A program made the position numbers and the translations under genes. A stretch of 64,000 bases of DNA from NCBI RefSeq assembly GCF_014207845.1, contig NZ_JACHLC010000002.1, positions 248,001 through 312,000 on the forward strand, in the 5' to 3' direction. This DNA comes from Chryseobacterium shigense (GTDB lineage Bacteria; Bacteroidota; Bacteroidia; Flavobacteriales; Weeksellaceae). Under the pieces are notes generated by a model. The model was not told where the DNA came from. It ran no database searches and saw nothing but the letters and a program-made list of their open reading frames with translations. This document shows positions 1-64,000 of the stretch, piece after piece (positions within the stretch are counted from its first letter, which is position 1; the number at the start of each line of letters is the position of its first letter).

Positions 1-3000
1 GTGATGTCTGAGGTGGTTGTACCGAATCCTGATGCCTTTTCAGGAACATATACTTTGAGTACCAACGACAAAGATATGATTGCCAGATTTGAGTATGAAA
101 ATTCAAGATATGACAGAAGAGAGCGTGCGAAATATGGATTCGCAAAAGTGAAGACTTACGAAATGTCTAATAGCTCTACTATTTATCGTACTACCATACA
201 AAATTATTATAATCAGAATTATTTTATCCGAGGTTTATTAAAATCTGAAGAAATGTATGGCGGAACAGGAACATCAAATCTTCTGTCTTCTACCGTAAAC
301 AGTTATAAACTGTATCAGTTTAATCAGACTGTTAGTGAATTGGTAGAATTGCCTGCTGCCCAGTTTGAAACGTATGACGTAGGAGGTACAGAAGGGAAAA
401 AGATGGCACGTGTATTAATGTCTGGTACTACTAAAACCAATTATGAAAACGGAAACTCAATTTCTATCCAAAATCAGTTATTTTATAATAATAAAGGACT
501 GCTTACCAAGTATCAGTATATAAGTCCGTCTGCAAGCTATAACAGTGTAATCTCTTATCATACGAATCTTTATAATAATATTCTGAATGTTCCGAGTATG
601 ATTACGGTTTATCCTGGTACAGGTGCTATGAATCCACTTCGTAAACGTGCTACAGAAATTACCAATTTCAACACCGGAGATATTTCCAAGTATAAAGTAT
701 GGCTTACTTCATCGGAAATAGCAGAAACAGATTTCACCTACGATATTTTTGGAAACATTAAAACCGTTACATCTCCTCCGAATGAATTTAATGAAAGATC
801 AGAGTTAGAATATTTCTATGATCCGATGGGTAAATATGTAATCCAGGTACAAGATCTTATCTTTAATCTATCTTCTTATGCTACCTATGATCCTTTAAAA
901 GACACTGTTTTACAAACTACAGATATTACAGGGAATAAAATGGATTTTGAACATGACGGGTATGGAAGACCACTTAGAATAGTGAGCCCTAACGACTGGC
1001 AGTCACAGGCAAATACCATCAATTATGATTACTTTAATACCCCGGTAACACTTAGTAATGGGAACAAATTATATCTGTTTACCGCAAGAACAGCGCATCT
1101 TGATCCTTATCATCCGGGGAACGATATTGAAACCATTTCTTTTGCTGATATTACGGGCCAGGTAATACAGGTGAAAAAAGATATTGAGATGGATAATGAA
1201 GAAAAAATGTCGGTTTCAGGAAGAGTAATCAATGACAATTTGGGAAGAGAAACAGTACAGTTCCATCCTGTTTTTGAAAATAAAGATGCTGCAATCAACA
1301 ATAAGCTTACTCTCACTCTGTCTCAATACAATACTTCTGCAGGCTATGATTATAAAGACAGAAATGTATCTTCTACCGACGAGGTTGGAAATTCTGTGGA
1401 TAACAAGTTCTTTATAGAAAATGGCAATTTTAAAACAGAAACAACCCAAATGCAGAACGCTTCGGAACAGCTGAGAACAGAAGTTTTTGCCAATGCCGAA
1501 GGAAAGACCGTGGAAACAAGAAACTTTTTGCCGGGACAGGTGTTAAATACCCGCTACTTATACAACTCAATAGGAGAAATCATGAATGTGATTGATCCAG
1601 AAGATTTGCAAACCAGCTTTAGCTATGATATGGGTGGCAGAAGAACTGCTCAGTGGCATCCTGACCGCGGTAAAACACTATACACCTATAGCAAAGTAGG
1701 GCAACTAACACATATTCTAACCAGCAATCTTAATGTTACTGGCAGTGAGCCAATTCATTATGTGTACTCCTATAACCGATTGACTAATATCAATTTGCCG
1801 GATATTCCATCCGGCCCAAATCCGGCCAATGTAGGCTACCTGTATGGTACTTCAGGAAACGGTGCCGGCAGAATCCTAAAAAAACTAGACGGTACTGGCG
1901 TAACCAATTATCAATATGGGAATATGGGAGAAGTGATCAATGAAAGCCGTTACATATATGGATTCTATATGCCTACTCTAAGCTTTAATACATCTTATGA
2001 GTATGATAACTGGAACAGAATCAGAACTATTGTATATCCTGATAATGAAATATTAAGATATCATTATGATCTGGGTGGAAATCTGAAATATCTTGCAAAT
2101 GAAGATGGGTACGAATATGTAAAATCTATCCAATATGATCATTACGAACAGCGAACAAATATTGTTTTCGGTAACGACACTTCTTCTACTTTCACCTATG
2201 AGCCAGAGAAGAGAAGACTGCAAAACCACCTTTTAAAAGATGCGAACAGCAATGTCCTATTAAACGGAGATTATCGCTATGATTATGTGGACAACATAAC
2301 AAGGATCCAAAATACAAGCCAAACGACCAATACAGGATTCGGAGGAAATTATGCAATGCGGTATGATTACGATGCACTTAACAGACTTATGAGTTCTTCA
2401 GGTAATGCAGAGCCTGACCGAAAAGACGGTTTGCCTCCTACACCGATTGCAGGAGCTATAACGTCTATGTATGAAACCACCTTACTCTATAACATGAGCA
2501 GTGGAATAGACACTAAGGTACAGCATCATGAGCAGGATGGGGTGGTAAATACGAATAATACTTATGAGAACAAGTATACTTATATTCCCAAAACCCACAT
2601 GGTAGAAAAAATTACTGATGTTACTACCGGGAACGAAGAATATTTTAAGTATGATAGCAACGGAAATACAACCGGTCATAATACGATTCAAACAGGTCCT
2701 ACAGATATCTACTGGGACGAACAGGACAGATTGAGAGCTATTCATACACCGGAAATAGGTTCATTCCAGTATTATGTATATGATGACAAAGGAGAGCGTA
2801 CTATTAAAGCGAGTTTGAAAAATGATGCAGAACTTTATCAAAATGGAGAAATGGTAGATAATGGTTTGTTATTCGACAGCTATAAGGTCTATCCAAATCC
2901 TTATGCCGTATTTACTTCAGAAGGTATGTTTACCAAGCACTACTTTGCAGGATACCACCGTATTGCGAGTAGGATTGCAGACGTGGGCAATATTTTTGGC

Positions 3001-4107
3001 AAACAAGCAACACCTGTAAGAAGTAAAGAAGGTGATGATCCTAGCAAGCAACAAACGGCGGCCGATGATGGCTTTAAAAATTATCTTTCTAAAGCCGGCT
3101 TCAAAAGTTCGGAGATTGAAAAAGAATTTGCCAAAGCTCCGGCACCTACAGGAGGTATTTATTACCTGCACGGAGATCATTTAGGTACCGCAACGTATGT
3201 AACTAATGAGTATGCTGAACCTACACAGTTTTTCTTAAATTTACCGTTTGGAGAGACCATGGTAGAGCAGCAGGAACCAACAGCCTATGTCAACCCGTAT
3301 AAGTTCAATGCAAAGGAATTAGATAGCGAAACCAGTCTTTATTACTATGGAGCCAGATATTACAATCCTAGGATAAGTATTTGGTATGGTGTCGATCCAC
3401 TCGCTGTATACAATCCTGTAATGGAAACGGAATTCTATGGAGATGGACAACATAATGGAGGTGTATACTTTTGGGGAAATCTAAATCCTTATATTTATAC
3501 CTATCAAAACCCGATACGATATATTGATCCAAATGGAAAGCAGGTGGAATGGGATTTACTATATAACAAGTGGCCTAAAACAGCAGATGATATGACTTGG
3601 AGAAATGGAGAAGTCTCCAATCTAGATGTATTTTCCTATGTATACGGTAAAAATTATGATAGAAATAGTGAGCAATTAAAACTGTCTGGTCAAAAACCAA
3701 TCAATATGACTAATGCATGCGCAACACGAGGTTCTATAGCATATAATAAGATGGGGTTTGGAAAGTACTTAATATCGGACTTTAAAGGTTTGGAGGGCCA
3801 AATGAAAGGTTTGAGTATTACATCAACTGCGGGACAATTTAAAAAAGTGTTAGACAAAATTTATAAAGGGAACGAAAACAAAATTATAAAAGTAGAAAAT
3901 CCAACTTCTGTGGAACAAGTCCAAAAGGCTTTTGGTGGTAAAAAGGGAACTTTTGTTATGATTGCAAAGAAGAACGCCGGCTTTACAGGACATGTTACAA
4001 TATATAATGGGAAAAAAGTTATAGGTGGAAACGATCACATGTATTTGAGTGATGCCCAAACTGTTTACCTATATGTTGCAGATCAAAATAAGAAAAAAAT
4101 TAAATGA
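1..4107 (+). CDS. RHS-repeat protein with C-terminal Tae4-like peptidoglycan amidase toxin (5' end outside window)
   Basis: The reading frame is open from the first base, so the 5' end probably lies upstream. Residues to about 1180 carry many YD-type repeats and the RHS core close to the C-terminus (YYYGARYYNPR near 1113, then a diverged DPLA segment and NPIRYIDPNG near 1172). The last ~187 residues are a different domain. It has NACATRGS with Cys1240, then GHVTIYNG with His1331, then Asp1345, the order and spacing of the Cys-His Tae4 amidases of type VI secretion, which cut peptidoglycan peptides. RHS proteins are known to encapsulate such tips. The stop overlaps the next gene by four bases (ATGA), as toxin-immunity pairs often do. 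The delivery route is not visible here. The RHS call is secure; the Tae4 call rests on motif recognition. Confidence 0.88.
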   Translation: MMSEVVVPNPDAFSGTYTLSTNDKDMIARFEYENSRYDRRERAKYGFAKVKTYEMSNSSTIYRTTIQNYYNQNYFIRGLLKSEEMYGGTGTSNLLSSTVNSYKLYQFNQTVSELVELPAAQFETYDVGGTEGKKMARVLMSGTTKTNYENGNSISIQNQLFYNNKGLLTKYQYISPSASYNSVISYHTNLYNNILNVPSMITVYPGTGAMNPLRKRATEITNFNTGDISKYKVWLTSSEIAETDFTYDIFGNIKTVTSPPNEFNERSELEYFYDPMGKYVIQVQDLIFNLSSYATYDPLKDTVLQTTDITGNKMDFEHDGYGRPLRIVSPNDWQSQANTINYDYFNTPVTLSNGNKLYLFTARTAHLDPYHPGNDIETISFADITGQVIQVKKDIEMDNEEKMSVSGRVINDNLGRETVQFHPVFENKDAAINNKLTLTLSQYNTSAGYDYKDRNVSSTDEVGNSVDNKFFIENGNFKTETTQMQNASEQLRTEVFANAEGKTVETRNFLPGQVLNTRYLYNSIGEIMNVIDPEDLQTSFSYDMGGRRTAQWHPDRGKTLYTYSKVGQLTHILTSNLNVTGSEPIHYVYSYNRLTNINLPDIPSGPNPANVGYLYGTSGNGAGRILKKLDGTGVTNYQYGNMGEVINESRYIYGFYMPTLSFNTSYEYDNWNRIRTIVYPDNEILRYHYDLGGNLKYLANEDGYEYVKSIQYDHYEQRTNIVFGNDTSSTFTYEPEKRRLQNHLLKDANSNVLLNGDYRYDYVDNITRIQNTSQTTNTGFGGNYAMRYDYDALNRLMSSSGNAEPDRKDGLPPTPIAGAITSMYETTLLYNMSSGIDTKVQHHEQDGVVNTNNTYENKYTYIPKTHMVEKITDVTTGNEEYFKYDSNGNTTGHNTIQTGPTDIYWDEQDRLRAIHTPEIGSFQYYVYDDKGERTIKASLKNDAELYQNGEMVDNGLLFDSYKVYPNPYAVFTSEGMFTKHYFAGYHRIASRIADVGNIFGKQATPVRSKEGDDPSKQQTAADDGFKNYLSKAGFKSSEIEKEFAKAPAPTGGIYYLHGDHLGTATYVTNEYAEPTQFFLNLPFGETMVEQQEPTAYVNPYKFNAKELDSETSLYYYGARYYNPRISIWYGVDPLAVYNPVMETEFYGDGQHNGGVYFWGNLNPYIYTYQNPIRYIDPNGKQVEWDLLYNKWPKTADDMTWRNGEVSNLDVFSYVYGKNYDRNSEQLKLSGQKPINMTNACATRGSIAYNKMGFGKYLISDFKGLEGQMKGLSITSTAGQFKKVLDKIYKGNENKIIKVENPTSVEQVQKAFGGKKGTFVMIAKKNAGFTGHVTIYNGKKVIGGNDHMYLSDAQTVYLYVADQNKKKIK

Positions 4108-4709
4108 TGAAAAAAAGAGTTGCTGTTTTAGTTTTTTTGTTATGTAATATGGTAGTTTTTGCACAGACGACTAAGGAAAATACCCAATATCATAAATTAC
4201 AAACATTTTTAAAAAAAGATAGTTTAGCATTTCAACAGTTTTTAATTGCTAAAAGGTGTTTTTGTAGAGAAAATTTCATGACCCTTGATCAACTTAGGTT
4301 AGAAAAAAAATCTAATAATTCTACTAAAGATTTAGATGAATTATTTCGATTGTTAAAAAAAAGGGGTTATCTATTTTTTGTAGCAATTGATGCTCAAAAA
4401 TTAGCATCTTTTTTCAAGGATAAGTTGACTGATGAATATTCTTCAAGCAGAGGACGTATGAGTGATGATATTAATAGAGTTGACAATAAAAATATATTAT
4501 GTGAAACGATTTCCTCACAAACTAAATATAATTACAGTCAATACGTTAGTTTCATTAATAATTTAGACAATTATATAATACCGATAAATAAAGGTACTTC
4601 CTTTCTTAAAGAGGAAAAATATTTGGATGAATTATACGAATATTATCCAGGCAAAAAAGAACAGTGGTATAATTTTAACGATGTTCATAAAGTAATGGAA
4701 GTTGAATAA
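4104..4709 (+). CDS. Predicted periplasmic immunity protein for the RHS-Tae4 toxin
   Basis: A 201-residue protein starting at the ATG inside the toxin stop region (ATGA overlap). Residues 1-21 form a clear Sec signal peptide ending in VFAQ, so the mature protein should be periplasmic, where a peptidoglycan amidase acts. The rest is polar, Lys-rich and probably helical, with Cys55, Cys57 and Cys140. I recognise no family; it is longer than typical Tai4 immunity proteins (about 110 residues). The immunity role is inferred from position, overlap and export signal. The gene is markedly AT-rich, like many horizontally acquired immunity genes. Confidence 0.7.
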   Translation: MMKKRVAVLVFLLCNMVVFAQTTKENTQYHKLQTFLKKDSLAFQQFLIAKRCFCRENFMTLDQLRLEKKSNNSTKDLDELFRLLKKRGYLFFVAIDAQKLASFFKDKLTDEYSSSRGRMSDDINRVDNKNILCETISSQTKYNYSQYVSFINNLDNYIIPINKGTSFLKEEKYLDELYEYYPGKKEQWYNFNDVHKVMEVE

Positions 4710-4830
4710 AATAGATCTTATAGCTGTATACAAGCTGACGTTGCTATTTTTCAGACATGAACGTGAATTGATCATAAAAACTGATACATTAATTTGATTC
4801 TTAATTTTACCTTTGGGAAATTATGATAAC

Positions 4831-4867
4831 AGAAAAAAGAGTTGCAAATTTTGTAGCTCTTTTTTTA
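4831..4867 (+). terminator. Rho-independent terminator of the toxin-immunity unit
   Basis: AGAAAAAAGAGTTGCAAA pairs with TTTGTAGCTCTTTTTT (a few G-U or mismatched positions), followed by a T run. It lies about 120 bases after the immunity stop; the rest of 4710-4971 holds no gene that I see. Confidence 0.6.
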
Positions 4868-4971
4868 TTAAATATTCAACGTATTGGAGTCTAAGTCTCC
4901 CCAAAAACTGTACAAATTTCACCCACTAATTTATTAACATATAATAAAATTTTCGGGTTTAAATTTAAACT

Positions 4972-5678
4972 ATGATCAAAAGAATCTCAATTTTAACAGT
5001 GGTTACATTAACCATGTTCTCAATCTCAAACTTGTCGGCACAGTCAAAACAATTGCAACAACACCAAAATTCAGCTGGAAGGATTAAGTCTCAAACTGAA
5101 TTAGAAAAGAAGAATTCTAAAATTCGTTTTGGATTAAAGGCGGGAATCAATATTTCCAATATTTATGAAAATTCAACCGGATTTGAAAATAATTCAAAGT
5201 TGGGATTTATGATTGGTGGTCTGGTACAAATCCTGGTAAGTAAAAAATTATTTATTCAACCAGAATTACTTTATCAAACGTAACTATTCCTGAAGAAGAA
5301 ACAAAATTAAAAATGAAAATGAGTTATTTAAACATTCCAATTATGTTTAAATACAATGTTTATAACAGACTTTTTGTTGAAGCGGGTCCTCAGATTGGGT
5401 TTTTGTTAAGTTCAAAAATTACAGCTGATTACCAAGATGAAGATGTTATCTTTGAAGATGGATTCACATTGGATGATAAAGAATTTAAAAATAATATAGA
5501 TTTCAGTATTGGTGTTGGCGCATCTTATTACTTTACTAAAAACATTTTTGTGGGAGTTAGATACAATATTGGAGTTTCAAATGTTTACAAAAAGGGAACG
5601 GACATTATTGATGATGATGGCACGTACGGAACTTCAAGAAATGGTCTACTACTGGTGTCGGTTGGATATAAGTTTTAA
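4972..5678 (+). pseudogene. Outer-membrane beta-barrel protein (PorT/OMP_b-brl type), frameshifted
   Basis: Two reading frames together make one barrel protein. The first (4972-5283) has a signal peptide (TMFSISNLSAQ) and an opening barrel strand (RFGLKAGINISN), and stops just after QPELLYQT. The second continues in another frame from about 5277 with NVTIPEEETKLKMKMSYLNIPIMFKY and ends SVGYKF, a typical C-terminal strand. Changing the three-A run at 5276-5278 to four A would join them as LLYQNVTIPEEE and give one protein of about 235 residues. This is either a real inactivating deletion in a homopolymer or a sequencing error. A weak TTGCAA/TTGCAA hairpin plus T run follows at 5685-5711. Confidence 0.75.
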
Positions 5679-5804
5679 AAATTGTTGCAAGATTTATTGC
5701 AAGGTTTTTTTAGTAAGTGGTCATAGAACTGATAAGATCATCAAAATAAAAATTTAACATATTTTTACAATTTATTGAAAATCAGTTTTTTAACATTTTT
5801 AAAA

Positions 5805-5855
5805 CTCTGACTGTTAATCAGAGGGTCGCTGGTTCGAGCCCAGCAGGAGGAGCCA
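5805..5855 (+). pseudogene. 3' part of tRNA-Asn(GTT), probable attachment-site remnant
   Basis: The sequence has an anticodon arm TCTGA-CTGTTAA-TCAGA (anticodon GTT), variable loop, T arm GCTGG-TTCGAGC-CCAGC, acceptor strand AGGAGGA, G and CCA. The 5' half (acceptor TCCTCCT and D arm) is absent; AT-rich unrelated sequence lies there instead. Tyrosine integrases commonly recombine at tRNA 3' halves, leaving such a copy at the far end of an element, while the intact tRNA stays at the other end. The RHS region to the left would then be inside the element. No integrase is visible in the window. Confidence 0.8.
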
Positions 5856-5864
5856 ACAAATAAT

Positions 5865-5898
5865 AAAAAAACCGTTCAATGATTGAACGGTTTTTTTT
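5865..5898 (+). terminator. Strong rho-independent terminator after the tRNA fragment
   Basis: ACCGTTCAAT and ATTGAACGGT form a perfect stem with a one-base gap, flanked by A and T runs. It lies ten bases after the tRNA CCA end, as expected for a tRNA transcript terminator carried along with the fragment. Confidence 0.85.
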
Positions 5899-6120
5899 AT
5901 TTGAAATAATTACACTTTTTATTTAAACAGTTATTGGATTCTTCCAAAATAGGTTTTTAAATTTTCTTATCCCCTGTGCTTCGGATTAACTTATTTTATC
6001 ATCCTGATTTTAGGCCTAATGAAAATTGATTTGATAATTTCATGAAGCTACTCCTTAAGGAATTATACAGTCTGACCGGAATAATACTACAAAAGCAAAA
6101 AATAATTTGAAAAACAATAG

Positions 6121-6268
6121 ATATAACACATACATAACACTTTATAACCATCTAATAATCAAAATTTCACAGTACATTTGTATTGTGTTTTAAACTGTAA
6201 AATTCATGGATGTTATATCTATGTTATATCTGCTTTAAAGCCAAATCATATTTTAATTTTTAATATTG
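6121..6268. promoter_or_regulatory. Divergent promoter/operator, copy 1 (TGTTATAT boxes)
   Basis: On the + side TGTTATATC occurs at 6211-6219 and 6222-6230 (11-bp period). On the - side ATAACA occurs at 6123-6128 and 6134-6139 (11-bp period, inverted orientation). A -7-like TAATATTG lies at 6261-6268, 44 bp from the centre of the + pair, reading into the regulator gene. The whole region from about 6022 aligns with 11935-12350, where the arrangement is symmetric; here the leftward -7 element is degraded. A TACATTTG at 6173-6180 is an alternative -7 element. The gene-free stretch 5899-6335 holds nothing else that I recognise. Confidence 0.6.
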
Positions 6269-6335
6269 CGCAAAATTTAATAGCCCTAGGTGTCATTTTT
6301 AACATCTTATAGATTAATAAAAATATGTAGTGAGT

Positions 6336-7799
6336 ATGGTTAGAAAAAAATTCCTTTTTATGATGAAGATTATTTTTTTCATTCTGCCTATTTTGTTAAC
6401 CGGGCAGCAAAAAATAACACCCCAGCATATTGATGCAGAATATAGCAAACTTGAGATTCTTTATGCTGAAGCCAAAACTGACCAAACTTTTAAAAAAAAT
6501 ATATTTTTACTGAATGAGTCCAAAAAAATCAATTATTCCAGAGGAATAGCAATGGGGTATTTATGGCTGTCTTTCTATTATTCAAACCTAAGGAATTATA
6601 AAAAAGGACTAGACTATTTGAAACTGGCAGAAGAAGAGGCAAAACATTCTAAAGATGACATTAAGCTACAAAGTGAGATTACAAAACAACTTGGAGGTAA
6701 TTATTATAATGTCGGGCTCTATCAGGAAGCCATCAATGAATATAAAGAAAATATAAAGCTGGCAGATGATACTGATGACCACAATGCTAAAATATATATA
6801 AAATCTTTAGCTCTTTTTAAAATTGGTGTATCCTTTAAAAAAAGGAAACAGCCGGATTCATGCAAATGGTATCTGAAAAAGGGAATCAGTCTTTTACAAA
6901 AGGAAAAAAAACTTCCCCATATTTTAGAAATGAATAAAATATATTATTCTTTAATGCTGACAGAATATGATGTTGCTGAAAATAAAATTGATTTGGCAGA
7001 AAGAAATGTGAAAGCAGTGGAAGCCAGAGCAAAAAAAATATTGGCAAATAATAATTATCAACTGTATAAAGTAAAGGCCATGATCTATGCCGCAAAAAAA
7101 GAATATGATTCTGCCATTTCTAATTATCAAAAAGCAATTATCCTGGCCAAAAATAGCGGGAATAAGGAAAGGCTGAAGGTTTTGTATGGCGATATTTCCA
7201 AAACCTATGAGGAAGCTGGAGATAAAGAGTTTTCCAAACAATACCTTGAAAAATCCAACCACCTTAAAGACAGTCTTGACAATGCTAAACAACCCGCTAT
7301 TGAAAACGCTGTAAAAGAGCTTATTGGGCGGAAAGAAACCAATGTAAAAACAAAAACCCGATTTCTGGTCTACATTATATGGGCAGGGATTTTAAGTGCA
7401 ATTATTTCTGCATTCCTAATCATAAAAAGAATACGCAGGAAAAACAAAATTTTAAATGCAAAAGAGCAGGAAACACAGCTGCTCAATCAACAACTGAACC
7501 TGGCTTTTGAAGAAGTGATACAGTTAGCTAAAAGTAATAGTCCTGAATTTATTACAAGATTCCAGGAAGTATATCCGAATTTTTTCAAAAACTTACTGAA
7601 GGTAGAACCCCAGCTCGTCAACACTGAATTAAAATTTTGTGCTTTATTATTTCTCCATTTTTCTACCAAGGATATTGCTGCTTATACTTTTGTACAGCCA
7701 CAGGCCATACAGATCAGAAAAAACAGGCTGAGAAAAAAATTAAGCATACCTTCGAATGAAGATATTTATACCTGGATGCAAAATATAAACCAGGCTTAA
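6336..7799 (+). CDS. TPR - transmembrane - HTH transcriptional regulator
   Basis: A 487-residue protein. The N-terminus is a hydrophobic signal or anchor (FFILPILLTGQQ), followed by helical tetratricopeptide repeats to about residue 310, one membrane helix (FLVYIIWAGILSAIISAFLII, about 345-365), a coiled linker and a C-terminal region (PEFITRFQEVYPNFFKNLLKVEP ... STKDIAAYTFVQPQAIQIRKNRLRKKL) resembling the LuxR-like HTH of the Bacteroidota TPR regulators. Such proteins sense outside the cytoplasm and bind DNA inside. I chose the ATG at 6336 over the GTG at 6330. The phased TGTTATAT boxes upstream are its likely site (inference). A truncated relic of a paralogue lies at 12242-12350. Confidence 0.8.
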   Translation: MVRKKFLFMMKIIFFILPILLTGQQKITPQHIDAEYSKLEILYAEAKTDQTFKKNIFLLNESKKINYSRGIAMGYLWLSFYYSNLRNYKKGLDYLKLAEEEAKHSKDDIKLQSEITKQLGGNYYNVGLYQEAINEYKENIKLADDTDDHNAKIYIKSLALFKIGVSFKKRKQPDSCKWYLKKGISLLQKEKKLPHILEMNKIYYSLMLTEYDVAENKIDLAERNVKAVEARAKKILANNNYQLYKVKAMIYAAKKEYDSAISNYQKAIILAKNSGNKERLKVLYGDISKTYEEAGDKEFSKQYLEKSNHLKDSLDNAKQPAIENAVKELIGRKETNVKTKTRFLVYIIWAGILSAIISAFLIIKRIRRKNKILNAKEQETQLLNQQLNLAFEEVIQLAKSNSPEFITRFQEVYPNFFKNLLKVEPQLVNTELKFCALLFLHFSTKDIAAYTFVQPQAIQIRKNRLRKKLSIPSNEDIYTWMQNINQA

Positions 7800-7839
7800 A
7801 CCACATCAAACTATTTAAGGTATGTTGTGGTCTAAGCCT
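7792..7839 (+). terminator. Hairpin at the 3' end of the TPR regulator gene
   Basis: AGGCTTAAACCACA (7792-7805) pairs over 14 positions (one G-U or mismatch) with TGTGGTCTAAGCCT (7826-7839). The stem includes the stop codon. There is no T run, so termination is uncertain. Nothing else is seen in 7840-7942. Confidence 0.4.
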
Positions 7840-7942
7840 GATATTTATTACAGCAGAAGATTTTAACAGTTTCCCCGGCTTCTTCTGAAGGTAATTTCAA
7901 AGTGATTCTTTTTGATCATAACTTTCAGATTAAGCTATGAAC

Positions 7943-8269
7943 TTACTTAAACATTTTTTTCCATTTTCCCACACTGTTACGGCTAAGCTTAAAATAATTG
8001 GCCAGCTGGGAATTATTCAGCTTGTTTTTCTTTTGATAATCCAATATTTCCAGGATATCCGATTCAGTGTAAGACCTGTGTTTTTGACTGGCTTTAACGG
8101 AATTTTCATTGTGTAACCCAAAAATCTTATTCTCCAATTGCAAAATGTCGATAAAAGTTAATTCTTTTTTCCCAAGCCAATCTTTATATCTATCTTTCTT
8201 GTCAGGAAATTTAATATTGATGATATCGGTATAGATCTGCCTGTAATTGGGTTTCTGTTGCTCGTGCAT
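7943..8269 (-). CDS. Small helix-turn-helix protein
   Basis: A 108-residue protein from the ATG at 8269 (MHEQQKPNYRQIYTDI); the frame is open 17 codons further upstream but without a better start. The N-terminal half has the KPNYRxIYTDIIxxKFP pattern seen in Chryseobacterium accessory HTH proteins. The C-terminal half (residues 65-108) is a helix-turn-helix: YTESDILEILDYQKKNKLNNSQ, then LSRNSVGKWKKMFK as recognition helix. It resembles the DNA-binding part of IS3-family OrfA, but no catalytic transposase domain or terminal repeats are present. It follows the next HTH gene by about 59 bases and is probably cotranscribed with it. Confidence 0.65.
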   Translation of the reverse strand: MHEQQKPNYRQIYTDIINIKFPDKKDRYKDWLGKKELTFIDILQLENKIFGLHNENSVKASQKHRSYTESDILEILDYQKKNKLNNSQLANYFKLSRNSVGKWKKMFK

Positions 8270-8328
8270 AATTATGTTATAAATAATAGATAATGATACG
8301 TTTGTTGAGTTTCTATTCAAGTATACGA

Positions 8329-8751
8329 CTATATCGCATACTTACTGATCCATTTATACAATGTGGTTTTGGGAATTCCATATCTTTCTATCGCCTCGGG
8401 TTTAGTGATTTTTCCTGTGGCTATCTGCTCCAAAATGAAATCAATAATTTCTTTGGTGTAAATATTTTTCCTGAATTGAGGCAGTGTACTTTTCTCATTT
8501 TTTGAAACAGCAGTTTTTGCTGAAGATGGAGCAAATAGGATAAGATGCTGATTATAAACTCTAAAAAGGTCATATTTTAAAAGTTTTGACCATTTCAGCA
8601 GCAGATTGGCATCCAGGCTTTCAGATTCAATCATATTCTCAACATCCTGTTCTGAGCAGCCTAAAAAATTACAGATACGGGATCTCTCTATCCCGCTTTC
8701 CGTAATACATTGATGGATTAAGCTGCCAATATGTATTTCTTTAAAGTTCAT
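8329..8751 (-). CDS. Two-part helix-turn-helix protein
   Basis: A 140-residue protein. Residues 1-70 resemble a phage-repressor-like HTH (SLIHQCITESGIERSRICNFLGCSEQDVENMI), and residues 95-140 a second HTH (YTKEIIDFILEQIATGKITKPEAIERYGIPKTTLYKWISKY) of the transposase-8 or Trp-repressor-like type. Similar proteins occur beside the 108-residue HTH protein in Chryseobacterium genomes, as I recall them. It is the first gene of a leftward pair. No catalytic domain is present, so it is more likely a regulator or an IS accessory relic than a transposase. Confidence 0.65.
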   Translation of the reverse strand: MNFKEIHIGSLIHQCITESGIERSRICNFLGCSEQDVENMIESESLDANLLLKWSKLLKYDLFRVYNQHLILFAPSSAKTAVSKNEKSTLPQFRKNIYTKEIIDFILEQIATGKITKPEAIERYGIPKTTLYKWISKYAI

Positions 8752-9081
8752 TTAAATTTTTTGTTTTTAATACTGCCAGGCGAAAGCTTTGAATACTCAG
8801 CCTATTTACTTGGGGAAGCACTTTCTGTTCCGTTAACAATTCCTGCTATTGGATAAAAATTCAATAATCTTGTTTTGATAAAAAAGCTGTGCCCAGTTTT
8901 TTCACAATATCCTTTCGTGATTTTTAAGTACCCTTTACAGAGCTTCACTCCGTAAAGGGTACAGAAGGATTCATCATTTGTGTTAATAGAATCTCTTTAT
9001 TTCGTTTCTTAGTATCTTCTACATAACCTCACACCATAGAATAATACCGGGTGCTAATCATTTGTGTTAATTAGAGTTTTT
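8752..9081. other. Gene-free stretch with a long hairpin and a 14-bp direct repeat
   Basis: GTACCCTTTAC (8928-8938) and GTAAAGGGTAC (8952-8962) form a perfect 11-bp inverted repeat around a 13-base loop without a T run on either strand. TCATTTGTGTTAAT occurs at 8974-8987 and again at 9058-9071. No ORF with coding character is seen. It may hold the 3' end of the 9082 transcript and the promoter for the HTH pair. Confidence 0.5.
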
Positions 9082-9534
9082 TTAGAGTTTTTTTAGATCT
9101 TCTAAGGATAGTTCTAGTAGCATTATCTGGCTGTCTTTGAAACCAAACATCGTATACTGTCTACTTTTGTTTCTTCCATCACCCGTTTCTATCATAATCC
9201 GCAGTGTATAACCCCATTTTTTTTTCTGGATGAGATAATCTTTTATGTAGCCTTTTGGCAATTCGACGGAAGGAGGGATCAATTCTTTTTCCCATGGGTG
9301 AAAAATCCGAATCGTCATAAATTCTTTGAAATATTCATACTGAAAACATCTTATCCGGAACAATATGAAACTCCCCAGACAAGTGAAAACCCCAGACAAC
9401 CATAGCATAACCCATTCTTTTTGAACATTGAACGTAAAAAAAATGATAAAAAGAAAAAGTAGAAAACTACCAATAACAGCCGTTGTCAATGTCCATATAT
9501 AGACATTTATTACTTTCTTATTATTCAGTATCAT
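9082..9534 (-). CDS. Small membrane protein, unknown function
   Basis: A 150-residue protein from the ATG at 9534 (MILNNKKVINVYIW); an ATG eight codons upstream at 9558 is an alternative. Two adjacent membrane helices (about residues 11-34 and 40-56) make a hairpin anchor, followed by a soluble C-terminal domain of about 95 residues with beta-rich character (FKEFMTIRIFHPWEKELIPPSVELP ... YTLRIMIETGDGRNKSRQYTMFGFKDSQ). The layout resembles PH-like membrane-anchored domains, but I do not recognise the family. It stands alone between the HTH pair and the surface-protein operon. Confidence 0.6.
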   Translation of the reverse strand: MILNNKKVINVYIWTLTTAVIGSFLLFLFIIFFTFNVQKEWVMLWLSGVFTCLGSFILFRIRCFQYEYFKEFMTIRIFHPWEKELIPPSVELPKGYIKDYLIQKKKWGYTLRIMIETGDGRNKSRQYTMFGFKDSQIMLLELSLEDLKKL

Positions 9535-9712
9535 GATTGTTTTAAAAATTATAAACACTAAAAAAGAAAAGACAGAAAGTCATTGAATTTGAGTAGAATG
9601 GTTGAGGATTAATATAAATTCTCATCCCCATCTTGTCTTTTTATAATGTTTTTTCGATTGAAGTTTGGTCACACATTCGCATCTGGGCTATATCACCTTT
9701 CAAAAATTCTCA

Positions 9713-10510
9713 CTAGTTTATGTAGCTTGAATTTAAACTCATTGACATCATAGCACAGGTCATTTCTGCTCCTGCTGTAGTACCGTTATTGTATGTTCTG
9801 GACATTCTCACCTCTATAGTATGGCTACCTTCCGTTAAAGCTTTAACAGTACTTAATGAAAACTGAGCCTGTGCTCCGTATGTTGGCTCTTGTGCTGTCA
9901 AAAATACATTTGTCGCAACACCATCAATATAAAGCTTTGCCGTATAATATCCGCCTCCACCACCTGGGGGATTTGAAATATAATCTATACCAAGCATAAA
10001 GTTTATAAATACAGCTCTTCCTCCAGCCGGAACGATCACTGTTTGGTTGGAATTTTTCACGGTTGTCCACCCAGTATCATTTACATCAAACTTATTTGAA
10101 GACTGTGCAGGACCGCTACCTCCAATGGATACTTCTTGTGTACTTACACTAGCAGTTGCAGCATTAGGAATTGTAATAACATTACCACTAGCGTCCACTC
10201 CTAATGTCTGTCCAGAGCTGGGTGCAGTTGATGAGTTCATGTTAGAAAATTTCAATCCGGAAACACCTGTAGTTCCAGATCTGATCTCTAATTTTGAAGA
10301 TGGACTAGTCAGTCCAATCCCAACATTCCCGCCAGGAATTACTACAAAATCATTCAATTGCTCCGTGAGAGACGGTGTTCCAGAACTTGCGTTATCTTTT
10401 GAACTATCAACGTTAAATGCCCCTTGTGGGTTGGAAGTATTAATCCCGACTTGAGAATAGGCAAATAGAATTTGTGTCAAAGAAAATAAACTTAAAAATT
10501 TTTTTTTCAT
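9713..10510 (-). CDS. Secreted GINTS-type surface/tail-fibre-like protein
   Basis: A 265-residue protein with a Sec signal peptide (FAYSQ cleavage region near residue 19), then the motif QVGINTSNPQGAFNVDSS and a second copy VGIGLTSPSSKLEIRSG, typical of the repeat-rich exported proteins of Flavobacteriia that look like phage tail-fibre stalks. The C-terminal ~130 residues form a beta-rich domain (GGGGGYYTAKLYIDGVAT). It has no T9SS C-terminal signal. It lies 21 bases after its paralogue and is probably cotranscribed with it from the symmetric promoter near 12.0 kb. The specific role is unknown. Confidence 0.7.
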   Translation of the reverse strand: MKKKFLSLFSLTQILFAYSQVGINTSNPQGAFNVDSSKDNASSGTPSLTEQLNDFVVIPGGNVGIGLTSPSSKLEIRSGTTGVSGLKFSNMNSSTAPSSGQTLGVDASGNVITIPNAATASVSTQEVSIGGSGPAQSSNKFDVNDTGWTTVKNSNQTVIVPAGGRAVFINFMLGIDYISNPPGGGGGYYTAKLYIDGVATNVFLTAQEPTYGAQAQFSLSTVKALTEGSHTIEVRMSRTYNNGTTAGAEMTCAMMSMSLNSSYIN

Positions 10511-10531
10511 CGTTGTTTTTATGTTAAGTTT

Positions 10532-11917
10532 TTATAAGCTAAATTTTTCTACAAACAAAGTTACCGAAGATGCTACAGATGGTACAGATCCACTGGCTGC
10601 TATGTCTCCATTAACATTTGCTGTCACTCTATAAACATCTTTTGAGTTATGAAGAGTTATAATAGCATAGGCTATATCTCTGTTACTTGGGTTTATGTCT
10701 CTTGTTGCATTTCCAATCTCTCCTGTAAAACTATACCAAGTTCCTGCTACCGAGGCCTGTCTGCCCCATTCCTCTAAATTTGTACCTCCGTTTCCTCCTT
10801 TATGATACAATATTGTTACATGGTTGGATTGAGATACTTTATACTCTATATTGGCGGCACTGGAACTTGTACCGTTAAACCGGATACTTATATTCCCAAT
10901 AGTTACCTCTGAATTTGCAGGAGTACTTGAATTAATAGGACTTGTCACACTTCTGGCATAATTAAGAGTTTGAGAACCAGGTTCGGTTATAGTGGGTACA
11001 CCAGATATATAACCTAATACTCCATTTGTATCTGATACCAAAGTTCTGGTTGCTGTGAAAGTCTGGTTCTGGCTTGAAGACACACCTCCTACAGATGTTG
11101 TATTGATTGCATTAATTGCACCATTCAATGGCAATCCTTGCAGCCTTACATTACCATTGTTATGAAGTCTTTCAGTAGGTACTGAAGTATTAATTCCAAA
11201 ATTACCTGTATTATGTGCAAAACGCGCCCATTCGGTAAAAGCTGTATCACTTATATATTTACCAAACGATATGTGCCCTTGGGTATTCGCACCTGATGTA
11301 TAAATTCTCGTTCCTGGAGAGTTGCCTGTGCCTACCTGAGGACTTCCAACCTGGGTTAAACCATATTTTTGACCAGCAACAACAAAGGCTTTTCCCACTC
11401 CCCAATCAGAATCTTGTGAAAATTGTATATAGCCATTTACATTAAGCTTTGCGCGACTGTCTAATCCATCTATTCCTATTCTGCTGTCAATCGTATTTCC
11501 TACAAAATTGAGCGTTCTTCCATCCATATTTACTGTACGATTAGAGATGAGCGTACCATCGTTATTGTAAATATTGATACCAGTTGCTGAAACTCCTGTT
11601 TCTTTTAACTTCGTCCATACATTGGTCTCATCAAAATAATAATAACCTACGGCATCTATGTTTGTAGCAGTTCCCGTCTGTGTACCAGTGGTAACATCGT
11701 TTACATAGATCAGTGTAGAGTTAGTCACATTCACCATACTTTGTGCCCTTTGTCTGTCAACTCTTGGAACAAGAAGTCCATCTACATTGGCAGAAGTACC
11801 TGTTGCATTCTTTGCAGTAATATCCAATGTGGCCGCCGGCGAGGATGTATTAATTCCAATCTGCGAGAATGCAGCAATAGAGGCAAATAATGCCGGTAGA
11901 AATAATGTTTTTTTCAT
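10532..11917 (-). CDS. Secreted GINTS-type surface/tail-fibre-like protein, larger paralogue
   Basis: A 461-residue protein with a signal peptide (LFASIAAFSQ), the stalk motif IGINTSSPAATLDITAKNATG, a segment GLLVPRVDRQRAQSM typical of Flavobacteriia tail-fibre-like proteins, a second stalk-like repeat (FGINTSVPTERLHNNGNVRLQG), and a C-terminal beta domain after residue 300. It is the first gene of a leftward operon whose leader runs from the TAATATTG element at 11994-12001. It is a probable target of the TPR/HTH regulator family, judged by the phased boxes (inference). No enzymatic motif is seen. Confidence 0.7.
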   Translation of the reverse strand: MKKTLFLPALFASIAAFSQIGINTSSPAATLDITAKNATGTSANVDGLLVPRVDRQRAQSMVNVTNSTLIYVNDVTTGTQTGTATNIDAVGYYYFDETNVWTKLKETGVSATGINIYNNDGTLISNRTVNMDGRTLNFVGNTIDSRIGIDGLDSRAKLNVNGYIQFSQDSDWGVGKAFVVAGQKYGLTQVGSPQVGTGNSPGTRIYTSGANTQGHISFGKYISDTAFTEWARFAHNTGNFGINTSVPTERLHNNGNVRLQGLPLNGAINAINTTSVGGVSSSQNQTFTATRTLVSDTNGVLGYISGVPTITEPGSQTLNYARSVTSPINSSTPANSEVTIGNISIRFNGTSSSAANIEYKVSQSNHVTILYHKGGNGGTNLEEWGRQASVAGTWYSFTGEIGNATRDINPSNRDIAYAIITLHNSKDVYRVTANVNGDIAASGSVPSVASSVTLFVEKFSL

Positions 11918-11993
11918 ATTGTGTTATTTTTATTAAAATTGATTTGAAAATCCCGTGAGGTAATTGCTTAGGGAACCATACAATTTGATCCGA

Positions 11994-12184
11994 CAATATT
12001 ACAACAGCAAACAATACTCCTGCAAAATAGTGGATATAACACGTATATAACACTTTACAAAAAGCTAATAATCAAAACATTGCAAGTTGTTCGGGTCATT
12101 ATTCCAGCATACTAAAATCCACAAATGTTATATCTTTGTTATATCTGTTTTAAAGCACAATCATATTCAGATAATCTAATATTG
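11994..12184. promoter_or_regulatory. Symmetric divergent promoter/operator, copy 2 (TGTTATAT boxes)
   Basis: Leftward: box pair ATATAACA at 12034-12041 and 12045-12052 (11-bp period), and a -7-like TAATATTG on the - strand at 11994-12001, 45 bp from the pair centre. Rightward: TGTTATATC at 12126-12134 and 12137-12145 (11-bp period), and TAATATTG at 12177-12184, again 45 bp from the pair centre. The two halves mirror each other. Leftward it serves the surface-protein operon; rightward it now faces only a dead gene. It is homologous to 6121-6268. Confidence 0.65.
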
Positions 12185-12241
12185 TGTAAAATTTAATAGT
12201 CCGGGATAATATTCTTTAGATCGATAAAATATTTATTCAGT

Positions 12242-12350
12242 ACGGGTTAGATAAAATTCCTTTTATGATGGATATTATTTTTTTCATGCTGCCAGTTTTT
12301 TTACCGGAATAACAAAAAGCACTCTTTCAGCATAGCTTCAGCAATAAATT
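12242..12350 (+). pseudogene. Relic of a second TPR/HTH regulator gene
   Basis: This segment aligns base for base, with gaps, to the first ~100 bases of the regulator gene at 6336: ACGGGTTAGATAAAATTCC against ATGGTTAGAAAAAAATTCC, then TATGATGGATATTATTTTTT against TATGATGAAGATTATTTTTT. The start codon is ACG and the frame breaks within a few codons (ACCGGAATAACAAAAAGC). The similarity fades by about 12350, and no later part of the gene is found. Confidence 0.7.
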
Positions 12351-12400
12351 CAGGATCATGGTCTTTTTCCTTTATCATAACTACGCCCATAATTAACAGT

Positions 12401-12685
12401 TTTTCCACAAAACAATGAATATGTTAATAACAGCTGTTATTGAATAATTCAGTTAATGCATCAACTTTCTATTAAATATTTGTGGAAAAAGTATTACAAA
12501 ATTGAATAATCAATTGAAAACAAAATAAATACAACTGTTAATAACCTGTGGAAAAAATATTAATAGCCTATTAGTACACTATGAGAAACATCTTTAAAAG
12601 CAGAATACAACACTGCATAACCTGTTAAAAACTTATGGAAAACCTATTAATAAAGCATTAAAAGTCATAAGTAAACTGTGGAAAA
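12401..12685. other. Candidate replication origin: cluster of DnaA-box-like sites in a gene-free AT-rich stretch
   Basis: TTTTCCACA at 12401-12409, TGTGGAAAA at 12481-12489, 12547-12555 and 12677-12685, and TATGGAAAA at 12634-12642. Each 9-mer TTTTCCACA differs by one base from the consensus TTATCCACA. A 16-bp perfect palindrome AATAACAGCTGTTATT lies at 12426-12441. The stretch 12350-12929 contains no gene. Genes point leftward on its left side (7.9-11.9 kb) and mainly rightward on its right. No dnaA or dnaN is in the window, so this is a hypothesis. Confidence 0.45.
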
Positions 12686-12929
12686 ACTGTTAGTTATAAA
12701 TAATCAATCATCTATTCTCCTTGGGTCTTTTTTATATAGATCCATTTTATTAACATTCCCTGCTTTACCTAAAAATCTATTATCACCAATCCACTAATTG
12801 CCATAATCTTTTACTGTTATTTTCATTACATTTGCAGTTTTGTGATTTTTTACGAAAAACGTAAAAAAATATGATCTTTTTTAAATAAACAGCACGCTTT
12901 TTGTTTGTGCTAATTGCTTGAAGAAACAA

Positions 12930-15458
12930 ATGATGTTAAATAAAAACCCTAAATATTATAATCTCTTTTTTCTGTTCTTTATATCCTGCCTTACATATGC
13001 ACAGAACACAGCGAACGGGAGAATTACAGATGCCAAAACCAATAAAGAAGTTTCCGGTGTAGATATCTTTATTAATGATAATACTGAACCTTTTTTGAAA
13101 ACCACTTTGGGAAACTTCAGTGTTCAGTCCGACAGTATTATTTATAAACTAAAATTTTCGAAGAAGAATTATTCCACTGAAACCGTTACTGTTACTCCCG
13201 AAAACGCAGCCAATGTTTTCGTGCAGCTTTCACAGGAAAAAGTAAGCAGCATTGGCGAAATTGTTATCCACAACGAAAAACCCAAATACAAAAACAAAAA
13301 AGAAAATCCCGCCTATGCCATCATGCAGGAAGTGTGGAAAAGAAAACGGAACAACGGTTTAGAGAAATTCGACACCTATACCTATAAAGAATATGAGAAG
13401 ATCCAGTTTGATGCCAACAACCTGGACAGTGCCTTTATGAGTAAAAAGATCTTTAATAAACTTGACTTTATTTTTGATTATGCAGACTCCACCGCCAGTG
13501 GAAAAATCGGTCTTCCTGTATTCCTGAATGAGTCTATCTATGAAAACTACGGGGAAAACAAACCGGGGAAAAAGACAAAAAGATTACTTGTTGCCCAAAA
13601 GACATCCGGGTTCCAGGATAACCAGGTAATTACCATTACAGCAAAAAACCTTTACAGGGATATCAATATTTACGATAACACATTAAATTACTTCGACATC
13701 GGATTTCCAAGCCCTGTAGGAACAAATGGTTTCAGTACATATGATTATAATTTAACAGATACCATTTCCATCCACGGCGAAAATGCTTATAAAATAAGAT
13801 ACCAGCCCAAAAGAAAAGATGTCTTGGCTTTCCAGGGCTATCTTTATATAGATACAGACAACTATGCTGTCTTAGGGGCTACTTTAAAATCTACACAGAA
13901 GATCAACGTTAATTTCATCAACAGCATTTCTACAGAACTGGAATATGATAATCCCGATGAAAACACCTTCCTACCTAAAAAATTCATTACAGAAATAGAA
14001 CTTACTCCTTTTGCAAAAAAAAGGACCTCCAAAAGTATTATAGCCAAACGCTCGGTTGATTACTCGCAATACGAATTCAATAAACCTCTTGACGATAAAG
14101 TATTTACACGTAAACAGGAAGAATATGACGACAAATTTGTTGATAAAGATGATGCCTATTGGGTAAAAGCAAGACCCGATTCATTATCCAAATCCGAACA
14201 GGGCGTTTATGAAATGCTTGACAGACTTCAACAGACCCCAAAATTCAACCGTATCGTTAAAATTTACGAAACACTTGCTTCAGGATACTACAACGCTTTC
14301 AAAGGTATTGACATAGGCCCTATCTTCTCTATTTACGGTAAAAATGAAGTGGAAGGAGACAGAATAAGACTTGGAGCAAGAACTTATTTCGGGCAAAACG
14401 ACCCGTGGAGAGTTCAGTTTTATACAGCGTATGGATTCAAGGATCAGCAGGTTAAATATGGAGCGGAAGCCCGTTACATGTTCAACAGGGTGAACAGATT
14501 CATGATCGGAGCCGGAACAAAAAGAGATATTGAGCAGCTGGGCGTACAGCTTACTACCGACGACGGAATTATGGCCCGTACCTTTGCTTCATCTACCCTT
14601 TTTGCAAGAGGTGAAAATGCTTCTTTAAGCTCCATCAACAAAACCAATATTTTCGCTTCTATCGAGCCGTGGAAAAATTTCCAGATAAGGGTAGACGGAA
14701 CATTACAGAGTATAAAATCTGCCAATCCGGATAAATTCAGCTTAATGTATTACCAAAACGGCAATCTTAGAAAAACCCTGAACGACTCTCACGTTACCTT
14801 AAGTTTAATTGCAAGACCGGGAGCCAAATTCTCCCAGACAGGTGTTGACCGCTATGAACACGGAACATTGGCACCTACTATTATATTAAAGTATACCAGA
14901 GGAATTGAAGGTCTTTTTAACGGTGATTTCAATTACAACAGGCTTCAGTTTATGTTCTACAAGCCAATATTAATCGGAAGCTGGGGCAAGACCATCGTCA
15001 ACTTTGAGGCAGGAAAAACATTTGACACTGTTCCGCTGGCTCTTCAGAACGTAGTTCCGGGAAACCAGTCGTACAGTCTTGCACAGAATACATTTGCACA
15101 GCTTAATTATTATGAATTTGTAGCAGACACCTATACAACACTACATCTCGAGCATCACTTCAACGGAAAAATACTTTCCTTCATCCCTTTAATCAAAAAA
15201 CTGAAACTTAGGGAAATCGCCTTCATAAGAACTGCATACGGAACTTTAAGCGATGCTTCTAAAGCGATTAACGTGGAAGGATTCAAATATTCAGCGCCAA
15301 GCGAACAAATCTATTATGAATACGGATTCGGAATTGAGAACATCGGAATCGGAAACCTGAGAATATTCAGGGTAGATTTCAACTGGAGAGGAAATTATCT
15401 CGACAGGCCGGATATTTCAACATTCGGAATAAAAGCAGGATTCCAGGTAGGATTTTAA
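12930..15458 (+). CDS. DUF5686/carboxypeptidase-regulatory-like outer-membrane protein
   Basis: A protein of about 842 residues. A signal peptide (FFLFFISCLTYAQ) is followed by a carboxypeptidase-regulatory-like beta-sandwich (GRITDAKTNKEVSGVDIFIND ... TLGNFSV, about residues 25-105), then the DUF5686 region with the segment NPAYAIMQEVWKRKRNN and a C-terminal half built of alternating aromatic strands ending in GFQVGF, as in outer-membrane barrels. The function is unknown in the family. I chose the ATG at 12930, which gives a compact signal peptide; a TTG at 12918 would add four residues. A TACATTTG -7 element lies near 12830. Confidence 0.8.
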   Translation: MMLNKNPKYYNLFFLFFISCLTYAQNTANGRITDAKTNKEVSGVDIFINDNTEPFLKTTLGNFSVQSDSIIYKLKFSKKNYSTETVTVTPENAANVFVQLSQEKVSSIGEIVIHNEKPKYKNKKENPAYAIMQEVWKRKRNNGLEKFDTYTYKEYEKIQFDANNLDSAFMSKKIFNKLDFIFDYADSTASGKIGLPVFLNESIYENYGENKPGKKTKRLLVAQKTSGFQDNQVITITAKNLYRDINIYDNTLNYFDIGFPSPVGTNGFSTYDYNLTDTISIHGENAYKIRYQPKRKDVLAFQGYLYIDTDNYAVLGATLKSTQKINVNFINSISTELEYDNPDENTFLPKKFITEIELTPFAKKRTSKSIIAKRSVDYSQYEFNKPLDDKVFTRKQEEYDDKFVDKDDAYWVKARPDSLSKSEQGVYEMLDRLQQTPKFNRIVKIYETLASGYYNAFKGIDIGPIFSIYGKNEVEGDRIRLGARTYFGQNDPWRVQFYTAYGFKDQQVKYGAEARYMFNRVNRFMIGAGTKRDIEQLGVQLTTDDGIMARTFASSTLFARGENASLSSINKTNIFASIEPWKNFQIRVDGTLQSIKSANPDKFSLMYYQNGNLRKTLNDSHVTLSLIARPGAKFSQTGVDRYEHGTLAPTIILKYTRGIEGLFNGDFNYNRLQFMFYKPILIGSWGKTIVNFEAGKTFDTVPLALQNVVPGNQSYSLAQNTFAQLNYYEFVADTYTTLHLEHHFNGKILSFIPLIKKLKLREIAFIRTAYGTLSDASKAINVEGFKYSAPSEQIYYEYGFGIENIGIGNLRIFRVDFNWRGNYLDRPDISTFGIKAGFQVGF

Positions 15459-15464
15459 AACACA

Positions 15465-15497
15465 GGCTCTTTATCAAATGATAAGGAGCTTTTTTTA
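15465..15497 (+). terminator. Terminator of the DUF5686 gene
   Basis: GGCTCTTTATC, a four-base loop, GATAAGGAGCT and a seven-T run, just after the stop. Confidence 0.85.
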
Positions 15498-15825
15498 ATC
15501 TAAAAATCCCCGGCTAATACCAGGGATCGTTTTCAATAACTTATCTATTTTTAACATCCGCACGGATCTGGGATCCATGACCATATCAGGACATTTAAAT
15601 TCTGTTGTGCAGTCCATGAGCATCACTCATTCTCCACAAGCATTTGTTGAAGAAGGACATACAAAAGCACATTCATTGATACATTTTCAACCCTTTTTGC
15701 TTTAATTCATCACCGACTTCTATCTGCCGCTTACATGATATATAATCTGACAGTTGACAAATATATAAATATTTCACTACAACCAGAATATTAACGAAAA
15801 TATTTTCCTCCCACATAACAAGCAC
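15498..15825. other. Gene-free stretch, with a decayed Cys-rich peptide frame on the - strand
   Basis: No intact gene is seen. On the - strand, around 15560-15680, one frame reads NECAFVCPSSTNACGE, a TGA stop, then VMLMDCTTEFKCPDMVMDP. The regular cysteines and the FKCPD segment recall the intact GG-leader peptide at 37894 (SDDFKCPDDTM). No leader with a start codon remains. It could be a dead copy of such a peptide or chance. Confidence 0.3.
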
Positions 15826-15852
15826 AAAAAAACCTCAGCAATGCTGAGGTTT
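15826..15852 (-). terminator. Terminator of the rplU-rpmA operon
   Basis: AACCTCAGC, AAT, GCTGAGGTT with an A run on the + strand side, i.e. a T run when read leftward after rpmA. Confidence 0.85.
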
Positions 15853-15876
15853 ACATTTTATAAAACGCTAAATTAA

Positions 15877-16134
15877 TTATGCGTTTGGCTCTACAGATAC
15901 GAAAGATCTGTTGTTTGCTTTCTTTCTGAAAACTACTTTACCGTCTACTAGTGCAAACAAAGTATGGTCTTTACCAATACCCACATTTTCACCTGGGTGG
16001 TGTTGCGTACCTCTCTGTCTGATAATAATATTTCCGGCAATAGCATCTTGTCCTCCGAAAATCTTCACACCTAATCTTTTAGAGTGAGATTCTCTACCGT
16101 TCTTGGAACTACCGACTCCTTTCTTGTGTGCCAT
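15877..16134 (-). CDS. rpmA: 50S ribosomal protein L27
   Basis: An 85-residue protein, full length for the family. [24 protein letters not shown] at the N-terminus and [29 protein letters not shown] in the body are diagnostic of L27, which contacts the peptidyl-transferase centre with its N-terminal tail. It lies 12 bases behind rplU, the standard rplU-rpmA pair, with its own terminator downstream. Confidence 0.98.
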
Positions 16135-16146
16135 TTTATTACTGGA

Positions 16147-16725
16147 TTATTTGTTAAGTGCTTTAAATTGATCGATGTTCTTGATGATAGCAGCATCTAC
16201 TTCTTCATGAGTAAGAACATTCTTTTCTAATTCAACTTTAACTGCTTTACCTAAAGTAATTAAAGTCTCTCTGTTTTCTTTAGACTGAGACAAGTTGTTT
16301 TTCTTTAAGTGATAGTTCAGTTCATGATCTTCACCAAAGTTAACAGTTGCGTTGTCTGAAAGAACTTCAGCTTTCACAGTTTCTTTTTTAGCAGCAGCTT
16401 TCTTAGAACTTCCGTCAAAACCAGTGATACCAGTGATTTTAATTTGAGTTAAAGATTGTCTGTGACCATTTTTTACCTTGTAACCTTTTCTTCTTTTCTT
16501 TTTGAAAACGATTACTTTATCAGCTTTTACGTGGTCTAGGATCTCTGCATCTACAGTGATTCCGCTTACAGCTGGGGCGCCTACAGTGATTGAACCGTTT
16601 ACAGTAAGAAGAATTTTATCAAAAGAAACTTTGTCTCCTTTTTCTCCTTTTAAACGGTTTACAAACAACTTCTGGTCTTGCTCAACTTTGTATTGAAGCC
16701 CTGCTATTTCTACAATTGCAAACAT
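16147..16725 (-). CDS. rplU: 50S ribosomal protein L21 with C-terminal extension
   Basis: A 192-residue protein. Residues 1-103 are L21 (FAIVEIAGLQYKVEQDQKLFVNRL ... KRRKGYKVKNGHRQSLTQIKITGI), which binds 23S rRNA. About 90 further residues follow: an Ala/Lys linker and an acidic helical tail (HEEVDAAIIKNIDQF). Bacterial L21 is normally about 103 residues; long tails occur in Flavobacteriia. It is the first gene of the rplU-rpmA operon, behind a TATATTTG promoter. Confidence 0.96.
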   Translation of the reverse strand: MFAIVEIAGLQYKVEQDQKLFVNRLKGEKGDKVSFDKILLTVNGSITVGAPAVSGITVDAEILDHVKADKVIVFKKKRRKGYKVKNGHRQSLTQIKITGITGFDGSSKKAAAKKETVKAEVLSDNATVNFGEDHELNYHLKKNNLSQSKENRETLITLGKAVKVELEKNVLTHEEVDAAIIKNIDQFKALNK

Positions 16726-16755
16726 TGTTTATAAATTTTTAGTTATTTCGAGGTG

Positions 16756-16789
16756 CAAATATATGAATTAATTTCTAAATAGCTTACAA
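16756..16789 (-). promoter_or_regulatory. Bacteroidota-type promoter of rplU-rpmA
   Basis: Read on the - strand: TTG (16789-16787), 23 bases, then TATATTTG (16763-16756), about 30 bases before the rplU ATG. It fits the TTG / TAnnTTTG pattern. Confidence 0.65.
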
Positions 16790-16918
16790 TCAGTATCGTA
16801 TTTTTTCAGTAAAAACACAATAAAAAATCATTTCACTATATTTTGAATAATTTTTAACATTAAAGTGCTCATAATTAAGAGATAATTTATATCTTCGCTA
16901 TCACCAAAAAAATTTTAT

Positions 16919-17806
16919 ATGAAAAGAAACTTCAAATTCTGCTTATTGGCAGGAGCCATTGCCGCTTTTTCATTATCAGCGTGCCGTGATGACAAAATGG
17001 AAGAATCTGTTCTTCCTGAATCCCAGTCTGCAAACGCAAAGATCGAACAGCCGGGAGAGCTTGAAAAGACCTGTTCTTACGTAGATCAATACTGGAGCTC
17101 AACCTCAGTACTGAAAACCGGTCTTCAGAACACAGCAGACACCAATTTCATGAATACCCAGATGACCAAAATTGCAAGTCTTTGGGGAAGAAGCAATCCA
17201 ACCCTGAGATTTGTAGATGACCCTTCCAATTTCAACTCTACTTACAACGCCATCTCCTACTCTACAGGAAAAATTTATTATGGCTATGCTATTTACGCTG
17301 ATGCCAAAAATAAAGGAGGAGATATTGTAAATGCCATGATCCTTGCCCATGAATATGGCCACCAGTTACAGTACATTTTCGGGCTTCCTTCTGTAAGTGA
17401 ATCTACAGCCAGACCAAATGAACTGGAAGCAGACGGCTTTGCCGGATATTACCTGAGAAGACCAAACGGATACAACAAGACCAATTTCTCAGAAATTGCC
17501 GCCGCTTATGAATTTGCACAAAGCATCGGAGATTACCAGACTACAAGCTCCAACCACCATGGAACACCTCCGCAGAGAAGATCCGCAGTACGTTTAGGAT
17601 TCCTTCTTGGACAGTATGATCTTACAGCAGCCAACTTCGACTATAATTTCTTCTATTATTATCAGGGAGTATTAAACGGAACTTACAAAATGGGTAAAAA
17701 TTCTGTTAATCCGGAGATTGATGCTTATATGAGCCAATATATGGATGAACTTAAAAAAATCCAGACCGGAGAAATTTCCGAAGAAGAATTTAAACAACTT
17801 CAGTAA
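16919..17806 (+). CDS. Lipoprotein neutral zinc metallopeptidase-like protein
   Basis: A 295-residue protein. The signal peptide ends in a lipobox (SLSAC, Cys22), so it should be membrane-anchored. The segment AHEYGHQLQ holds the HExxH zinc motif (His144, Glu145, His148), and NELEADGFAGYYL (168-180) resembles the ELQAD(C/G)FAG segment of the YpfJ-type zinc peptidases, giving a third-ligand candidate at Glu168 or Glu170. The C-terminus is helical with an acidic end. Substrate is unknown. It is a single gene, upstream of the acyltransferase. Confidence 0.75.
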   Translation: MKRNFKFCLLAGAIAAFSLSACRDDKMEESVLPESQSANAKIEQPGELEKTCSYVDQYWSSTSVLKTGLQNTADTNFMNTQMTKIASLWGRSNPTLRFVDDPSNFNSTYNAISYSTGKIYYGYAIYADAKNKGGDIVNAMILAHEYGHQLQYIFGLPSVSESTARPNELEADGFAGYYLRRPNGYNKTNFSEIAAAYEFAQSIGDYQTTSSNHHGTPPQRRSAVRLGFLLGQYDLTAANFDYNFFYYYQGVLNGTYKMGKNSVNPEIDAYMSQYMDELKKIQTGEISEEEFKQLQ

Positions 17807-17869
17807 ACATTCATTTTAGCATATTTAACAAAGGAGGCAGGCAGCAATGTTCTGTCTCTTTTAGTTTAT

Positions 17870-17901
17870 TTGATACATGTCCCAAAGTTTATTTACTTTT
17901 G
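17870..17901 (+). promoter_or_regulatory. Bacteroidota-type promoter that decides the start of the acyltransferase gene
   Basis: TTG at 17870-17872, 21 bases, TACTTTTG at 17894-17901. It lies downstream of the first in-frame ATG (17877) and 17 bases before the ATG at 17919, so 17919 is the likelier start. Confidence 0.65.
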
Positions 17902-17918
17902 AACCAGATCCTACGATA

Positions 17919-19007
17919 ATGAACAGAGACCTTTACATTGATTTTGCCAAAGGAATGGCAACTCTTTCCATCATATTCATCCACACAGCATTTTGGTCAG
18001 GCCAGTTTTACATTCCGGCAGAAGTCAGGGTATTTTCTCTGGTATTTGATGTCGCCCTTTTTTATGCCCTAAGCGGAATCACCTCCGGATCCAATGTTGA
18101 AAAGACATTTTACAGGCTGTTAAAACTTCAGATCACCTATATGATCTTTGTAACATTCCTGTTCCTTCTTGATTATTTTTTCAAAGTTTTCGGATTAACG
18201 TTCTTCTCTGTGGAATGGCTTCAGAAATTTTATTCAACTTTCGGGTCAAAATATGCAGCCACAGGTGTTTCAGATATTCCACAATGGCAGAACCTGGGAA
18301 ACTGGTATCTCCATCAATACACCAATGCAGACACTTTCCCTGTTGTAATGGGAAGCTTCTGGTACCTTAAAGTTTATTTCATCCTGGCTGTTTTCGGAGC
18401 CCTGATCCTGCGATTTTTCCCAAAGCACATCAACTGGTTCATAGGACTTTGCCTGGCTTTAACTTTAATATTCAATCTTTTTCCGGAATATTATCCGGGA
18501 GGACAGGTAGGTTATGTCGCTTTTTATCTTGCCGTTTTCCTAATTGCAAACAGAATGCGTGGTAAAAAAATACCTGCAAAAATTATTCCTGTACTTTACA
18601 CAATAGTTGCAGCAGCTTTAATCTGGATGTTCTGGTATTACGGAAACGAGATCTTTTACAAAATCAATAAAAATAAATTCCCTCCAAAAATCCCTTATAT
18701 CATTTGGTCCCTGTTTTCATTAACTACATTGTTTGTACTCTACAACAGGTTAAAAATCACAAAAGAAAATTTCGTTACCCACATTGGTAAGAACGCCATC
18801 TTTTTTTATTTTGCCCAGGGAATAAGCTCATCCCTTGTGTATTTCATTGTTGTTTCTTTACAGGAAAATATGCCGTGGTGGCTGCTTATGATCCTTATTT
18901 ATATAATTAATATACTCTTAGCTTTCGCTATTGCAGCAGGATTAAAAAAAGTGGACGATCTTGGGTGGAAAATTTTGGAATTTTTAAGGAAAAAGACTGC
19001 TTCCTGA
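17919..19007 (+). CDS. Acyltransferase 3 family membrane protein
   Basis: A 362-residue polytopic protein with about ten membrane helices. It opens with MNRDLYIDFAKGMATLSIIFIHT, which matches the AT3 (acyltransferase 3) signature of a conserved Arg/Asp start and His in helix 1. AT3 proteins move acyl groups to sugars or other cell-surface molecules across the inner membrane; the acceptor here is unknown. The longer frame from 17877 adds 14 residues but would contain the promoter, so I used 17919. It is followed by miaE 75 bases on. Confidence 0.8.
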   Translation: MNRDLYIDFAKGMATLSIIFIHTAFWSGQFYIPAEVRVFSLVFDVALFYALSGITSGSNVEKTFYRLLKLQITYMIFVTFLFLLDYFFKVFGLTFFSVEWLQKFYSTFGSKYAATGVSDIPQWQNLGNWYLHQYTNADTFPVVMGSFWYLKVYFILAVFGALILRFFPKHINWFIGLCLALTLIFNLFPEYYPGGQVGYVAFYLAVFLIANRMRGKKIPAKIIPVLYTIVAAALIWMFWYYGNEIFYKINKNKFPPKIPYIIWSLFSLTTLFVLYNRLKITKENFVTHIGKNAIFFYFAQGISSSLVYFIVVSLQENMPWWLLMILIYIINILLAFAIAAGLKKVDDLGWKILEFLRKKTAS

Positions 19008-19082
19008 TACTTTAGATACCAATTTGAAATAAAATAAGCTTTCTTATTGCAATTTATTTTAATTTTACAAAAAATTCAAAGC

Positions 19083-19661
19083 ATGTTTAAGCTGAAACTT
19101 CCTACCGATCCAAGGTGGGCAAATATTGCTGAGGGAAACATTGAAGAAATTTTAACGGATCATGCATGGTGCGAGCAAAAAGCAGCAACAAATGCGATAG
19201 GTTTAATTACCATGCTTCCGGAATATCCTGAAATTGTTACAGAGCTTCTCGCCATTGCGCAGGAAGAGCTGGATCATTTTAACCAGGTTCATGAGATCAT
19301 CAAAAAAAGAGGCTATGCTTTTGGCAGGCCAAGAAAGGATGATTACGTAAATGAACTGGCTAAATTTATTATCCAGGGAAGCAGGGAGGATCTAATTGTG
19401 GATAAAATGCTTTTCGCAGCCATGATTGAAGCCAGAAGTTGTGAAAGATTTAAAGTTCTTACCGAAAATATAAAAGATGAAGAACTTAAAGCATTCTACA
19501 AAGAGCTGATGATCTCCGAAGCCAACCATTACACCACATTTATAGGATTTGCAAGACAGCTTGGAGATCCCGAAAAAGTAAACAGCCGTTGGGATGCATG
19601 GCTGGAATACGAAGCAGGCATCATCAAATCATACGGAAATAAAGAAACCATTCACGGTTAA
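19083..19661 (+). CDS. miaE: tRNA-(ms2io6A)-hydroxylase
   Basis: A 192-residue protein from the ATG at 19083 (MFKLKLPTDPRWANIAEGNIEEIL); the frame is open 12 codons upstream but those residues do not belong to the family. MiaE is a ferritin-like diiron oxygenase that hydroxylates the isopentenyl group of ms2i6A37 in tRNAs. The expected metal-ligand helices are present: ILTDHAWCEQKAA, AQEELDHFNQVHEII (ExxH), AMIEARSCERF and SEANHYTTF (ExxH). It sits in a rightward run of single genes. Confidence 0.92.
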   Translation: MFKLKLPTDPRWANIAEGNIEEILTDHAWCEQKAATNAIGLITMLPEYPEIVTELLAIAQEELDHFNQVHEIIKKRGYAFGRPRKDDYVNELAKFIIQGSREDLIVDKMLFAAMIEARSCERFKVLTENIKDEELKAFYKELMISEANHYTTFIGFARQLGDPEKVNSRWDAWLEYEAGIIKSYGNKETIHG

Positions 19662-19683
19662 AATATAAAAGTAAAAATCCAAG

Positions 19684-20301
19684 TTGAAAAAACTAACCTT
19701 CGAAAATATTGCCAATTTTTTCCTGAAAAATTTCTTTCAGGGACTGGTTATTATTGGACCAATAGGGCTTACCATCTTTGTGATCTGGTATATTGTAAGC
19801 GCTATTGACAATATCATTCCTTCCGTTGCCAAAGAAATTCCCGGGCTGGTTTTTGTTTCAACCATACTTATCACTGCGGTTCTGGGATATCTTGGAAATA
19901 AATTTGTAGTGGGAAGATTCTTTTTTGATACGATGGACAGCCTTCTGGAAAGAACTCCGGGAGTAAAACATATTTATACCCCTACAAAAGACGTTATGTC
20001 CTCATTTGTGGGAGACAAAAAAAAATTCAACGATCCGGTCTGGGTAAAAACCAATGAAAATCCTGAGATATGGAGAATTGGTTTCCTGACCCAAAAAGAA
20101 ATGTCGGACGTTGAGAAGCACAATTACGTTGCGGTATATCTGCCCCATTCCTATGCTATTTCAGGATGGGTAATTGTTACTGAAGAAAAAAACATCAAAC
20201 CTGTAGTGGGAATGACTGCTGCTTCTGCCATGAAGTTTGCAGTAAGCGGTGGTGTCGCCGGCTTCCATTCGGATGACAATATATTTAAGGCTCCGGAATA
20301 A
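19684..20301 (+). CDS. DUF502 family membrane protein
   Basis: A 205-residue protein with a TTG start (MKKLTFENIANFF); no ATG gives the family N-terminus. Two membrane helices (GLVIIGPIGLTIFVIWYIV near 20-40 and LVFVSTILITAVLGYLG near 55-72) are followed by the DUF502 soluble part (PGVKHIYTPTKDVMSSFVGDKKKF ... VAVYLPHSYAISGWVIVTEEKNI). The family function is unknown; it is widespread in bacteria and plants. It starts 22 bases after miaE, so cotranscription is likely. Confidence 0.88.
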   Translation: MKKLTFENIANFFLKNFFQGLVIIGPIGLTIFVIWYIVSAIDNIIPSVAKEIPGLVFVSTILITAVLGYLGNKFVVGRFFFDTMDSLLERTPGVKHIYTPTKDVMSSFVGDKKKFNDPVWVKTNENPEIWRIGFLTQKEMSDVEKHNYVAVYLPHSYAISGWVIVTEEKNIKPVVGMTAASAMKFAVSGGVAGFHSDDNIFKAPE

Positions 20302-20394
20302 ACCCTTCCGTTTCTTTAAATATACATTGATGGATTTGAAATTATTTTCAAACAAGATTTTCTTTACAAACAACCTGATAAAAAATTTTAACGC

Positions 20395-21771
20395 ATGAAA
20401 TTACCGTACGCGGAACCATTCCGTATCAAAATGGTGGAGGAAATCCGCCAGTCTACAAGAGAAGAAAGAGAACAGTGGCTTAAAGAAGCAAGTTATAATC
20501 TTTTTAACCTGAAATCATCACAGGTTTTCATTGACCTTCTTACCGACTCAGGTACAGGAGCCATGTCCGACAGGCAATGGGGCGCACTGATGACGGGAGA
20601 TGAAAGCTATGCAGGTTCCCGTTCTTTTGAACAGCTACAGAATACCGTTGAAAAAATCACCGGATTTAAATATTTACTGCCTACACACCAGGGAAGAGCC
20701 GCAGAAAACGTTCTTTTCTCCGTTCTTGTTAAAGAAGGCAATGTAGTTCCCGGAAATTCACATTTCGATACTACCAAAGGCCACATCGAGTTCAGAAAAG
20801 CCCACGCAATTGACTGTACCATTGACGAAGCTTTTGACATTAATGACCTTCATCCTTTTAAAGGAAATATCGACCTGGAAAAATTAGAAGAGGTTTATAA
20901 AAGCCATCCTAAAGAGAATATCCCTTTTTGCCTGATCACCATTACCTGCAATTCTTCCGGAGGGCAGCCCGTTTCTCTGGAAAACATGCAAGCGGTAAAA
21001 GAACTTTCCGATAAATACGGAATTCCTGTTTTCTTTGATTCAGCCAGGTTTGCAGAAAATGCTTATTTCATCAAGAAAAGAGAACAGGGCCAGGAAAACA
21101 GAAGCATCAAGGAAATCTGTAAAGAAATTTTCTCTTACGGAGACGGAATGACGATGAGCTCCAAGAAAGACGGTCTGGTAAATATCGGAGGATTCATTGC
21201 TTTAAACAGCGAAGAAGTTTTCAGAAAAGCATCCAATTTTACCATTATCTACGAAGGATTTATTACTTACGGAGGAATGGCCGGAAGAGATATGGCCGCT
21301 TTGGCTGTAGGTTTAGATGAAGCTACTGAATTTGCCTACCTTGAAAGCAGAATTTCACAGGTTGAATATCTTGGAAACAAACTGATTGAATATGGTATTC
21401 CTGTTCAGAAACCAATTGGCGGGCATGCCGTTTTCATTGATTCCCTGAATTTCCTTCCAAAAGTGTCCAGAGCGGAATATCCGGCACAGACTTTAGGACT
21501 TGAGATCTACAAGGAAGCAGGCATCAGGACAGTAGAAATCGGGACATTACTGGCAGACAGAGATCCTGAAACCAGGGAAAACCGCTATCCTAAGCTGGAA
21601 CTGGTACGTCTTGCCATTCCTAGAAGAACATATACCAATAATCATATGGATTATATTGCAGCAGCAATCAAAAACGTTTACGAAAGGCGTGATGAAATTT
21701 CCAAAGGATATAAAATTACCTGGGAACCTGACCTTTTAAGACACTTTACAGTACAGCTTGAAGAAGCATAA
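20395..21771 (+). CDS. tnaA: Tryptophanase
   Basis: A 458-residue PLP beta-eliminating lyase that converts tryptophan to indole, pyruvate and ammonia. The PLP lysine is Lys258 in MSSKKDGLV. The choice between tryptophanase and tyrosine phenol-lyase rests on GIRTVEIGTLLADRD: tryptophanases have VEIG here, tyrosine phenol-lyases MERG, whose Arg binds the phenol. The C-terminus (YEP-like WEPDLLRHFTVQL) also fits. No TnaC-like leader peptide is visible in the 93 bases upstream, so Escherichia coli-type attenuation is not supported. It ends in a strong terminator. Confidence 0.93.
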   Translation: MKLPYAEPFRIKMVEEIRQSTREEREQWLKEASYNLFNLKSSQVFIDLLTDSGTGAMSDRQWGALMTGDESYAGSRSFEQLQNTVEKITGFKYLLPTHQGRAAENVLFSVLVKEGNVVPGNSHFDTTKGHIEFRKAHAIDCTIDEAFDINDLHPFKGNIDLEKLEEVYKSHPKENIPFCLITITCNSSGGQPVSLENMQAVKELSDKYGIPVFFDSARFAENAYFIKKREQGQENRSIKEICKEIFSYGDGMTMSSKKDGLVNIGGFIALNSEEVFRKASNFTIIYEGFITYGGMAGRDMAALAVGLDEATEFAYLESRISQVEYLGNKLIEYGIPVQKPIGGHAVFIDSLNFLPKVSRAEYPAQTLGLEIYKEAGIRTVEIGTLLADRDPETRENRYPKLELVRLAIPRRTYTNNHMDYIAAAIKNVYERRDEISKGYKITWEPDLLRHFTVQLEEA

Positions 21772-21777
21772 AAACAG

Positions 21778-21804
21778 AACCGGGATTTATTTCCCGGTTT
21801 TTTG
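21778..21804 (+). terminator. Terminator of tnaA
   Basis: AACCGGGA, a short loop, TTCCCGGTT and a T run directly after the stop codon. Confidence 0.85.
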
Positions 21805-21927
21805 ATCTATCTGCTTTTGGGGAAAAAAATTAATTCCAGTTTTTTAAAAACCAACAAAGCATTATGCTTTTCATTTAATTTTAAATCATATTCAATTATT
21901 TTTTCCAATTAATGAGTGTTTTTAATT

Positions 21928-21971
21928 TACATTTGCACATGTCAAAACAATAGTTTACAGATTTGTAAACT
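21928..21971 (+). promoter_or_regulatory. Promoter with perfect inverted-repeat operator before the monooxygenase operon
   Basis: TACATTTG (-7) at 21928-21935. AGTTTACA (21952-21959), four bases, TGTAAACT (21964-21971) is a perfect inverted repeat placed just after the expected start of transcription and 33 bases before the ATG. This is the position of a repressor site. The regulator is not encoded nearby. Confidence 0.6.
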
Positions 21972-22004
21972 AAAACACTAACTGAAAAAATCCATTATTC
22001 CGAA

Positions 22005-23084
22005 ATGAACAAAATTGCTGTCGTGGGCGCCGGCATCTCCGGCTTAAGCATAGCGAATTATCTGGAAAAACACCAATTAGATTATCACATTTACGAAAGA
22101 AGAAAAAAAGATGATCTTACCGGTCATGGCTTTCTGCTTCCGAAAGAGGGAATAGAATATCTTTCGCAGATCGTTGAACCTTCCGTTCTTTTTAAGCAGG
22201 GTAATTTTTTAAAGAAATACATCCGGTATTCACATACAGGGAAAGTACTTGCTGAAAAGGATCTCCATGATGTTTTTGTTATTTCAAGAAGCTCTCTGAT
22301 TGACATCCTCGCCCGGAATATTCCTGCAGAAAAGATCTCATATGAAGAAACAGTAACTCCGTGCAGCATTCAGAAAGGAAAACTGAAAAAGCAGGATGGG
22401 ACTTATATAGATGCCAATCTAGCCATCGTTTCAGACGGTTCCAAAAGCCGCATCAGAAGGGTAATATTCAAAGGAGAAACCATGAAAAGCGTCCGGGAAA
22501 ATGAAGTCGTCAACATCATCAGATGCAGAGATGTTGCAGCACGTTTGGAGGATAATTTTATGAAATATCATCATGAAGATGGTGGCCTGAGTTTCGGAAT
22601 TCTTAAGCTTTCCGAAGATACGGTCCTGTGGTACTCTCAGTTCGACAACGAAAAATACAGGATCAATGAACAATGTTCTGCTGAAAGCCTGAAAAACTAT
22701 ATGTTTGAAATTTTTGACAACTGGGATCCGATGGTATCTTCTATTGTTAAAGGATCAAATTACGAAAATGTTCATCTGTGGAGAGTATATGAACTTGAAA
22801 AACTTAATCCTTTTTACAAAGACAATATTGTATTCATAGGAGACGCAGCCCATCCGCTCATTCCTTTTACAAGCCAGGGTGTAACTTCCGCACTAAAAGA
22901 TTCGTTTACACTGACGAAATATTTAACTTCAGAAAAAAACACCTCTGAAGCTTTCAGAAAATACGAAGCTGAAAGAAAACCGGAAATAGAAATCCATATC
23001 AGGAACGGAAGAACCCTTCTGGATCAGTTTCTGAAACCTCTTGATCAGCAGACAGAAAATATTTTACCCATATCATACAAATAA
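22005..23084 (+). CDS. FAD-dependent monooxygenase (UbiH/PHBH type)
   Basis: A 359-residue flavoprotein. The N-terminal Rossmann motif is VVGAGISGLSIANYL (GxGxxG, residues 7-12) with the acidic ribose-binding end HIYERR. The segment VFIGDAAHPLIPFTSQGVTSAL near 285 is the family GD(A)xH motif that contacts FAD ribose and the second substrate region. Such enzymes hydroxylate aromatic or polycyclic substrates with NAD(P)H and O2; the substrate here is unknown. It is cotranscribed with the PLP enzyme five bases downstream and is probably repressed through the upstream palindrome. The family includes the tetracycline-modifying TetX, but I see no specific reason to assign that role. Confidence 0.82.
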   Translation: MNKIAVVGAGISGLSIANYLEKHQLDYHIYERRKKDDLTGHGFLLPKEGIEYLSQIVEPSVLFKQGNFLKKYIRYSHTGKVLAEKDLHDVFVISRSSLIDILARNIPAEKISYEETVTPCSIQKGKLKKQDGTYIDANLAIVSDGSKSRIRRVIFKGETMKSVRENEVVNIIRCRDVAARLEDNFMKYHHEDGGLSFGILKLSEDTVLWYSQFDNEKYRINEQCSAESLKNYMFEIFDNWDPMVSSIVKGSNYENVHLWRVYELEKLNPFYKDNIVFIGDAAHPLIPFTSQGVTSALKDSFTLTKYLTSEKNTSEAFRKYEAERKPEIEIHIRNGRTLLDQFLKPLDQQTENILPISYK

Positions 23085-23089
23085 AACCC

Positions 23090-24247
23090 ATGTTTACCAA
23101 CAACGATATTAACTTTGACGCTTTAAAGAGAAAAGCCTATAACGGACGATGGGCAGCCATAGAAGAAGGAATTATTCCACTCACAGCTGCTGATCCCGAC
23201 TTCAGGACCGCCCCCGAAATCGAGCAGGGAATTATAGAATACATCAAAGACGGATATCTGAGCTATGGCCCGTTCTCCGGACTTCCCGAATTCAAAAAAA
23301 ACGTTGCAGAACATTTCAACACAGAGAAACATGGCAGTTTTACCCCGGAAAATGTACTTGCCGTCAACAGTGCTGCCCAGGGAATGTTCCTTATTGCATC
23401 CTATGTTTTAAAACCCGGAGATGAAGCCGTTATTTTAGATCCGGTAGATTTTCTCTTTAAAAGATCCGTGGAAGCAGCAGGCGGAACTGTAAAATTATGC
23501 CCTGTAGATCACATAACAGGGGACATCAATTTTGAAAAACTGACAGAGCTCATCAATCCGAAAACAAAGTTGATCAGCATTTGCAACCCCCACAATCCGC
23601 TTGGAAAAGTATATTCTAAAGAAGTTTTGAAAAAATTCTCCGAAATAGCGTCTGCCCATGATCTTTGGATAATGAGTGACGAAATCTGGAGTGATATCGT
23701 TTACGACAACCGGGATTTTCACACCTATTCATCCGTTTCTGAGGAAGCAAAAAGAAAGAGTTTTACAGTTTATGGGTTTTCAAAATCATTTGGAATTGCA
23801 GGATTAAGGATTGGTGCTGTTTTATGTAATGACCAAGAAATCCTTGATGATTTTACAGAAAAATCCAATTTCAATTCTACGATAGAGGGCGTTTCCACAC
23901 TTTCGCAGATTGCCGCCAGTGTAGCCCTGGAAAAAGCAAAACCCTGGTATAAAGAATTTTTGAGCCACCTGCAGCAGAACAGGGATCTCGCATTCAACAT
24001 TCTTAGCCGTTCGGAAATCCTAAGCCCGAATTTGCCTGAAGCCACTTTCGTATTATTTCCGGAGATTAAAAACAATTTAACCAGCGATGAATTCACCCAA
24101 CATGTACTGCACCACGGAAAAGTAGCCGTAGTTCCCGGTTCCGAAAGATGGTTTGGAAAGGGCGCTGAAGGTCATATCAGAATTTGCTTTTCCACTTCCC
24201 GGGAAATTCTGGAAGAGGGACTCGACCGAATAATCAGAAGCTTTTAA
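23090..24247 (+). CDS. PLP-dependent aminotransferase / C-S lyase (class I/II, MalY-PatB-like)
   Basis: A 385-residue fold-type I PLP enzyme. The internal aldimine lysine is Lys232 in VYGFSKSFGIAGLRIG; SICNPHNPLGKVY carries the conserved NPxNPxG-like loop, and MSDEIWSDIVYD the Asp that contacts the pyridine nitrogen with a Tyr nearby. The C-terminal RICFSTS holds the carboxylate-binding Arg. The opening (RWAAIEEGIIPLTAADPDFRTAPEI) resembles MalY/PatB cystathionine beta-lyases as well as aspartate aminotransferases, so the reaction is undecided. It is the second gene of the operon with the FAD monooxygenase, suggesting joint work on one amino-acid-derived compound. Confidence 0.8.
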   Translation: MFTNNDINFDALKRKAYNGRWAAIEEGIIPLTAADPDFRTAPEIEQGIIEYIKDGYLSYGPFSGLPEFKKNVAEHFNTEKHGSFTPENVLAVNSAAQGMFLIASYVLKPGDEAVILDPVDFLFKRSVEAAGGTVKLCPVDHITGDINFEKLTELINPKTKLISICNPHNPLGKVYSKEVLKKFSEIASAHDLWIMSDEIWSDIVYDNRDFHTYSSVSEEAKRKSFTVYGFSKSFGIAGLRIGAVLCNDQEILDDFTEKSNFNSTIEGVSTLSQIAASVALEKAKPWYKEFLSHLQQNRDLAFNILSRSEILSPNLPEATFVLFPEIKNNLTSDEFTQHVLHHGKVAVVPGSERWFGKGAEGHIRICFSTSREILEEGLDRIIRSF

Positions 24248-24352
24248 CGTTAAAATTTTTCGCTATTTAAATGATATTGATTAATAATTTTCTTGATTTA
24301 ATGAAAATTTAATTTGTTTTAAAAAATTCTTACACAATAGCATATTTTCATG

Positions 24353-24382
24353 TTGATTTGACAGTAAAATTCAATATTTTTG
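24353..24382 (+). promoter_or_regulatory. Bacteroidota-type promoter of the TonB receptor gene
   Basis: TTG at 24353-24355, 19 bases, TATTTTTG at 24375-24382, about 26 bases before the ATG. Confidence 0.7.
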
Positions 24383-24408
24383 ATACAATCACAACTTAAA
24401 TACGAAAT

Positions 24409-26838
24409 ATGAGATTGAAGTACACAAGCGTTCTTTTTTTAGGGACCGTATCTATGCTGTATTCACAAAATACAAATGATACAATTTCCAAAGAATCAAA
24501 AATAGATGAGGTTTCCATCACCGGAAGCCGGAATAAGAAAAGGACGGTTATCAACACTCCGGTTCCTGTAGATGTAATTGATATCAAGCAGGTAAGCCAG
24601 TCAACCGGGCAAATAGAAGTAAACCAGCTTCTTCAGTTCAGCGCTCCTTCTTTTAACTCCAACAAACAATCCGGATCAGACGGGGCCGATGCAACAGACC
24701 CGGCAACACTTCGCGGACTTGGGCCGGATCAAACACTTCTCTTACTGAACGGAAAAAGATACCACCAGTCTTCACTGATCAATGTCTTCGGAACGAAAGG
24801 CAGAGGAAATACGGGATCGGATATGAATACCATTCCCATCGGGGCAATAAAAAGGATCGAGGTTCTCCGTGACGGAGCTTCCGCACAATACGGTTCTGAT
24901 GCCATTGCCGGAGTGATCAATGTTATTCTTAATGACCGCAACCACGGTTTTGAAGGCAATGCTTTTTACGGAATGAATCTTTTTAAAAGCCCGGGAAATA
25001 ATGATGTGGTTTCAGATCATAAAATAGACGGAACCACTTTTGATTTCAGTGGAAATTTAGGAACAAAAATAGGCAATAAAGGAGGCTTTGGTAACTTCAC
25101 CGTAGAATTTATCAATAAGGACCGTACCATAAGAAACGCAAACCCGGAGAAATACACATCACCAAGAGAAAGGTTTGGAGATGCAAAGTCCCAGAATATT
25201 TATTTCTTCGGAAACATAGAATTACCTTTATCCGATGGACTGAAATTCTATTCCCGCCAGGGGTTTTCCTATCGTAAGACCAATGCTTACGCCTGGACAA
25301 GAACACCGGATGCAGACGGAAATATTCCTGAAATATATCCTAACGGGTTTAATCCTATAGAAGATACCAGCATTACGGATTTTACTTTTGACAACGGATT
25401 GAAATTTAAAGTTGCCGATTGGGATGTAGATTTCTACAATGCCTTCGGAAGCAATAGGTTTACTTATCAGATAGACAACACTATAAATGCGACACTGGGA
25501 GTAAATTCCCCTACAAGTTTCAATGCCGGCGGTCATGCTCTTTTACAAAATACAACAGGCTTTAATTCATCAAAGCAATTCAATGTTCTTAAAGGACTGA
25601 ACGTTGCCTTCGGTTCTGAATTCAGGTATGAGCAGTTTGAGATCATTAAAGGAGAAGAAGCGTCTTATGCCATGTATGATATCAACGGAAATGTTGTAAC
25701 GGCAAGCACTCCCGGAAGTTTACTGGTTATAAATCCGCTTTCAGGCGATGTGCGTCCTGGTGGTTCGCAGGGCTTTCCCGGATATTCACAGGAATTTAAG
25801 AAAAACAGGAACAATTTTGCCGCATATATTGATACTGAGCTTGATATTACCAAAAACTGGATGATCAGTGTGGCTGGAAGGTTTGAAAACTATAGTGATT
25901 TCGGAAGTACTTTGAACGGTAAATTTGCAACCCGTTATGCCATTACCCCTCAATTGGCATTCAGAGGCTCGGTTTCTACAGGATTCAGGGCTCCTTCTCT
26001 TGCACAGAAATTCTATAGTCTCCAGTTTACAAATTTTCAAGGAGGAAATCTGGTTACCATCCAACTTGCTGCTAATGATAGTGATTTAGCAAAACTTATA
26101 ATTCCTCAATTAAAACAAGAGACATCTTTGAATGGTAGTGCCGGATTTACATTTAATACAGGGAAATTTACTGCAACAATAGACGGATACTACATTAAGG
26201 TAAAAGACAGAATTGTATTAACCGGAAACTTCACTCAGGATGATGATGCGATTGGTCAAATTCTAATTGATAACCATATTGATCAGGCTCAGTTTTTTTC
26301 TAATGCATTAGATACCAGAACTAAAGGTATTGATATTATTTTAAGTTATACTGAAAATCTTGGCTCCGGGAAACTTTCCGCCACGCTAGCAGGAAATTAC
26401 AACGAAATGGAGATCACCAAAGTAAATACCTCAGAAAAGCTGAAAGGCAAAGAAGATACTTATCTGAGCGCAAGAGAAAGGGCATTTATTTTAGCTTCTG
26501 CTCCAAAAACAAAGGTCAACCTGAATTTAAACTATAAGATTAATAAGTTTAATGCCAATGTTCAGCTTGTAAGGTTCGACAAAGTAAAACTGATCGGTTA
26601 TGGCGGAGCAGATGACTATCAGCTATATGGAGCAAAAGTAACCACAGATATTTCTTTCGGATATGAATTCTCCAAAAACTTCAACCTGACTATCGGAAGC
26701 AAAAACCTATTCAACCGCTACCCAACGCTTCAAACAGCACATGTAGACGGAAATACAGAATCAGGAGGAATCTTTGACCCTGTACAGATGGGTTTTGCAG
26801 GAAGACAGGCTTTTGCCAGACTTAATTTCAAGTTTTAA
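24409..26838 (+). CDS. TonB-dependent receptor
   Basis: An 809-residue outer-membrane receptor. A signal peptide (SMLYSQ) is followed directly by the plug (VSITGSRNKKRTVINTPVPVDVI ... LRGLGPDQTLLLLNGKRYHQS ... IKRIEVLRDGASAQYGSDAIAGVINVIL, residues ~40-175), then the 22-strand barrel ending RQAFARLNFKF with terminal aromatic. There is no carboxypeptidase-like N-terminal domain and no SusD partner, so it is not a typical SusCD glycan importer. The ligand is unknown. It has its own promoter; no terminator is obvious in 26839-26977, where I see no gene either. Confidence 0.92.
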   Translation: MRLKYTSVLFLGTVSMLYSQNTNDTISKESKIDEVSITGSRNKKRTVINTPVPVDVIDIKQVSQSTGQIEVNQLLQFSAPSFNSNKQSGSDGADATDPATLRGLGPDQTLLLLNGKRYHQSSLINVFGTKGRGNTGSDMNTIPIGAIKRIEVLRDGASAQYGSDAIAGVINVILNDRNHGFEGNAFYGMNLFKSPGNNDVVSDHKIDGTTFDFSGNLGTKIGNKGGFGNFTVEFINKDRTIRNANPEKYTSPRERFGDAKSQNIYFFGNIELPLSDGLKFYSRQGFSYRKTNAYAWTRTPDADGNIPEIYPNGFNPIEDTSITDFTFDNGLKFKVADWDVDFYNAFGSNRFTYQIDNTINATLGVNSPTSFNAGGHALLQNTTGFNSSKQFNVLKGLNVAFGSEFRYEQFEIIKGEEASYAMYDINGNVVTASTPGSLLVINPLSGDVRPGGSQGFPGYSQEFKKNRNNFAAYIDTELDITKNWMISVAGRFENYSDFGSTLNGKFATRYAITPQLAFRGSVSTGFRAPSLAQKFYSLQFTNFQGGNLVTIQLAANDSDLAKLIIPQLKQETSLNGSAGFTFNTGKFTATIDGYYIKVKDRIVLTGNFTQDDDAIGQILIDNHIDQAQFFSNALDTRTKGIDIILSYTENLGSGKLSATLAGNYNEMEITKVNTSEKLKGKEDTYLSARERAFILASAPKTKVNLNLNYKINKFNANVQLVRFDKVKLIGYGGADDYQLYGAKVTTDISFGYEFSKNFNLTIGSKNLFNRYPTLQTAHVDGNTESGGIFDPVQMGFAGRQAFARLNFKF

Positions 26839-26977
26839 AATATTATTTTTTTATTAAGAAGGCTGTATCAAAGATGCTGTTAATTTTAACACAAAAATTA
26901 CCTTTCGCCTATTCGAAAGAAACTAAAATGGAACCGAAAAGTTAATTTAACAAAGCATTCACACGGTGCAGTCTTTT

Positions 26978-28195
26978 TTATTTTTTAGAGATTTTATATA
27001 ATTTTCCGCTGTCTGTTACGGCATACAGATTCCCATCCATCCCATTCAGGACGTCCCTGAAACGTTCTTTCTGATCAGCCAGAAGCCTTTCCTCTCCTAC
27101 TACTTTATTATCCTTCAACACAATTCTGTTGATGTGCTCACCGCTCAGGCATCCGATAATAAGATTTCCTTTCCACTCCTCCATATTTCCGGTATAAAAG
27201 GTTATTCCGCTTGGAGAGATCACAGGATCCCAGTAATAAACCGGCTGCTCTGTTCCTTCTTTTTGGGTAATTCCGTCTCCGACCTTCGCTCCTGAATATT
27301 CAATTCCGTAGGTTACATCTCCCCAGCCATAATTTTTCCCCGGCTGTATCAGATTGATCTCATCACCCCCTCTGGGGCCCATTTCAACATCCCAGAGTGA
27401 TTCGTTTGGATCAATAGCCATTCCCTGTGGATTTCTTACACCGTAAGCATAAATTTCAGGCTTATAACCCTGTTTTCCAATGAAAGGATTCCCCGGTGCA
27501 GGTTTACCGTCTTTGGTAATTTTCAGTATTTTGCCTAAATAATTATCAGTTTTCTGGGCATAAACCCTTGTCACTTTATCTGATCGTTCTCCCGTACTTA
27601 CGAACAGGTTTCCATCTTTGTCAAATTCAAGCCGGCTTCCGTAATGCTTATCTCCGTCATACGAAGGTTCTGCACGGAAAATAACTTTAATTTCCGAAAT
27701 ATTTTTAAGATCTGCTGAAAGTTTTCCTTTCGCTACTGATGTCAGATTTCCTTTTCCAAACGGTTCTGAAAAGCTGAAATAAATAATATTATTCGTTTTA
27801 AAATCAGGGTCAAGAGCTACATCCAGCATTCCGCCCTGCCCTTTTGAATCTACTTTTGGAAAGCCTTCGATTTTAGAGACCTGCTTTCCATCTGTGGAAA
27901 CAACATTCATATGACCATTTTTATCGGTAACAAGAAATTTTCCATCCGGCAGATTAATAATCCCCCAGGGCCGGCCCAGATCTTTGCTAAGGATTTCTAC
28001 TTTATAAGCAGTTGCAGTTTTAACAGCCTTAATCCGGGTTTGACCTTTAAACGCAGGCTTATAGTCCGTATTCGGTTTTTCGGTTTCTACGCTTCCGTCG
28101 CTTCCTTTCTGCTGAGCATTCGCATTGTTCTTGTTGCATGAAGACAAAAACAGAAGAATACTGAATGCCGGTACATAAAATTGATTGAATTTCAT
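26978..28195 (-). CDS. PQQ-dependent sugar (glucose/sorbosone) dehydrogenase-like lipoprotein
   Basis: A 405-residue protein from the ATG at 28195 (MKFNQFYVPAFSILLFLSSC), where the signal peptide ends in a lipobox (LFLSSC). The longer frame from 28273 has no family residues. The body is a six-bladed propeller of the GSDH type: LGRPWGIINLPDGKFLVTDKNGHMNVVS, GQGGMLDVALDPDF, the catalytic His region KHYGSRLEFDKDGNLFVSTGERSD, YAYGVRNPQGMAID and GPRGGDEINLI. The family oxidises aldose sugars with PQQ in the periplasm; the real substrate is not given by sequence. It is divergent from uvrB. Confidence 0.88.
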   Translation of the reverse strand: MKFNQFYVPAFSILLFLSSCNKNNANAQQKGSDGSVETEKPNTDYKPAFKGQTRIKAVKTATAYKVEILSKDLGRPWGIINLPDGKFLVTDKNGHMNVVSTDGKQVSKIEGFPKVDSKGQGGMLDVALDPDFKTNNIIYFSFSEPFGKGNLTSVAKGKLSADLKNISEIKVIFRAEPSYDGDKHYGSRLEFDKDGNLFVSTGERSDKVTRVYAQKTDNYLGKILKITKDGKPAPGNPFIGKQGYKPEIYAYGVRNPQGMAIDPNESLWDVEMGPRGGDEINLIQPGKNYGWGDVTYGIEYSGAKVGDGITQKEGTEQPVYYWDPVISPSGITFYTGNMEEWKGNLIIGCLSGEHINRIVLKDNKVVGEERLLADQKERFRDVLNGMDGNLYAVTDSGKLYKISKK

Positions 28196-28371
28196 AGTGT
28201 TGTGATTAGTGGTAAAAAGATAAATGGAAAAATAATGCCACAAAAATTTGAGGTATAAATTTTTATTCTGCATTTATAGAACTCGCACCGATTAGAATGA
28301 AAGATATTTCTATATGAAAAAAACCAAGTATAATTGATTAAAAAAGCGGTAAAAATATTCATACCAAATAC

Positions 28372-28405
28372 TTGATAAAGGCTAAAAATTTCTTTCGTAT
28401 TTTTG
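28372..28405 (+). promoter_or_regulatory. Bacteroidota-type promoter of uvrB
   Basis: TTG at 28372-28374, 23 bases, TATTTTTG at 28398-28405. It overlaps the TTG at 28403 that could be read as a start, which supports the ATG at 28424. Confidence 0.6.
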
Positions 28406-28423
28406 TTGTATACATCATCTCCT

Positions 28424-30415
28424 ATGAAATTCAATCTTCAATCAGAATATAAACCTACCGGCGACCAGCCACAAGCTATTGAGAAACTTACCGAAGGCGT
28501 TGAGATCGGGGAAAAATACCAGACCCTTCTCGGGGTGACAGGTTCCGGGAAAACCTTTACCGTTGCTAATGTTGTACAGAACGTACAAAAGCCTACTCTG
28601 GTGCTTGCCCATAATAAAACCCTGGCGGCACAGCTATTCATGGAGTTTAAGGAGTTCTTTCCGGAAAATGCCGTTGAGTATTTTGTCAGCTATTACGACT
28701 ACTACCAGCCGGAAGCGTATATTGCCACAACCGGAACCTATATAGAAAAAGACCTGAGCATTAATGAAGAAGTGGAAAAGCTCCGACTTTCCGCAACTGC
28801 CAGTCTGCTCTCCGGAAGAAGAGATGTACTGATTGTAGCTTCTGTTTCATGTATTTATGGTATCGGAAACCCTTCAGAATTTCACAAGTCCCTTATTACA
28901 TTGGCTATAGGAGAAAAAGTAACACGAACCGCATTACTTCATTCTTTAGTTAATGCACTATATTCCAGAACATTGGGAGACTTCCAAAGAGGTACATTCA
29001 GGGTAAAAGGAGATGTTATTGATATTTTCCCCGCTTATGCTGACAATGCAGTGAGAATCCAGTTTTTTGGAGATGAAATTGAAAAGATACAAAGCTTTGA
29101 CCCTGTAAGCGGAAATGTGGAAGCCAATTTTGACCAGATCCAGATTTATCCTGCCAATTTATTCGTGACCTCAAAGGAAACCTTAAACGGCGCTATCAGA
29201 AATATCCAGGATGATATGGTCAAGCAGGTAGATTTCTTCAATTCCATAGAAAAGCCCCTGGAAGCCAAAAGACTTCAGGAAAGAACTGAGCTGGATCTTG
29301 AAATGATTAAAGAACTGGGTTACTGTTCAGGGATTGAGAATTATTCAAGATACCTTGACGGAAGGCTTCCGGGCACAAGACCGTTCTGCCTGATCGATTA
29401 TTTCCCGAAAGATTTCCTAATGGTGATTGATGAGAGCCACGTTACCGTTCCCCAGGTTCATGCCATGTACGGTGGTGACCGAAGCCGAAAAGAATCATTA
29501 GTAGAATACGGTTTCAGACTTCCGGCCGCCATGGACAACAGGCCCCTTAAATTTGAAGAGTTTGAAGCCATACAGAATCAGGTAATCTATGTTTCTGCAA
29601 CACCTGCTGATTATGAGCTGGAGAAAACCGGTGGAGCTTATATTGAACAGATCATCCGTCCGACAGGTCTTCTTGACCCAATTATTGAAGTAAGACCAAG
29701 CTTGAACCAGATTGATGATTTAATGGAAGAAATCCAGAAAAGATCTGATGCAGACGAAAGAGTTCTGGTAACTACCCTGACTAAGAAAATGGCTGAGGAA
29801 CTTACAAAGTATTTTACAAAGTTCGGAATCAGGACAAGATATATCCACTCAGACGTAGAAACCCTAGAACGTATCCAGATCATGCAGGATCTTCGTGTGG
29901 GCCTTTTTGATGTGCTCATTGGGGTCAATCTCCTAAGAGAAGGACTTGATCTTCCGGAAGTGTCTCTGGTAGCCATTCTGGATGCCGATAAAGAAGGAAT
30001 GCTCAGAAGCCGAAGATCCATGATACAAACAGTAGGACGTGCCGCAAGAAATGTAAATGGAAAAGCCATTATGTATGCTGACAAGATCACAAAATCTATG
30101 CAGGCAGCCCTGGATGAAACAAAATACCGCCGCAATAAACAAATACAGCACAACGAATCGAACGGACTTGTACCTCAGGCTTTAAATAAAAAGATCTCGG
30201 AAAATCTTGTGGGAAGAAGCAAAGACTTCCCTGATCCAAAATATACCCAAAAGGAGATCCTTCAGAAAGCTGCAGAAACAAAAGCCAGCTATGGAGGTGA
30301 AGACATTGAGAAAATAATTGGCCAAAAACAGAAAGAAATGGAAGCAGCGGCCAAAAGCCTTGATTTCATAAAAGCTGCGAAACTCAGAGATGAGATTGCC
30401 GCCTTGAGAGAATAA
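28424..30415 (+). CDS. uvrB: Excinuclease ABC subunit B
   Basis: A 663-residue protein of full family length. MKFNLQSEYKPTGDQPQAIEKL is the standard N-terminus. Walker A is GVTGSGKT (37-44), the damage-inserting beta-hairpin is YYDYYQPEAY, the helicase motif is DESH, motif VI is QTVGRAARN, and the C-terminal UvrC-binding segment is EKEMEAAAKSLDFIKAAKLRDEI-like. UvrB loads at lesions with UvrA and recruits UvrC for nucleotide excision repair. It is a single gene, followed by a strong hairpin. Confidence 0.98.
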   Translation: MKFNLQSEYKPTGDQPQAIEKLTEGVEIGEKYQTLLGVTGSGKTFTVANVVQNVQKPTLVLAHNKTLAAQLFMEFKEFFPENAVEYFVSYYDYYQPEAYIATTGTYIEKDLSINEEVEKLRLSATASLLSGRRDVLIVASVSCIYGIGNPSEFHKSLITLAIGEKVTRTALLHSLVNALYSRTLGDFQRGTFRVKGDVIDIFPAYADNAVRIQFFGDEIEKIQSFDPVSGNVEANFDQIQIYPANLFVTSKETLNGAIRNIQDDMVKQVDFFNSIEKPLEAKRLQERTELDLEMIKELGYCSGIENYSRYLDGRLPGTRPFCLIDYFPKDFLMVIDESHVTVPQVHAMYGGDRSRKESLVEYGFRLPAAMDNRPLKFEEFEAIQNQVIYVSATPADYELEKTGGAYIEQIIRPTGLLDPIIEVRPSLNQIDDLMEEIQKRSDADERVLVTTLTKKMAEELTKYFTKFGIRTRYIHSDVETLERIQIMQDLRVGLFDVLIGVNLLREGLDLPEVSLVAILDADKEGMLRSRRSMIQTVGRAARNVNGKAIMYADKITKSMQAALDETKYRRNKQIQHNESNGLVPQALNKKISENLVGRSKDFPDPKYTQKEILQKAAETKASYGGEDIEKIIGQKQKEMEAAAKSLDFIKAAKLRDEIAALRE

Positions 30416-30430
30416 TTGATTGTAAAAACA

Positions 30431-30470
30431 GTTTCGGGCGGCATCTTCGATGCCGCCCGAAACTTATATT
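30431..30470. terminator. GC-rich hairpin between uvrB and the convergent operon
   Basis: GTTTCGGGCGGCATC, TTC, GATGCCGCCCGAAAC: a perfect 15-bp stem, followed by TTATATTTT. It probably terminates both uvrB and the leftward DUF3820 operon. Confidence 0.75.
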
Positions 30471-30495
30471 TTCAGTTGCTTGGAACTCCGGATTT

Positions 30496-30723
30496 TTATT
30501 TTACAGACGCCCTGATCGGGATCAGAAGGTCCATTAATCCATTCAGCTTAATCTCATAAACAGTTGAAAGCTGCATTCCCAGTTTACCTTTAGGCATCCC
30601 TTTTCTGTTAAACCATTCCAGATAGCTTATCGGAAGGTCTGCAAGTACTGTCCCTTCATATTTTCCGAACGGCATCTTTACGATACAGATCTCTTTTAAT
30701 ATTTCTGAATTTATCCCTTCCAC
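30496..30723 (-). CDS. DUF3820 family protein
   Basis: A 75-residue protein. The segment MPFGKYEGTVLADLPISYLEWFNRKGMPKGKLG is the DUF3820 signature; KLNGLMDLLIPI ends the domain. The function is unknown; the family is small and soluble and includes proteins near nucleases and quorum regulators. It starts two bases after the AI-2E transporter stop and is the last gene of a four-gene leftward operon. Confidence 0.88.
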   Translation of the reverse strand: MEGINSEILKEICIVKMPFGKYEGTVLADLPISYLEWFNRKGMPKGKLGMQLSTVYEIKLNGLMDLLIPIRASVK

Positions 30724-30725
30724 TT

Positions 30726-31814
30726 TTATACAATTAGGTTAGTTGTCCCGCCTTCATCATTATTTTTATTGGATAATTGAAGTTCCGGTGGTGTATCTTC
30801 ATCAGAAAATTCATTTCTATACACCTGGATCAGCAGCAGGGTAAATGAAATTAAGATCGGCCCGAAAATAAGTCCCATAAAACCAAATAAATTCATCCCC
30901 ATAATAATTCCAAAAACAGTATTTAAAGGATGGATATTTTCCAGTTTCTTTAAAAGGGTAAAACGAAGCAAATTATCGGTAAGTCCTACAACAACAAGAC
31001 AATAAATGGCAAGTCCCAGTCCCTGACCGGTATTTCCCTCTGCAATCATAAAGATACACACAGGAATATAAACAATAGCAGCACCTACGACCGGTATCAT
31101 GGAAGCAGCAGCCGTTAAAGCAAAAAGAAGAACCGGACTTGGTGCTCCAAAAATGAAGTACCCTACAAGCCCTACAATTCCTTGCCCTAATGCCACAACA
31201 GGAATCCCGATGGCATTCGCCATAATCAGTTTTCGAAGCTTTTCGCCAATCAAAGAAATATTGGCTCTTTTTAAAGGAGCGGAAGAACTTAAAATTCGCT
31301 CAAACAATCTTGGGCTTGCCAGCATAAAATAAAGAATAAAATACATGGACATCACTACGGTAAGCGTATTAAATGTACCACTGAGCGCTGAAGTCGAAAA
31401 TTTTCCGGCAGAGCTTTTTACTTTATCCATATTCTCTTTGCTGAGAATATCAAAATTTGTTTTTGAATAGATGTATGAATGAATCTTATCCAGAAATACA
31501 TTGAATTTTGCCATATAAACCTGGGCGTTTCCAAGTTTATCAATCAGAAGATCTGCAATAAAATAAATCGGAAGAATAAGGATAATGAGACTTGCCAGCA
31601 TCAGCACAAGCGATGAAAGCCAGGGTTTCCATTTTTTTTCTTCCTGCAGATAAAAATTATATCTTCTGCAGACAACATAAATAGTGATTGCCCCAAGTAC
31701 AGATGGTATAAACAAAGACAGATTAAAACAGATCAATCCGGCCAGCACCAGAATGATGACCAGCAGAGCAACCTGTTTTATTGCAACATTGCTTATTTGT
31801 TTATCCTTATTCAT
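30726..31814 (-). CDS. AI-2E family transporter
   Basis: A 362-residue polytopic membrane protein with seven to eight helices. The segments SGTFNTLTVVMSMYFILYFML, IVALGQGIVGLVGYFIFGAPSPVLLFALTAAASMIPVVGAAIVYIPV and HPLNTVFGIIMGMNLFGFMGLIFGPI are typical of the AI-2E/PerM family. Members export AI-2 or act as Na+(Li+)/H+ antiporters; the substrate is not known here. It lies in an operon with two small membrane proteins upstream and DUF3820 downstream. Confidence 0.9.
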   Translation of the reverse strand: MNKDKQISNVAIKQVALLVIILVLAGLICFNLSLFIPSVLGAITIYVVCRRYNFYLQEEKKWKPWLSSLVLMLASLIILILPIYFIADLLIDKLGNAQVYMAKFNVFLDKIHSYIYSKTNFDILSKENMDKVKSSAGKFSTSALSGTFNTLTVVMSMYFILYFMLASPRLFERILSSSAPLKRANISLIGEKLRKLIMANAIGIPVVALGQGIVGLVGYFIFGAPSPVLLFALTAAASMIPVVGAAIVYIPVCIFMIAEGNTGQGLGLAIYCLVVVGLTDNLLRFTLLKKLENIHPLNTVFGIIMGMNLFGFMGLIFGPILISFTLLLIQVYRNEFSDEDTPPELQLSNKNNDEGGTTNLIV

Positions 31815-31835
31815 TCTTTTTATTTCGTTGTTTAC

Positions 31836-32573
31836 TTACTGTTTATATGCAATTTGTCTTGGTTTTCCTAAAAAAGCACAGTAAGCGGAATACATCACAA
31901 CCATCATAAAAGGAGCCGTTAAAATAACTCCAATTCCGCAAAGGATAACCCCCGCAACAGAGATCAGTCCCCCAAGTACTGTTGTACCCAGAAACGTTCC
32001 GTAATTTTCTTTTGCAATATTGAAAGATTTGCCTAATGCTTCAGTAGCCGATGCATTTTCGAATAATAGGATGGGATATCCCAATAAAAGTAACGGATAA
32101 ACAAAAATAATAGGAAAGAAGCACAGCATCATGGCCACACTTGAAATAATTCCTGAAAGAATACTGTAAATCAGAATATTCACAAAGTTCTGTTTGTAAC
32201 CTATGAACAGATCAGCGAAATCGATCTGGCTTTTTGTGTTATATTTATTCACAATGTAGATTAAACCTACATATAATGGAGCGAGTAAAATACCCAAAAG
32301 ACCGGATAGTGAAAGATAAAGCGAGAATCCCGGAGCATTCCAGTAGCTGAAATTTGAGTAATCTCCGCCTGCATCCCTCATTTCTTCCATCATAGATGCG
32401 GAATTGAATCCACTTACAGACTGGATTACAAAACCACCTATAAGGTAAATGATCATCGCTACGATCCCGTAAAGGAAAACACCTTTATACATTTCAAAAG
32501 CGTGGGAAATGATAGATCCTGTATCTCTGTTCGGAACGGACCCTTGTTGGTCAAATTCGTTAAATTCTGACAT
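31836..32573 (-). CDS. Polytopic membrane protein, unknown function
   Basis: A 245-residue protein with a polar N-terminus (to about 35) and five or six membrane helices. The motif GDLFIGYKQN-like (FADLFIGYKQNFVNILIYSILSG) is shared with its neighbour at 32638, so the two are distant paralogues. Related flavobacterial proteins are often mislabelled as beta-carotene monooxygenases; nothing enzymatic is seen. It probably belongs to the family of membrane domains that resemble the glycerophosphodiesterase membrane part. It lies 21 bases upstream of the AI-2E transporter gene. Confidence 0.65.
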   Translation of the reverse strand: MSEFNEFDQQGSVPNRDTGSIISHAFEMYKGVFLYGIVAMIIYLIGGFVIQSVSGFNSASMMEEMRDAGGDYSNFSYWNAPGFSLYLSLSGLLGILLAPLYVGLIYIVNKYNTKSQIDFADLFIGYKQNFVNILIYSILSGIISSVAMMLCFFPIIFVYPLLLLGYPILLFENASATEALGKSFNIAKENYGTFLGTTVLGGLISVAGVILCGIGVILTAPFMMVVMYSAYCAFLGKPRQIAYKQ

Positions 32574-32637
32574 AGTTTAATATTTAATGATTTCACCAAA
32601 ATTAACTTTTTTTGGCATAAAAACATATTAAACCTGC

Positions 32638-33366
32638 TTAAAATTTAACTTTTTCAAAGAAAATTGTTTTGTATAGAGAATAAATCATTGCATTCCAAAA
32701 AGGAAACGTAAATAAACCGCCTATAAAAAACAGCATAAAACCCATAAATTTAAAGAAAACCGCAACAATAACACATACCAGTATTTCCAAAAAATACTTT
32801 TTCAATGCCTGCAGGTTTAGTGAAACAGCTTCAAAAATCCTCTTATTGGTAAAAAACATAAGCGGAGCTACGAAAATGGTGGCAAATACCCAGACAACTG
32901 CCAGAATAATAGTCTGAAAGGTATAAAGATAAACAAATGACCAGAAAATATAATACCCGATATATTTGAAGAAATTAAACCCGTTATAGCCTACAAGAAG
33001 GTCTCCCATTTCTAATTTTTCATTCAGATCGATTTTCCTGTAAATCTGGTAAAACCCGATATTAAGTGGGTAAAGAAATATAGAAGTCCCTACAACAGCC
33101 CACGAAAAATACCGGAATCCCGGGTTGGCCTGTATTTTTAAAACCTGTGCAGAATATGCCTCCACACCATCTTTTGCATATTTTGCCGCTTCCGCATACT
33201 GATCCAGAATACCATACTTTCCGTCAAAGAAGAAAACTACTGTAAAAAAGATTCCAAAATAAAAGATTGAAAATATTAACTGAAAGAAAAGAGTCTTGTT
33301 CCAATAGAAAAAAGCCTGCTTCAATATAAAATCTATTCCCGGTTTCTGAGGATATTTGCCCTGCAT
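32638..33366 (-). CDS. Polytopic membrane protein, paralogue of its neighbour
   Basis: A 242-residue protein with about six membrane helices and a short polar start (QGKYPQKPGIDFILKQAFFYWNKTLFF). It shares with the next gene the layout and the GDLLVGYNGFNFFKYIGYYIF segment. No known catalytic motif is visible. It is the first gene of the leftward operon; its start is divergent from pabB with 47 bases between. Confidence 0.62.
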   Translation of the reverse strand: MQGKYPQKPGIDFILKQAFFYWNKTLFFQLIFSIFYFGIFFTVVFFFDGKYGILDQYAEAAKYAKDGVEAYSAQVLKIQANPGFRYFSWAVVGTSIFLYPLNIGFYQIYRKIDLNEKLEMGDLLVGYNGFNFFKYIGYYIFWSFVYLYTFQTIILAVVWVFATIFVAPLMFFTNKRIFEAVSLNLQALKKYFLEILVCVIVAVFFKFMGFMLFFIGGLFTFPFWNAMIYSLYKTIFFEKVKF

Positions 33367-33401
33367 TAAAAAAAATTTCTACAAAAGTAATCATCATTAA
33401 T

Positions 33402-33409
33402 TATTTTTG
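33402..33409 (+). promoter_or_regulatory. -7 element TATTTTTG immediately before pabB
   Basis: It ends only four bases before the ATG at 33414. The transcript would therefore start at or near the first codon (leaderless), or translation starts at the in-frame ATG at 33441. Confidence 0.45.
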
Positions 33410-33413
33410 CAGG

Positions 33414-34391
33414 ATGTTTTCAGTGAATCATCAAAAATTTATGGAAATGGACGAACTTTCTCTTCAGAAGGTTCCGTATTTTTTCATGATCGACTTCCTT
33501 TCGGAAAATGTAGAAATATACAAAGAAAATGAAATTGAAAAATCAGGTTTATTAATTGATTTTCAATCGTTTTCGAATTCAGAACAAAAACACACCCTCA
33601 ATAAAAAAATTGAATGGAAACCATTTCCGGAAACACTGGAAAGCTTTAAGAAAGGATTTGATAAAGTTCAGAAAAATATTCACCTCGGAAATTCTTACCT
33701 TACAAATTATACCAGAAAAACGGAAGTTCAGACGAATTTAAGCCTTGAGGAAATTTTTTTTCACTCAATTGCGAAGTACAAAGTATTTTATAAAGATTTT
33801 TTTGTATTTTTTTCTCCTGAAACTTTTGTAAAGATTATTAACAGCAAAATTTTAACTTACCCGATGAAAGGCACCATTGATGCCTCAGTGAAAAACGCCG
33901 CTGAAGTCTTGAAAAACGACAGAAAGGAGAAGGCTGAGCATTATACGGTGGTGGATCTTCTAAGGAACGATCTCAGTATGGTAGCAAATGATGTAAAGGT
34001 TGACCAGTTCCAGCATATAGACCTCATCCGGACACAGCAGAAAGACCTGTATGCCATGAGTTCTGAAATTTCAGGGATAGTAAAACCTGAATTTGCAGGA
34101 AAAATAGGCAGTCTGATGAAAAAACTGCTTCCCGCCGGATCAATCCTCGGGGCCCCAAAGCCTAAAACACTGGAAATAATCCTGGATGCAGAGGGATACG
34201 ACAGAGGATATTATACCGGAGTGTGCGGCTGGTTTGACGGTGAAAACCTCGACAGCTGTGTGATGATCCGTTTTATTGAAAAAGAGGGCAACAAACTTTA
34301 TTTCAAAAGCGGCGGTGGTATAACCCATATGAGCAGGTTAGAAGACGAATATCAGGAAATGAAAAATAAAATCTATGTCCCAATTCATTGA
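33414..34391 (+). CDS. pabB: Aminodeoxychorismate synthase component I
   Basis: A 325-residue chorismate-binding enzyme, short compared with the ~450 residues of many PabB/TrpE proteins because most of the N-terminal domain is missing. Motifs in order: NIHLGNSYLTNYT, YPMKGTIDAS, KAEHYTVVDLLRNDLSMVA, LPAGSILGAPKPKTLEII, GYYTGVCGWF and FKSGGGIT. It makes 4-amino-4-deoxychorismate for folate. The overlap of 17 bases with the next gene, an aminotransferase IV enzyme, supports PabB over anthranilate or isochorismate synthase. ATG at 33414 used; 33441 is possible given the promoter position. Confidence 0.88.
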   Translation: MFSVNHQKFMEMDELSLQKVPYFFMIDFLSENVEIYKENEIEKSGLLIDFQSFSNSEQKHTLNKKIEWKPFPETLESFKKGFDKVQKNIHLGNSYLTNYTRKTEVQTNLSLEEIFFHSIAKYKVFYKDFFVFFSPETFVKIINSKILTYPMKGTIDASVKNAAEVLKNDRKEKAEHYTVVDLLRNDLSMVANDVKVDQFQHIDLIRTQQKDLYAMSSEISGIVKPEFAGKIGSLMKKLLPAGSILGAPKPKTLEIILDAEGYDRGYYTGVCGWFDGENLDSCVMIRFIEKEGNKLYFKSGGGITHMSRLEDEYQEMKNKIYVPIH

Positions 34392-35001
34392 AAGCATAAA
34401 AATAGAAGACCAGGAGATATTTCTTTTGGAACTACATCAGAAACGCATTAACCAGACTTTTGCCCATTTCGGGAAAGAAGGCTCTATTGACGTGGCCAAA
34501 ATTTTTAAAAACCTCGAGCATGATGAAGACGGCCTTTTCAAACTGAGGCTTTCCTATGACCTGGATAAAAGGGTACGGACCATGATGATTCCTTATGCCA
34601 TCCCCGAAATACATAGCTTCCAGCTGGTTGAAAATAACAGCTTCGATTATTCTTTTAAATTCGAAGACCGTAAGGAGCTGGATAAAATGAAAATGAAATC
34701 AAAAGCTGAAGAGATTATCATTGTTAAAAATAATCATATCACAGATACCTCTTTTTCCAATATCCTTTTTCTGAAAGGTAAGGACTGGTTTACCCCTGCA
34801 ACTTATCTCCTGAATGGAGTACAGAGACAGAACCTCCTGAAAAACAAAAAGATAAAAGAAACAGAAATCACCCTTCAGAACATTAAACAGTTTTCTCATT
34901 TCCAGCTGATTAATGCTATGAATGATTTTGATGATATGTTCATTTATCCTATTGACAGGATTACCAATTTACCCGGGAACGAGGAATATCTTGATCTTTA
35001 G
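34375..35001 (+). CDS. pabC: Aminotransferase class IV, probable aminodeoxychorismate lyase
   Basis: A 208-residue protein of the class IV PLP fold, somewhat short. The segment MKMKSKAEEIIIVKNNHITDTSFSNILF matches the family region that normally reads E-x-(T/S)-x-x-N around the PLP phosphate site (here DTSFSN). It begins inside pabB, so the two are translationally coupled, and PabC would release p-aminobenzoate and pyruvate. The Glu that often opens the ETS motif is Asp here. It converges on menD, with a four-base overlap of stops. Confidence 0.78.
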   Translation: MSQFIESIKIEDQEIFLLELHQKRINQTFAHFGKEGSIDVAKIFKNLEHDEDGLFKLRLSYDLDKRVRTMMIPYAIPEIHSFQLVENNSFDYSFKFEDRKELDKMKMKSKAEEIIIVKNNHITDTSFSNILFLKGKDWFTPATYLLNGVQRQNLLKNKKIKETEITLQNIKQFSHFQLINAMNDFDDMFIYPIDRITNLPGNEEYLDL

Positions 35002-36671
35002 CCTTTCATGAATTCAAAGTAAGCCTTCTGCACATCTGCGCTGTTCTTACCGTACGTATTCACTTCCAGTATTTTAGGCTGTAGATCCGGCTTGAAGAAA
35101 TTTTCCAGCACACGGTCAAGCGTTGGTTCATCTTCCACTTTGATGTAGGAAAAGCCAAAATGTTTGGCCAGATGCTCGGCATGCTTGCGGTGTTTGGTGG
35201 CTATAAATTCATCTAAGGTATTCGGATTGGCGTTACCCGGTCCCGGAATGATTTTAAAGATATTACCTTCCCCGTTATTGAAAATAATGATTCTTACAAA
35301 TGGTGGAATATATTGGTTCCAGAGGCCGTTAATATCATAGAAGAAGCTTAAATCCCCTGTAATAAGCAGGGTTGGATTCGTATTTTTAATAGCAAAGCCC
35401 ATTGCGGTAGAGGTAGATCCGTCTATGCCGCTTGTTCCCCTGTTGCAGTACATTTTTCTTTTTCCAAAATCAAACAGCTGGGCATACCTGATAGCGGAAG
35501 AATTACTGAAATGGATATTGTAATTCTCCGGAATGGTTTGTGAAGCTTTATTAAAGAAATAAAAATCTGAAAATTCCACTTTATTCAGGAACTGTTCATG
35601 CCTGGCGTCCTTTTTATCTCTTAAAACATCCCACAAATTGAAATAAGGCCTCGGTTCAAGGTTGATGAATTTCAGAAGCTTTGAAAAGAAAACCTCAGGC
35701 TTTACCTCGATCTTTTCCGTAAGGGAAAAATACGTATCCGGCTGCCAGACTTCATCCAAATGCCAGTGCTGTTTCGGGCGCGCGCTTCTTAAGAACTGTT
35801 TCACTTTCTTGGAAACTACGTTCTGTCCTACCGTAATCAGGAGATCCGGAGCATAGGTTTTATAGTCCTGTTCGGTAAAATTGAAGATGTAACGGTCAAT
35901 ATGTCTGAAAAATTTCTCATGATACAGATTAGAGTTTGCTTCACTCAATACAACAACAGAATGGTTTTTCACCAGTTGTGTCAACTGGCTCTCCAGCTCC
36001 GGGCTGTAATCTTTAGTTCCCACTAAAATCATGATTCTTTGTGACGTATGCCAGTCTGCAACCAGATTGGAAGGGAGCTCATATTCTTTATGCCTGATCG
36101 TTTTTTCAACAGTCGGGAAGGACGGAAGTTCGGAAACCAGATCATATAATGGTTCTTCTAAAGGAATATTGATGTGTACCGGTCCCTGTTTCTCAAAACA
36201 AAGTTCAATTGCTTTTTTAATGATGTCAAAATTAACATCTTCTGCATTCTCTTTACTGTCTTCCAAAAGTTGGAAATCACCATAAGAATGCTGATGAAAA
36301 ATATCCTTCTGCCTGATAGTCTGCCCGTCAAAAATATCTACATAGTCTGTAGGCCGGTCAGCGGTCAGGATCAAAAGCGGAACATTTTGGTAAAAAGCTT
36401 CGGTAACCGCCGGGTAATAGTTTGCCACAGCGGAACCGCTTGTACAGGTTACTGCCACAGGCTTTTTCTCACTTTTCGCCATTCCTATTCCCACAAAAGC
36501 TGCACTTCTTTCATCTACAATGCTGTAACAATTGAAGGCATCAATTTCAGAAAAATGAATCGCCAGGGGAGCATTTCTGGACCCCGGGGAGATAATAATA
36601 TCTGAAATTCCGTACTGCTGAAGAAGGTGGGCAAGTATCTGAATACTTCTCTTGGAAGAATATTTTTTCAT
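34998..36671 (-). CDS. menD: SEPHCHC synthase (menaquinone biosynthesis)
   Basis: A 557-residue thiamin-diphosphate enzyme that joins 2-oxoglutarate and isochorismate in menaquinone synthesis. The N-terminal part has GISDIIISPGSRNAPLAIHF and DERSAAFVGIGMAKS with the ThDP Glu; the middle has VTCTSGSAVANYYPAVTEA; the C-terminal ThDP motif is GDLSFFYDINGLWN. Length fits the family. It stands alone, convergent with pabB-pabC (both draw on chorismate) and divergent from the 2OG oxygenase gene. Confidence 0.95.
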   Translation of the reverse strand: MKKYSSKRSIQILAHLLQQYGISDIIISPGSRNAPLAIHFSEIDAFNCYSIVDERSAAFVGIGMAKSEKKPVAVTCTSGSAVANYYPAVTEAFYQNVPLLILTADRPTDYVDIFDGQTIRQKDIFHQHSYGDFQLLEDSKENAEDVNFDIIKKAIELCFEKQGPVHINIPLEEPLYDLVSELPSFPTVEKTIRHKEYELPSNLVADWHTSQRIMILVGTKDYSPELESQLTQLVKNHSVVVLSEANSNLYHEKFFRHIDRYIFNFTEQDYKTYAPDLLITVGQNVVSKKVKQFLRSARPKQHWHLDEVWQPDTYFSLTEKIEVKPEVFFSKLLKFINLEPRPYFNLWDVLRDKKDARHEQFLNKVEFSDFYFFNKASQTIPENYNIHFSNSSAIRYAQLFDFGKRKMYCNRGTSGIDGSTSTAMGFAIKNTNPTLLITGDLSFFYDINGLWNQYIPPFVRIIIFNNGEGNIFKIIPGPGNANPNTLDEFIATKHRKHAEHLAKHFGFSYIKVEDEPTLDRVLENFFKPDLQPKILEVNTYGKNSADVQKAYFEFMKG

Positions 36672-36726
36672 ACAGCAAATTTAACTGATAAATAGTTATT
36701 TTAGAATCATTTCATTTAAAAAAATG

Positions 36727-36734
36727 TAATTTTG
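36727..36734 (+). promoter_or_regulatory. -7 element TAATTTTG of the 2OG oxygenase gene
   Basis: It fits TAnnTTTG and lies 20 bases before the ATG at 36755. No good -33 TTG is seen. Confidence 0.5.
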
Positions 36735-36754
36735 TAATTCGTAAATTTCTAAAA

Positions 36755-37705
36755 ATGGATAAAATACCAAGTGTAGACCTGCGTGATTTCCTTTCGGACA
36801 ACCCGGAACGCAAACAGAAATTTGTAAATGAAATCGGAAAAGCTTATGAAGAAATTGGTTTTGTTGCCTTAAAAGGCCATTTTCTTGATGACAAATTAGT
36901 AGATGAACTCTACGGAGAGGTTAAAAACTTTTTTGACCTGCCTGTAGAAACTAAGCAGAAGTATGAAATTCCAGGAATCGGTGGCCAGAGAGGTTACGTA
37001 GGATTCGGTAAAGAAACTGCAAAAGGTTTCAAAAAAGGTGATTTGAAAGAATTTTGGCATTTCGGGCAGTATGTACCTGATGATTCAAAATACAAATCCG
37101 AATATCCTGACAACGTAATCGTTGATGAGCTGCCACAGTTCAACGAAGTAGGTAAAGAAGCCTATCAGATGCTTGAAAAAACAGGCCAGTATGTATTAAG
37201 AGCTTTAGCTTTGTACCTTGGTCTGGATGAGTTTTATTTTGACAACAAGATTGCTGAAGGAAACTCTATTTTAAGACCGATTCACTATCCGCCAATCACT
37301 CAGGAACCAGATGATGCGGTAAGAGCTGCTGCCCACGGAGACATCAACCTTATTACTCTTTTGATGGGTTCTCAGGGAAAAGGTCTTCAGGTTCAGAACC
37401 ACAACGGAGATTGGATCGATGCTATCGCAAAACCGGATGAATTAATGATCAATGTTGGAGACATGTTATCTAGACATACCAACAACAAGCTGAAATCTAC
37501 AATTCACAGAGTGGTTAACCCACCAAGAGAATTATGGGGTACTTCAAGATACTCTATTCCTTTCTTTATGCACCCGGTGAGCGAAATGTCACTAAATGCC
37601 CTTGAAAACTGTATTGACGAAAACAATCCTAAGCTGTATGAAGATACTACTGCAGGAGAATTTTTACATGAAAGACTGATAGAATTAGGTCTTATCAAAA
37701 AGTAA
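36755..37705 (+). CDS. Isopenicillin N synthase-like 2-oxoglutarate/Fe(II) oxygenase
   Basis: A 316-residue protein with the plant/fungal IPNS-like layout: DIOX_N domain (PSVDLRDFLSDNPERKQKF ... YEEIGFVALKGH) and a double-stranded beta-helix core. Iron ligands are His194 and Asp196 (AAHGDINLITLL) and His251 (KSTIHRVV); Arg265 and Ser267 (SRYSIPFF) form the RxS co-substrate site. The presence of RxS favours a 2-oxoglutarate user. The substrate is unknown; homologues are common as single genes in Flavobacteriia. Confidence 0.87.
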   Translation: MDKIPSVDLRDFLSDNPERKQKFVNEIGKAYEEIGFVALKGHFLDDKLVDELYGEVKNFFDLPVETKQKYEIPGIGGQRGYVGFGKETAKGFKKGDLKEFWHFGQYVPDDSKYKSEYPDNVIVDELPQFNEVGKEAYQMLEKTGQYVLRALALYLGLDEFYFDNKIAEGNSILRPIHYPPITQEPDDAVRAAAHGDINLITLLMGSQGKGLQVQNHNGDWIDAIAKPDELMINVGDMLSRHTNNKLKSTIHRVVNPPRELWGTSRYSIPFFMHPVSEMSLNALENCIDENNPKLYEDTTAGEFLHERLIELGLIKK

Positions 37706-37711
37706 CATAAA

Positions 37712-37787
37712 AAAGTCAATAATTGATCTGTTTTATAATATCTGCATCTTGTGGTTATTTCAGATTAATTATTGACTTTCATTTTTT
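37712..37787 (+). terminator. Long-stem hairpin after the 2OG oxygenase gene
   Basis: AAAGTCAATAATTGATCTG (from 37712) pairs, with one G-U or mismatch, with CAGATTAATTATTGACTTT (37761-37779) over 19 positions around a 30-base loop, then CATTTTTT. Confidence 0.7.
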
Positions 37788-37893
37788 GGCTGATCAATAC
37801 TTAAAATTTAATTTTCACTCCTATCAATTTTAGTTTTGATTAAAAATATTTTGATTATATTTATTTTACTATCAAATTTTTAATTAAAACAAT

Positions 37894-38055
37894 ATGAAAA
37901 ATCTAAAAAAACTAAGCAGCAGCCAGTTAAAAAGCATCTCCGGAGCAGGAGGAATTAAACTTCCGGAACCAGAATTCTGTATGTATTACTGCAATGGCAC
38001 CGTAGTTTGTGCAACCTGCAGCGATGATTTTAAATGTCCGGATGATACTATGTAA
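37894..38055 (+). CDS. Bacteriocin-like GG-leader peptide, Cys-rich
   Basis: A 53-residue peptide. The leader MKNLKKLSSSQLKSISGAGG ends in a double glycine (19-20), as in peptides cut by C39-type peptidase ABC exporters. The core has five cysteines (29, 33, 39, 42, 48) in FCMYYCNGTVVCATCSDDFKCPDD. Chryseobacterium genomes carry many such precursors, often labelled bacteriocin-like; activity is not shown by sequence. No modifying enzyme or dedicated exporter is adjacent; the radical SAM gene downstream is a housekeeping family and opposite in strand. Confidence 0.85.
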   Translation: MKNLKKLSSSQLKSISGAGGIKLPEPEFCMYYCNGTVVCATCSDDFKCPDDTM

Positions 38056-38079
38056 GGTTGAAAATCACTATGGCATAAT

Positions 38080-38109
38080 AAAACCGCTTTCTTTTGGAAG
38101 CGGTTTTTT
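38080..38109 (+). terminator. Terminator of the GG-leader peptide gene
   Basis: AAAACCGCTT, an eight-base loop, AAGCGGTTTT plus T run. Confidence 0.85.
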
Positions 38110-38213
38110 GTTTTTTAAATAGGTTTTGGCTAAAGCCTTTGGATTTTTTATTTGTTAAATGGGCTAAAGCCCATTTCTATTGAATTTTACAGAAGATTTT
38201 TAAAACTATCCTA

Positions 38214-39260
38214 TTAATCAAACAGTCTTAATTGCTGGTCTTTCGTTCCGGTAAAATTTGCAGTGGAAAGTTTAGGAAATTCTCTTCCATCAAAATATTT
38301 TTTTCTTCCTATTTTAAAGGTATTATGAATCATTTCGGCAATATTTCCTTCACCTCTCTGCCTTTCAAAATATCTTTTATCTCCCAGCTTCCCGCCACGC
38401 ATGGAGCGGATAAGGTTTAAAACCTTTTGTGCCCGGTCCGGAAAACTGGCCTCGATCCATTTGACAAAAACAGGTTCTACCGTATCATTCAACCTTACCA
38501 TTGTGTACCCGAAACTTAAAGCTCCTGCATCTGAAATGGTTTTTAAAATAGTAAGCGGCTCATCACTATTCAAACCGGGAATAATGGGCGCTACCATGAC
38601 ATGCACAGGAATTTTGTTTTCTGTAAGAATTTCTATTGCTTTCAATTTATTCGGAGCCGAACTTGTCCGGGGTTCCATTTTACGTCTGAGATCTTCATTA
38701 ATAGTAGGAATACTTAAGGATACGGAAACCAGATTCTGTTCTGCCATTGGTTTCAAAATGTCCAGATCTCTCAGAACAAGTGCATTTTTTGTCAGAACAT
38801 TGACAGGATGTCTGTAATCCAGACACATCTGAAGCAGTTTTCTGGTAATTTCAAACTGTCTTTCTGCGGGCTGATAACAATCCGTATTTCCGGAGAGAAG
38901 AATGGGAGCAGGCTGATAGCCCCTTTTCTGAAAAAATTTCTCCAGTAATTCGGGAGCATTCTTCTTCACCATGATCTTTCTTTCAAAGTCAATCCCGGCA
39001 CTGTAGCCCCAGTATTCATGGGTAGGCCTTGCAAAGCAGTAGGAACATCCATGTTCACAACCCTGATACGGATTCATGGAATATTCCATGGGAAGATCCT
39101 CACTTTTCACCTGATTTACAATGGTTTTCGGGAAAACTTCCGTAAAAGAGGTTTTTACAGTCTCGAAATCTTCATCTTCAGGCTCATAGGTATACCTGTC
39201 GAAACGATTGATTACGTTCCGCTGTGCCCCCTGTCCTTTTATGAAATCTTCGTTCTGCAT
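38214..39260 (-). CDS. PA0069 family radical SAM protein
   Basis: A 348-residue protein. The cluster-binding motif is CxxxCxxC (Cys68, Cys72, Cys75) in MNPYQGCEHGCSYCFARPTHEYWG, the PA0069-type signature related to spore photoproduct lyase. ILLSGNTDCYQPAERQ and VSVSLSIPTINEDLRRKMEPRTSSAPNKLKAIEIL continue the radical SAM barrel. The reaction is not known. It is a single gene; the stretch 38110-38213 holds nothing recognisable. Confidence 0.92.
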   Translation of the reverse strand: MQNEDFIKGQGAQRNVINRFDRYTYEPEDEDFETVKTSFTEVFPKTIVNQVKSEDLPMEYSMNPYQGCEHGCSYCFARPTHEYWGYSAGIDFERKIMVKKNAPELLEKFFQKRGYQPAPILLSGNTDCYQPAERQFEITRKLLQMCLDYRHPVNVLTKNALVLRDLDILKPMAEQNLVSVSLSIPTINEDLRRKMEPRTSSAPNKLKAIEILTENKIPVHVMVAPIIPGLNSDEPLTILKTISDAGALSFGYTMVRLNDTVEPVFVKWIEASFPDRAQKVLNLIRSMRGGKLGDKRYFERQRGEGNIAEMIHNTFKIGRKKYFDGREFPKLSTANFTGTKDQQLRLFD

Positions 39261-39324
39261 TGTTATGTAAAATTAGAATGGTTTTCTTATAAAATAGTGA
39301 GTTTTAACACAAAGTTATCCACAA

Positions 39325-39355
39325 AAAATCCGGCCCCTTCAAAGGAGCCGGATTT
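39325..39355 (-). terminator. Terminator of the small membrane protein gene
   Basis: AAATCCGGC, a 12-base middle, GCCGGATTT, with an A run on the + left side, i.e. TTTTTTG when read leftward. Confidence 0.75.
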
Positions 39356-39380
39356 AAACATGATTAAATATATTCTTTTA

Positions 39381-39575
39381 CTACTTCATTGCATAAAACT
39401 CCACTCCATGGTATTCATCATCGTGATTTTTACCATCGAAGTGTCTGTGATAATCCGAATAGGTATCACTATATTTTTTATCTTTTTTAGTCAATATTTT
39501 TTTAATGCCAATAAAACTTAATACTGCCAAAAGACCAACTCCTCCTGCCAGTAAAACGCCGACTTCTTTTTTCAT
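39381..39575 (-). CDS. Small single-span membrane protein, unknown function
   Basis: A 64-residue protein. Residues 5-23 (VGVLLAGGVGLLAVLSFIG) form one membrane helix; the rest is charged and His/Asp/Tyr-rich (YSDYHRHFDGKNHDDEYHGVEFYAMK), which could bind metal ions. It has its own terminator. No family is recognised. The His/Asp cluster and clean terminator support that it is real. Confidence 0.55.
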   Translation of the reverse strand: MKKEVGVLLAGGVGLLAVLSFIGIKKILTKKDKKYSDTYSDYHRHFDGKNHDDEYHGVEFYAMK

Positions 39576-39748
39576 ATTTTGTCCGATTTATTAACGTAGC
39601 TATTGCAAAAAGTATACCTATTTTATTTTTTGAAATTATAAATTTTGTTAACATTAGGCTTTATTTTAATGAATGATACAAATGCTTTTTTATTTAAATT
39701 TAGCAGATCAATGGTTTAATTATTGTAGTACTTTAAGAAAATAATATT

Positions 39749-40099
39749 ATGGATAATTCAGAAAATATGGACCGGATGACAACTTTGAGCCAGGTTATGA
39801 ATACCCTTTCGGAAAGAGGAATACAGAGAGAATTCAGGATGAATGAGGCTTGCGAAATGAAGCTTGAAAATTCAGACAAGGTATATCAGCCTTCCGAGCT
39901 GACTATTTTAAAGACATACCGCTTTGAAGGCGACAGTAATCCGGATGACAATGCCGTACTATATATTGTAAAGGACAATGCCGGAAACCGTGGAATGATC
40001 ATTGATTCTTACGGAGCAGACAGCAACTATCCTGGTGAAAAATTTGATAAATTCTTAAGGGATATTCCCATTCAGGAAAGTGAAGAATTTAATTTTTAA
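39749..40099 (+). CDS. Conserved hypothetical protein (small, soluble)
   Basis: A 116-residue soluble protein. TLSQVMNTLSERGIQREFRMNEACEM, LTILKTYRFEGDSNPDDNAVLYIV and GNRGMIIDSYGADSNY match a Bacteroidota family that databases sometimes call phosphoribosylpyrophosphate synthetase; the protein is far too short for that and has no PRPP motif, so that label is not supported. It has a terminator that overlaps the end of the convergent AsmA-like gene. Confidence 0.7.
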   Translation: MDNSENMDRMTTLSQVMNTLSERGIQREFRMNEACEMKLENSDKVYQPSELTILKTYRFEGDSNPDDNAVLYIVKDNAGNRGMIIDSYGADSNYPGEKFDKFLRDIPIQESEEFNF

Positions 40100-40125
40100 T
40101 ATTCACAGATTAAGATAAAACTTCA

Positions 40126-40165
40126 GAAAGCCCCGGAACTATTCTGTTTCGGGGCTTTCTTTTTT
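40126..40165 (+). terminator. Terminator of the 39749 gene, embedded in the end of the opposing gene
   Basis: GAAAGCCCCGGAAC pairs with GTTTCGGGGCTTTC, followed by TTTTTT. The right arm is, on the other strand, the last codons (KKESPETE and stop) of the gene at 40139. Confidence 0.8.
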
Positions 40166-42787
40166 CTTAAAGATATTTTTCAGGAAGCCTTTCTTTTTCT
40201 CTTTCTGAGGTTTAGGCTCTTCCTTATTGGCTTTGATGTCCTGTTTCAGCTCTTTTACCGTCTGTTTTACTTCTTTTACTGAAGAAACGGCACTTTTTAC
40301 GGTTTTTTCAGTCTTATCAATATTCCTTCCTATCAGCGTTTTTTTCAATCCCTGTTCAATACCCTTCCAGAAAAGATTGAAAAACGATTTGGTAGGGTCC
40401 CTTTCAACATTTTCTACTGTAACAGCTTCAGGAAAACGTCCGGAATCGGTTCGGATAAAAAGATTGGCAACTGCGGTAAGCACTCCTTTTTTCTCATGGT
40501 TTTCCTTATTCAGGACAGCAATCTTAAGGTCTTTATGTTTCAGATTGAATGTTCCGTTCAGTCCTGCCGGATTTCCTTTAAAATTAAACAACATCTCCTG
40601 GATTGTCCCTGAAGTAGCCGTTACATGAAGATAAGGCCTGATAAACGGATTGATCCCACTTACAGGAAGATTGGCTGTTCTTCCGGAAATTGCAAACCGG
40701 TCATTCTGATCTGCTACGTCAAAATTCCAGTTTACGGAAAGCGGGGCTAGATTCATAAACGAGCAATCGATCTTGATATCAACTCTTGTAGGCTTTCCTT
40801 TTGCTTTGGCCGAATTCAGGTTTTTAACATTCATATTAAAATTACTGAAGGTCAGTTTTCCGGGTCCTGCACTTTCCGGGGTATCCTCTTCATAAACAAG
40901 GACTGAGTTCTTCAGGTCCAGATGATTAACCGTCAATGGGATTTTTATGGAGCGGAGCAGTTTTGAATATAACGGCTTTACTTTAGGATCATCTTTCGGA
41001 ATCTTGCTTCTGAAAATATTGGCATCTGCAGCAAGAACCGTGACATTTGAAGCATTAACTGACTTTTTATCAGAAAAGAGATCCCAGCTTCCGTCTGCAC
41101 TGATCTGGGAGACTTTAATATCATATAGATCCCGTTCAACAGGTATCATTTTGATAAATTGGGCTCTTGAAACGAGCGGCTTCATCGCAAAATTATTAAC
41201 CTGGATTTTATTTTTATTTAATTTTAAAAGTCCGGCGGTCAGGTTATAGAATTGTGTTTTATAGGCAAAATTCCGGGTGGTCAGAAAATAGTCTTTGACT
41301 TTAAAAGAAAGTCCCTGATTGTTTGGCTTTGGTGCAATTTCAATATTATTTACCGTAGCATTCAGGTCATGAAAAGCCAGTGGCTGCATCCCTTTATCAT
41401 AAACGACATCAGAGTCTTTAAGAGTCATCTTCCTAACTATAACAGACCCTATAATTCCCGGACCAGAATTCTTTTTTATTTTATTTTCAGCTGCTTTAAC
41501 GGTTCCGTTAATATTCTCAACAAGTACGTCTTTCAGGTCCAGGTTAAGTTTTTTATTAATAAACTCAAATTTATTGATATTAAAAGCGATATGATTAGTT
41601 TTCAGATCCATTGAAACTTTTCCTGGAACAGAAGCCCCGGGCGTCAATATAAGATTTCTGATTTCTCCGCTTCCAGGATTTAATGCAAAGCTCTCCACTG
41701 TAAAGTTCTGATGGTTTGAGTACTGTATGTCTTTTCCTGAAAAGTGAAAATCTTTATACCCCACAGGAATTATCTCTTCAGCGGTCACCTTATCAAATTT
41801 AAGCTGGTTAACTCTTACATTCAGTGTTTTTGCGGCCAGCAGTTTATTTCCATCAGGTTTATTGACAATTACAGCTGCATTGTTGAGCCTGATATCTTCC
41901 AGATTAACTTCAAAATTCAGTTTTTTTTGTGTTTTTACAGGTTTTACTCCTGTATTATGGACGGTAAGAACAGGATTCTGAAAATCGGCATTGGCCAGTG
42001 AAATTTTATTTTTTTCTAAAACGATGTCTTTAAAATCCATTTTAGGAATAAAAAATTCAAAAAGCTTATCTTTTTTAGGATAATATCTTTTAAACTGGCT
42101 AAAACTCAAAAGCGGAACTAAGCGAAAGTTCCCAACTGACATCTGCCCATCTGTTGTACTGATGTTACTGATCGTAACAGCATACACGTTATCCGGACGG
42201 AAAAAGAAATTCTTTCCTTTAATGTCATACTTGTCAAAAACAACAGGAAGTTTATCTTCTACAGATTCTTCCGTCATCTGGAGGTTTTCTACAAAAAGAT
42301 CAAGTTCCCGAACGGACAGAAATTTCTGTTTGGTATGTTTAAAGATATTGATCGTTCCTTTATTGATCCTTATGTTTTCAAATGAAACAGGATTCCGTTT
42401 CTTGCCTGTTTTATGGTCAACGGGCTTGGCAAGGCTTATATTTAAATTAGGTTTGGCAAGAAGAAGATCCGATGAACTTATTCTTTTATTGAAAATAGCA
42501 TCATAAATTCCAAAACGGCTGATCTTTAGCGTATCAATTGTTCCCTGAAGCCCGATAACATCCGTATTCTGAGGATTTTTACTGTTTACCGTAATGCCTT
42601 CTGCGAAAATATTTCCGGAGCCAAGATCTACATCCAGAGTTTTGTAAGAAACCTTATAATCCGTATTTTTCTTTATATATTCAGGAAGCTGGGTTTTAAG
42701 CCATATATTCAGTCCAAAATTCGCTACCAAAAGAATGAACAAAAGAATTCCGATACTTATCAATAATTTTTTAACCCATCCTTTCAT
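40139..42787 (-). CDS. AsmA/DUF748-like envelope protein
   Basis: An 882-residue protein with one N-terminal membrane helix (KLLISIGILLFILLVANFGLNIWL) and a very long repetitive beta-rich body (GSGNIFAEGITVNSKN ... ITVENIRINKGTINIFK), the AsmA/DUF748 pattern of bridge-like proteins that span the periplasm and are linked to lipid transfer to the outer membrane. The C-terminus is a Lys/Glu-rich coiled segment (VKSAVSSVKEVKQTVKELKQDIKANKEEPKPQ). The lipid role is known for E. coli relatives and is only inferred here. It is probably cotranscribed with the DUF2797 gene upstream (36 bases). Confidence 0.78.
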   Translation of the reverse strand: MKGWVKKLLISIGILLFILLVANFGLNIWLKTQLPEYIKKNTDYKVSYKTLDVDLGSGNIFAEGITVNSKNPQNTDVIGLQGTIDTLKISRFGIYDAIFNKRISSSDLLLAKPNLNISLAKPVDHKTGKKRNPVSFENIRINKGTINIFKHTKQKFLSVRELDLFVENLQMTEESVEDKLPVVFDKYDIKGKNFFFRPDNVYAVTISNISTTDGQMSVGNFRLVPLLSFSQFKRYYPKKDKLFEFFIPKMDFKDIVLEKNKISLANADFQNPVLTVHNTGVKPVKTQKKLNFEVNLEDIRLNNAAVIVNKPDGNKLLAAKTLNVRVNQLKFDKVTAEEIIPVGYKDFHFSGKDIQYSNHQNFTVESFALNPGSGEIRNLILTPGASVPGKVSMDLKTNHIAFNINKFEFINKKLNLDLKDVLVENINGTVKAAENKIKKNSGPGIIGSVIVRKMTLKDSDVVYDKGMQPLAFHDLNATVNNIEIAPKPNNQGLSFKVKDYFLTTRNFAYKTQFYNLTAGLLKLNKNKIQVNNFAMKPLVSRAQFIKMIPVERDLYDIKVSQISADGSWDLFSDKKSVNASNVTVLAADANIFRSKIPKDDPKVKPLYSKLLRSIKIPLTVNHLDLKNSVLVYEEDTPESAGPGKLTFSNFNMNVKNLNSAKAKGKPTRVDIKIDCSFMNLAPLSVNWNFDVADQNDRFAISGRTANLPVSGINPFIRPYLHVTATSGTIQEMLFNFKGNPAGLNGTFNLKHKDLKIAVLNKENHEKKGVLTAVANLFIRTDSGRFPEAVTVENVERDPTKSFFNLFWKGIEQGLKKTLIGRNIDKTEKTVKSAVSSVKEVKQTVKELKQDIKANKEEPKPQKEKKKGFLKNIFKKKESPETE

Positions 42788-42823
42788 ATATGTGATTTAT
42801 TTTTTGCTATTTTAAATATAATA

Positions 42824-43621
42824 TTAATTTTTTATATTCAAATCAATCACATAGCCTTCATGTCCTCTTACATTTATAAAATCACCGCCTTCAAAACTGA
42901 GATATTGTCCTTTAATCCCTATCAGTTTACCGGTATATTCAGGTTTTTTATCGAGTGTGAAAGAATTTATTTTTGCAGGTTTATCAAAAGGATAATCAAA
43001 TTTCCAGAGATTTTCTCCTTCGCTGTAGAACTTTTGGAAATCCTCAGGAAAATACTGTTTGATCTTCTGCTGGAAATCGGCAAGATCCATTTCACCCTCA
43101 AAATCATCCTGAAGCATTTTCTTCCAGTTGGTTTTATCAGGAAGGTGCTCCTTTAAGGCAACCTCTATCATTCCCGCTTCATAACGGTTCTCCGTTCTGG
43201 CAATCGGAAGGGCAAAAGTAGCTCCCTGATCTATCCATCTTGTCGGGATCTGGGTATTTCTTGTTACCCCGACCTTTACGTCTCCGGTGTAGGCAAGATA
43301 CACGGTATGAGGCTGCAGCTGTATTTGTTTTTCAACTTCCAGATCGCGTTCGGCAACTCCTAAGTGTGCTGTGGAAAGTTCGGGACGGATAATTGTATCG
43401 CTTGCATAAGGGCTTTCAAAGAAACAGCTTTTGCAGAATCCCATTCTGTAAATGGGCTTATTTTCACCACAGTTTACACACTGAAACCCGGTATGTTTTA
43501 TCGTTAATTCCTTTCCGAACAGTTCATTCATGTGGATCAGATCCCCTGCAAGATTTAGATAATATTGGATGGGCTGATCGTTGAAACTTGTCATTTTTAA
43601 AATTTGTCCGGTAAAATACAT
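42824..43621 (-). CDS. DUF2797 family protein
   Basis: A 265-residue protein. A zinc-ribbon-like set (Cys48, Cys51, Cys63, Cys66) in QCVNCGENKPIYRMGFCKSC is followed by HTVYLAYTGDVKVGVTRNTQIPTRWIDQGA (about 105-135), which resembles the GIY-YIG nuclease fold opening. The function of the family is unknown; nucleic-acid binding is a reasonable inference from the ribbon and the GIY-like part. Confidence 0.85.
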   Translation of the reverse strand: MYFTGQILKMTSFNDQPIQYYLNLAGDLIHMNELFGKELTIKHTGFQCVNCGENKPIYRMGFCKSCFFESPYASDTIIRPELSTAHLGVAERDLEVEKQIQLQPHTVYLAYTGDVKVGVTRNTQIPTRWIDQGATFALPIARTENRYEAGMIEVALKEHLPDKTNWKKMLQDDFEGEMDLADFQQKIKQYFPEDFQKFYSEGENLWKFDYPFDKPAKINSFTLDKKPEYTGKLIGIKGQYLSFEGGDFINVRGHEGYVIDLNIKN

Positions 43622-43690
43622 GTTTGTCTTTTTTAATAATTTTCAGAATAAAGATATTCATTTTTTTAAAAACACTTTTTTCCTGGAACT

Positions 43691-43721
43691 TTGTTTTTTT
43701 TAATTTAAAAAAATACATTTG
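43691..43721 (+). promoter_or_regulatory. Bacteroidota-type promoter of the T9SS cargo gene
   Basis: TTG at 43691-43693, 20 bases, TACATTTG at 43714-43721, 18 bases before the ATG. Confidence 0.75.
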
Positions 43722-43739
43722 CTGGTTTAAATAAAAACA

Positions 43740-44540
43740 ATGAAAAAACTTTATCTCGTACTGTCTCTAATGACAGCCATTCCTGCATTTGCGCAGACTA
43801 CCATTTATTCTGAAAATTTTGGAAATCCATCCGCAACAACGGTGGTTTCTTCTTATACAGGATATGAAAATGCCTCTCCTATTACCTACACTGGCACGGC
43901 AGATGTAAGAACGTCTACCCCATCAACAGGATATACAGGAGCTAGTGGTAACGGATGCGTATTTATTGGAGCCATCGCACCAGACAGATCTATAATTATT
44001 TCAGGAATCAATACCCTGAATTACACCAATATCGCCCTTTCTTTCGGACAGTGGAAAAGTTTGGATGCCGCAAGTAATCAGATGACAGTAGAAGTAAGCG
44101 GGGATGGCTCTGCATGGACCCAGCTAACTTATTCAAGACCTTCCGGATCCGGAACTTCTATATGGACTCTTATTAATACTTCGGGAAGCATTCCTTCTGT
44201 ATCAAATCTCAGAATAAAATTCACAAACGTTGTGGGCAATGCCGGATATAGGGTTGATGATGTAAAGCTAACAGGAACATTAAATAGTCTTTCCGTAAGT
44301 GATTCCGGTAAAAAAACAGCATTTACTATTTTCCCTACCCAGGTAAAAGATGGGATTATTCATATTTCTTCAGACAAAAACGCCTTTAAAAATATAAAAA
44401 TTTACGATCAGTCTTCTAAGCTGATGATCAATACCAAAACACAGGACAATGTAAATGTATCTGACCTTTCAAAAGGTATTTACATTATTCAAGTAGAAGA
44501 AAACGGAAAAACCGAAACGCAGAAGTTTATGATAAACTGA
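43740..44540 (+). CDS. Secreted protein with type IX secretion C-terminal signal
   Basis: A 266-residue protein with a signal peptide (MTAIPAFAQ), a beta-sandwich domain (about 20-180: SENFGNPSATTVVSSYTGYEN ... YRVDDVKLTG), reminiscent of carbohydrate-binding jelly rolls, and a C-terminal ~75-residue T9SS type A sorting domain (FTIFPTQVKDGIIHISS ... IKIYDQSSKLMI ... LSKGIYIIQVEENGKTETQKFMIN). It should be exported across the outer membrane and possibly anchored there. No catalytic motif is seen; ligand unknown. It is a single gene with promoter and terminator. Confidence 0.88.
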   Translation: MKKLYLVLSLMTAIPAFAQTTIYSENFGNPSATTVVSSYTGYENASPITYTGTADVRTSTPSTGYTGASGNGCVFIGAIAPDRSIIISGINTLNYTNIALSFGQWKSLDAASNQMTVEVSGDGSAWTQLTYSRPSGSGTSIWTLINTSGSIPSVSNLRIKFTNVVGNAGYRVDDVKLTGTLNSLSVSDSGKKTAFTIFPTQVKDGIIHISSDKNAFKNIKIYDQSSKLMINTKTQDNVNVSDLSKGIYIIQVEENGKTETQKFMIN

Positions 44541-44547
44541 TTAATTA

Positions 44548-44577
44548 AAAAGAGCCTTTTTCAAGGTTCTTTTTTTA
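44548..44577 (+). terminator. Terminator of the T9SS cargo gene
   Basis: AAAGAGCCTT, four bases, AAGGTTCTTT plus T run. Confidence 0.8.
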
Positions 44578-44612
44578 TTTAATTCTTATCTTCGCAGCAG
44601 TAAAATGCACAA

Positions 44613-45635
44613 ATGATTTATCTTGTAACAGGAGGCAGCGGATTCATCGGTTCTCATTTAATAGAACGATTATTAAAGAATGGACATTCTGTCATAAACA
44701 TTGACAATTTTGATGATTTCTATAATTATCAGATAAAAATTAAAAATACATTAGAGTCTATTGACAAAAATCCGGATTTTGAGTTTTCGGACAAAGAGGC
44801 CGATATTAAGCGCCTAACCGTCATATCTCAGTCAGACAAATACCAGCTGTATTATCAGGATATCCGTGATAAAAAGGGACTTGAAACCATTTTTAAAAAT
44901 CACAAAATAGATCTTGTCATTCATCTTGCAGCACTGGCAGGAGTGCGCCCTTCCATTGAAAGACCACTGGAATACGAAGAAGTGAATGTGCGCGGAACTA
45001 TGAATCTTTGGGAGCTTTGTAAAGAATTCAATGTTAAAAAATTCGTATGCGCCTCTTCATCAAGCGTTTACGGAAATAATGAAAAAATTCCATTTTCAGA
45101 AACAGACAATGTCGACCGCCCTATTTCTCCTTATGCCGCTACAAAAAAGAGCAGTGAGGTTTTAGGACATGTTTACCATAATTTATATCATATAGACATC
45201 ATCCAGCTCAGATTTTTTACCGTCTACGGCCCAAGACAGAGACCGGATCTTGCCATCCATAAGTTTACAAAACTGATCACTGAAGGCCAGGAAATACCAT
45301 TTTATGGTGATGGAAATACAGCCAGGGACTATACTTATATTGATGATATCATTGATGGAATCACCAAATCAATCCTTTATCTGGAAGCTCATTCCGGGGT
45401 TTATGAGATTATCAACCTGGGAGAAAGCGAGGTTATTACCCTATCTCAAATGTTAGGTACTATAGAAACTACTCTGGGAATTTCTGCCATTAAAAAAAAT
45501 CTGCCAATGCAACCGGGAGATGTCCAGAAAACCAATGCAGATATTACAAAAGCGAAGACATTAATTGGCTACAAACCAGACACAGACTTCCAAAATGGCA
45601 TAAAAAAATTTGTGGAATGGTTTTTGAGAAAATGA
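44613..45635 (+). CDS. NAD-dependent sugar-nucleotide epimerase (UDP-glucuronate 4-epimerase type)
   Basis: A 340-residue extended SDR enzyme. The NAD motif is TGGSGFIG (6-13). The catalytic Tyr174-xxx-Lys178 lies in SPYAATKKSSE, and the Ser/Thr region is ASSSSVYG (147-154). HLAALAGVRPSIE and TVYGPRQRPDLAIHKF are typical of UDP-glucuronate 4-epimerases. It probably supplies UDP-galacturonate for surface polysaccharide. No glycan operon surrounds it, which is common for this gene in Flavobacteriia. Confidence 0.87.
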   Translation: MIYLVTGGSGFIGSHLIERLLKNGHSVINIDNFDDFYNYQIKIKNTLESIDKNPDFEFSDKEADIKRLTVISQSDKYQLYYQDIRDKKGLETIFKNHKIDLVIHLAALAGVRPSIERPLEYEEVNVRGTMNLWELCKEFNVKKFVCASSSSVYGNNEKIPFSETDNVDRPISPYAATKKSSEVLGHVYHNLYHIDIIQLRFFTVYGPRQRPDLAIHKFTKLITEGQEIPFYGDGNTARDYTYIDDIIDGITKSILYLEAHSGVYEIINLGESEVITLSQMLGTIETTLGISAIKKNLPMQPGDVQKTNADITKAKTLIGYKPDTDFQNGIKKFVEWFLRK

Positions 45636-45751
45636 CATCATGTAAGTTGTTGACATAGCTGTAACGCAGTCTATAAAGAACAATGAACAAAAATTAATCA
45701 AAAAGAATTGAAAATCAAGTATAAAAAAGCATATAATATAAGCTAATTTTA

Positions 45752-45759
45752 TACTTTTG
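45752..45759 (+). promoter_or_regulatory. -7 element TACTTTTG of the DUF2795 gene
   Basis: It fits TAnnTTTG, 19 bases before the ATG at 45779. No -33 TTG at normal spacing. Confidence 0.5.
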
Positions 45760-45778
45760 CAAAAAAAATTAGAAAATT

Positions 45779-46000
45779 ATGTACTGGACATTAGAATTAG
45801 CCTCATACCTAAGTGACGCACCTTGGCCAATGACAAAAGCAGAACTTATTGACTATGCAATCAGAACTGGTGCACCAATGGAAGTAGTTGAAAACCTTCA
45901 GGCAATTGAAGATGAAGGAGAGATCTATGAATCTATCGAAGAGGTTTGGAGTGATTATCCTACCGACGAGGATTTCCTTTGGAACGAAGACGAATATTAA
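45779..46000 (+). CDS. DUF2795 domain protein
   Basis: A 73-residue acidic protein: YWTLELASYLSDAPWPMTKAELIDYAIRTGAPMEVVENLQAI, then a strongly acidic tail (EDEGEIYESIEEVWSDYPTDEDF). It matches the DUF2795 family, small helical proteins of unknown function that are highly conserved in Flavobacteriia. It has its own promoter and terminator and lies upstream of secA. Confidence 0.88.
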   Translation: MYWTLELASYLSDAPWPMTKAELIDYAIRTGAPMEVVENLQAIEDEGEIYESIEEVWSDYPTDEDFLWNEDEY

Positions 46001-46010
46001 TGAAAGCAAT

Positions 46011-46041
46011 AAGCTTTGAGCGTCATGCTTAGAGCTTTTTT
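46011..46041 (+). terminator. Terminator of the DUF2795 gene
   Basis: AAGCTTTGAGC pairs with GCTTAGAGCTT (two G-U pairs) and is followed by a T run. Confidence 0.7.
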
Positions 46042-46128
46042 GCCCTTTTTTATATATAACATTCACACGGTAAGTGTGTCAGTAAAACGCTTAAAACATT
46101 ATTGGTTTAGGCATAAAGCAAAAAATTT

Positions 46129-49203
<3,075 letters not shown>

Positions 49204-49225
49204 GAAATCAATAATAAAATCTCAT

Positions 49226-49262
49226 AAAAACCCCGCTTCAGCAATGCCTGAAGCGGGGTTTT
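49226..49262 (+). terminator. Terminator of secA
   Basis: AAAACCCCGCTTCAG, six bases, CTGAAGCGGGGTTTT: a perfect 15-bp stem. Confidence 0.9.
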
Positions 49263-49331
49263 ATTATTCATCACCTAATAAATTCATGATAAATATCAAC
49301 TTTGTTATTTATTTAGAACAATTAAAAACAA

Positions 49332-49339
49332 TATATTTG
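49332..49339 (+). promoter_or_regulatory. -7 element TATATTTG of the siderophore receptor gene
   Basis: It fits TAnnTTTG, 19 bases before the ATG at 49359. A TTTG at 49301 is too far for the usual -33 spacing. I saw no convincing Fur box. Confidence 0.5.
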
Positions 49340-49358
49340 CAGAAAATTTGACTTATTC

Positions 49359-51524
49359 ATGAAAAATGTACTGATCTGTGCCTCAATGTTAGGTTCTATA
49401 TTGAGTTACGCTCAAGAAAAAGATACTACCAAATCTAATGATATCGAAGAAGTTGTTGTCAACGGAAGATATTATCAGAAATATAAACTTAATGAAGTTT
49501 CAGGTTCACTACGACTTCAGACACCTCTTATTGAGCTTCCACAGAATGTACAATCCATAAGCGGCCAGGTTTTGGCAGATCAGATCACCTTAAACATGTC
49601 TGAAGGTATTGTCCGTAACGTAAGTGGAGCAAGAAAGGTGGAACACTGGGATAATGTTTATTCCAACGTTTTTATGAGAGGGGCAAGTATAGCCACTTAC
49701 ATGAACGGAATGAATGTTTCTTCCACATGGGGACCTATCAATCCGGACGCCTCTATTATTGACAGAATAGAATTCGTAAAAGGGCCTGCGGGTTTCATGG
49801 GATCTATGGGAGATCCAGCCGGATTTTATAATGTGGTTACCAAAAAGCCAACTGGAAAATTTGCCAACAGTGTAAGATTCACAACAGGAAGCTACAACCT
49901 TTTCAGAGGTGAGGCAGACCTTGACGGTGTTATCGTTAAAAACGGTGTATTGGATTACCGTTTGAACTTAATGGGCAGTTCAAACAAATCATGGTCAGAA
50001 AATGATAAAACAAGCAAAATAATCATTGCACCATCTATTACTTTCAGACCTACAAAAACAACTACATTTACAGCACAGTACAACTATCAGTTTTTAAAAT
50101 TCAACCAGCCGGGAGCTTACTTAATGTCTAAGGACGGTTATGCTTCACTAAATGTTCATACAAACTTCAATGATCCCAACTTCAAAAAAACAGAGGTAAA
50201 GGATCAGAGTTTATTCTTAAGCTTAGATCAGAAGCTATTCAAAGACTGGGTTTGGAGTACGCAATATGCGTATATGGATATGAATTATGACGGAGGCTCA
50301 TGGTGGGGCGGTTACTATGGTTCAGATCCAAATATTCTCAGCAGATCTTTAAGCAACTGGCAGGCTCTGGGGAAAAACAATATATTCCAGACCTATGTCA
50401 GAGGAAGTTTACAAACAGGGAATATTACTCATAAAATCATTGCCGGATTCGATTACGGAAATAGAAAATACCAAGCTGATTTCTCTTATTTAGGAGATGG
50501 AGGGTCTATTGATGTTCATCATATTATTTACGGTGTAAATCCAGCTACACTACCTCCTGAAAGTGCTTATTATCTGAACAGAAATGCTGATTATTATAAT
50601 GATCAGGGAGTAAAATATACTTCTTATTATGCTCAGGATCAGATAGAAATGCTTAATAATAAATTACGTATTACACTCGCTGGAAGATATACCAGTGGTA
50701 CAACATTCTCGGGATATCCTAATTTAGATCCTATAAAAGCTGACCAGGCTGGAGAATTTACCCCAAGAGTTGGTGCCAGCTACTCTATTAAAGATGATTT
50801 TTCAGTGTATGGAGTTTTTGATAGAACATTTGTACCTCAATCAGTAGCAAACTATACCAATACTAGCATTCCTGCCCCGTTAAAAGGCCAAAATATTGAA
50901 TTTGGACTGAAAAAAGACTGGTTCAATGGAAAATGGAACTCTACTTTTGCTGTTTATGAAATAAAAAGAAAAAATATAAGCGTAGAAGACAGAGAACATG
51001 GAGTATTAAATCCTGATGGTATCACCTATAATTTTCCATACAGGCTGGCAATTGGAGAACAAAGAGTAAGAGGGTTTGAGGCAGATATCAAAGGAGAGAT
51101 TGTAAGAGGGCTAAACGTTGTGATCAACTACGCATATACCGATGCTGTAGTAACAGAAGACACAGATCTTTCAAGAATAGGATCGGCAGCGCCCGGAAAT
51201 GCCAAAAATGTTCAGAACACCTGGTTAAGCTATAGATTTGAGCAGGGTAATTTAAAAGGTTTCGGTATTTCAGCCGGATACCAGTATCAGGGAGGAAGAC
51301 AGTCCTGGTTCGGAACCAGTGCAAAACAGGATCAAAGCCTGGAAGATTACTTCGATACTAACTTAGGAATTTCTTACGCAGCTAAAAAATTTGATGTTAA
51401 TCTATTGCTGAACAATGTTCTGAACAGAAAACTTTACAGCGGTTACAGACCTGATGACGGTTCATATACATGGATCTACAATGCTCCACGCAACTGGAGA
51501 CTATCAATTGGATATAAATTTTAA
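49359..51524 (+). CDS. TonB-dependent siderophore receptor
   Basis: A 721-residue receptor: signal peptide (GSILSYAQ), plug with QTPLIELPQNVQSISGQVLADQ, RGASIATYMNGM and IDRIEFVKGPAGFMGSMGDPAGFYNVVTKKP (the FpvA/FhuE-like siderophore-receptor pattern), then a barrel ending WRLSIGYKF. It probably imports ferric siderophore or a related chelate. The PepSY-type reductase downstream fits iron release from the chelate. A terminator-like hairpin separates the two genes. Confidence 0.9.
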   Translation: MKNVLICASMLGSILSYAQEKDTTKSNDIEEVVVNGRYYQKYKLNEVSGSLRLQTPLIELPQNVQSISGQVLADQITLNMSEGIVRNVSGARKVEHWDNVYSNVFMRGASIATYMNGMNVSSTWGPINPDASIIDRIEFVKGPAGFMGSMGDPAGFYNVVTKKPTGKFANSVRFTTGSYNLFRGEADLDGVIVKNGVLDYRLNLMGSSNKSWSENDKTSKIIIAPSITFRPTKTTTFTAQYNYQFLKFNQPGAYLMSKDGYASLNVHTNFNDPNFKKTEVKDQSLFLSLDQKLFKDWVWSTQYAYMDMNYDGGSWWGGYYGSDPNILSRSLSNWQALGKNNIFQTYVRGSLQTGNITHKIIAGFDYGNRKYQADFSYLGDGGSIDVHHIIYGVNPATLPPESAYYLNRNADYYNDQGVKYTSYYAQDQIEMLNNKLRITLAGRYTSGTTFSGYPNLDPIKADQAGEFTPRVGASYSIKDDFSVYGVFDRTFVPQSVANYTNTSIPAPLKGQNIEFGLKKDWFNGKWNSTFAVYEIKRKNISVEDREHGVLNPDGITYNFPYRLAIGEQRVRGFEADIKGEIVRGLNVVINYAYTDAVVTEDTDLSRIGSAAPGNAKNVQNTWLSYRFEQGNLKGFGISAGYQYQGGRQSWFGTSAKQDQSLEDYFDTNLGISYAAKKFDVNLLLNNVLNRKLYSGYRPDDGSYTWIYNAPRNWRLSIGYKF

Positions 51525-51533
51525 TATAATAAA

Positions 51534-51562
51534 TAAAAGCTAATCACCTCGGTTAGCTTTTT
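51534..51562 (+). terminator. Terminator/attenuator-like hairpin directly before the PepSY gene
   Basis: AAAAGCTAA, nine bases, TTAGCTTTT plus T; the ATG of the next gene follows at 51566, three bases after the T run. It would end most receptor transcripts, and any read-through places the PepSY start beside a hairpin. Confidence 0.65.
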
Positions 51563-51565
51563 ACT

Positions 51566-52768
51566 ATGAAAAAGAAGCACCACCATAAAAAGAAAGTTTC
51601 TTTTACAAAAAAATGGTCGGCCAAACTGCATTTGTGGTTTGGCTTATCCGTTGGTATCATTATTTTCATTGTTGCTTTTACAGGTACAATGTATGTGTTC
51701 AAAGATGAGATTCAAAACGTTCTCAGAAAAGATGCCATTTATGTAAAAGCGGGAACTGTTAAAGAAAATCCCCTTTCCATTGAGCTTCTTAAAGAAAAGG
51801 TTTCTCTGGAACTCAATGAGAAATATCCCATCAGTTCTGTTGAAATTCCTTTAGATAAGAACAAGTCTTACGAATTCTCTTATTATGAGAAAGATAAAAA
51901 GGCCTGGAATTATTTTGATGAAGTGCTTATCAATAAGCTGGTTTATGTAAATCAATACACTGGGGAAGTTGTAGGAATTTATAACGAAAAATATGATCTT
52001 TTCCCTATTTTAAAGGCTATTCACTGGAGCTTGCTGCTAAAATCGGATTGGGGGAAATATGTGGTGGGAATTCCTGCGGTTTTATTCATTTTCATGTTAA
52101 TTACAGGAATCATTCTATGGTGGCCCAAGAATAAAAAAGCAAGGAAAGGACGCTTCTGGTTCAGCTGGGAAAATGTAAAAACATGGAAACGCAGAAATTA
52201 TGACCTTCACAACGTATCAGGCTTTTATGCTTCCTTTCTGGCTTTGCTTATAAGTCTTACCGGGATCTATTTTGCCTATCCTTATGTAAAAAATGCCTTC
52301 AATTTTACATTGTCCGGTTCCCTTGAACTTCCGAAAGAAAAAGAAATTAAATCTCCTGATTCCCTGATGGCAAAAAACACTTCAGTTTTTGATATCACTG
52401 CAGGGCAAACCAGAAAACTATATCCTTCATCTTCAAGTTTCAGAATTCCGTTAAACGGAAAAAATAAAAAAGGAAAAGAACTGAAAAACATCCCCGTTAC
52501 CATATACGGTGAAGAAGGGCGTTTCAGTGAAAGAAACACATTGGTATTTGATAAATACTCAGGAAAACTGCTGGCAGAAAAACCTCATCAGAAACTCAAC
52601 AATGCTGAAAAATATGCCAATGCCAACTATGATATCCATACAGGGTCTTATTTCGGCCTTTTTGGAAAAATACTCTGGTTCATTACCGGGCTTATCTGTA
52701 CTTCGCTTCCTGTCACAGGATTTTTGGTATGGTGGGGAAAACAAAAAAAACTAGGAAAGAAAATATAA
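51566..52768 (+). CDS. PepSY-associated TM protein, probable ferric-chelate reductase
   Basis: A 400-residue PepSY_TM family protein. The N-terminus is unusually basic and His-rich (KKKHHHKKK, residues 2-10). Four membrane helices are seen: LWFGLSVGIIIFIVAFTGTMYVF, YVVGIPAVLFIFMLITGIILWWP, ASFLALLISLTGIYFAYPYV and WFITGLICTSLPVTGFLVWWG, with conserved His (KLHLW, IHWS, YDLHN, YDIHT) as heme-ligand candidates. Relatives such as FpvG-type proteins reduce ferric siderophores. Its stop overlaps the next start by one base (TAATG), so it is translationally coupled to the second receptor. Confidence 0.85.
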   Translation: MKKKHHHKKKVSFTKKWSAKLHLWFGLSVGIIIFIVAFTGTMYVFKDEIQNVLRKDAIYVKAGTVKENPLSIELLKEKVSLELNEKYPISSVEIPLDKNKSYEFSYYEKDKKAWNYFDEVLINKLVYVNQYTGEVVGIYNEKYDLFPILKAIHWSLLLKSDWGKYVVGIPAVLFIFMLITGIILWWPKNKKARKGRFWFSWENVKTWKRRNYDLHNVSGFYASFLALLISLTGIYFAYPYVKNAFNFTLSGSLELPKEKEIKSPDSLMAKNTSVFDITAGQTRKLYPSSSSFRIPLNGKNKKGKELKNIPVTIYGEEGRFSERNTLVFDKYSGKLLAEKPHQKLNNAEKYANANYDIHTGSYFGLFGKILWFITGLICTSLPVTGFLVWWGKQKKLGKKI

Positions 52769-54885
52769 TGAAAAAAGCGCTTTTATCAGTCGCATGTTTA
52801 GGGTCGGCAACTATTTTTGCTCAGGTTAAAGACAGCCTGCAGACCAACAATGTAGATGAAGTTGTAATGACTGCTTCCAGAAAAAAAGAAAATATCAAAG
52901 AAATTCCAAGCTCGGTAACAGTTGTTTCAGAAAAGCAGATCCAGTCTCAGCTTACCGTTAATTCGGACATTACCAGCATACTTCAGTATACAGTTCCCAG
53001 TTTGGGTACCAATTCAGGACAGACTTCCAATACGGGGCAGACCCTGAGAGGCCGCCAGGTTCTTGTGCTTATTGATGGAATTCCCCAGTCTACACCGCTA
53101 AGGAATGGCGCAAGAGACATCAGAAGCATTGATCCTTCAGTTATTGAAAGAATTGAGGTAATCAAAGGAGCATCATCCATCTACGGAAATGGTGCAGATG
53201 GCGGGATTATTAACTATATCACCAGAAGAAACCAGACAGACAAAAAAATTTCCGGCCTTACTCAAGTAGGTTTTACAGGCCAGCCGTATGGCGGAACTCT
53301 AGGAGTAAGAGCAAGCCAGCTGCTATCCGGAAAAGTGAATAAATTCGATTATGTCTTTTCCCTTGCATATGAGAGAACTGGCTATATGAAAGATGCAGAC
53401 GGCGTTTACCTTACCCCAACCTACAGCACCGCTAAAATGGATAACTACAACGGAATGCTGAAAATAGGTTATAACATCAATAACGACCAGAGAATAGAAG
53501 CATCTTACATAGGGTATTCATCCAGATCTGATCTTAATTTAGGCTTAAAAACCGGTAAATATGGCATAACATCAACGATCGGGGAAGGACAGGGAAAAGG
53601 CCTTGAAACCACTCCTCAGGGAACGCCCAGAAACCATAATTTCAGAATCAACTATGATAACCAGAACCTTTTCTGGGGAACTACATCACTGAACTTCAAT
53701 GCATACATGCAGGATTTCAGAACAGTATACGGATATAGCGATACCTTTTTAGGAGGAGGCCAATCCAATGTAATTTCCAAAAAATACGGCGCCAGATTCA
53801 ACTTTGACACAAAACTTTGGAATGCCGCCAATTCCCAGGGAGAAATCATGTACGGAATGGATATCCTTAACGACCAGACTGTTCAAAAATTGGAAGACGG
53901 CCGTTACTGGACACCTGACATGAATATGACCAACCTTGCCCCTTTTGTATTGGTTAAAATTGATTTACTGAAAAAATTAACCATCAAAGGCGGTCTCCGT
54001 TATGAAAACATGAGCGTTAAAGTTGGAGATTTCAATACCCTTTCTTCCATTAAAAATGACGGAACTTTTACAACAAGCATTTTCGTTACCGGCGGAAAAC
54101 TAAAATACAATGCATTAGTAGCCAATTTAGGGGTGCGTTACAATATTGAGCCTTTCGTTAATTTATTCGGAAGCTTTTCACAATCCTACTCCATCAACGA
54201 ATTGGGAAGAATCCTGAGAACATCTACCCAGGGAACCATTCAGAATCTTGAAACCAAGCCTATCATTGTTAACAACTATGAATTCGGTGCTACAGGACAG
54301 ATCTCAAAATGGGTAAACTACGAGATCACATCCTATGTAAGTACTTCAAAGCTGGGAGCCTCATTTGTACAAAGTGCAGACAGAGCGTTAACCATACAGA
54401 GGTCTCCGGAAATTGTTTACGGTGTGGAAGGATTCCTGCATTTTACCCCTGCACGATGGATCAATTTTGGAGGAAGCTACAGCTGGATGGAAGGAATTAC
54501 TTCAATCAAAGATGACGGGGATTATTCGGCAAAGATCAACAACAGCCGTATTTCTGCGCCAAAGGTACTTGCTTACGTTCAGGTAAAACCTTTCCATACT
54601 TTATCTCTGGGGCTGGATATGCTGCACGCTTTCCAACAGGACAGATTCGCGCCTAATGCCAAAACCGGACTGTTCGCATATGGTGAAGGCTATGTTCCTG
54701 AATACACCGTTTTTAATTTTAAATCAAATTACGAGATCAATAAAAACTGGAGAGTCTCGCTGGGAGTTGAAAATATATTCAATAAAATGTATCAGCCGGC
54801 TATTGCCTGGTGGTCAGCACGCGACAGTGAATTCGTAAATTCATTGGGCACAAGAGGGACTTTGATGCTTGAATATAAATTTTAA
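52768..54885 (+). CDS. TonB-dependent receptor, second of the iron block
   Basis: A 705-residue receptor from the ATG at 52768 (MKKALLSVACLGSATIFAQ signal peptide); the longer frame from 52729 lies inside the PepSY gene. Plug motifs: DEVVMTASRKKENIKEIPSSVTVVSEKQI, TLRGRQVLVLIDGIPQSTPLRNG and IERIEVIKGASSIYGNGADGGIINYI. The barrel ends in LMLEYKF. The plug resembles FepA/haem or catecholate receptors more than the first receptor. Substrate not assigned; coupling with PepSY reductases suggests iron chelate. Confidence 0.9.
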   Translation: MKKALLSVACLGSATIFAQVKDSLQTNNVDEVVMTASRKKENIKEIPSSVTVVSEKQIQSQLTVNSDITSILQYTVPSLGTNSGQTSNTGQTLRGRQVLVLIDGIPQSTPLRNGARDIRSIDPSVIERIEVIKGASSIYGNGADGGIINYITRRNQTDKKISGLTQVGFTGQPYGGTLGVRASQLLSGKVNKFDYVFSLAYERTGYMKDADGVYLTPTYSTAKMDNYNGMLKIGYNINNDQRIEASYIGYSSRSDLNLGLKTGKYGITSTIGEGQGKGLETTPQGTPRNHNFRINYDNQNLFWGTTSLNFNAYMQDFRTVYGYSDTFLGGGQSNVISKKYGARFNFDTKLWNAANSQGEIMYGMDILNDQTVQKLEDGRYWTPDMNMTNLAPFVLVKIDLLKKLTIKGGLRYENMSVKVGDFNTLSSIKNDGTFTTSIFVTGGKLKYNALVANLGVRYNIEPFVNLFGSFSQSYSINELGRILRTSTQGTIQNLETKPIIVNNYEFGATGQISKWVNYEITSYVSTSKLGASFVQSADRALTIQRSPEIVYGVEGFLHFTPARWINFGGSYSWMEGITSIKDDGDYSAKINNSRISAPKVLAYVQVKPFHTLSLGLDMLHAFQQDRFAPNAKTGLFAYGEGYVPEYTVFNFKSNYEINKNWRVSLGVENIFNKMYQPAIAWWSARDSEFVNSLGTRGTLMLEYKF

Positions 54886-54909
54886 TTAATCTAAATAAAA
54901 AGTTAACCC

Positions 54910-54917
54910 TATCTTTG
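54910..54917 (+). promoter_or_regulatory. -7 element TATCTTTG of the second PepSY gene
   Basis: It fits TAnnTTTG and lies 19 bases before the ATG at 54937, which favours that ATG over the TTG at 54925. No clear -33. Confidence 0.5.
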
Positions 54918-54936
54918 CAAGACTTTGAACTGCGAT

Positions 54937-56148
54937 ATGAAGAAAAAACATCATCATAAAAAAAAGCCCGGTTTTTTTAAAAAATGGACTGCCAAACTGC
55001 ACCTGTGGTTTGGTCTGGGGATTGGTTTTCTTATCTTTATCATTTCCATTACCGGGGCGCTGTATGTATTCAAGGATGAAATAGAAAACATCACCAGAAA
55101 AGATGTTATTTATCATAACGAGCAGAATATAGAACAGAAACAGGTTTTACCCATCAGAGTAATGGAAAAGGCTGTTGCGGAACAGGTAAAAGAAAAATAT
55201 CCCGTCCATTGGGTCAATATCCCGATAGATAAAAAGATGTCCTATGTATTTTACTGGTATGAACATAATACGGATGCCTGGAATTATTTTGATGAGTTTC
55301 CTGTTTATAAAGCAGCCTACGTAAATCCTTATACCGGAAAAGTTCTCAGGATGTATGATGAAAAGAACGGCTTCTTCAATATTGTAAAGATGATCCACTG
55401 GAGCTTTTTACTGAAGCAGGACTGGGGAACGTATGTAGTGGGAATTCCTGTTATTATCTTCGTAATTATGCTCATTACCGGAATTGTTCTCTGGTGGCCT
55501 AAAAACAAAGCAGCCAAAAAACAGCGTTTCTCTTTCAGATGGAAAAACATAAAAAGCTGGAAAAGAAAAAATTACGATCTGCATAATGTTCTTGGTTTTT
55601 ATGCTTCTATTTTCGCGTTGATTTTCTCGATCACTGGTTTATTCTATGCATTCTTCGTTGTTCAGGCCATGGTTTATGTAATATTTTCCGGTGGAGAAAC
55701 GAAATACCCGGATTTTTCCCATATAAAGACCAAAGCCCCGATAGAAATGCGGAACGAAGGAACGCTGGACAAAGTCATTAAAACCGTAAATGAAAAATAT
55801 CCAGACTCTTTCGGTTTTGCCATCGATCTTGGGCACGAACATATGGACGATCATGAACATCCCAATTTCGAAGTTTATGTGAAACATCTTTCTTATTCCT
55901 ATCACAAAAGCAGCAGTCTTATCTTTGATGAAAATTCAGGAGAACTGCTTCACACCCACGATCCAAAGGATAAAAATTTTGGTGAGAAAACAGTAAGTGC
56001 CAATTATGACATCCATGTAGGAGCTATATTAGGGCTGCCTACAAAGATCATTGCATTCATTGTCAGTCTTATATGTGCTTCGTTGCCTGTAACCGGATTT
56101 ATGATCTGGTGGGGAAGGAGAAAAAAGAAAACGGCTAAAACGGTTTAA
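54937..56148 (+). CDS. PepSY-associated TM protein, paralogue of 51566
   Basis: A 403-residue protein, clearly a duplicate of the PepSY protein at 51566: both open with the basic His-rich segment (MKKKHHHKKK) and share KLHLWFGL, VYVFKDEI-like, YVVGIP(A/V), ILWWPKNK, YDLHNV and NYDIHVG segments, with the same four helices. One difference is an extra His/Asp-rich loop (DLGHEHMDDHEHPNFEVYVKHLSYSYHKS) that could bind metal. It has its own -7 element and is the last gene of the iron block. Confidence 0.85.
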   Translation: MKKKHHHKKKPGFFKKWTAKLHLWFGLGIGFLIFIISITGALYVFKDEIENITRKDVIYHNEQNIEQKQVLPIRVMEKAVAEQVKEKYPVHWVNIPIDKKMSYVFYWYEHNTDAWNYFDEFPVYKAAYVNPYTGKVLRMYDEKNGFFNIVKMIHWSFLLKQDWGTYVVGIPVIIFVIMLITGIVLWWPKNKAAKKQRFSFRWKNIKSWKRKNYDLHNVLGFYASIFALIFSITGLFYAFFVVQAMVYVIFSGGETKYPDFSHIKTKAPIEMRNEGTLDKVIKTVNEKYPDSFGFAIDLGHEHMDDHEHPNFEVYVKHLSYSYHKSSSLIFDENSGELLHTHDPKDKNFGEKTVSANYDIHVGAILGLPTKIIAFIVSLICASLPVTGFMIWWGRRKKKTAKTV

Positions 56149-56225
56149 AAGTTTTTTAAATAAAAGTTTTGTTAATAATTCATTAATACAATCTTTTTTA
56201 TATTTTTAACCCTTTAAAAATAGAA

Positions 56226-57194
56226 ATGTCATTAATAGATTTATCAAAACAAGTTGCCCTCGGAATTGATATAGGCGGAACGAATACAAAATTCGGAGTG
56301 GTAAACCACCGCGGTGAAGTTCTTGAAAAAGGAAGTCTGAGAACTGATGAATACAACAAAGTGGAAGATTTTATCGATGCTTTGTACGAGAAGGTTAAGC
56401 CCCTCATCGATAAGCATGGTGCAGAAAAAAACTTTGACGGAATCGGAGTAGGTGCTCCCAACGCCAACTACTATAAAGGAACCATAGAGCAGGCTCCCAA
56501 TTTACCGTGGAAAGGATTAATTCCTTTCAGTGAAATGATGAAAGCCAAATTCAACCTGCCGTGTACCATCACCAATGATGCCAATGCAGCAGCTCTTGGA
56601 GAAATGCTTTTCGGTGCAGCACGCGGTATGAAGGATTTTATTATGATCACTTTGGGAACAGGTGTAGGCAGTGGAATTATTTCTAACGGAAGCCTTATTT
56701 ACGGCCATGACGGTTTTGCCGGAGAACTGGGCCACACCATTGTAAAACCGGGCGGAAGAAAGCACTGGAGCACAGGATCCGAAGGAAGCCTGGAAGCTTA
56801 TGCCTCCGCAACAGGAATAGCAATTACAGCAAAAAAAATGAGGGCCGAATTCCCTGAATCTTTACTGAACCAGTACCCTGAAGAGGAAATCAATTCTAAA
56901 ACCGTTCATGAATGTGCATTGAAAGGCGACCCGATTTCTATTGAGGTTTTCAGGTATACGGGGCAAAAACTGGGTGAAGCATTAGCAAATTTCGTTATGT
57001 TTTCTTCTCCGGAAGCCATCCTTTTATTTGGTGGAGTAATCAAGGCCGGTGAATTTATTTTAAAGCCTGCCAAACTGCATATGGAAAGAAACCTTCTTCC
57101 GATTTTCAGAAATAAAGTAAAACTGGTTTTCAGTGAACTGGACGAAGCAGATGCTGCCATTCTTGGGGCAAGTGCTTTGGTTTGGGAAAAATAA
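56226..57194 (+). CDS. ROK family sugar kinase (glucokinase-like)
   Basis: A 322-residue protein. The ATP loop is LGIDIGGTNTKFG (12-24); the catalytic Asp118 lies in ITNDANAAA; TLGTGVGSGII is the second phosphate segment; FAGELGH carries the zinc-ligand His170. The ROK zinc motif CxCGxxGCxE is replaced by WSTGSEGSLE (181-190): all three cysteines are lost, so zinc binding should be impaired or altered. It probably phosphorylates glucose or a related hexose. Confidence 0.85.
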   Translation: MSLIDLSKQVALGIDIGGTNTKFGVVNHRGEVLEKGSLRTDEYNKVEDFIDALYEKVKPLIDKHGAEKNFDGIGVGAPNANYYKGTIEQAPNLPWKGLIPFSEMMKAKFNLPCTITNDANAAALGEMLFGAARGMKDFIMITLGTGVGSGIISNGSLIYGHDGFAGELGHTIVKPGGRKHWSTGSEGSLEAYASATGIAITAKKMRAEFPESLLNQYPEEEINSKTVHECALKGDPISIEVFRYTGQKLGEALANFVMFSSPEAILLFGGVIKAGEFILKPAKLHMERNLLPIFRNKVKLVFSELDEADAAILGASALVWEK

Positions 57195-57219
57195 CAGAAC
57201 ATTACATCTAAGAAATATA

Positions 57220-57246
57220 GAAGCATCCTTTTTAGGGTGCTTTTTG
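57220..57246 (+). terminator. Terminator of the ROK kinase gene
   Basis: GAAGCATCC, TTTTTA, GGGTGCTTTTTG with a T run. Confidence 0.75.
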
Positions 57247-57602
57247 TTTGAACAGGCTTTTCAATCTTAATTAAGCGATGTGAATTGTAATATACTACAG
57301 ATGGCACGGATTTTCACAGATGTTGGTGTATTATTTCTATGCTTTATTATGAATATAATTCTAAAATTTCTTAATATAATGGTTCCTATGAATCCGGAAA
57401 GTCTGGGGAATAAAAATATTTTTCTTTTTAATTTACTCTTAAATATCTGCTTTTTCAGCAATTAAAAAACACAATATCAATTATGCTTTAAATCATTGGG
57501 CTTCTCTCACAAAATGAAAAAGTTTTTCATATTTTTGATTGGTTTTTAACTCACTTCTGTGTATTTGCGGGAAAAAACTATCAATAAAATAACTAACGAA
57601 TA
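57247..57602. other. Gene-free stretch before msrA
   Basis: AT-rich, with short ORFs on both strands that have no coding character. A -7-like TATTTTTG lies at 57530-57537, 65 bases before the msrA ATG. I see no hairpin, repeat or RNA gene. Confidence 0.5.
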
Positions 57603-58157
57603 ATGGATAATAACAATTTAGAGCAGGTTACTTTCGGAGGTGGATGCTTCTGGTGTGTGGAAAGCTGCTTCAATATGCTGAAAGGTGTAGAATCTGCCAT
57701 TTCGGGGTATTCCGGAGGTCATAAAGACAACCCTACTTATGAAGAAGTGTGTACAGGTGAAACCAGTCATGCAGAAGTGGTACAGATCACTTTTGACCCT
57801 ACAATCATTTCTTATGCACAGCTGATGGATGTATTTTTCTTCCTTCACGACCCTACCCAACTGAACAGGCAGGGCAACGATATCGGAACACAATACCGTT
57901 CTGTAATTTATTATAAAGACGATGCGGAGAAGGTAAAAGCTGAAGAGGCTCTTAAAAAATCTGAAGAATCAGGAAGATGGCCCGGAAAATATGTAACAGA
58001 AATTACCCCGTTTGAGAAGTTCTGGTCCGCAGAGCAGTATCACCAGGGTTACTACAACGAGAACCCAACACAGCCATATTGCAGTGCTGTAGTAGGTCCA
58101 AAAATCCAGAAGTTCAAAAAATATTTTGGGGAACTGGGAATGCTGAATGAGGCGTAA
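57603..58157 (+). CDS. msrA: Peptide methionine sulfoxide reductase A
   Basis: A 184-residue repair enzyme that reduces methionine-S-sulfoxide. The catalytic motif GCFWC (14-18, Cys15) is at the N-terminus; GYSGGHKDNPTYEEVCTGETSHAEVVQ and DIGTQYRSVIYY are family hallmarks. Length fits MsrA without an MsrB fusion. The peptide gene at 58203 follows 45 bases on with no terminator between, so read-through into the peptide pair is possible. Confidence 0.96.
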   Translation: MDNNNLEQVTFGGGCFWCVESCFNMLKGVESAISGYSGGHKDNPTYEEVCTGETSHAEVVQITFDPTIISYAQLMDVFFFLHDPTQLNRQGNDIGTQYRSVIYYKDDAEKVKAEEALKKSEESGRWPGKYVTEITPFEKFWSAEQYHQGYYNENPTQPYCSAVVGPKIQKFKKYFGELGMLNEA

Positions 58158-58202
58158 ACGTTCTGAAATATTTGGAATTAACCATAATTTAAAAAAATAA
58201 AC

Positions 58203-58364
58203 ATGATTCAATTAATTTTATTGCTGTTTGGGTTGTCTTCTGCAGGCAATCTTAACAATACAACGGCAGACTATAGCAATCAAGCTCAAATTGCCGGAAG
58301 TGTACAACAAAACATGCAGGACACTGGCGGAGAAACCGGGCAAACTCCCCCACCACGTAAATAA
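58203..58364 (+). CDS. TPPPFTQP-family small peptide 1
   Basis: A 53-residue peptide starting MIQLILLLFGLSSAGN. The first ~13 residues are strongly hydrophobic without the basic residues of a Sec signal; the middle is polar (Asn/Gln/Ser); the end is GGETGQTPPPRK. It belongs with the peptides at 58381, 59813 and 63143, which share the MI-x-x-IL start and the GQTPPP end; here the final FTQP is replaced by RK. I know no described family. It lies 45 bases after msrA and 16 before peptide 2. Confidence 0.75.
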   Translation: MIQLILLLFGLSSAGNLNNTTADYSNQAQIAGSVQQNMQDTGGETGQTPPPRK

Positions 58365-58380
58365 TGTCAAACAAAATACC

Positions 58381-58557
58381 ATGATCAATTTTATCTTAGT
58401 GCTCATCGGATTTTTATCTTCCGGCAGCATGAACAAAGAACAAAATAATACCATTTCTCATAGGCCTCAAAATATAGTTGGTAGTTTTGAGAATAATGAG
58501 GGTGGACCGGTTGGAGGAAATTCAGGACAAACACCTCCTCCATTTACTCAGCCATAA
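58381..58557 (+). CDS. TPPPFTQP-family small peptide 2
   Basis: A 58-residue peptide: MINFILVLIGFLSSGSMNKEQ at the start, a polar middle and GGNSGQTPPPFTQP at the end. Hydrophobic start and C-terminus match its paralogues. Nested in a longer frame from 58228, but the ATG at 58381 gives the family N-terminus. It is followed at once by a perfect-stem terminator. Export route and role are not visible in the sequence. Confidence 0.78.
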   Translation: MINFILVLIGFLSSGSMNKEQNNTISHRPQNIVGSFENNEGGPVGGNSGQTPPPFTQP

Positions 58558-58592
58558 AAAACGGGGACGATCAATGATCGTCCCCGTTTTTT
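58556..58592 (+). terminator. Terminator of the first peptide pair
   Basis: AAAACGGGGACGATC, AAT, GATCGTCCCCGTTTT plus T run: a perfect 15-bp stem. It may also serve the leftward gene at 58607. Confidence 0.9.
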
Positions 58593-58606
58593 ATTACTCT
58601 TTAGCA

Positions 58607-59431
58607 CTATTTGCCGGCATATTTGTCAATAATATAAGCTGTTGATGCCCGCAATTCTCTTCCATTATCAGGGTCTTCCCCATCCATTGTAAAAAATTCT
58701 ACATTCCCGTAAAATTTTGAATACCAAGTGACTCCTAACGCATTATTAATAGTCAAAGTATCCTTTCTGTTAATCCTTTTGAAATGTTTCAGCAGTACCG
58801 AATCTACAGGTTTTAAATCATGATGTGGGTTTTTATCTGAACAGTCTGCAAGCTTATACTCGCTTTTATCCCAATACATACAGTTTTTCTCTATCAGCGG
58901 TTCTCCTCCTGTAAAAGATCCTAAATACTGAACATTGGCTTTATTTTTCTTATCAATTCCCATATAATGCCCAATAAAGACAGAACCAATAAGAAGTAAT
59001 CCCAAGATTCCTATTCCGTTTTGTTTTACAAACTCTGGCATCTTGAAATTCTGCTCATTGGTAATATTGATGATCAGCTTTGAAAATTTATCTGTTATTG
59101 ACTCTTCATCTTCATTCACGTTAATCTTCACGGTTGTTTTATTAACGGGTTCATCTTCCTTAATAAAGGTTCTGGAAAAGTCTTCAAAGTCTTCATACTC
59201 CAGATACTGGCTTAATTTATTGAGCACAAGAGTTTCTATGCCCGTTTCCTTACTTGTTTCTCCCACAAACGAATCATAGTACCTGGAAAGGGTTTTGGCA
59301 GATATGGTAAAATTCAGTTTTTTCTCAAGATCATCTGAAAGATCATCCGCCCATCCGCTTTTAGTATCTCTTGGAGATGTTCGTTTAATTTTTTCAAATA
59401 CTTCACGAATTAGTAGTTTTTTCTTGGACAT
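58607..59431 (-). CDS. Membrane-anchored protein with N-terminal helical (HTH-like) domain
   Basis: A 274-residue protein. Residues 1-92 are helical and basic, with FTISAKTLSRYYDSF as a recognition-helix-like segment, so a cytoplasmic DNA-binding role is possible. One membrane helix (about 139-158, IGILGLLLIGSVFIGHYMG) leads to an outside domain with CMYWDKSEYKLADC (Cys184, Cys197), a motif I recall from other Bacteroidota membrane regulators. It is transcribed leftward from a promoter with the TTACGGATTCCCATAA operator, away from the peptide genes. Function unknown. Confidence 0.68.
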   Translation of the reverse strand: MSKKKLLIREVFEKIKRTSPRDTKSGWADDLSDDLEKKLNFTISAKTLSRYYDSFVGETSKETGIETLVLNKLSQYLEYEDFEDFSRTFIKEDEPVNKTTVKINVNEDEESITDKFSKLIINITNEQNFKMPEFVKQNGIGILGLLLIGSVFIGHYMGIDKKNKANVQYLGSFTGGEPLIEKNCMYWDKSEYKLADCSDKNPHHDLKPVDSVLLKHFKRINRKDTLTINNALGVTWYSKFYGNVEFFTMDGEDPDNGRELRASTAYIIDKYAGK

Positions 59432-59452
59432 AATTAGTTTTTAAAGGCAATT

Positions 59453-59498
59453 ACAAAATAGGTGATTTTCGACCATGTCGCATTACGGATTCCCATAA
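59453..59498 (-). promoter_or_regulatory. Promoter with inverted-repeat operator (copy A) of the 58607 gene
   Basis: On the + strand the operator reads TTACGGATTCCCATAA (59483-59498), with two arm mismatches. Read leftward, it is 38 bp before a -7-like TATTTTG (59460-59454), 22 bases before the ATG at 59431. The near-identical operator at 62435 lies 37 bp before its own -7 element. Confidence 0.6.
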
Positions 59499-59508
59499 CG
59501 AAATTCCT

Positions 59509-59544
59509 GTCCATACTCTGTCTATCGATGTCCATGCTTTGTCT
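59509..59544. repeat. Two phased 15-bp direct repeats
   Basis: GTCCATACTCTGTCT (59509-59523) and GTCCATGCTTTGTCT (59530-59544), two mismatches, 21-bp period (two helical turns). They lie beside operator copy A and may bind a second dimeric regulator. Confidence 0.5.
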
Positions 59545-59644
59545 AACACATGCGTCATCATTTGTCGCACCTTTGTTTCAGAAATCAGTGACAAACAAAA
59601 CATTATAAAACAAATTTACAAAACTGATTTCAAAATCACCAGAT

Positions 59645-59698
59645 AAAACGGAGGAAAACTCCGGGTTGGGAAGCAGATGTTTCTCCTCCGTTTTTGAA
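59645..59698 (+). terminator. Terminator hairpin inside the leader before peptide 3
   Basis: AAAACGGAGGAAAAC pairs with GTTT, bulged C, TCCTCCGTTTT, followed by a T run. The loop contains TTGGGAAG (59666-59673), complementary to CTTCCCAA (59705-59712) downstream, and a GAAGCGCTTC palindrome with T run follows at 59721-59737. The stretch 59545-59812 has no ORF; it may encode a short RNA or an attenuating leader. Confidence 0.6.
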
Positions 59699-59812
59699 GG
59701 TTTACTTCCCAAAAATTTAAGAAGCGCTTCGAAATTTTTTATCCGTGTAACACTGCTTGTGATCTGTTTCGCAGGGAAGAGCACCAATGCCAATTTTTTA
59801 AATTTTTAAACA

Positions 59813-59998
59813 ATGTTAGAATTAATATTGATGCTACTGGGATTAGCATTTCCAAATAACAACACGAATACAGCATCATGTAATAATAATCAGCCTCAGA
59901 TAACGGTTCAGCTGACAAATCCGGGAGACGGAGACGGAAATGGCGGGCCAATTAGTGGAAACACAGGCCAGATACCTCCACCTTTCACTCAGCCATAA
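59813..59998 (+). CDS. TPPPFTQP-family small peptide 3
   Basis: A 61-residue peptide: MLELILMLLGLAFPNNN hydrophobic start, Asn-rich middle with one Cys (residue 23), Gly/Asp-rich spacer (GDGDGNGGPISGN) and the end TGQIPPPFTQP. The last ten residues match peptide 2 except I for T. It has its own terminator and an unusually structured 5' leader, and sits between the membrane protein gene and the sensor kinase. Confidence 0.8.
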   Translation: MLELILMLLGLAFPNNNTNTASCNNNQPQITVQLTNPGDGDGNGGPISGNTGQIPPPFTQP

Positions 59999-60006
59999 TA
60001 TTAAAG

Positions 60007-60036
60007 AAGAGCAGATTGTATAAATCTGCTCTTTTT
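60007..60036 (+). terminator. Terminator of peptide 3
   Basis: AAGAGCAGATT, short loop, AATCTGCTCTT plus T run, nine bases after the stop. Confidence 0.85.
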
Positions 60037-60063
60037 ATTATTTTGCAGAATAAAACCAATTCC

Positions 60064-61701
60064 ATGCAAAAAATATTCTTCTTTTTATTAATATTCCTTT
60101 TATTATTTTCGTGTAGGAAAAAAAATTTAACTCTTGATAATACATTTTATAAAGAAGCAAGAAAGTTCAGAGATTCAAATATTACAGACTCAGCATTTTA
60201 TTACTACAATTTAGCAAAAAGTGACTATTTGAAAGATCACGATTCAATAGGAGCTGCCAAATCACTCGTTAACATGGCAATATTACAATCCAAAAAAGGT
60301 GATTTTTACGGGAGTATTGAAACATCATTAGAGGCTAATAACCTCTTAAAAAATGAGAGAGATAGTACAATCAGAAGCACTCTTGTATCCAATTATAATA
60401 ATATGGCAATTTCGTCTTCATTTCTGCAAAATTATGATGAATCAGCAAAATTTTATATTCAGGCATTGAAATATGCTAACATTGGTGAAAATAAATTCAT
60501 TATTTACAATAATATAGGTGACGTATTAATACTTCAGGGAAAAACCAAACTTGCACAACAATATCTAAATAATGCACTCTTAGCAAAAGACAGTACTAAT
60601 TATTCAAGAGCGTTAAACAATTTAGCAAAAGCTAAATTTTTAGAAGATAAAAATTATAATCCTTTACCCGAACTATATAAGGCGCTGGAAATAAGATCCA
60701 GATTGAAAGAAACTGTCGAACAAAATTCCAGTTTTGCAACTATATCAGATTATTTCGCAGACAAAAATCAAGAAAGGTCATTGTTTTTTGCCAATCAATT
60801 ATTACTTACTGCAGAGAAAATTAAAAGTCCTGATGATAAGGTTCAAGCATTAAAACGGATAATTAATTTAGATCCTAAAAATTATTTAGAGAACTTTAAA
60901 AGATTTAATTTCATTAATGACAGCATACAAACGGCAAGAAGTAAAGCAAAAAATCAATTTGCAATCATCCGTTTTGATGTTGAAAAAATAAAAGCACAAA
61001 ATGCAGAAAAAGAAATTCAGTTATTACAACGAAATATTGGATTAGGTACTTTATCCATAGTTTTAATAGGAGGTTTTTTCTGGAACAAAAGAAGAAAGAA
61101 AAGGCTTCAGCAGGAAAAAGAGCTTGAAGTAAAAAATACACAGCTCAAACTCTCCAAAAGAGTTCACGATGTAGTAGCCAACGGTATTTACCAGGTGATG
61201 ACCAAAATAGAAAACCAGGAACATTTTGACAAAGAAGAGACCCTTGATGAGCTGGAATTCGTATATGAAAAATCCAGAGATATTTCTTATGAAAAGCCCG
61301 ATCCTGAAAATGATAAAAAAGATTACAAAGAAAAAATCTCACGTCTTATCGCTTCCTTTAAGAATGAAAATACAGAAACTTACACCGTAGGAAACGAAAA
61401 TGAAATCTGGAGCGGAATTTCTCAATCCGTCTTTGAAGACATTTACCAGATCATCAGGGAACTTTTGGTCAATATGAAAAAACACAGCTATGCTTCCCGG
61501 GTTATTTATAAATTTGAAAGAATTGACGATTCTATTAAAATTCAGTATTCAGACAACGGAATCGGTATTTCCGGAGATATTATTCATAAAAACGGATTGA
61601 CAAATACGGGAACCCGTATTGCTGCTATTCGCGGAGAAATTATTTTTGACAATAAATCTGAAAAAGGACTGAAGATCAATATTTCATTTCCTGTTTCCTA
61701 A
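60064..61701 (+). CDS. TPR sensor histidine kinase (NarX/HisKA_3-like), lipoprotein-type N-terminus
   Basis: A 545-residue protein from the ATG at 60064 (MQKIFFFLLIFLLLFSCRKKN, with a lipobox-like LLFSC). Residues ~25-315 are tetratricopeptide-like helices that should lie outside the cytoplasm; a membrane helix follows (about 324-343, GLGTLSIVLIGGFFW). Then a coiled linker and a HisKA_3-type kinase: His368 in RVHDVVANG, Asn470 in ELLVNMKKH (N box), Asp497 in DNGIGI, and a final GxG-like segment (NTGTRIAAIRGE). The response regulator gene is 13 bases downstream, so both form one two-component system. The TPR domain is the obvious sensor, possibly for a peptide. Confidence 0.85.
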   Translation: MQKIFFFLLIFLLLFSCRKKNLTLDNTFYKEARKFRDSNITDSAFYYYNLAKSDYLKDHDSIGAAKSLVNMAILQSKKGDFYGSIETSLEANNLLKNERDSTIRSTLVSNYNNMAISSSFLQNYDESAKFYIQALKYANIGENKFIIYNNIGDVLILQGKTKLAQQYLNNALLAKDSTNYSRALNNLAKAKFLEDKNYNPLPELYKALEIRSRLKETVEQNSSFATISDYFADKNQERSLFFANQLLLTAEKIKSPDDKVQALKRIINLDPKNYLENFKRFNFINDSIQTARSKAKNQFAIIRFDVEKIKAQNAEKEIQLLQRNIGLGTLSIVLIGGFFWNKRRKKRLQQEKELEVKNTQLKLSKRVHDVVANGIYQVMTKIENQEHFDKEETLDELEFVYEKSRDISYEKPDPENDKKDYKEKISRLIASFKNENTETYTVGNENEIWSGISQSVFEDIYQIIRELLVNMKKHSYASRVIYKFERIDDSIKIQYSDNGIGISGDIIHKNGLTNTGTRIAAIRGEIIFDNKSEKGLKINISFPVS

Positions 61702-61714
61702 AAGCCCAAAAAGA

Positions 61715-62380
61715 ATGTTCAAAAAAATTTTAATCGCCGAAGATCACGAAAGTATCAGCATTTCTATACAGAAAACATTGGAAGAACTCAACATCCTAAA
61801 TGTTGATTATGTGTATTATTGTGACGATGCGCTGGCAAAAGTTCAAAAAGCCATCCGCGATGAAGCTCCTTATGACCTTCTGATTACAGACCTTTACTAT
61901 GAAGAAGATCACCGGGAACAAAAGCTTAAAGACGGAAGAGATTTAATTCAAAAGGTCAAGGAATTACAGCCCTCCTTAAAAGTAATTGTTTTTTCTGCGG
62001 AACATAAATCAGGGATTATTGATTCTTTATTTAATAAATTCAAAATCAACGGGTATGTCCGTAAGGCAAGAAATGATTCCAAAGAATTAAAAAGGTCTAT
62101 TGCTTCTGTTTTTATTAACGAAAATTATCTGTCGCTCGATTTAAAACGGGAAGTCAAAAAACTGAACAGTTATGAGTTTTCCAATTATGACATCACCTTG
62201 GTTTCTCTTCTTTCAAAAGGAATTTTACAAAAGAACATTCCCTTGCACCTTCAGGAAAAAGATATTAAGCCCAATAGCCTGAGCAGTGTAGAAAAAAAAT
62301 TAAACAGCCTGAAGGAAGATCTTGAAGTTTCCAGCAATGAACAGCTTGTTGCTTTCTGTAAAGACCTGGGAATTATTTAA
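61715..62380 (+). CDS. Response regulator (NarL/LuxR-like)
   Basis: A 221-residue protein with a receiver domain (1-130: acidic pocket Glu9-Asp10, phospho-acceptor Asp59 in LLITDLYY, Lys near 107 in YVRKAR) and a C-terminal ~70-residue domain (NYDITLVSLLSKGILQKNIPLHLQEKDIKPNSLSSVEKKLNSLKEDL) in the place of a LuxR-type HTH, diverged. It is the partner of the TPR kinase. The repeat TTACGGATTTCCGTAA just downstream of its own terminator, before the 62508 gene, is a candidate binding site. Confidence 0.85.
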   Translation: MFKKILIAEDHESISISIQKTLEELNILNVDYVYYCDDALAKVQKAIRDEAPYDLLITDLYYEEDHREQKLKDGRDLIQKVKELQPSLKVIVFSAEHKSGIIDSLFNKFKINGYVRKARNDSKELKRSIASVFINENYLSLDLKREVKKLNSYEFSNYDITLVSLLSKGILQKNIPLHLQEKDIKPNSLSSVEKKLNSLKEDLEVSSNEQLVAFCKDLGII

Positions 62381-62400
62381 AATCTTTTTAAAATTCATAC

Positions 62401-62430
62401 AAACCTTTCAAGTTTTTTGAAAGGTTTTTT
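62401..62430 (+). terminator. Terminator of the two-component operon
   Basis: AAACCTTTCAA, five bases, TTGAAAGGTTT plus T run. Confidence 0.85.
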
Positions 62431-62434
62431 CGTT

Positions 62435-62479
62435 TTACGGATTTCCGTAAGGAAGAGATTTTCAGGCTTCATACTTTTG
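62435..62479 (+). promoter_or_regulatory. Promoter with perfect-arm operator (copy B) of the 62508 gene
   Basis: TTACGGA-TT-TCCGTAA at 62435-62450, and a -7 element TACTTTTG at 62472-62479, 29 bases before the ATG. The palindrome centre lies about 40 bp upstream of the expected start of transcription, the position used by activators such as NarL/LuxR-type regulators that touch the -35 region. Copy A is at 59483. Confidence 0.65.
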
Positions 62480-62507
62480 AGATGTTAAACCAATAAAATT
62501 TTTTAAC

Positions 62508-62678
62508 ATGTCGAAAAAACCAATAGGTACAAAAGCAAAAACAGGAGAAGAATGTCCTGAATCAGGCGTCTGGAAAGTTGTGGGAACTCCATCCACAACA
62601 GCACCAATTGCCAAAGGTAATAGAATGCCCCCTTATGGCGGTAATTCTGTTACTTGGGAGCTAATTCAATACGCTTAG
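62508..62678 (+). CDS. YjzC-like small protein
   Basis: A 56-residue protein too short for many gene finders: MSKKPIGTKAKTGEECPESG, then VWKVVGTPSTTAPIAKGNRMPP and YGGNSVTWELIQYA. The pattern GT-x-A/C-P-x-SG-x-W ... KG-x-x-x-PP ... W resembles the YjzC-like family of small proteins of unknown function. It has its own operator-promoter and terminator within the peptide/two-component locus, so it is a likely direct target of the response regulator (inference). Confidence 0.75.
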   Translation: MSKKPIGTKAKTGEECPESGVWKVVGTPSTTAPIAKGNRMPPYGGNSVTWELIQYA

Positions 62679-62683
62679 CTCTA

Positions 62684-62718
62684 TTCCAACGATCATTTAT
62701 TTGATCGTTGGAGTTTTT
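62684..62718 (+). terminator. Terminator of the 62508 gene
   Basis: CCAACGATCA, six bases, TGATCGTTGG, then AGTTTTT. Confidence 0.85.
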
Positions 62719-62744
62719 AAAAAATTTAATAAAAAATAATACTC

Positions 62745-63056
62745 ATGAAAAAACTACTATTCACAACACTGCTGGCTGCTGGCTTGCTCCTTCCGGCTTA
62801 CTATACTGGAATGGCCAACAATACCGTTTCCAAAACAGAATTATCTTCCAAAAATCAAAAGAAAAAAGCAAAGAAAAATAAAAACAGGAAAAGTTCAGCT
62901 TCCAACCGATCAGGATCCTATTACTATTCCCAAAGCGGAGGAGGGTGTACCTATGGCGGAAATAAACTCTATGTAGGTTCCAGAGGAGGATGCTATTACT
63001 ATAGCGGCAGTACTAAACAATATGTAGACAGGTCATATTGTTCCGGCTGCAACTAA
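62745..63056 (+). CDS. Secreted Lys- then Gly/Tyr/Ser-rich protein
   Basis: A 103-residue protein with a signal peptide (KLLFTTLLAAGLLLPAYYTGMA). The mature part opens with a very basic segment (NQKKKAKKNKNRKSS) and ends with a Gly/Ser/Tyr-rich part with four Cys (SGGGCTYGGNKLYVGSRGGCYYYSGSTKQYVDRSYCSGCN). The composition recalls small secreted adhesive or antimicrobial proteins; PF-type names are not known to me. It lacks a TPPPFTQP end. No promoter is evident between the preceding terminator and its ATG, so partial read-through may express it. Confidence 0.75.
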   Translation: MKKLLFTTLLAAGLLLPAYYTGMANNTVSKTELSSKNQKKKAKKNKNRKSSASNRSGSYYYSQSGGGCTYGGNKLYVGSRGGCYYYSGSTKQYVDRSYCSGCN

Positions 63057-63098
63057 TACAGCCCAAAACTAAAATCTTTCATCATAAAAGCAGAGAGA

Positions 63099-63106
63099 TA
63101 TCTTTG
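63099..63106 (+). promoter_or_regulatory. -7 element TATCTTTG of peptide 4
   Basis: It fits TAnnTTTG and lies 36 bases before the ATG at 63143. No TTG at -33 spacing and no TTACGGA operator. Confidence 0.5.
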
Positions 63107-63142
63107 CTTTTTGTATTTTAGACCTTATTAATTCAAAATAAT

Positions 63143-63343
63143 ATGATACAATTTATTCTTATGCTGTTCGGCTTAATGTCTCCGGAAAAGGATACGAATG
63201 CATTTTACAGCAGTCAAAGTCAGATAACCACTCAGGTAAGCAGTCAGGAAATTGATCTTACTGATGGAAATGGTGGTGGAAATGGAAACGGCCACGGAAA
63301 TGGCGGAAACACTGGTGGGAATACAGGCCAGACACCTCCTTAA
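63143..63343 (+). CDS. TPPPFTQP-family small peptide 4
   Basis: A 66-residue peptide: MIQFILMLFGLMSPEKD start, a polar middle (QSQITTQVSSQEID), a Gly/Asn repeat region (NGGGNGNGHGNGGNTGGN) and the end TGQTPP, cut off before the PFTQP present in peptides 2 and 3. It is the most Gly-rich of the four. It has its own -7 element and terminator. Confidence 0.78.
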   Translation: MIQFILMLFGLMSPEKDTNAFYSSQSQITTQVSSQEIDLTDGNGGGNGNGHGNGGNTGGNTGQTPP

Positions 63344-63357
63344 CATACTCACAACAT

Positions 63358-63386
63358 AAAAAGCGAAGATTTCTCTTCGCTTTTTT
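63358..63386. terminator. Terminator between peptide 4 and elaA
   Basis: AAAAAGCGAAGA, TTTC, TCTTCGCTTTTTT: A and T runs on both sides, so it can act for both converging genes. Confidence 0.85.
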
Positions 63387-63834
63387 ATTTTCTAATCATT
63401 TCCGTATGCGGAATATCATCTTCCAGATATTTCTTTCCCGTATCTATAAACCCGAATTCAGAGTAGAATCTTAATAAATAATCCTGCGCTGAAATCTTTA
63501 TTTCAGAAGTATGGAAACGGTTTTCTATAATTTCTACAGCGTATTTGATCAACTGCCGGCCAAGATTCTTTCCTCTCGCCTTTTCCGTTGTAAGAACTCT
63601 CCCCAAAGAAGTTTCATCATACTTGATTCCTTTATCAAACACACGGCAGTAAGCAAGGATTTCTCCATCCTCTTCAGCCCAGATATGAACAGCCTTCTGA
63701 TCATAATTATCAAGGTCAGGATAAGGACAGTTCTGTTCAATCACAAAAACATCAATTCTTGCTTTCAGAATAGCATACAGTTCAGGAACCGTAAATTCAT
63801 TGAAGATTTTAATCTTCCAGATTATACTACTCAT
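63385..63834 (-). CDS. elaA: GNAT family N-acetyltransferase, ElaA type
   Basis: A 149-residue protein. IFNEFTVPELYAILKARIDVFVIEQNCPYPDLDNYDQKAVHI is the ElaA opening; GRVLTTEKARGKNLGRQLIKYAV holds the acetyl-CoA loop (R/Q-x-x-G-x-G/A), and RFYSEFGFIDTGKKYLEDDIPHTEMIR ends it. The substrate is unknown. Its start overlaps the engB stop by eight bases. Confidence 0.9.
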   Translation of the reverse strand: MSSIIWKIKIFNEFTVPELYAILKARIDVFVIEQNCPYPDLDNYDQKAVHIWAEEDGEILAYCRVFDKGIKYDETSLGRVLTTEKARGKNLGRQLIKYAVEIIENRFHTSEIKISAQDYLLRFYSEFGFIDTGKKYLEDDIPHTEMIRK

Positions 63835-64000
63835 CGAAACTGATGTTATTATTCTTTAAAAAATCATTGGTCTTCTGGATGAAAGCCAGGATTTCATCCC
63901 CTCCTGTTTTCTTTTCCGCAGAAGTTACGTACAGCTCCGGAAGGTCCTCCCAGGTTTTATGCAATTCATTCTTATAGTTTTCTACATTCTGAATGGCAAC
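63827..64000 (-). CDS. engB: 3' end of ribosome-biogenesis GTPase EngB/YsxC (cut by window edge)
   Basis: Only the last 57 codons are in the window. The segment VENYKNELHKTWEDLPELYVTSAEKKTGGDEILAFIQKTNDFL corresponds to the G5 (TSA/SEKKTG) and C-terminal helix of EngB, a GTPase needed for 50S assembly. The G1-G4 motifs lie outside. The stop at 63829 falls inside elaA, so the two are probably cotranscribed. Confidence 0.82.
   Translation of the reverse strand, partial: VAIQNVENYKNELHKTWEDLPELYVTSAEKKTGGDEILAFIQKTNDFLKNNNISFDE

What the first reader, a model, noticed from the sequence alone, without database searches (positions are those of the whole stretch)
58203..63343. Four-member family of small TPPPFTQP peptides around a two-component system: a candidate undescribed system
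Peptides at 58203, 58381, 59813 and 63143 (53-66 residues) share an M(I/L)xxIL start of ~13 hydrophobic residues without the basic residues of a Sec signal, a variable polar or Gly-rich middle, and a conserved end (SGQTPPPFTQP, TGQIPPPFTQP, TGQTPP, TGQTPPPRK). Ends vary by truncation, as if a core were being diversified. All four lie within 5.2 kb of one TPR kinase/response-regulator pair, and three have individual terminators. Seen: sequences and layout. Inferred: a secreted or membrane-active peptide system controlled by the kinase.
Basis: partly seen in the sequence, partly recalled or inferred. Interest (0 to 1): 0.85.

Follow-up and report, generated by a model that had tools for sequence, protein, structure and literature searches.

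The report
Candidate peptide pheromone system in Chryseobacterium
These small peptides look like signal molecules read by the sensor protein encoded next to them, because their tails change together with that sensor across a whole bacterial genus; this would be a peptide "language" with many dialects in a group of bacteria where my searches found none reported.

Summary
In detail: four ORFs of 53-66 codons at the stated places, one family, no Pfam or NCBIfam family above cut-off. The system is much larger than the window. In 148 same-genus genomes (Chryseobacterium, inferred) the peptide occurs in 139 and the response regulator in 141; seven lack both, none has the peptide alone. The gene sits directly upstream of a histidine kinase whose lipobox-bearing TPR sensor is predicted periplasmic.

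The decisive result is coevolution. The last ~13 peptide residues track the kinase sensor (r 0.56; 0 of 1000 permutations) but hardly the kinase core, the regulator or a flanking gene; the peptide head does not track the sensor. Close relatives carry different alleles of one cassette, from mid-peptide gene to the kinase TM/DHp boundary. Within a sensor type the tail is frozen (dN/dS 0.04), the middle is not (0.43). The sensor model's top structural match is the pheromone receptor RapI, tied with two other TPR proteins.

Best reading: a ribosomal peptide signal with many pherotypes and a periplasmic TPR kinase as receptor, plus spare peptides carrying foreign tails. A conserved ~170-nt leader precedes the gene. 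Release between cells, processing and output are inferred. Ten literature searches found no description.

The parts
59813..60001 (+). kinase-adjacent (cognate) peptide gene, 61 aa, tail GNTGQIPPPFTQP
   Evidence: orthologues directly upstream of the kinase genus-wide
58203..58364 (+). non-adjacent family member, 53 aa, tail ETGQTPPPRK
   Evidence: last 9 residues identical to the kinase-adjacent peptide of L171
58381..58557 (+). non-adjacent family member, 58 aa, tail NSGQTPPPFTQP
   Evidence: last 9 residues identical to kinase-adjacent peptides of L172 and L143
63143..63343 (+). non-adjacent family member, 66 aa, tail GGNTGQTPP
   Evidence: last 9 residues identical to the kinase-adjacent peptide of L083
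60064..61701 (+). membrane histidine kinase with lipobox-like Cys, TPR sensor, one TM, DHp and HATPase
   Evidence: Pfam TPR_12 and HATPase_c; lipobox-like Cys in 131 of 137 full frames; phospho-His, N-box Asn and the D and two G of the G1 box in 132 of 132
60112..61032 (+). TPR sensor domain (Cys to TM), the hypervariable receptor part
59860..61150 (+). allelic cassette by homology: 3' part of the peptide gene to the TM/DHp boundary (limits approximate, transferred from other loci)
   Evidence: DNA identity profiles of 6 close pairs with different tails
61715..62380 (+). response regulator, 221 aa
   Evidence: Response_reg; phospho-Asp 132 of 132; found in 141 of 148 genomes
59564..59735 (+). 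conserved leader element (candidate structured RNA or regulatory DNA) upstream of the cognate peptide
   Evidence: 147 of 158 loci by blastn at E<=1e-15; pairing counts; not found in 9 of 9 peptide-less genomes
59721..59730 (.). GAAGCGCTTC palindrome
   Evidence: upstream of 134 of 134 called kinase-adjacent peptides, 80-109 nt before 132 of them
58607..59431 (-). divergent gene: helical N-terminal domain, predicted TM, small C-terminal domain; no Pfam match above cut-off
   Evidence: in 135 of 140 loci; model pLDDT 74, residues 93-178 unreliable; does not track tail or sensor
58554..58594 (+). terminator-like hairpin after the 58381 member
60004..60036 (+). terminator-like hairpin between cognate peptide and kinase
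63358..63385 (+). terminator-like hairpin after the 63143 member

Best explanation
A peptide-signal system. The gene upstream of the kinase encodes a precursor with a constant hydrophobic head (export or membrane insertion; inferred), a variable N/G/T-rich linker, and a specific C-terminal tail of about 10-14 residues. The tail, on the outer side of the inner membrane, is bound in the groove of the periplasmic TPR sensor of the adjacent histidine kinase, which then phosphorylates the response regulator. Shown by sequence: conserved gene order, catalytic residues, tail-sensor coevolution, cassette exchange, purifying selection on the tail within a sensor type. Inferred: binding itself, release of the tail, its passage between cells (quorum or kin signalling), the direction of the effect (activation or inhibition), the regulon, and that spare family members with foreign tails interfere with or mimic other pherotypes.
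For: Genus-wide synteny and co-loss. Over 132 loci, tail similarity vs sensor identity r 0.56; partial r given kinase core and regulator 0.561, 0 of 1000 permutations (maximum 0.078); tail vs kinase core 0.086, vs regulator 0.066; head vs sensor 0.018 (permutations reach it in 100 of 300 on the partial measure); sensor vs regulator -0.02. Holds after dereplication (91 sensors, 0.574), within K-tails (57, 0.574) and P-tails (64, 0.288), each 0 of 500; the nearest sensor neighbour has the same coarse tail class in 130 of 132, and in 127 of 132 with neighbours above 60% identity excluded, vs 98 for the regulator, 92 for the kinase core and 56 by chance. Covariation is confined to about the last 14-22 residues. 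Coarse tail class changes 5 times on the sensor tree vs 28 on the kinase-core + regulator tree; minima of 100 shuffles 44 and 45. Regulator identity >=0.90: sensor identity 0.79 for same-tail pairs (45) vs 0.37 for different-tail pairs (122), kinase core 0.90 vs 0.85. dN/dS at sensor identity 0.75-0.97: tail 0.04, middle 0.43, head 0.23. A flanking gene does not track. Members not next to the kinase: last 9 residues identical to another genome's kinase-adjacent peptide in 27 of 45, against 1 and 3 of 45 for two 9-residue stretches of the middle. Replicate in another genus: 18 loci r 0.411, 15 dereplicated r 0.372, both 0 of 2000. Top structural match RapI.
Against: No exporter, protease or modifying enzyme is conserved in the locus among the window genes traced; only the divergent HTH-TM-like gene is. 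The head lacks the basic residues of a normal signal peptide. Tail and sensor are neighbours in DNA, so part of the covariation is linkage. Below 75% sensor identity the tail is not more constrained than the head: dN/dS tail/middle/head 0.36/0.49/0.28 at 0.60-0.75 and 0.44/0.53/0.38 at 0.45-0.60. In the second genus the head also correlates with the sensor before dereplication (0.378; after it 0.196, 202 of 2000 permutations). The fold match is to TPR proteins in general: RapI (23.4), TSK (22.9) and LGN (22.6) are tied, and LGN is the Foldseek top hit. No transcript, peptide or binding data exist here. Pairs in the dN/dS count are pooled and not independent.
Confidence: 0.76

Rival explanations
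1. Cis-acting kinase subunit: the peptide stays anchored in the inner membrane and its tail is a built-in partner (agonist, inhibitor or chaperone) of the TPR sensor in the same cell, for example reporting envelope state; no cell-cell signalling.
For: Hydrophobic head without the basic residues of a signal peptide; no exporter conserved in the locus among the genes traced; the coevolution data show matching of tail and sensor, not release.
Against: A cis subunit need not have many sharply different allelic types exchanged between species. Spare members with tails of other genomes' types (27 of 45) make more sense for a released or competing ligand.
Confidence: 0.14
2. Antimicrobial or contact-killing peptide with the kinase as its sensor or immunity switch; tail types are strain-specific toxins.
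For: Small, sometimes numerous, diversified paralogues (up to 12 per genome); hydrophobic head.
Against: In the three largest arrays most neighbours are 3-89 nt apart, leaving no room for an immunity gene each. The diversified part is a short polar Pro/Lys tail, not the hydrophobic head. 119 of the 139 genomes with a match have a single member (counted from the table). The tail is under purifying selection within a sensor type.
Confidence: 0.06
3. Linkage only: the region from mid-peptide to sensor is a hypervariable allelic block kept diverse by other selection (such as phage or predator attack on an exposed sensor), and the tail merely travels along.
For: Tail and sensor lie in one exchanged block.
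Against: The peptide middle diverges (dN/dS 0.43) while the tail is frozen at 0.04 with 164 pooled synonymous changes. Members not next to the kinase keep the same tail repertoire but not the same middles. In three of the six profiled pairs identity already falls within 40-100 nt of the peptide start, upstream of much of the linker.
Confidence: 0.04

Closest known systems
RRNPP peptide-pheromone receptors (Rap-Phr, NprR-NprX, PlcR-PapR, Rgg-SHP)
   Different: RRNPP receptors are cytoplasmic and the peptide is re-imported (recalled). Here the TPR domain follows a lipobox-like signal, precedes one TM and is fused to a histidine kinase; the host is a Gram-negative Bacteroidota.
ComQXPA of Bacillus (peptide-histidine kinase-response regulator with pherotypes)
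   Same: Order peptide, kinase, regulator; variable kinase N-terminus with a conserved cytoplasmic part, and pherotypes (PMC4008528, passages read).
   Different: No ComQ-like modifying enzyme is conserved here; soluble TPR sensor instead of a polytopic membrane domain; unrelated peptide.
Agr (AgrBDCA) autoinducing peptide systems
   Same: Allelic groups with matched peptide and kinase sensor (recalled).
   Different: No AgrB-like protease conserved in the locus; 69 of 134 peptides have no Cys.
N-acyl-cyclolysine signalling in Bacteroidota
   Same: A reported chemical signal in the phylum (cited in PMC13419125, passages read).
   Different: Small molecule, not a ribosomal peptide.

Membership tests
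RRNPP | TPR peptide-binding domain of the Rap/NprR type | tested here: inconclusive
RRNPP | cytoplasmic receptor with HTH or phosphatase-type effector (recalled definition) | tested here: not met
   Lipobox-like Cys 131 of 137, one TM with positive charge after it in 132 of 132 and kinase catalytic residues: receptor predicted periplasmic and fused to a kinase
RRNPP | short precursor peptide encoded beside the receptor | tested here: met
RRNPP | peptide re-imported by an Opp-type permease | not testable with these tools
   No import step is needed for a periplasmic sensor
ComQXPA | peptide, histidine kinase and response regulator adjacent on one strand | tested here: met
ComQXPA | ComQ isoprenyl transferase in the locus | tested here: not met
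   Of 9 window genes around the system traced by tblastn only kinase, regulator and the divergent gene are in 135 or more of 140 loci; the divergent gene has no Pfam match above cut-off
ComQXPA | polymorphic pheromone + receptor N-terminus with conserved kinase core | tested here: met
Agr | AgrB-like membrane protease in the locus | tested here: not met
   Same survey as above; a protease elsewhere in the genome was not searched
GG-leader peptides with C39-peptidase exporter | double-Gly cleavage site and adjacent PCAT exporter | tested here: inconclusive
   A Gly step such as GG[END], SG or TG precedes most tails, not always GG; no exporter among the conserved locus genes

The most novel reading that the evidence does not exclude
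A ribosomal peptide pheromone system of Gram-negative Bacteroidota in which an RRNPP-like TPR receptor sits in the periplasm fused to a histidine kinase; dozens of pherotypes spread between species as a cassette that replaces the peptide tail and the receptor domain together; spare peptide genes keep a library of other pherotypes' signals (in this genome, three foreign tails) for eavesdropping or jamming; and production is gated by a conserved leader RNA with a terminator-like stem interleaved with a second stem.
Probability: 0.45. Interest if true: 0.94.

Novelty: new variant of a known kind. Interest (0 to 1): 0.87.

Why it matters
Peptide pheromones with matched kinase receptors are a Gram-positive theme (recalled); the passage I read of a 2026 review names small molecules and no ribosomal peptide among Gram-negative signals, in an open-ended list (PMC13419125). 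Scattered Gram-negative peptide signals such as the E. coli death factor have been reported (recalled, not searched). A system present in 139 of 148 same-genus genomes and 8 of 33 genera of the family would give these bacteria a private signalling code, make receptor-ligand coevolution measurable on more than a hundred natural pairs, and give a direct test: synthetic 10-14-residue tails against sensor domains. It would also show a Rap-like TPR fold used outside the cytoplasm.

Tried and rejected
Pfam and NCBIfam on the peptides: no family above cut-off. Rfam on 57100-63900: 12 matches up to E 5, none at its gathering score and none in the leader. A strict Bacteroidota promoter pattern (recalled) in the 150 nt upstream of the peptides: 0 of 134 adjacent and 0 of 45 others, fewer than in shuffles of the adjacent set; that stretch lies mostly inside the leader, so it does not test a promoter before the leader, where only a conserved TTTG was seen. 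A common motif upstream of non-adjacent members: none seen in the top k-mers; the palindrome occurs once in 133 of 134 loci and twice in one, so most of them lack it. Charge complementarity of sensors to K-tails: mixed; whole-sensor charge is lower for K-type (+5.5 vs +10.0) but helix A3 goes the other way, so I do not claim it. Tail-tracking by the divergent HTH-TM-like gene: rejected (r 0.10-0.12). Fold of that gene: no match at E<=0.001. RNAalifold on the leader predicts two of my three stems and a covariation term of 0; the third stem is mine from reading the alignment and was then counted. The minimum-energy fold of the window's leader alone keeps P1 but uses other local hairpins elsewhere (z -3.27). 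Own-type copies: 0 of 45 non-adjacent members share the last 9 residues of their own adjacent peptide, which with 81 distinct last-9s among 134 is no evidence by itself. Outside the family: order search 52 of 395 genomes, all in the window's family; a sequence profile would miss analogues.
Full report
WHAT IS THERE. The four ORFs exist as described and give the only matches of the head and tail motifs in the window. None has a Pfam or NCBIfam family above cut-off. A protein search returns 257 proteins at E<=0.01; in the 120 rows shown every organism named is Chryseobacterium, most as hypothetical protein. Of 60 regulator loci in named genomes, 59 are titled Chryseobacterium and one Soonwooa; the closest regulator is 96% identical, in C. 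vrystaatense.

DISTRIBUTION. A profile of the four finds a match at E<=0.01 in 139 of 148 same-genus genomes; 119 of these have one match, the largest number is 12. The response regulator is found (E<=1e-10) in 141 of the same 148. Seven genomes lack both; two (G011, G088) have the regulator without the peptide, and in G088 the regulator frame holds a stop; no genome has the peptide alone. Of 150 listed peptide places (the table was cut), 137 have a listed regulator on the same contig: all 137 lie 0.77-4.85 kb from it on the same strand, 130 upstream, median 1.74 kb, that is directly upstream of the kinase. The other 13 places are in four genomes whose regulator row was not in the cut table and in one with the two on different contigs. 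With a broader profile (54 rows) the family is found in 203 of 320 genomes of the family, 8 of 33 genera, and in 52 of 395 genomes of the order, all of them in that same family.

ANATOMY. I fetched 140 loci. An iterated HMM on ATG-start ORFs finds 179 members in 134 of 141 loci including the window; four of the other seven genomes (G067, G099, G104, G115) do match the broader profile. The kinase has a lipobox-like Cys after a hydrophobic start in 131 of 137 full frames; the other six also have a Cys after a hydrophobic run by eye. Some kinases start with TTG or GTG. After the TPR sensor comes one TM followed by positive charge in 132 of 132, then the DHp and ATPase domains; phospho-His, N-box Asn and the D and two G of the G1 box are present in 132 of 132, and the regulator's phospho-Asp in 132 of 132. 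The sensor is therefore predicted to be periplasmic.

TAILS. The kinase-adjacent peptides share a head close to MIQFILMLLGLAF...NNNANT and differ in the tail: recurring types such as GQLPPPFTNP, SGETGQILPPKK, TSGDNGQLPPKK, DTGPVRPPKN, GQKPPLSDPGTNP. Coarsely, of 132: 57 K-type (ending in K, R or N after PP), 64 P-type, 11 with GQKPP.

COEVOLUTION. Over 132 loci, similarity of the last 13 residues correlates with sensor identity (r 0.56; partial r 0.561 given kinase core and regulator; 0 of 1000 permutations, maximum 0.078), and hardly with kinase core (0.086) or regulator (0.066). The peptide head does not track the sensor (0.018), and the sensor does not track regulator or kinase core (-0.02, 0.004). 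Counted ungapped from the C-terminus, the signal lies mainly in the last 14 residues (not in the positions -3 and -4, mostly proline), fades by -22 and is under 0.08 beyond -29. It survives dereplication and holds within K-tails and within P-tails. On a sensor tree the coarse tail class changes 5 times, on a kinase-core + regulator tree 28 times; minima of 100 shuffles are 44 and 45. The gene divergent from the peptide does not track the tail (0.10-0.12) or the sensor (0.07-0.08). A second genus repeats it: 18 loci r 0.411, 0 of 2000, but head 0.378 too; after dereplication to 15, tail 0.372 (0 of 2000) and head 0.196 (202 of 2000).

CASSETTE. Among pairs with regulator identity >=0.93 and tail similarity <0.5 there are 63; I profiled the six with the highest regulator identity in 60-nt bins. 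In the ~200 nt before the peptide start DNA identity is 0.87-1.00 in five pairs; the sixth (L044/L076) dips to 0.57. It falls to about 0.4-0.7 from 40-160 nt into the peptide gene and returns to 0.87-0.98 at +1300 to +1360, the TM/DHp boundary, staying mostly above 0.85 through the regulator. Further out some pairs lose similarity again. This is what allelic exchange of a ligand-receptor module looks like.

LINKAGE OR FUNCTION. Tail and sensor share a DNA block, so linkage alone could couple them. Against that: where sensors are 75-97% identical (59 of 66 pairs in register), the last ten codons show 20 non-synonymous against 164 synonymous changes (dN/dS 0.04), the middle of the same peptides 0.43, the head 0.23. 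At lower sensor identity the contrast shrinks: tail/middle/head 0.36/0.49/0.28 and 0.44/0.53/0.38 (pooled, non-independent pairs). At sensor identity 0.75-0.90 (54 pairs) tails are 91% identical and middles 51%; at 0.90-1.0 (14 pairs) 86% and 66%. So tails vary between sensor types and are frozen within close ones. Members that are not the one next to the kinase (45 in 15 of the loci) keep the same repertoire: 27 of 45 have a last-9 identical to a kinase-adjacent peptide of another genome and 0 of 45 match their own adjacent one; for two 9-residue stretches of the middle the count is 1 and 3 of 45. One of the 45 has no tail at all. All three spare members of the window are among the 27.

LEADER. 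Upstream of the adjacent peptide lies a ~170-nt element more conserved than the proteins: blastn finds it in 147 of 158 loci; of the 11 misses, seven carry a diverged copy with the palindrome, and L043, L051, L117 and L128 show none in the stretch held. It is 80-90% identical in a genus where the sensors are 37-43% identical, was not found in 9 of 9 peptide-less genomes at E<=0.001 (two diverged positives were found only weakly), and is single copy in the own genome. A GAAGCGCTTC palindrome precedes 134 of 134 called adjacent peptides and occurs at 5 places in the own genome, control 0. In a 53-sequence alignment three stems, P1 GAAATCAG/CTGATTTC, P2 AAACGGAGG/CCTCCGTTT (followed by U, terminator-like) and P3 TTGGGAAG/CTTCCCAA interleaved with P2, give 95.6% paired cells (47-64% when slid) and 24 cells in 6 pairs with changes on both sides (slid: 4-11 cells in 3-6 pairs); 0 of 500 shuffles reach the paired percentage, those counts or the covariation score, 10 of 500 reach the number of pair types. 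Five of six P3 core pairs never vary and say nothing. Shuffles ignore relatedness and RNAalifold found no covariation term, so an RNA switch is a candidate and a DNA regulatory site an alternative.

NOVELTY. Ten literature searches (listings seen) found no description; I read passages of PMC13419125 and PMC4008528 only, and most subscription papers are not held. What RRNPP, Agr and SHP systems do beyond these passages is recalled. It works like a pherotype-bearing peptide-kinase system and its receptor resembles RRNPP proteins in fold, but it is a member of neither family as tested: hence a new variant of a known kind.

Noticed in passing
window 59564-59735: Conserved ~170-nt leader with a terminator-like stem interleaved with a second, nearly invariant stem and a palindrome; no Rfam match.
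   Followed up: partly
window 58607-59431 (-): Divergent gene conserved in 135 of 140 loci: helical N-terminal domain, TM, small C-terminal beta domain; no Pfam or convincing fold match; probably a further part of the system.
   Followed up: partly
G000 C1:1508532, C1:1744713, C2:484006, C3:379559: Four further GAAGCGCTTC palindromes in the own genome (control pattern 0): possible regulon sites, neighbours not read.
   Followed up: no
window 62508-62678 and 62745-63056: A 56-aa protein and a 103-aa Gly/Tyr/Cys-containing protein with a signal-like start, between the regulator and the last peptide; found in 13 and 58 of 140 loci.
   Followed up: no
L083 (G054), L081 (G052), L110 (G081): Arrays of 8-12 family members on both sides of one kinase/regulator pair, mostly with different tails and mostly 3-89 nt apart.
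   Followed up: partly
L117 (G088); L092, L122: L117: no peptide or leader, and the regulator frame holds a stop codon, so apparent decay. L092 and L122: kinase frames of only about 300 codons beside a peptide.
   Followed up: no
L090, L103, L119, L142, L101, L094, L063, L148, L158, L161, L106: Kinases with GQKPP or GQTPPR-type tails lack an early in-frame ATG and open near TTG or GTG codons.
   Followed up: no
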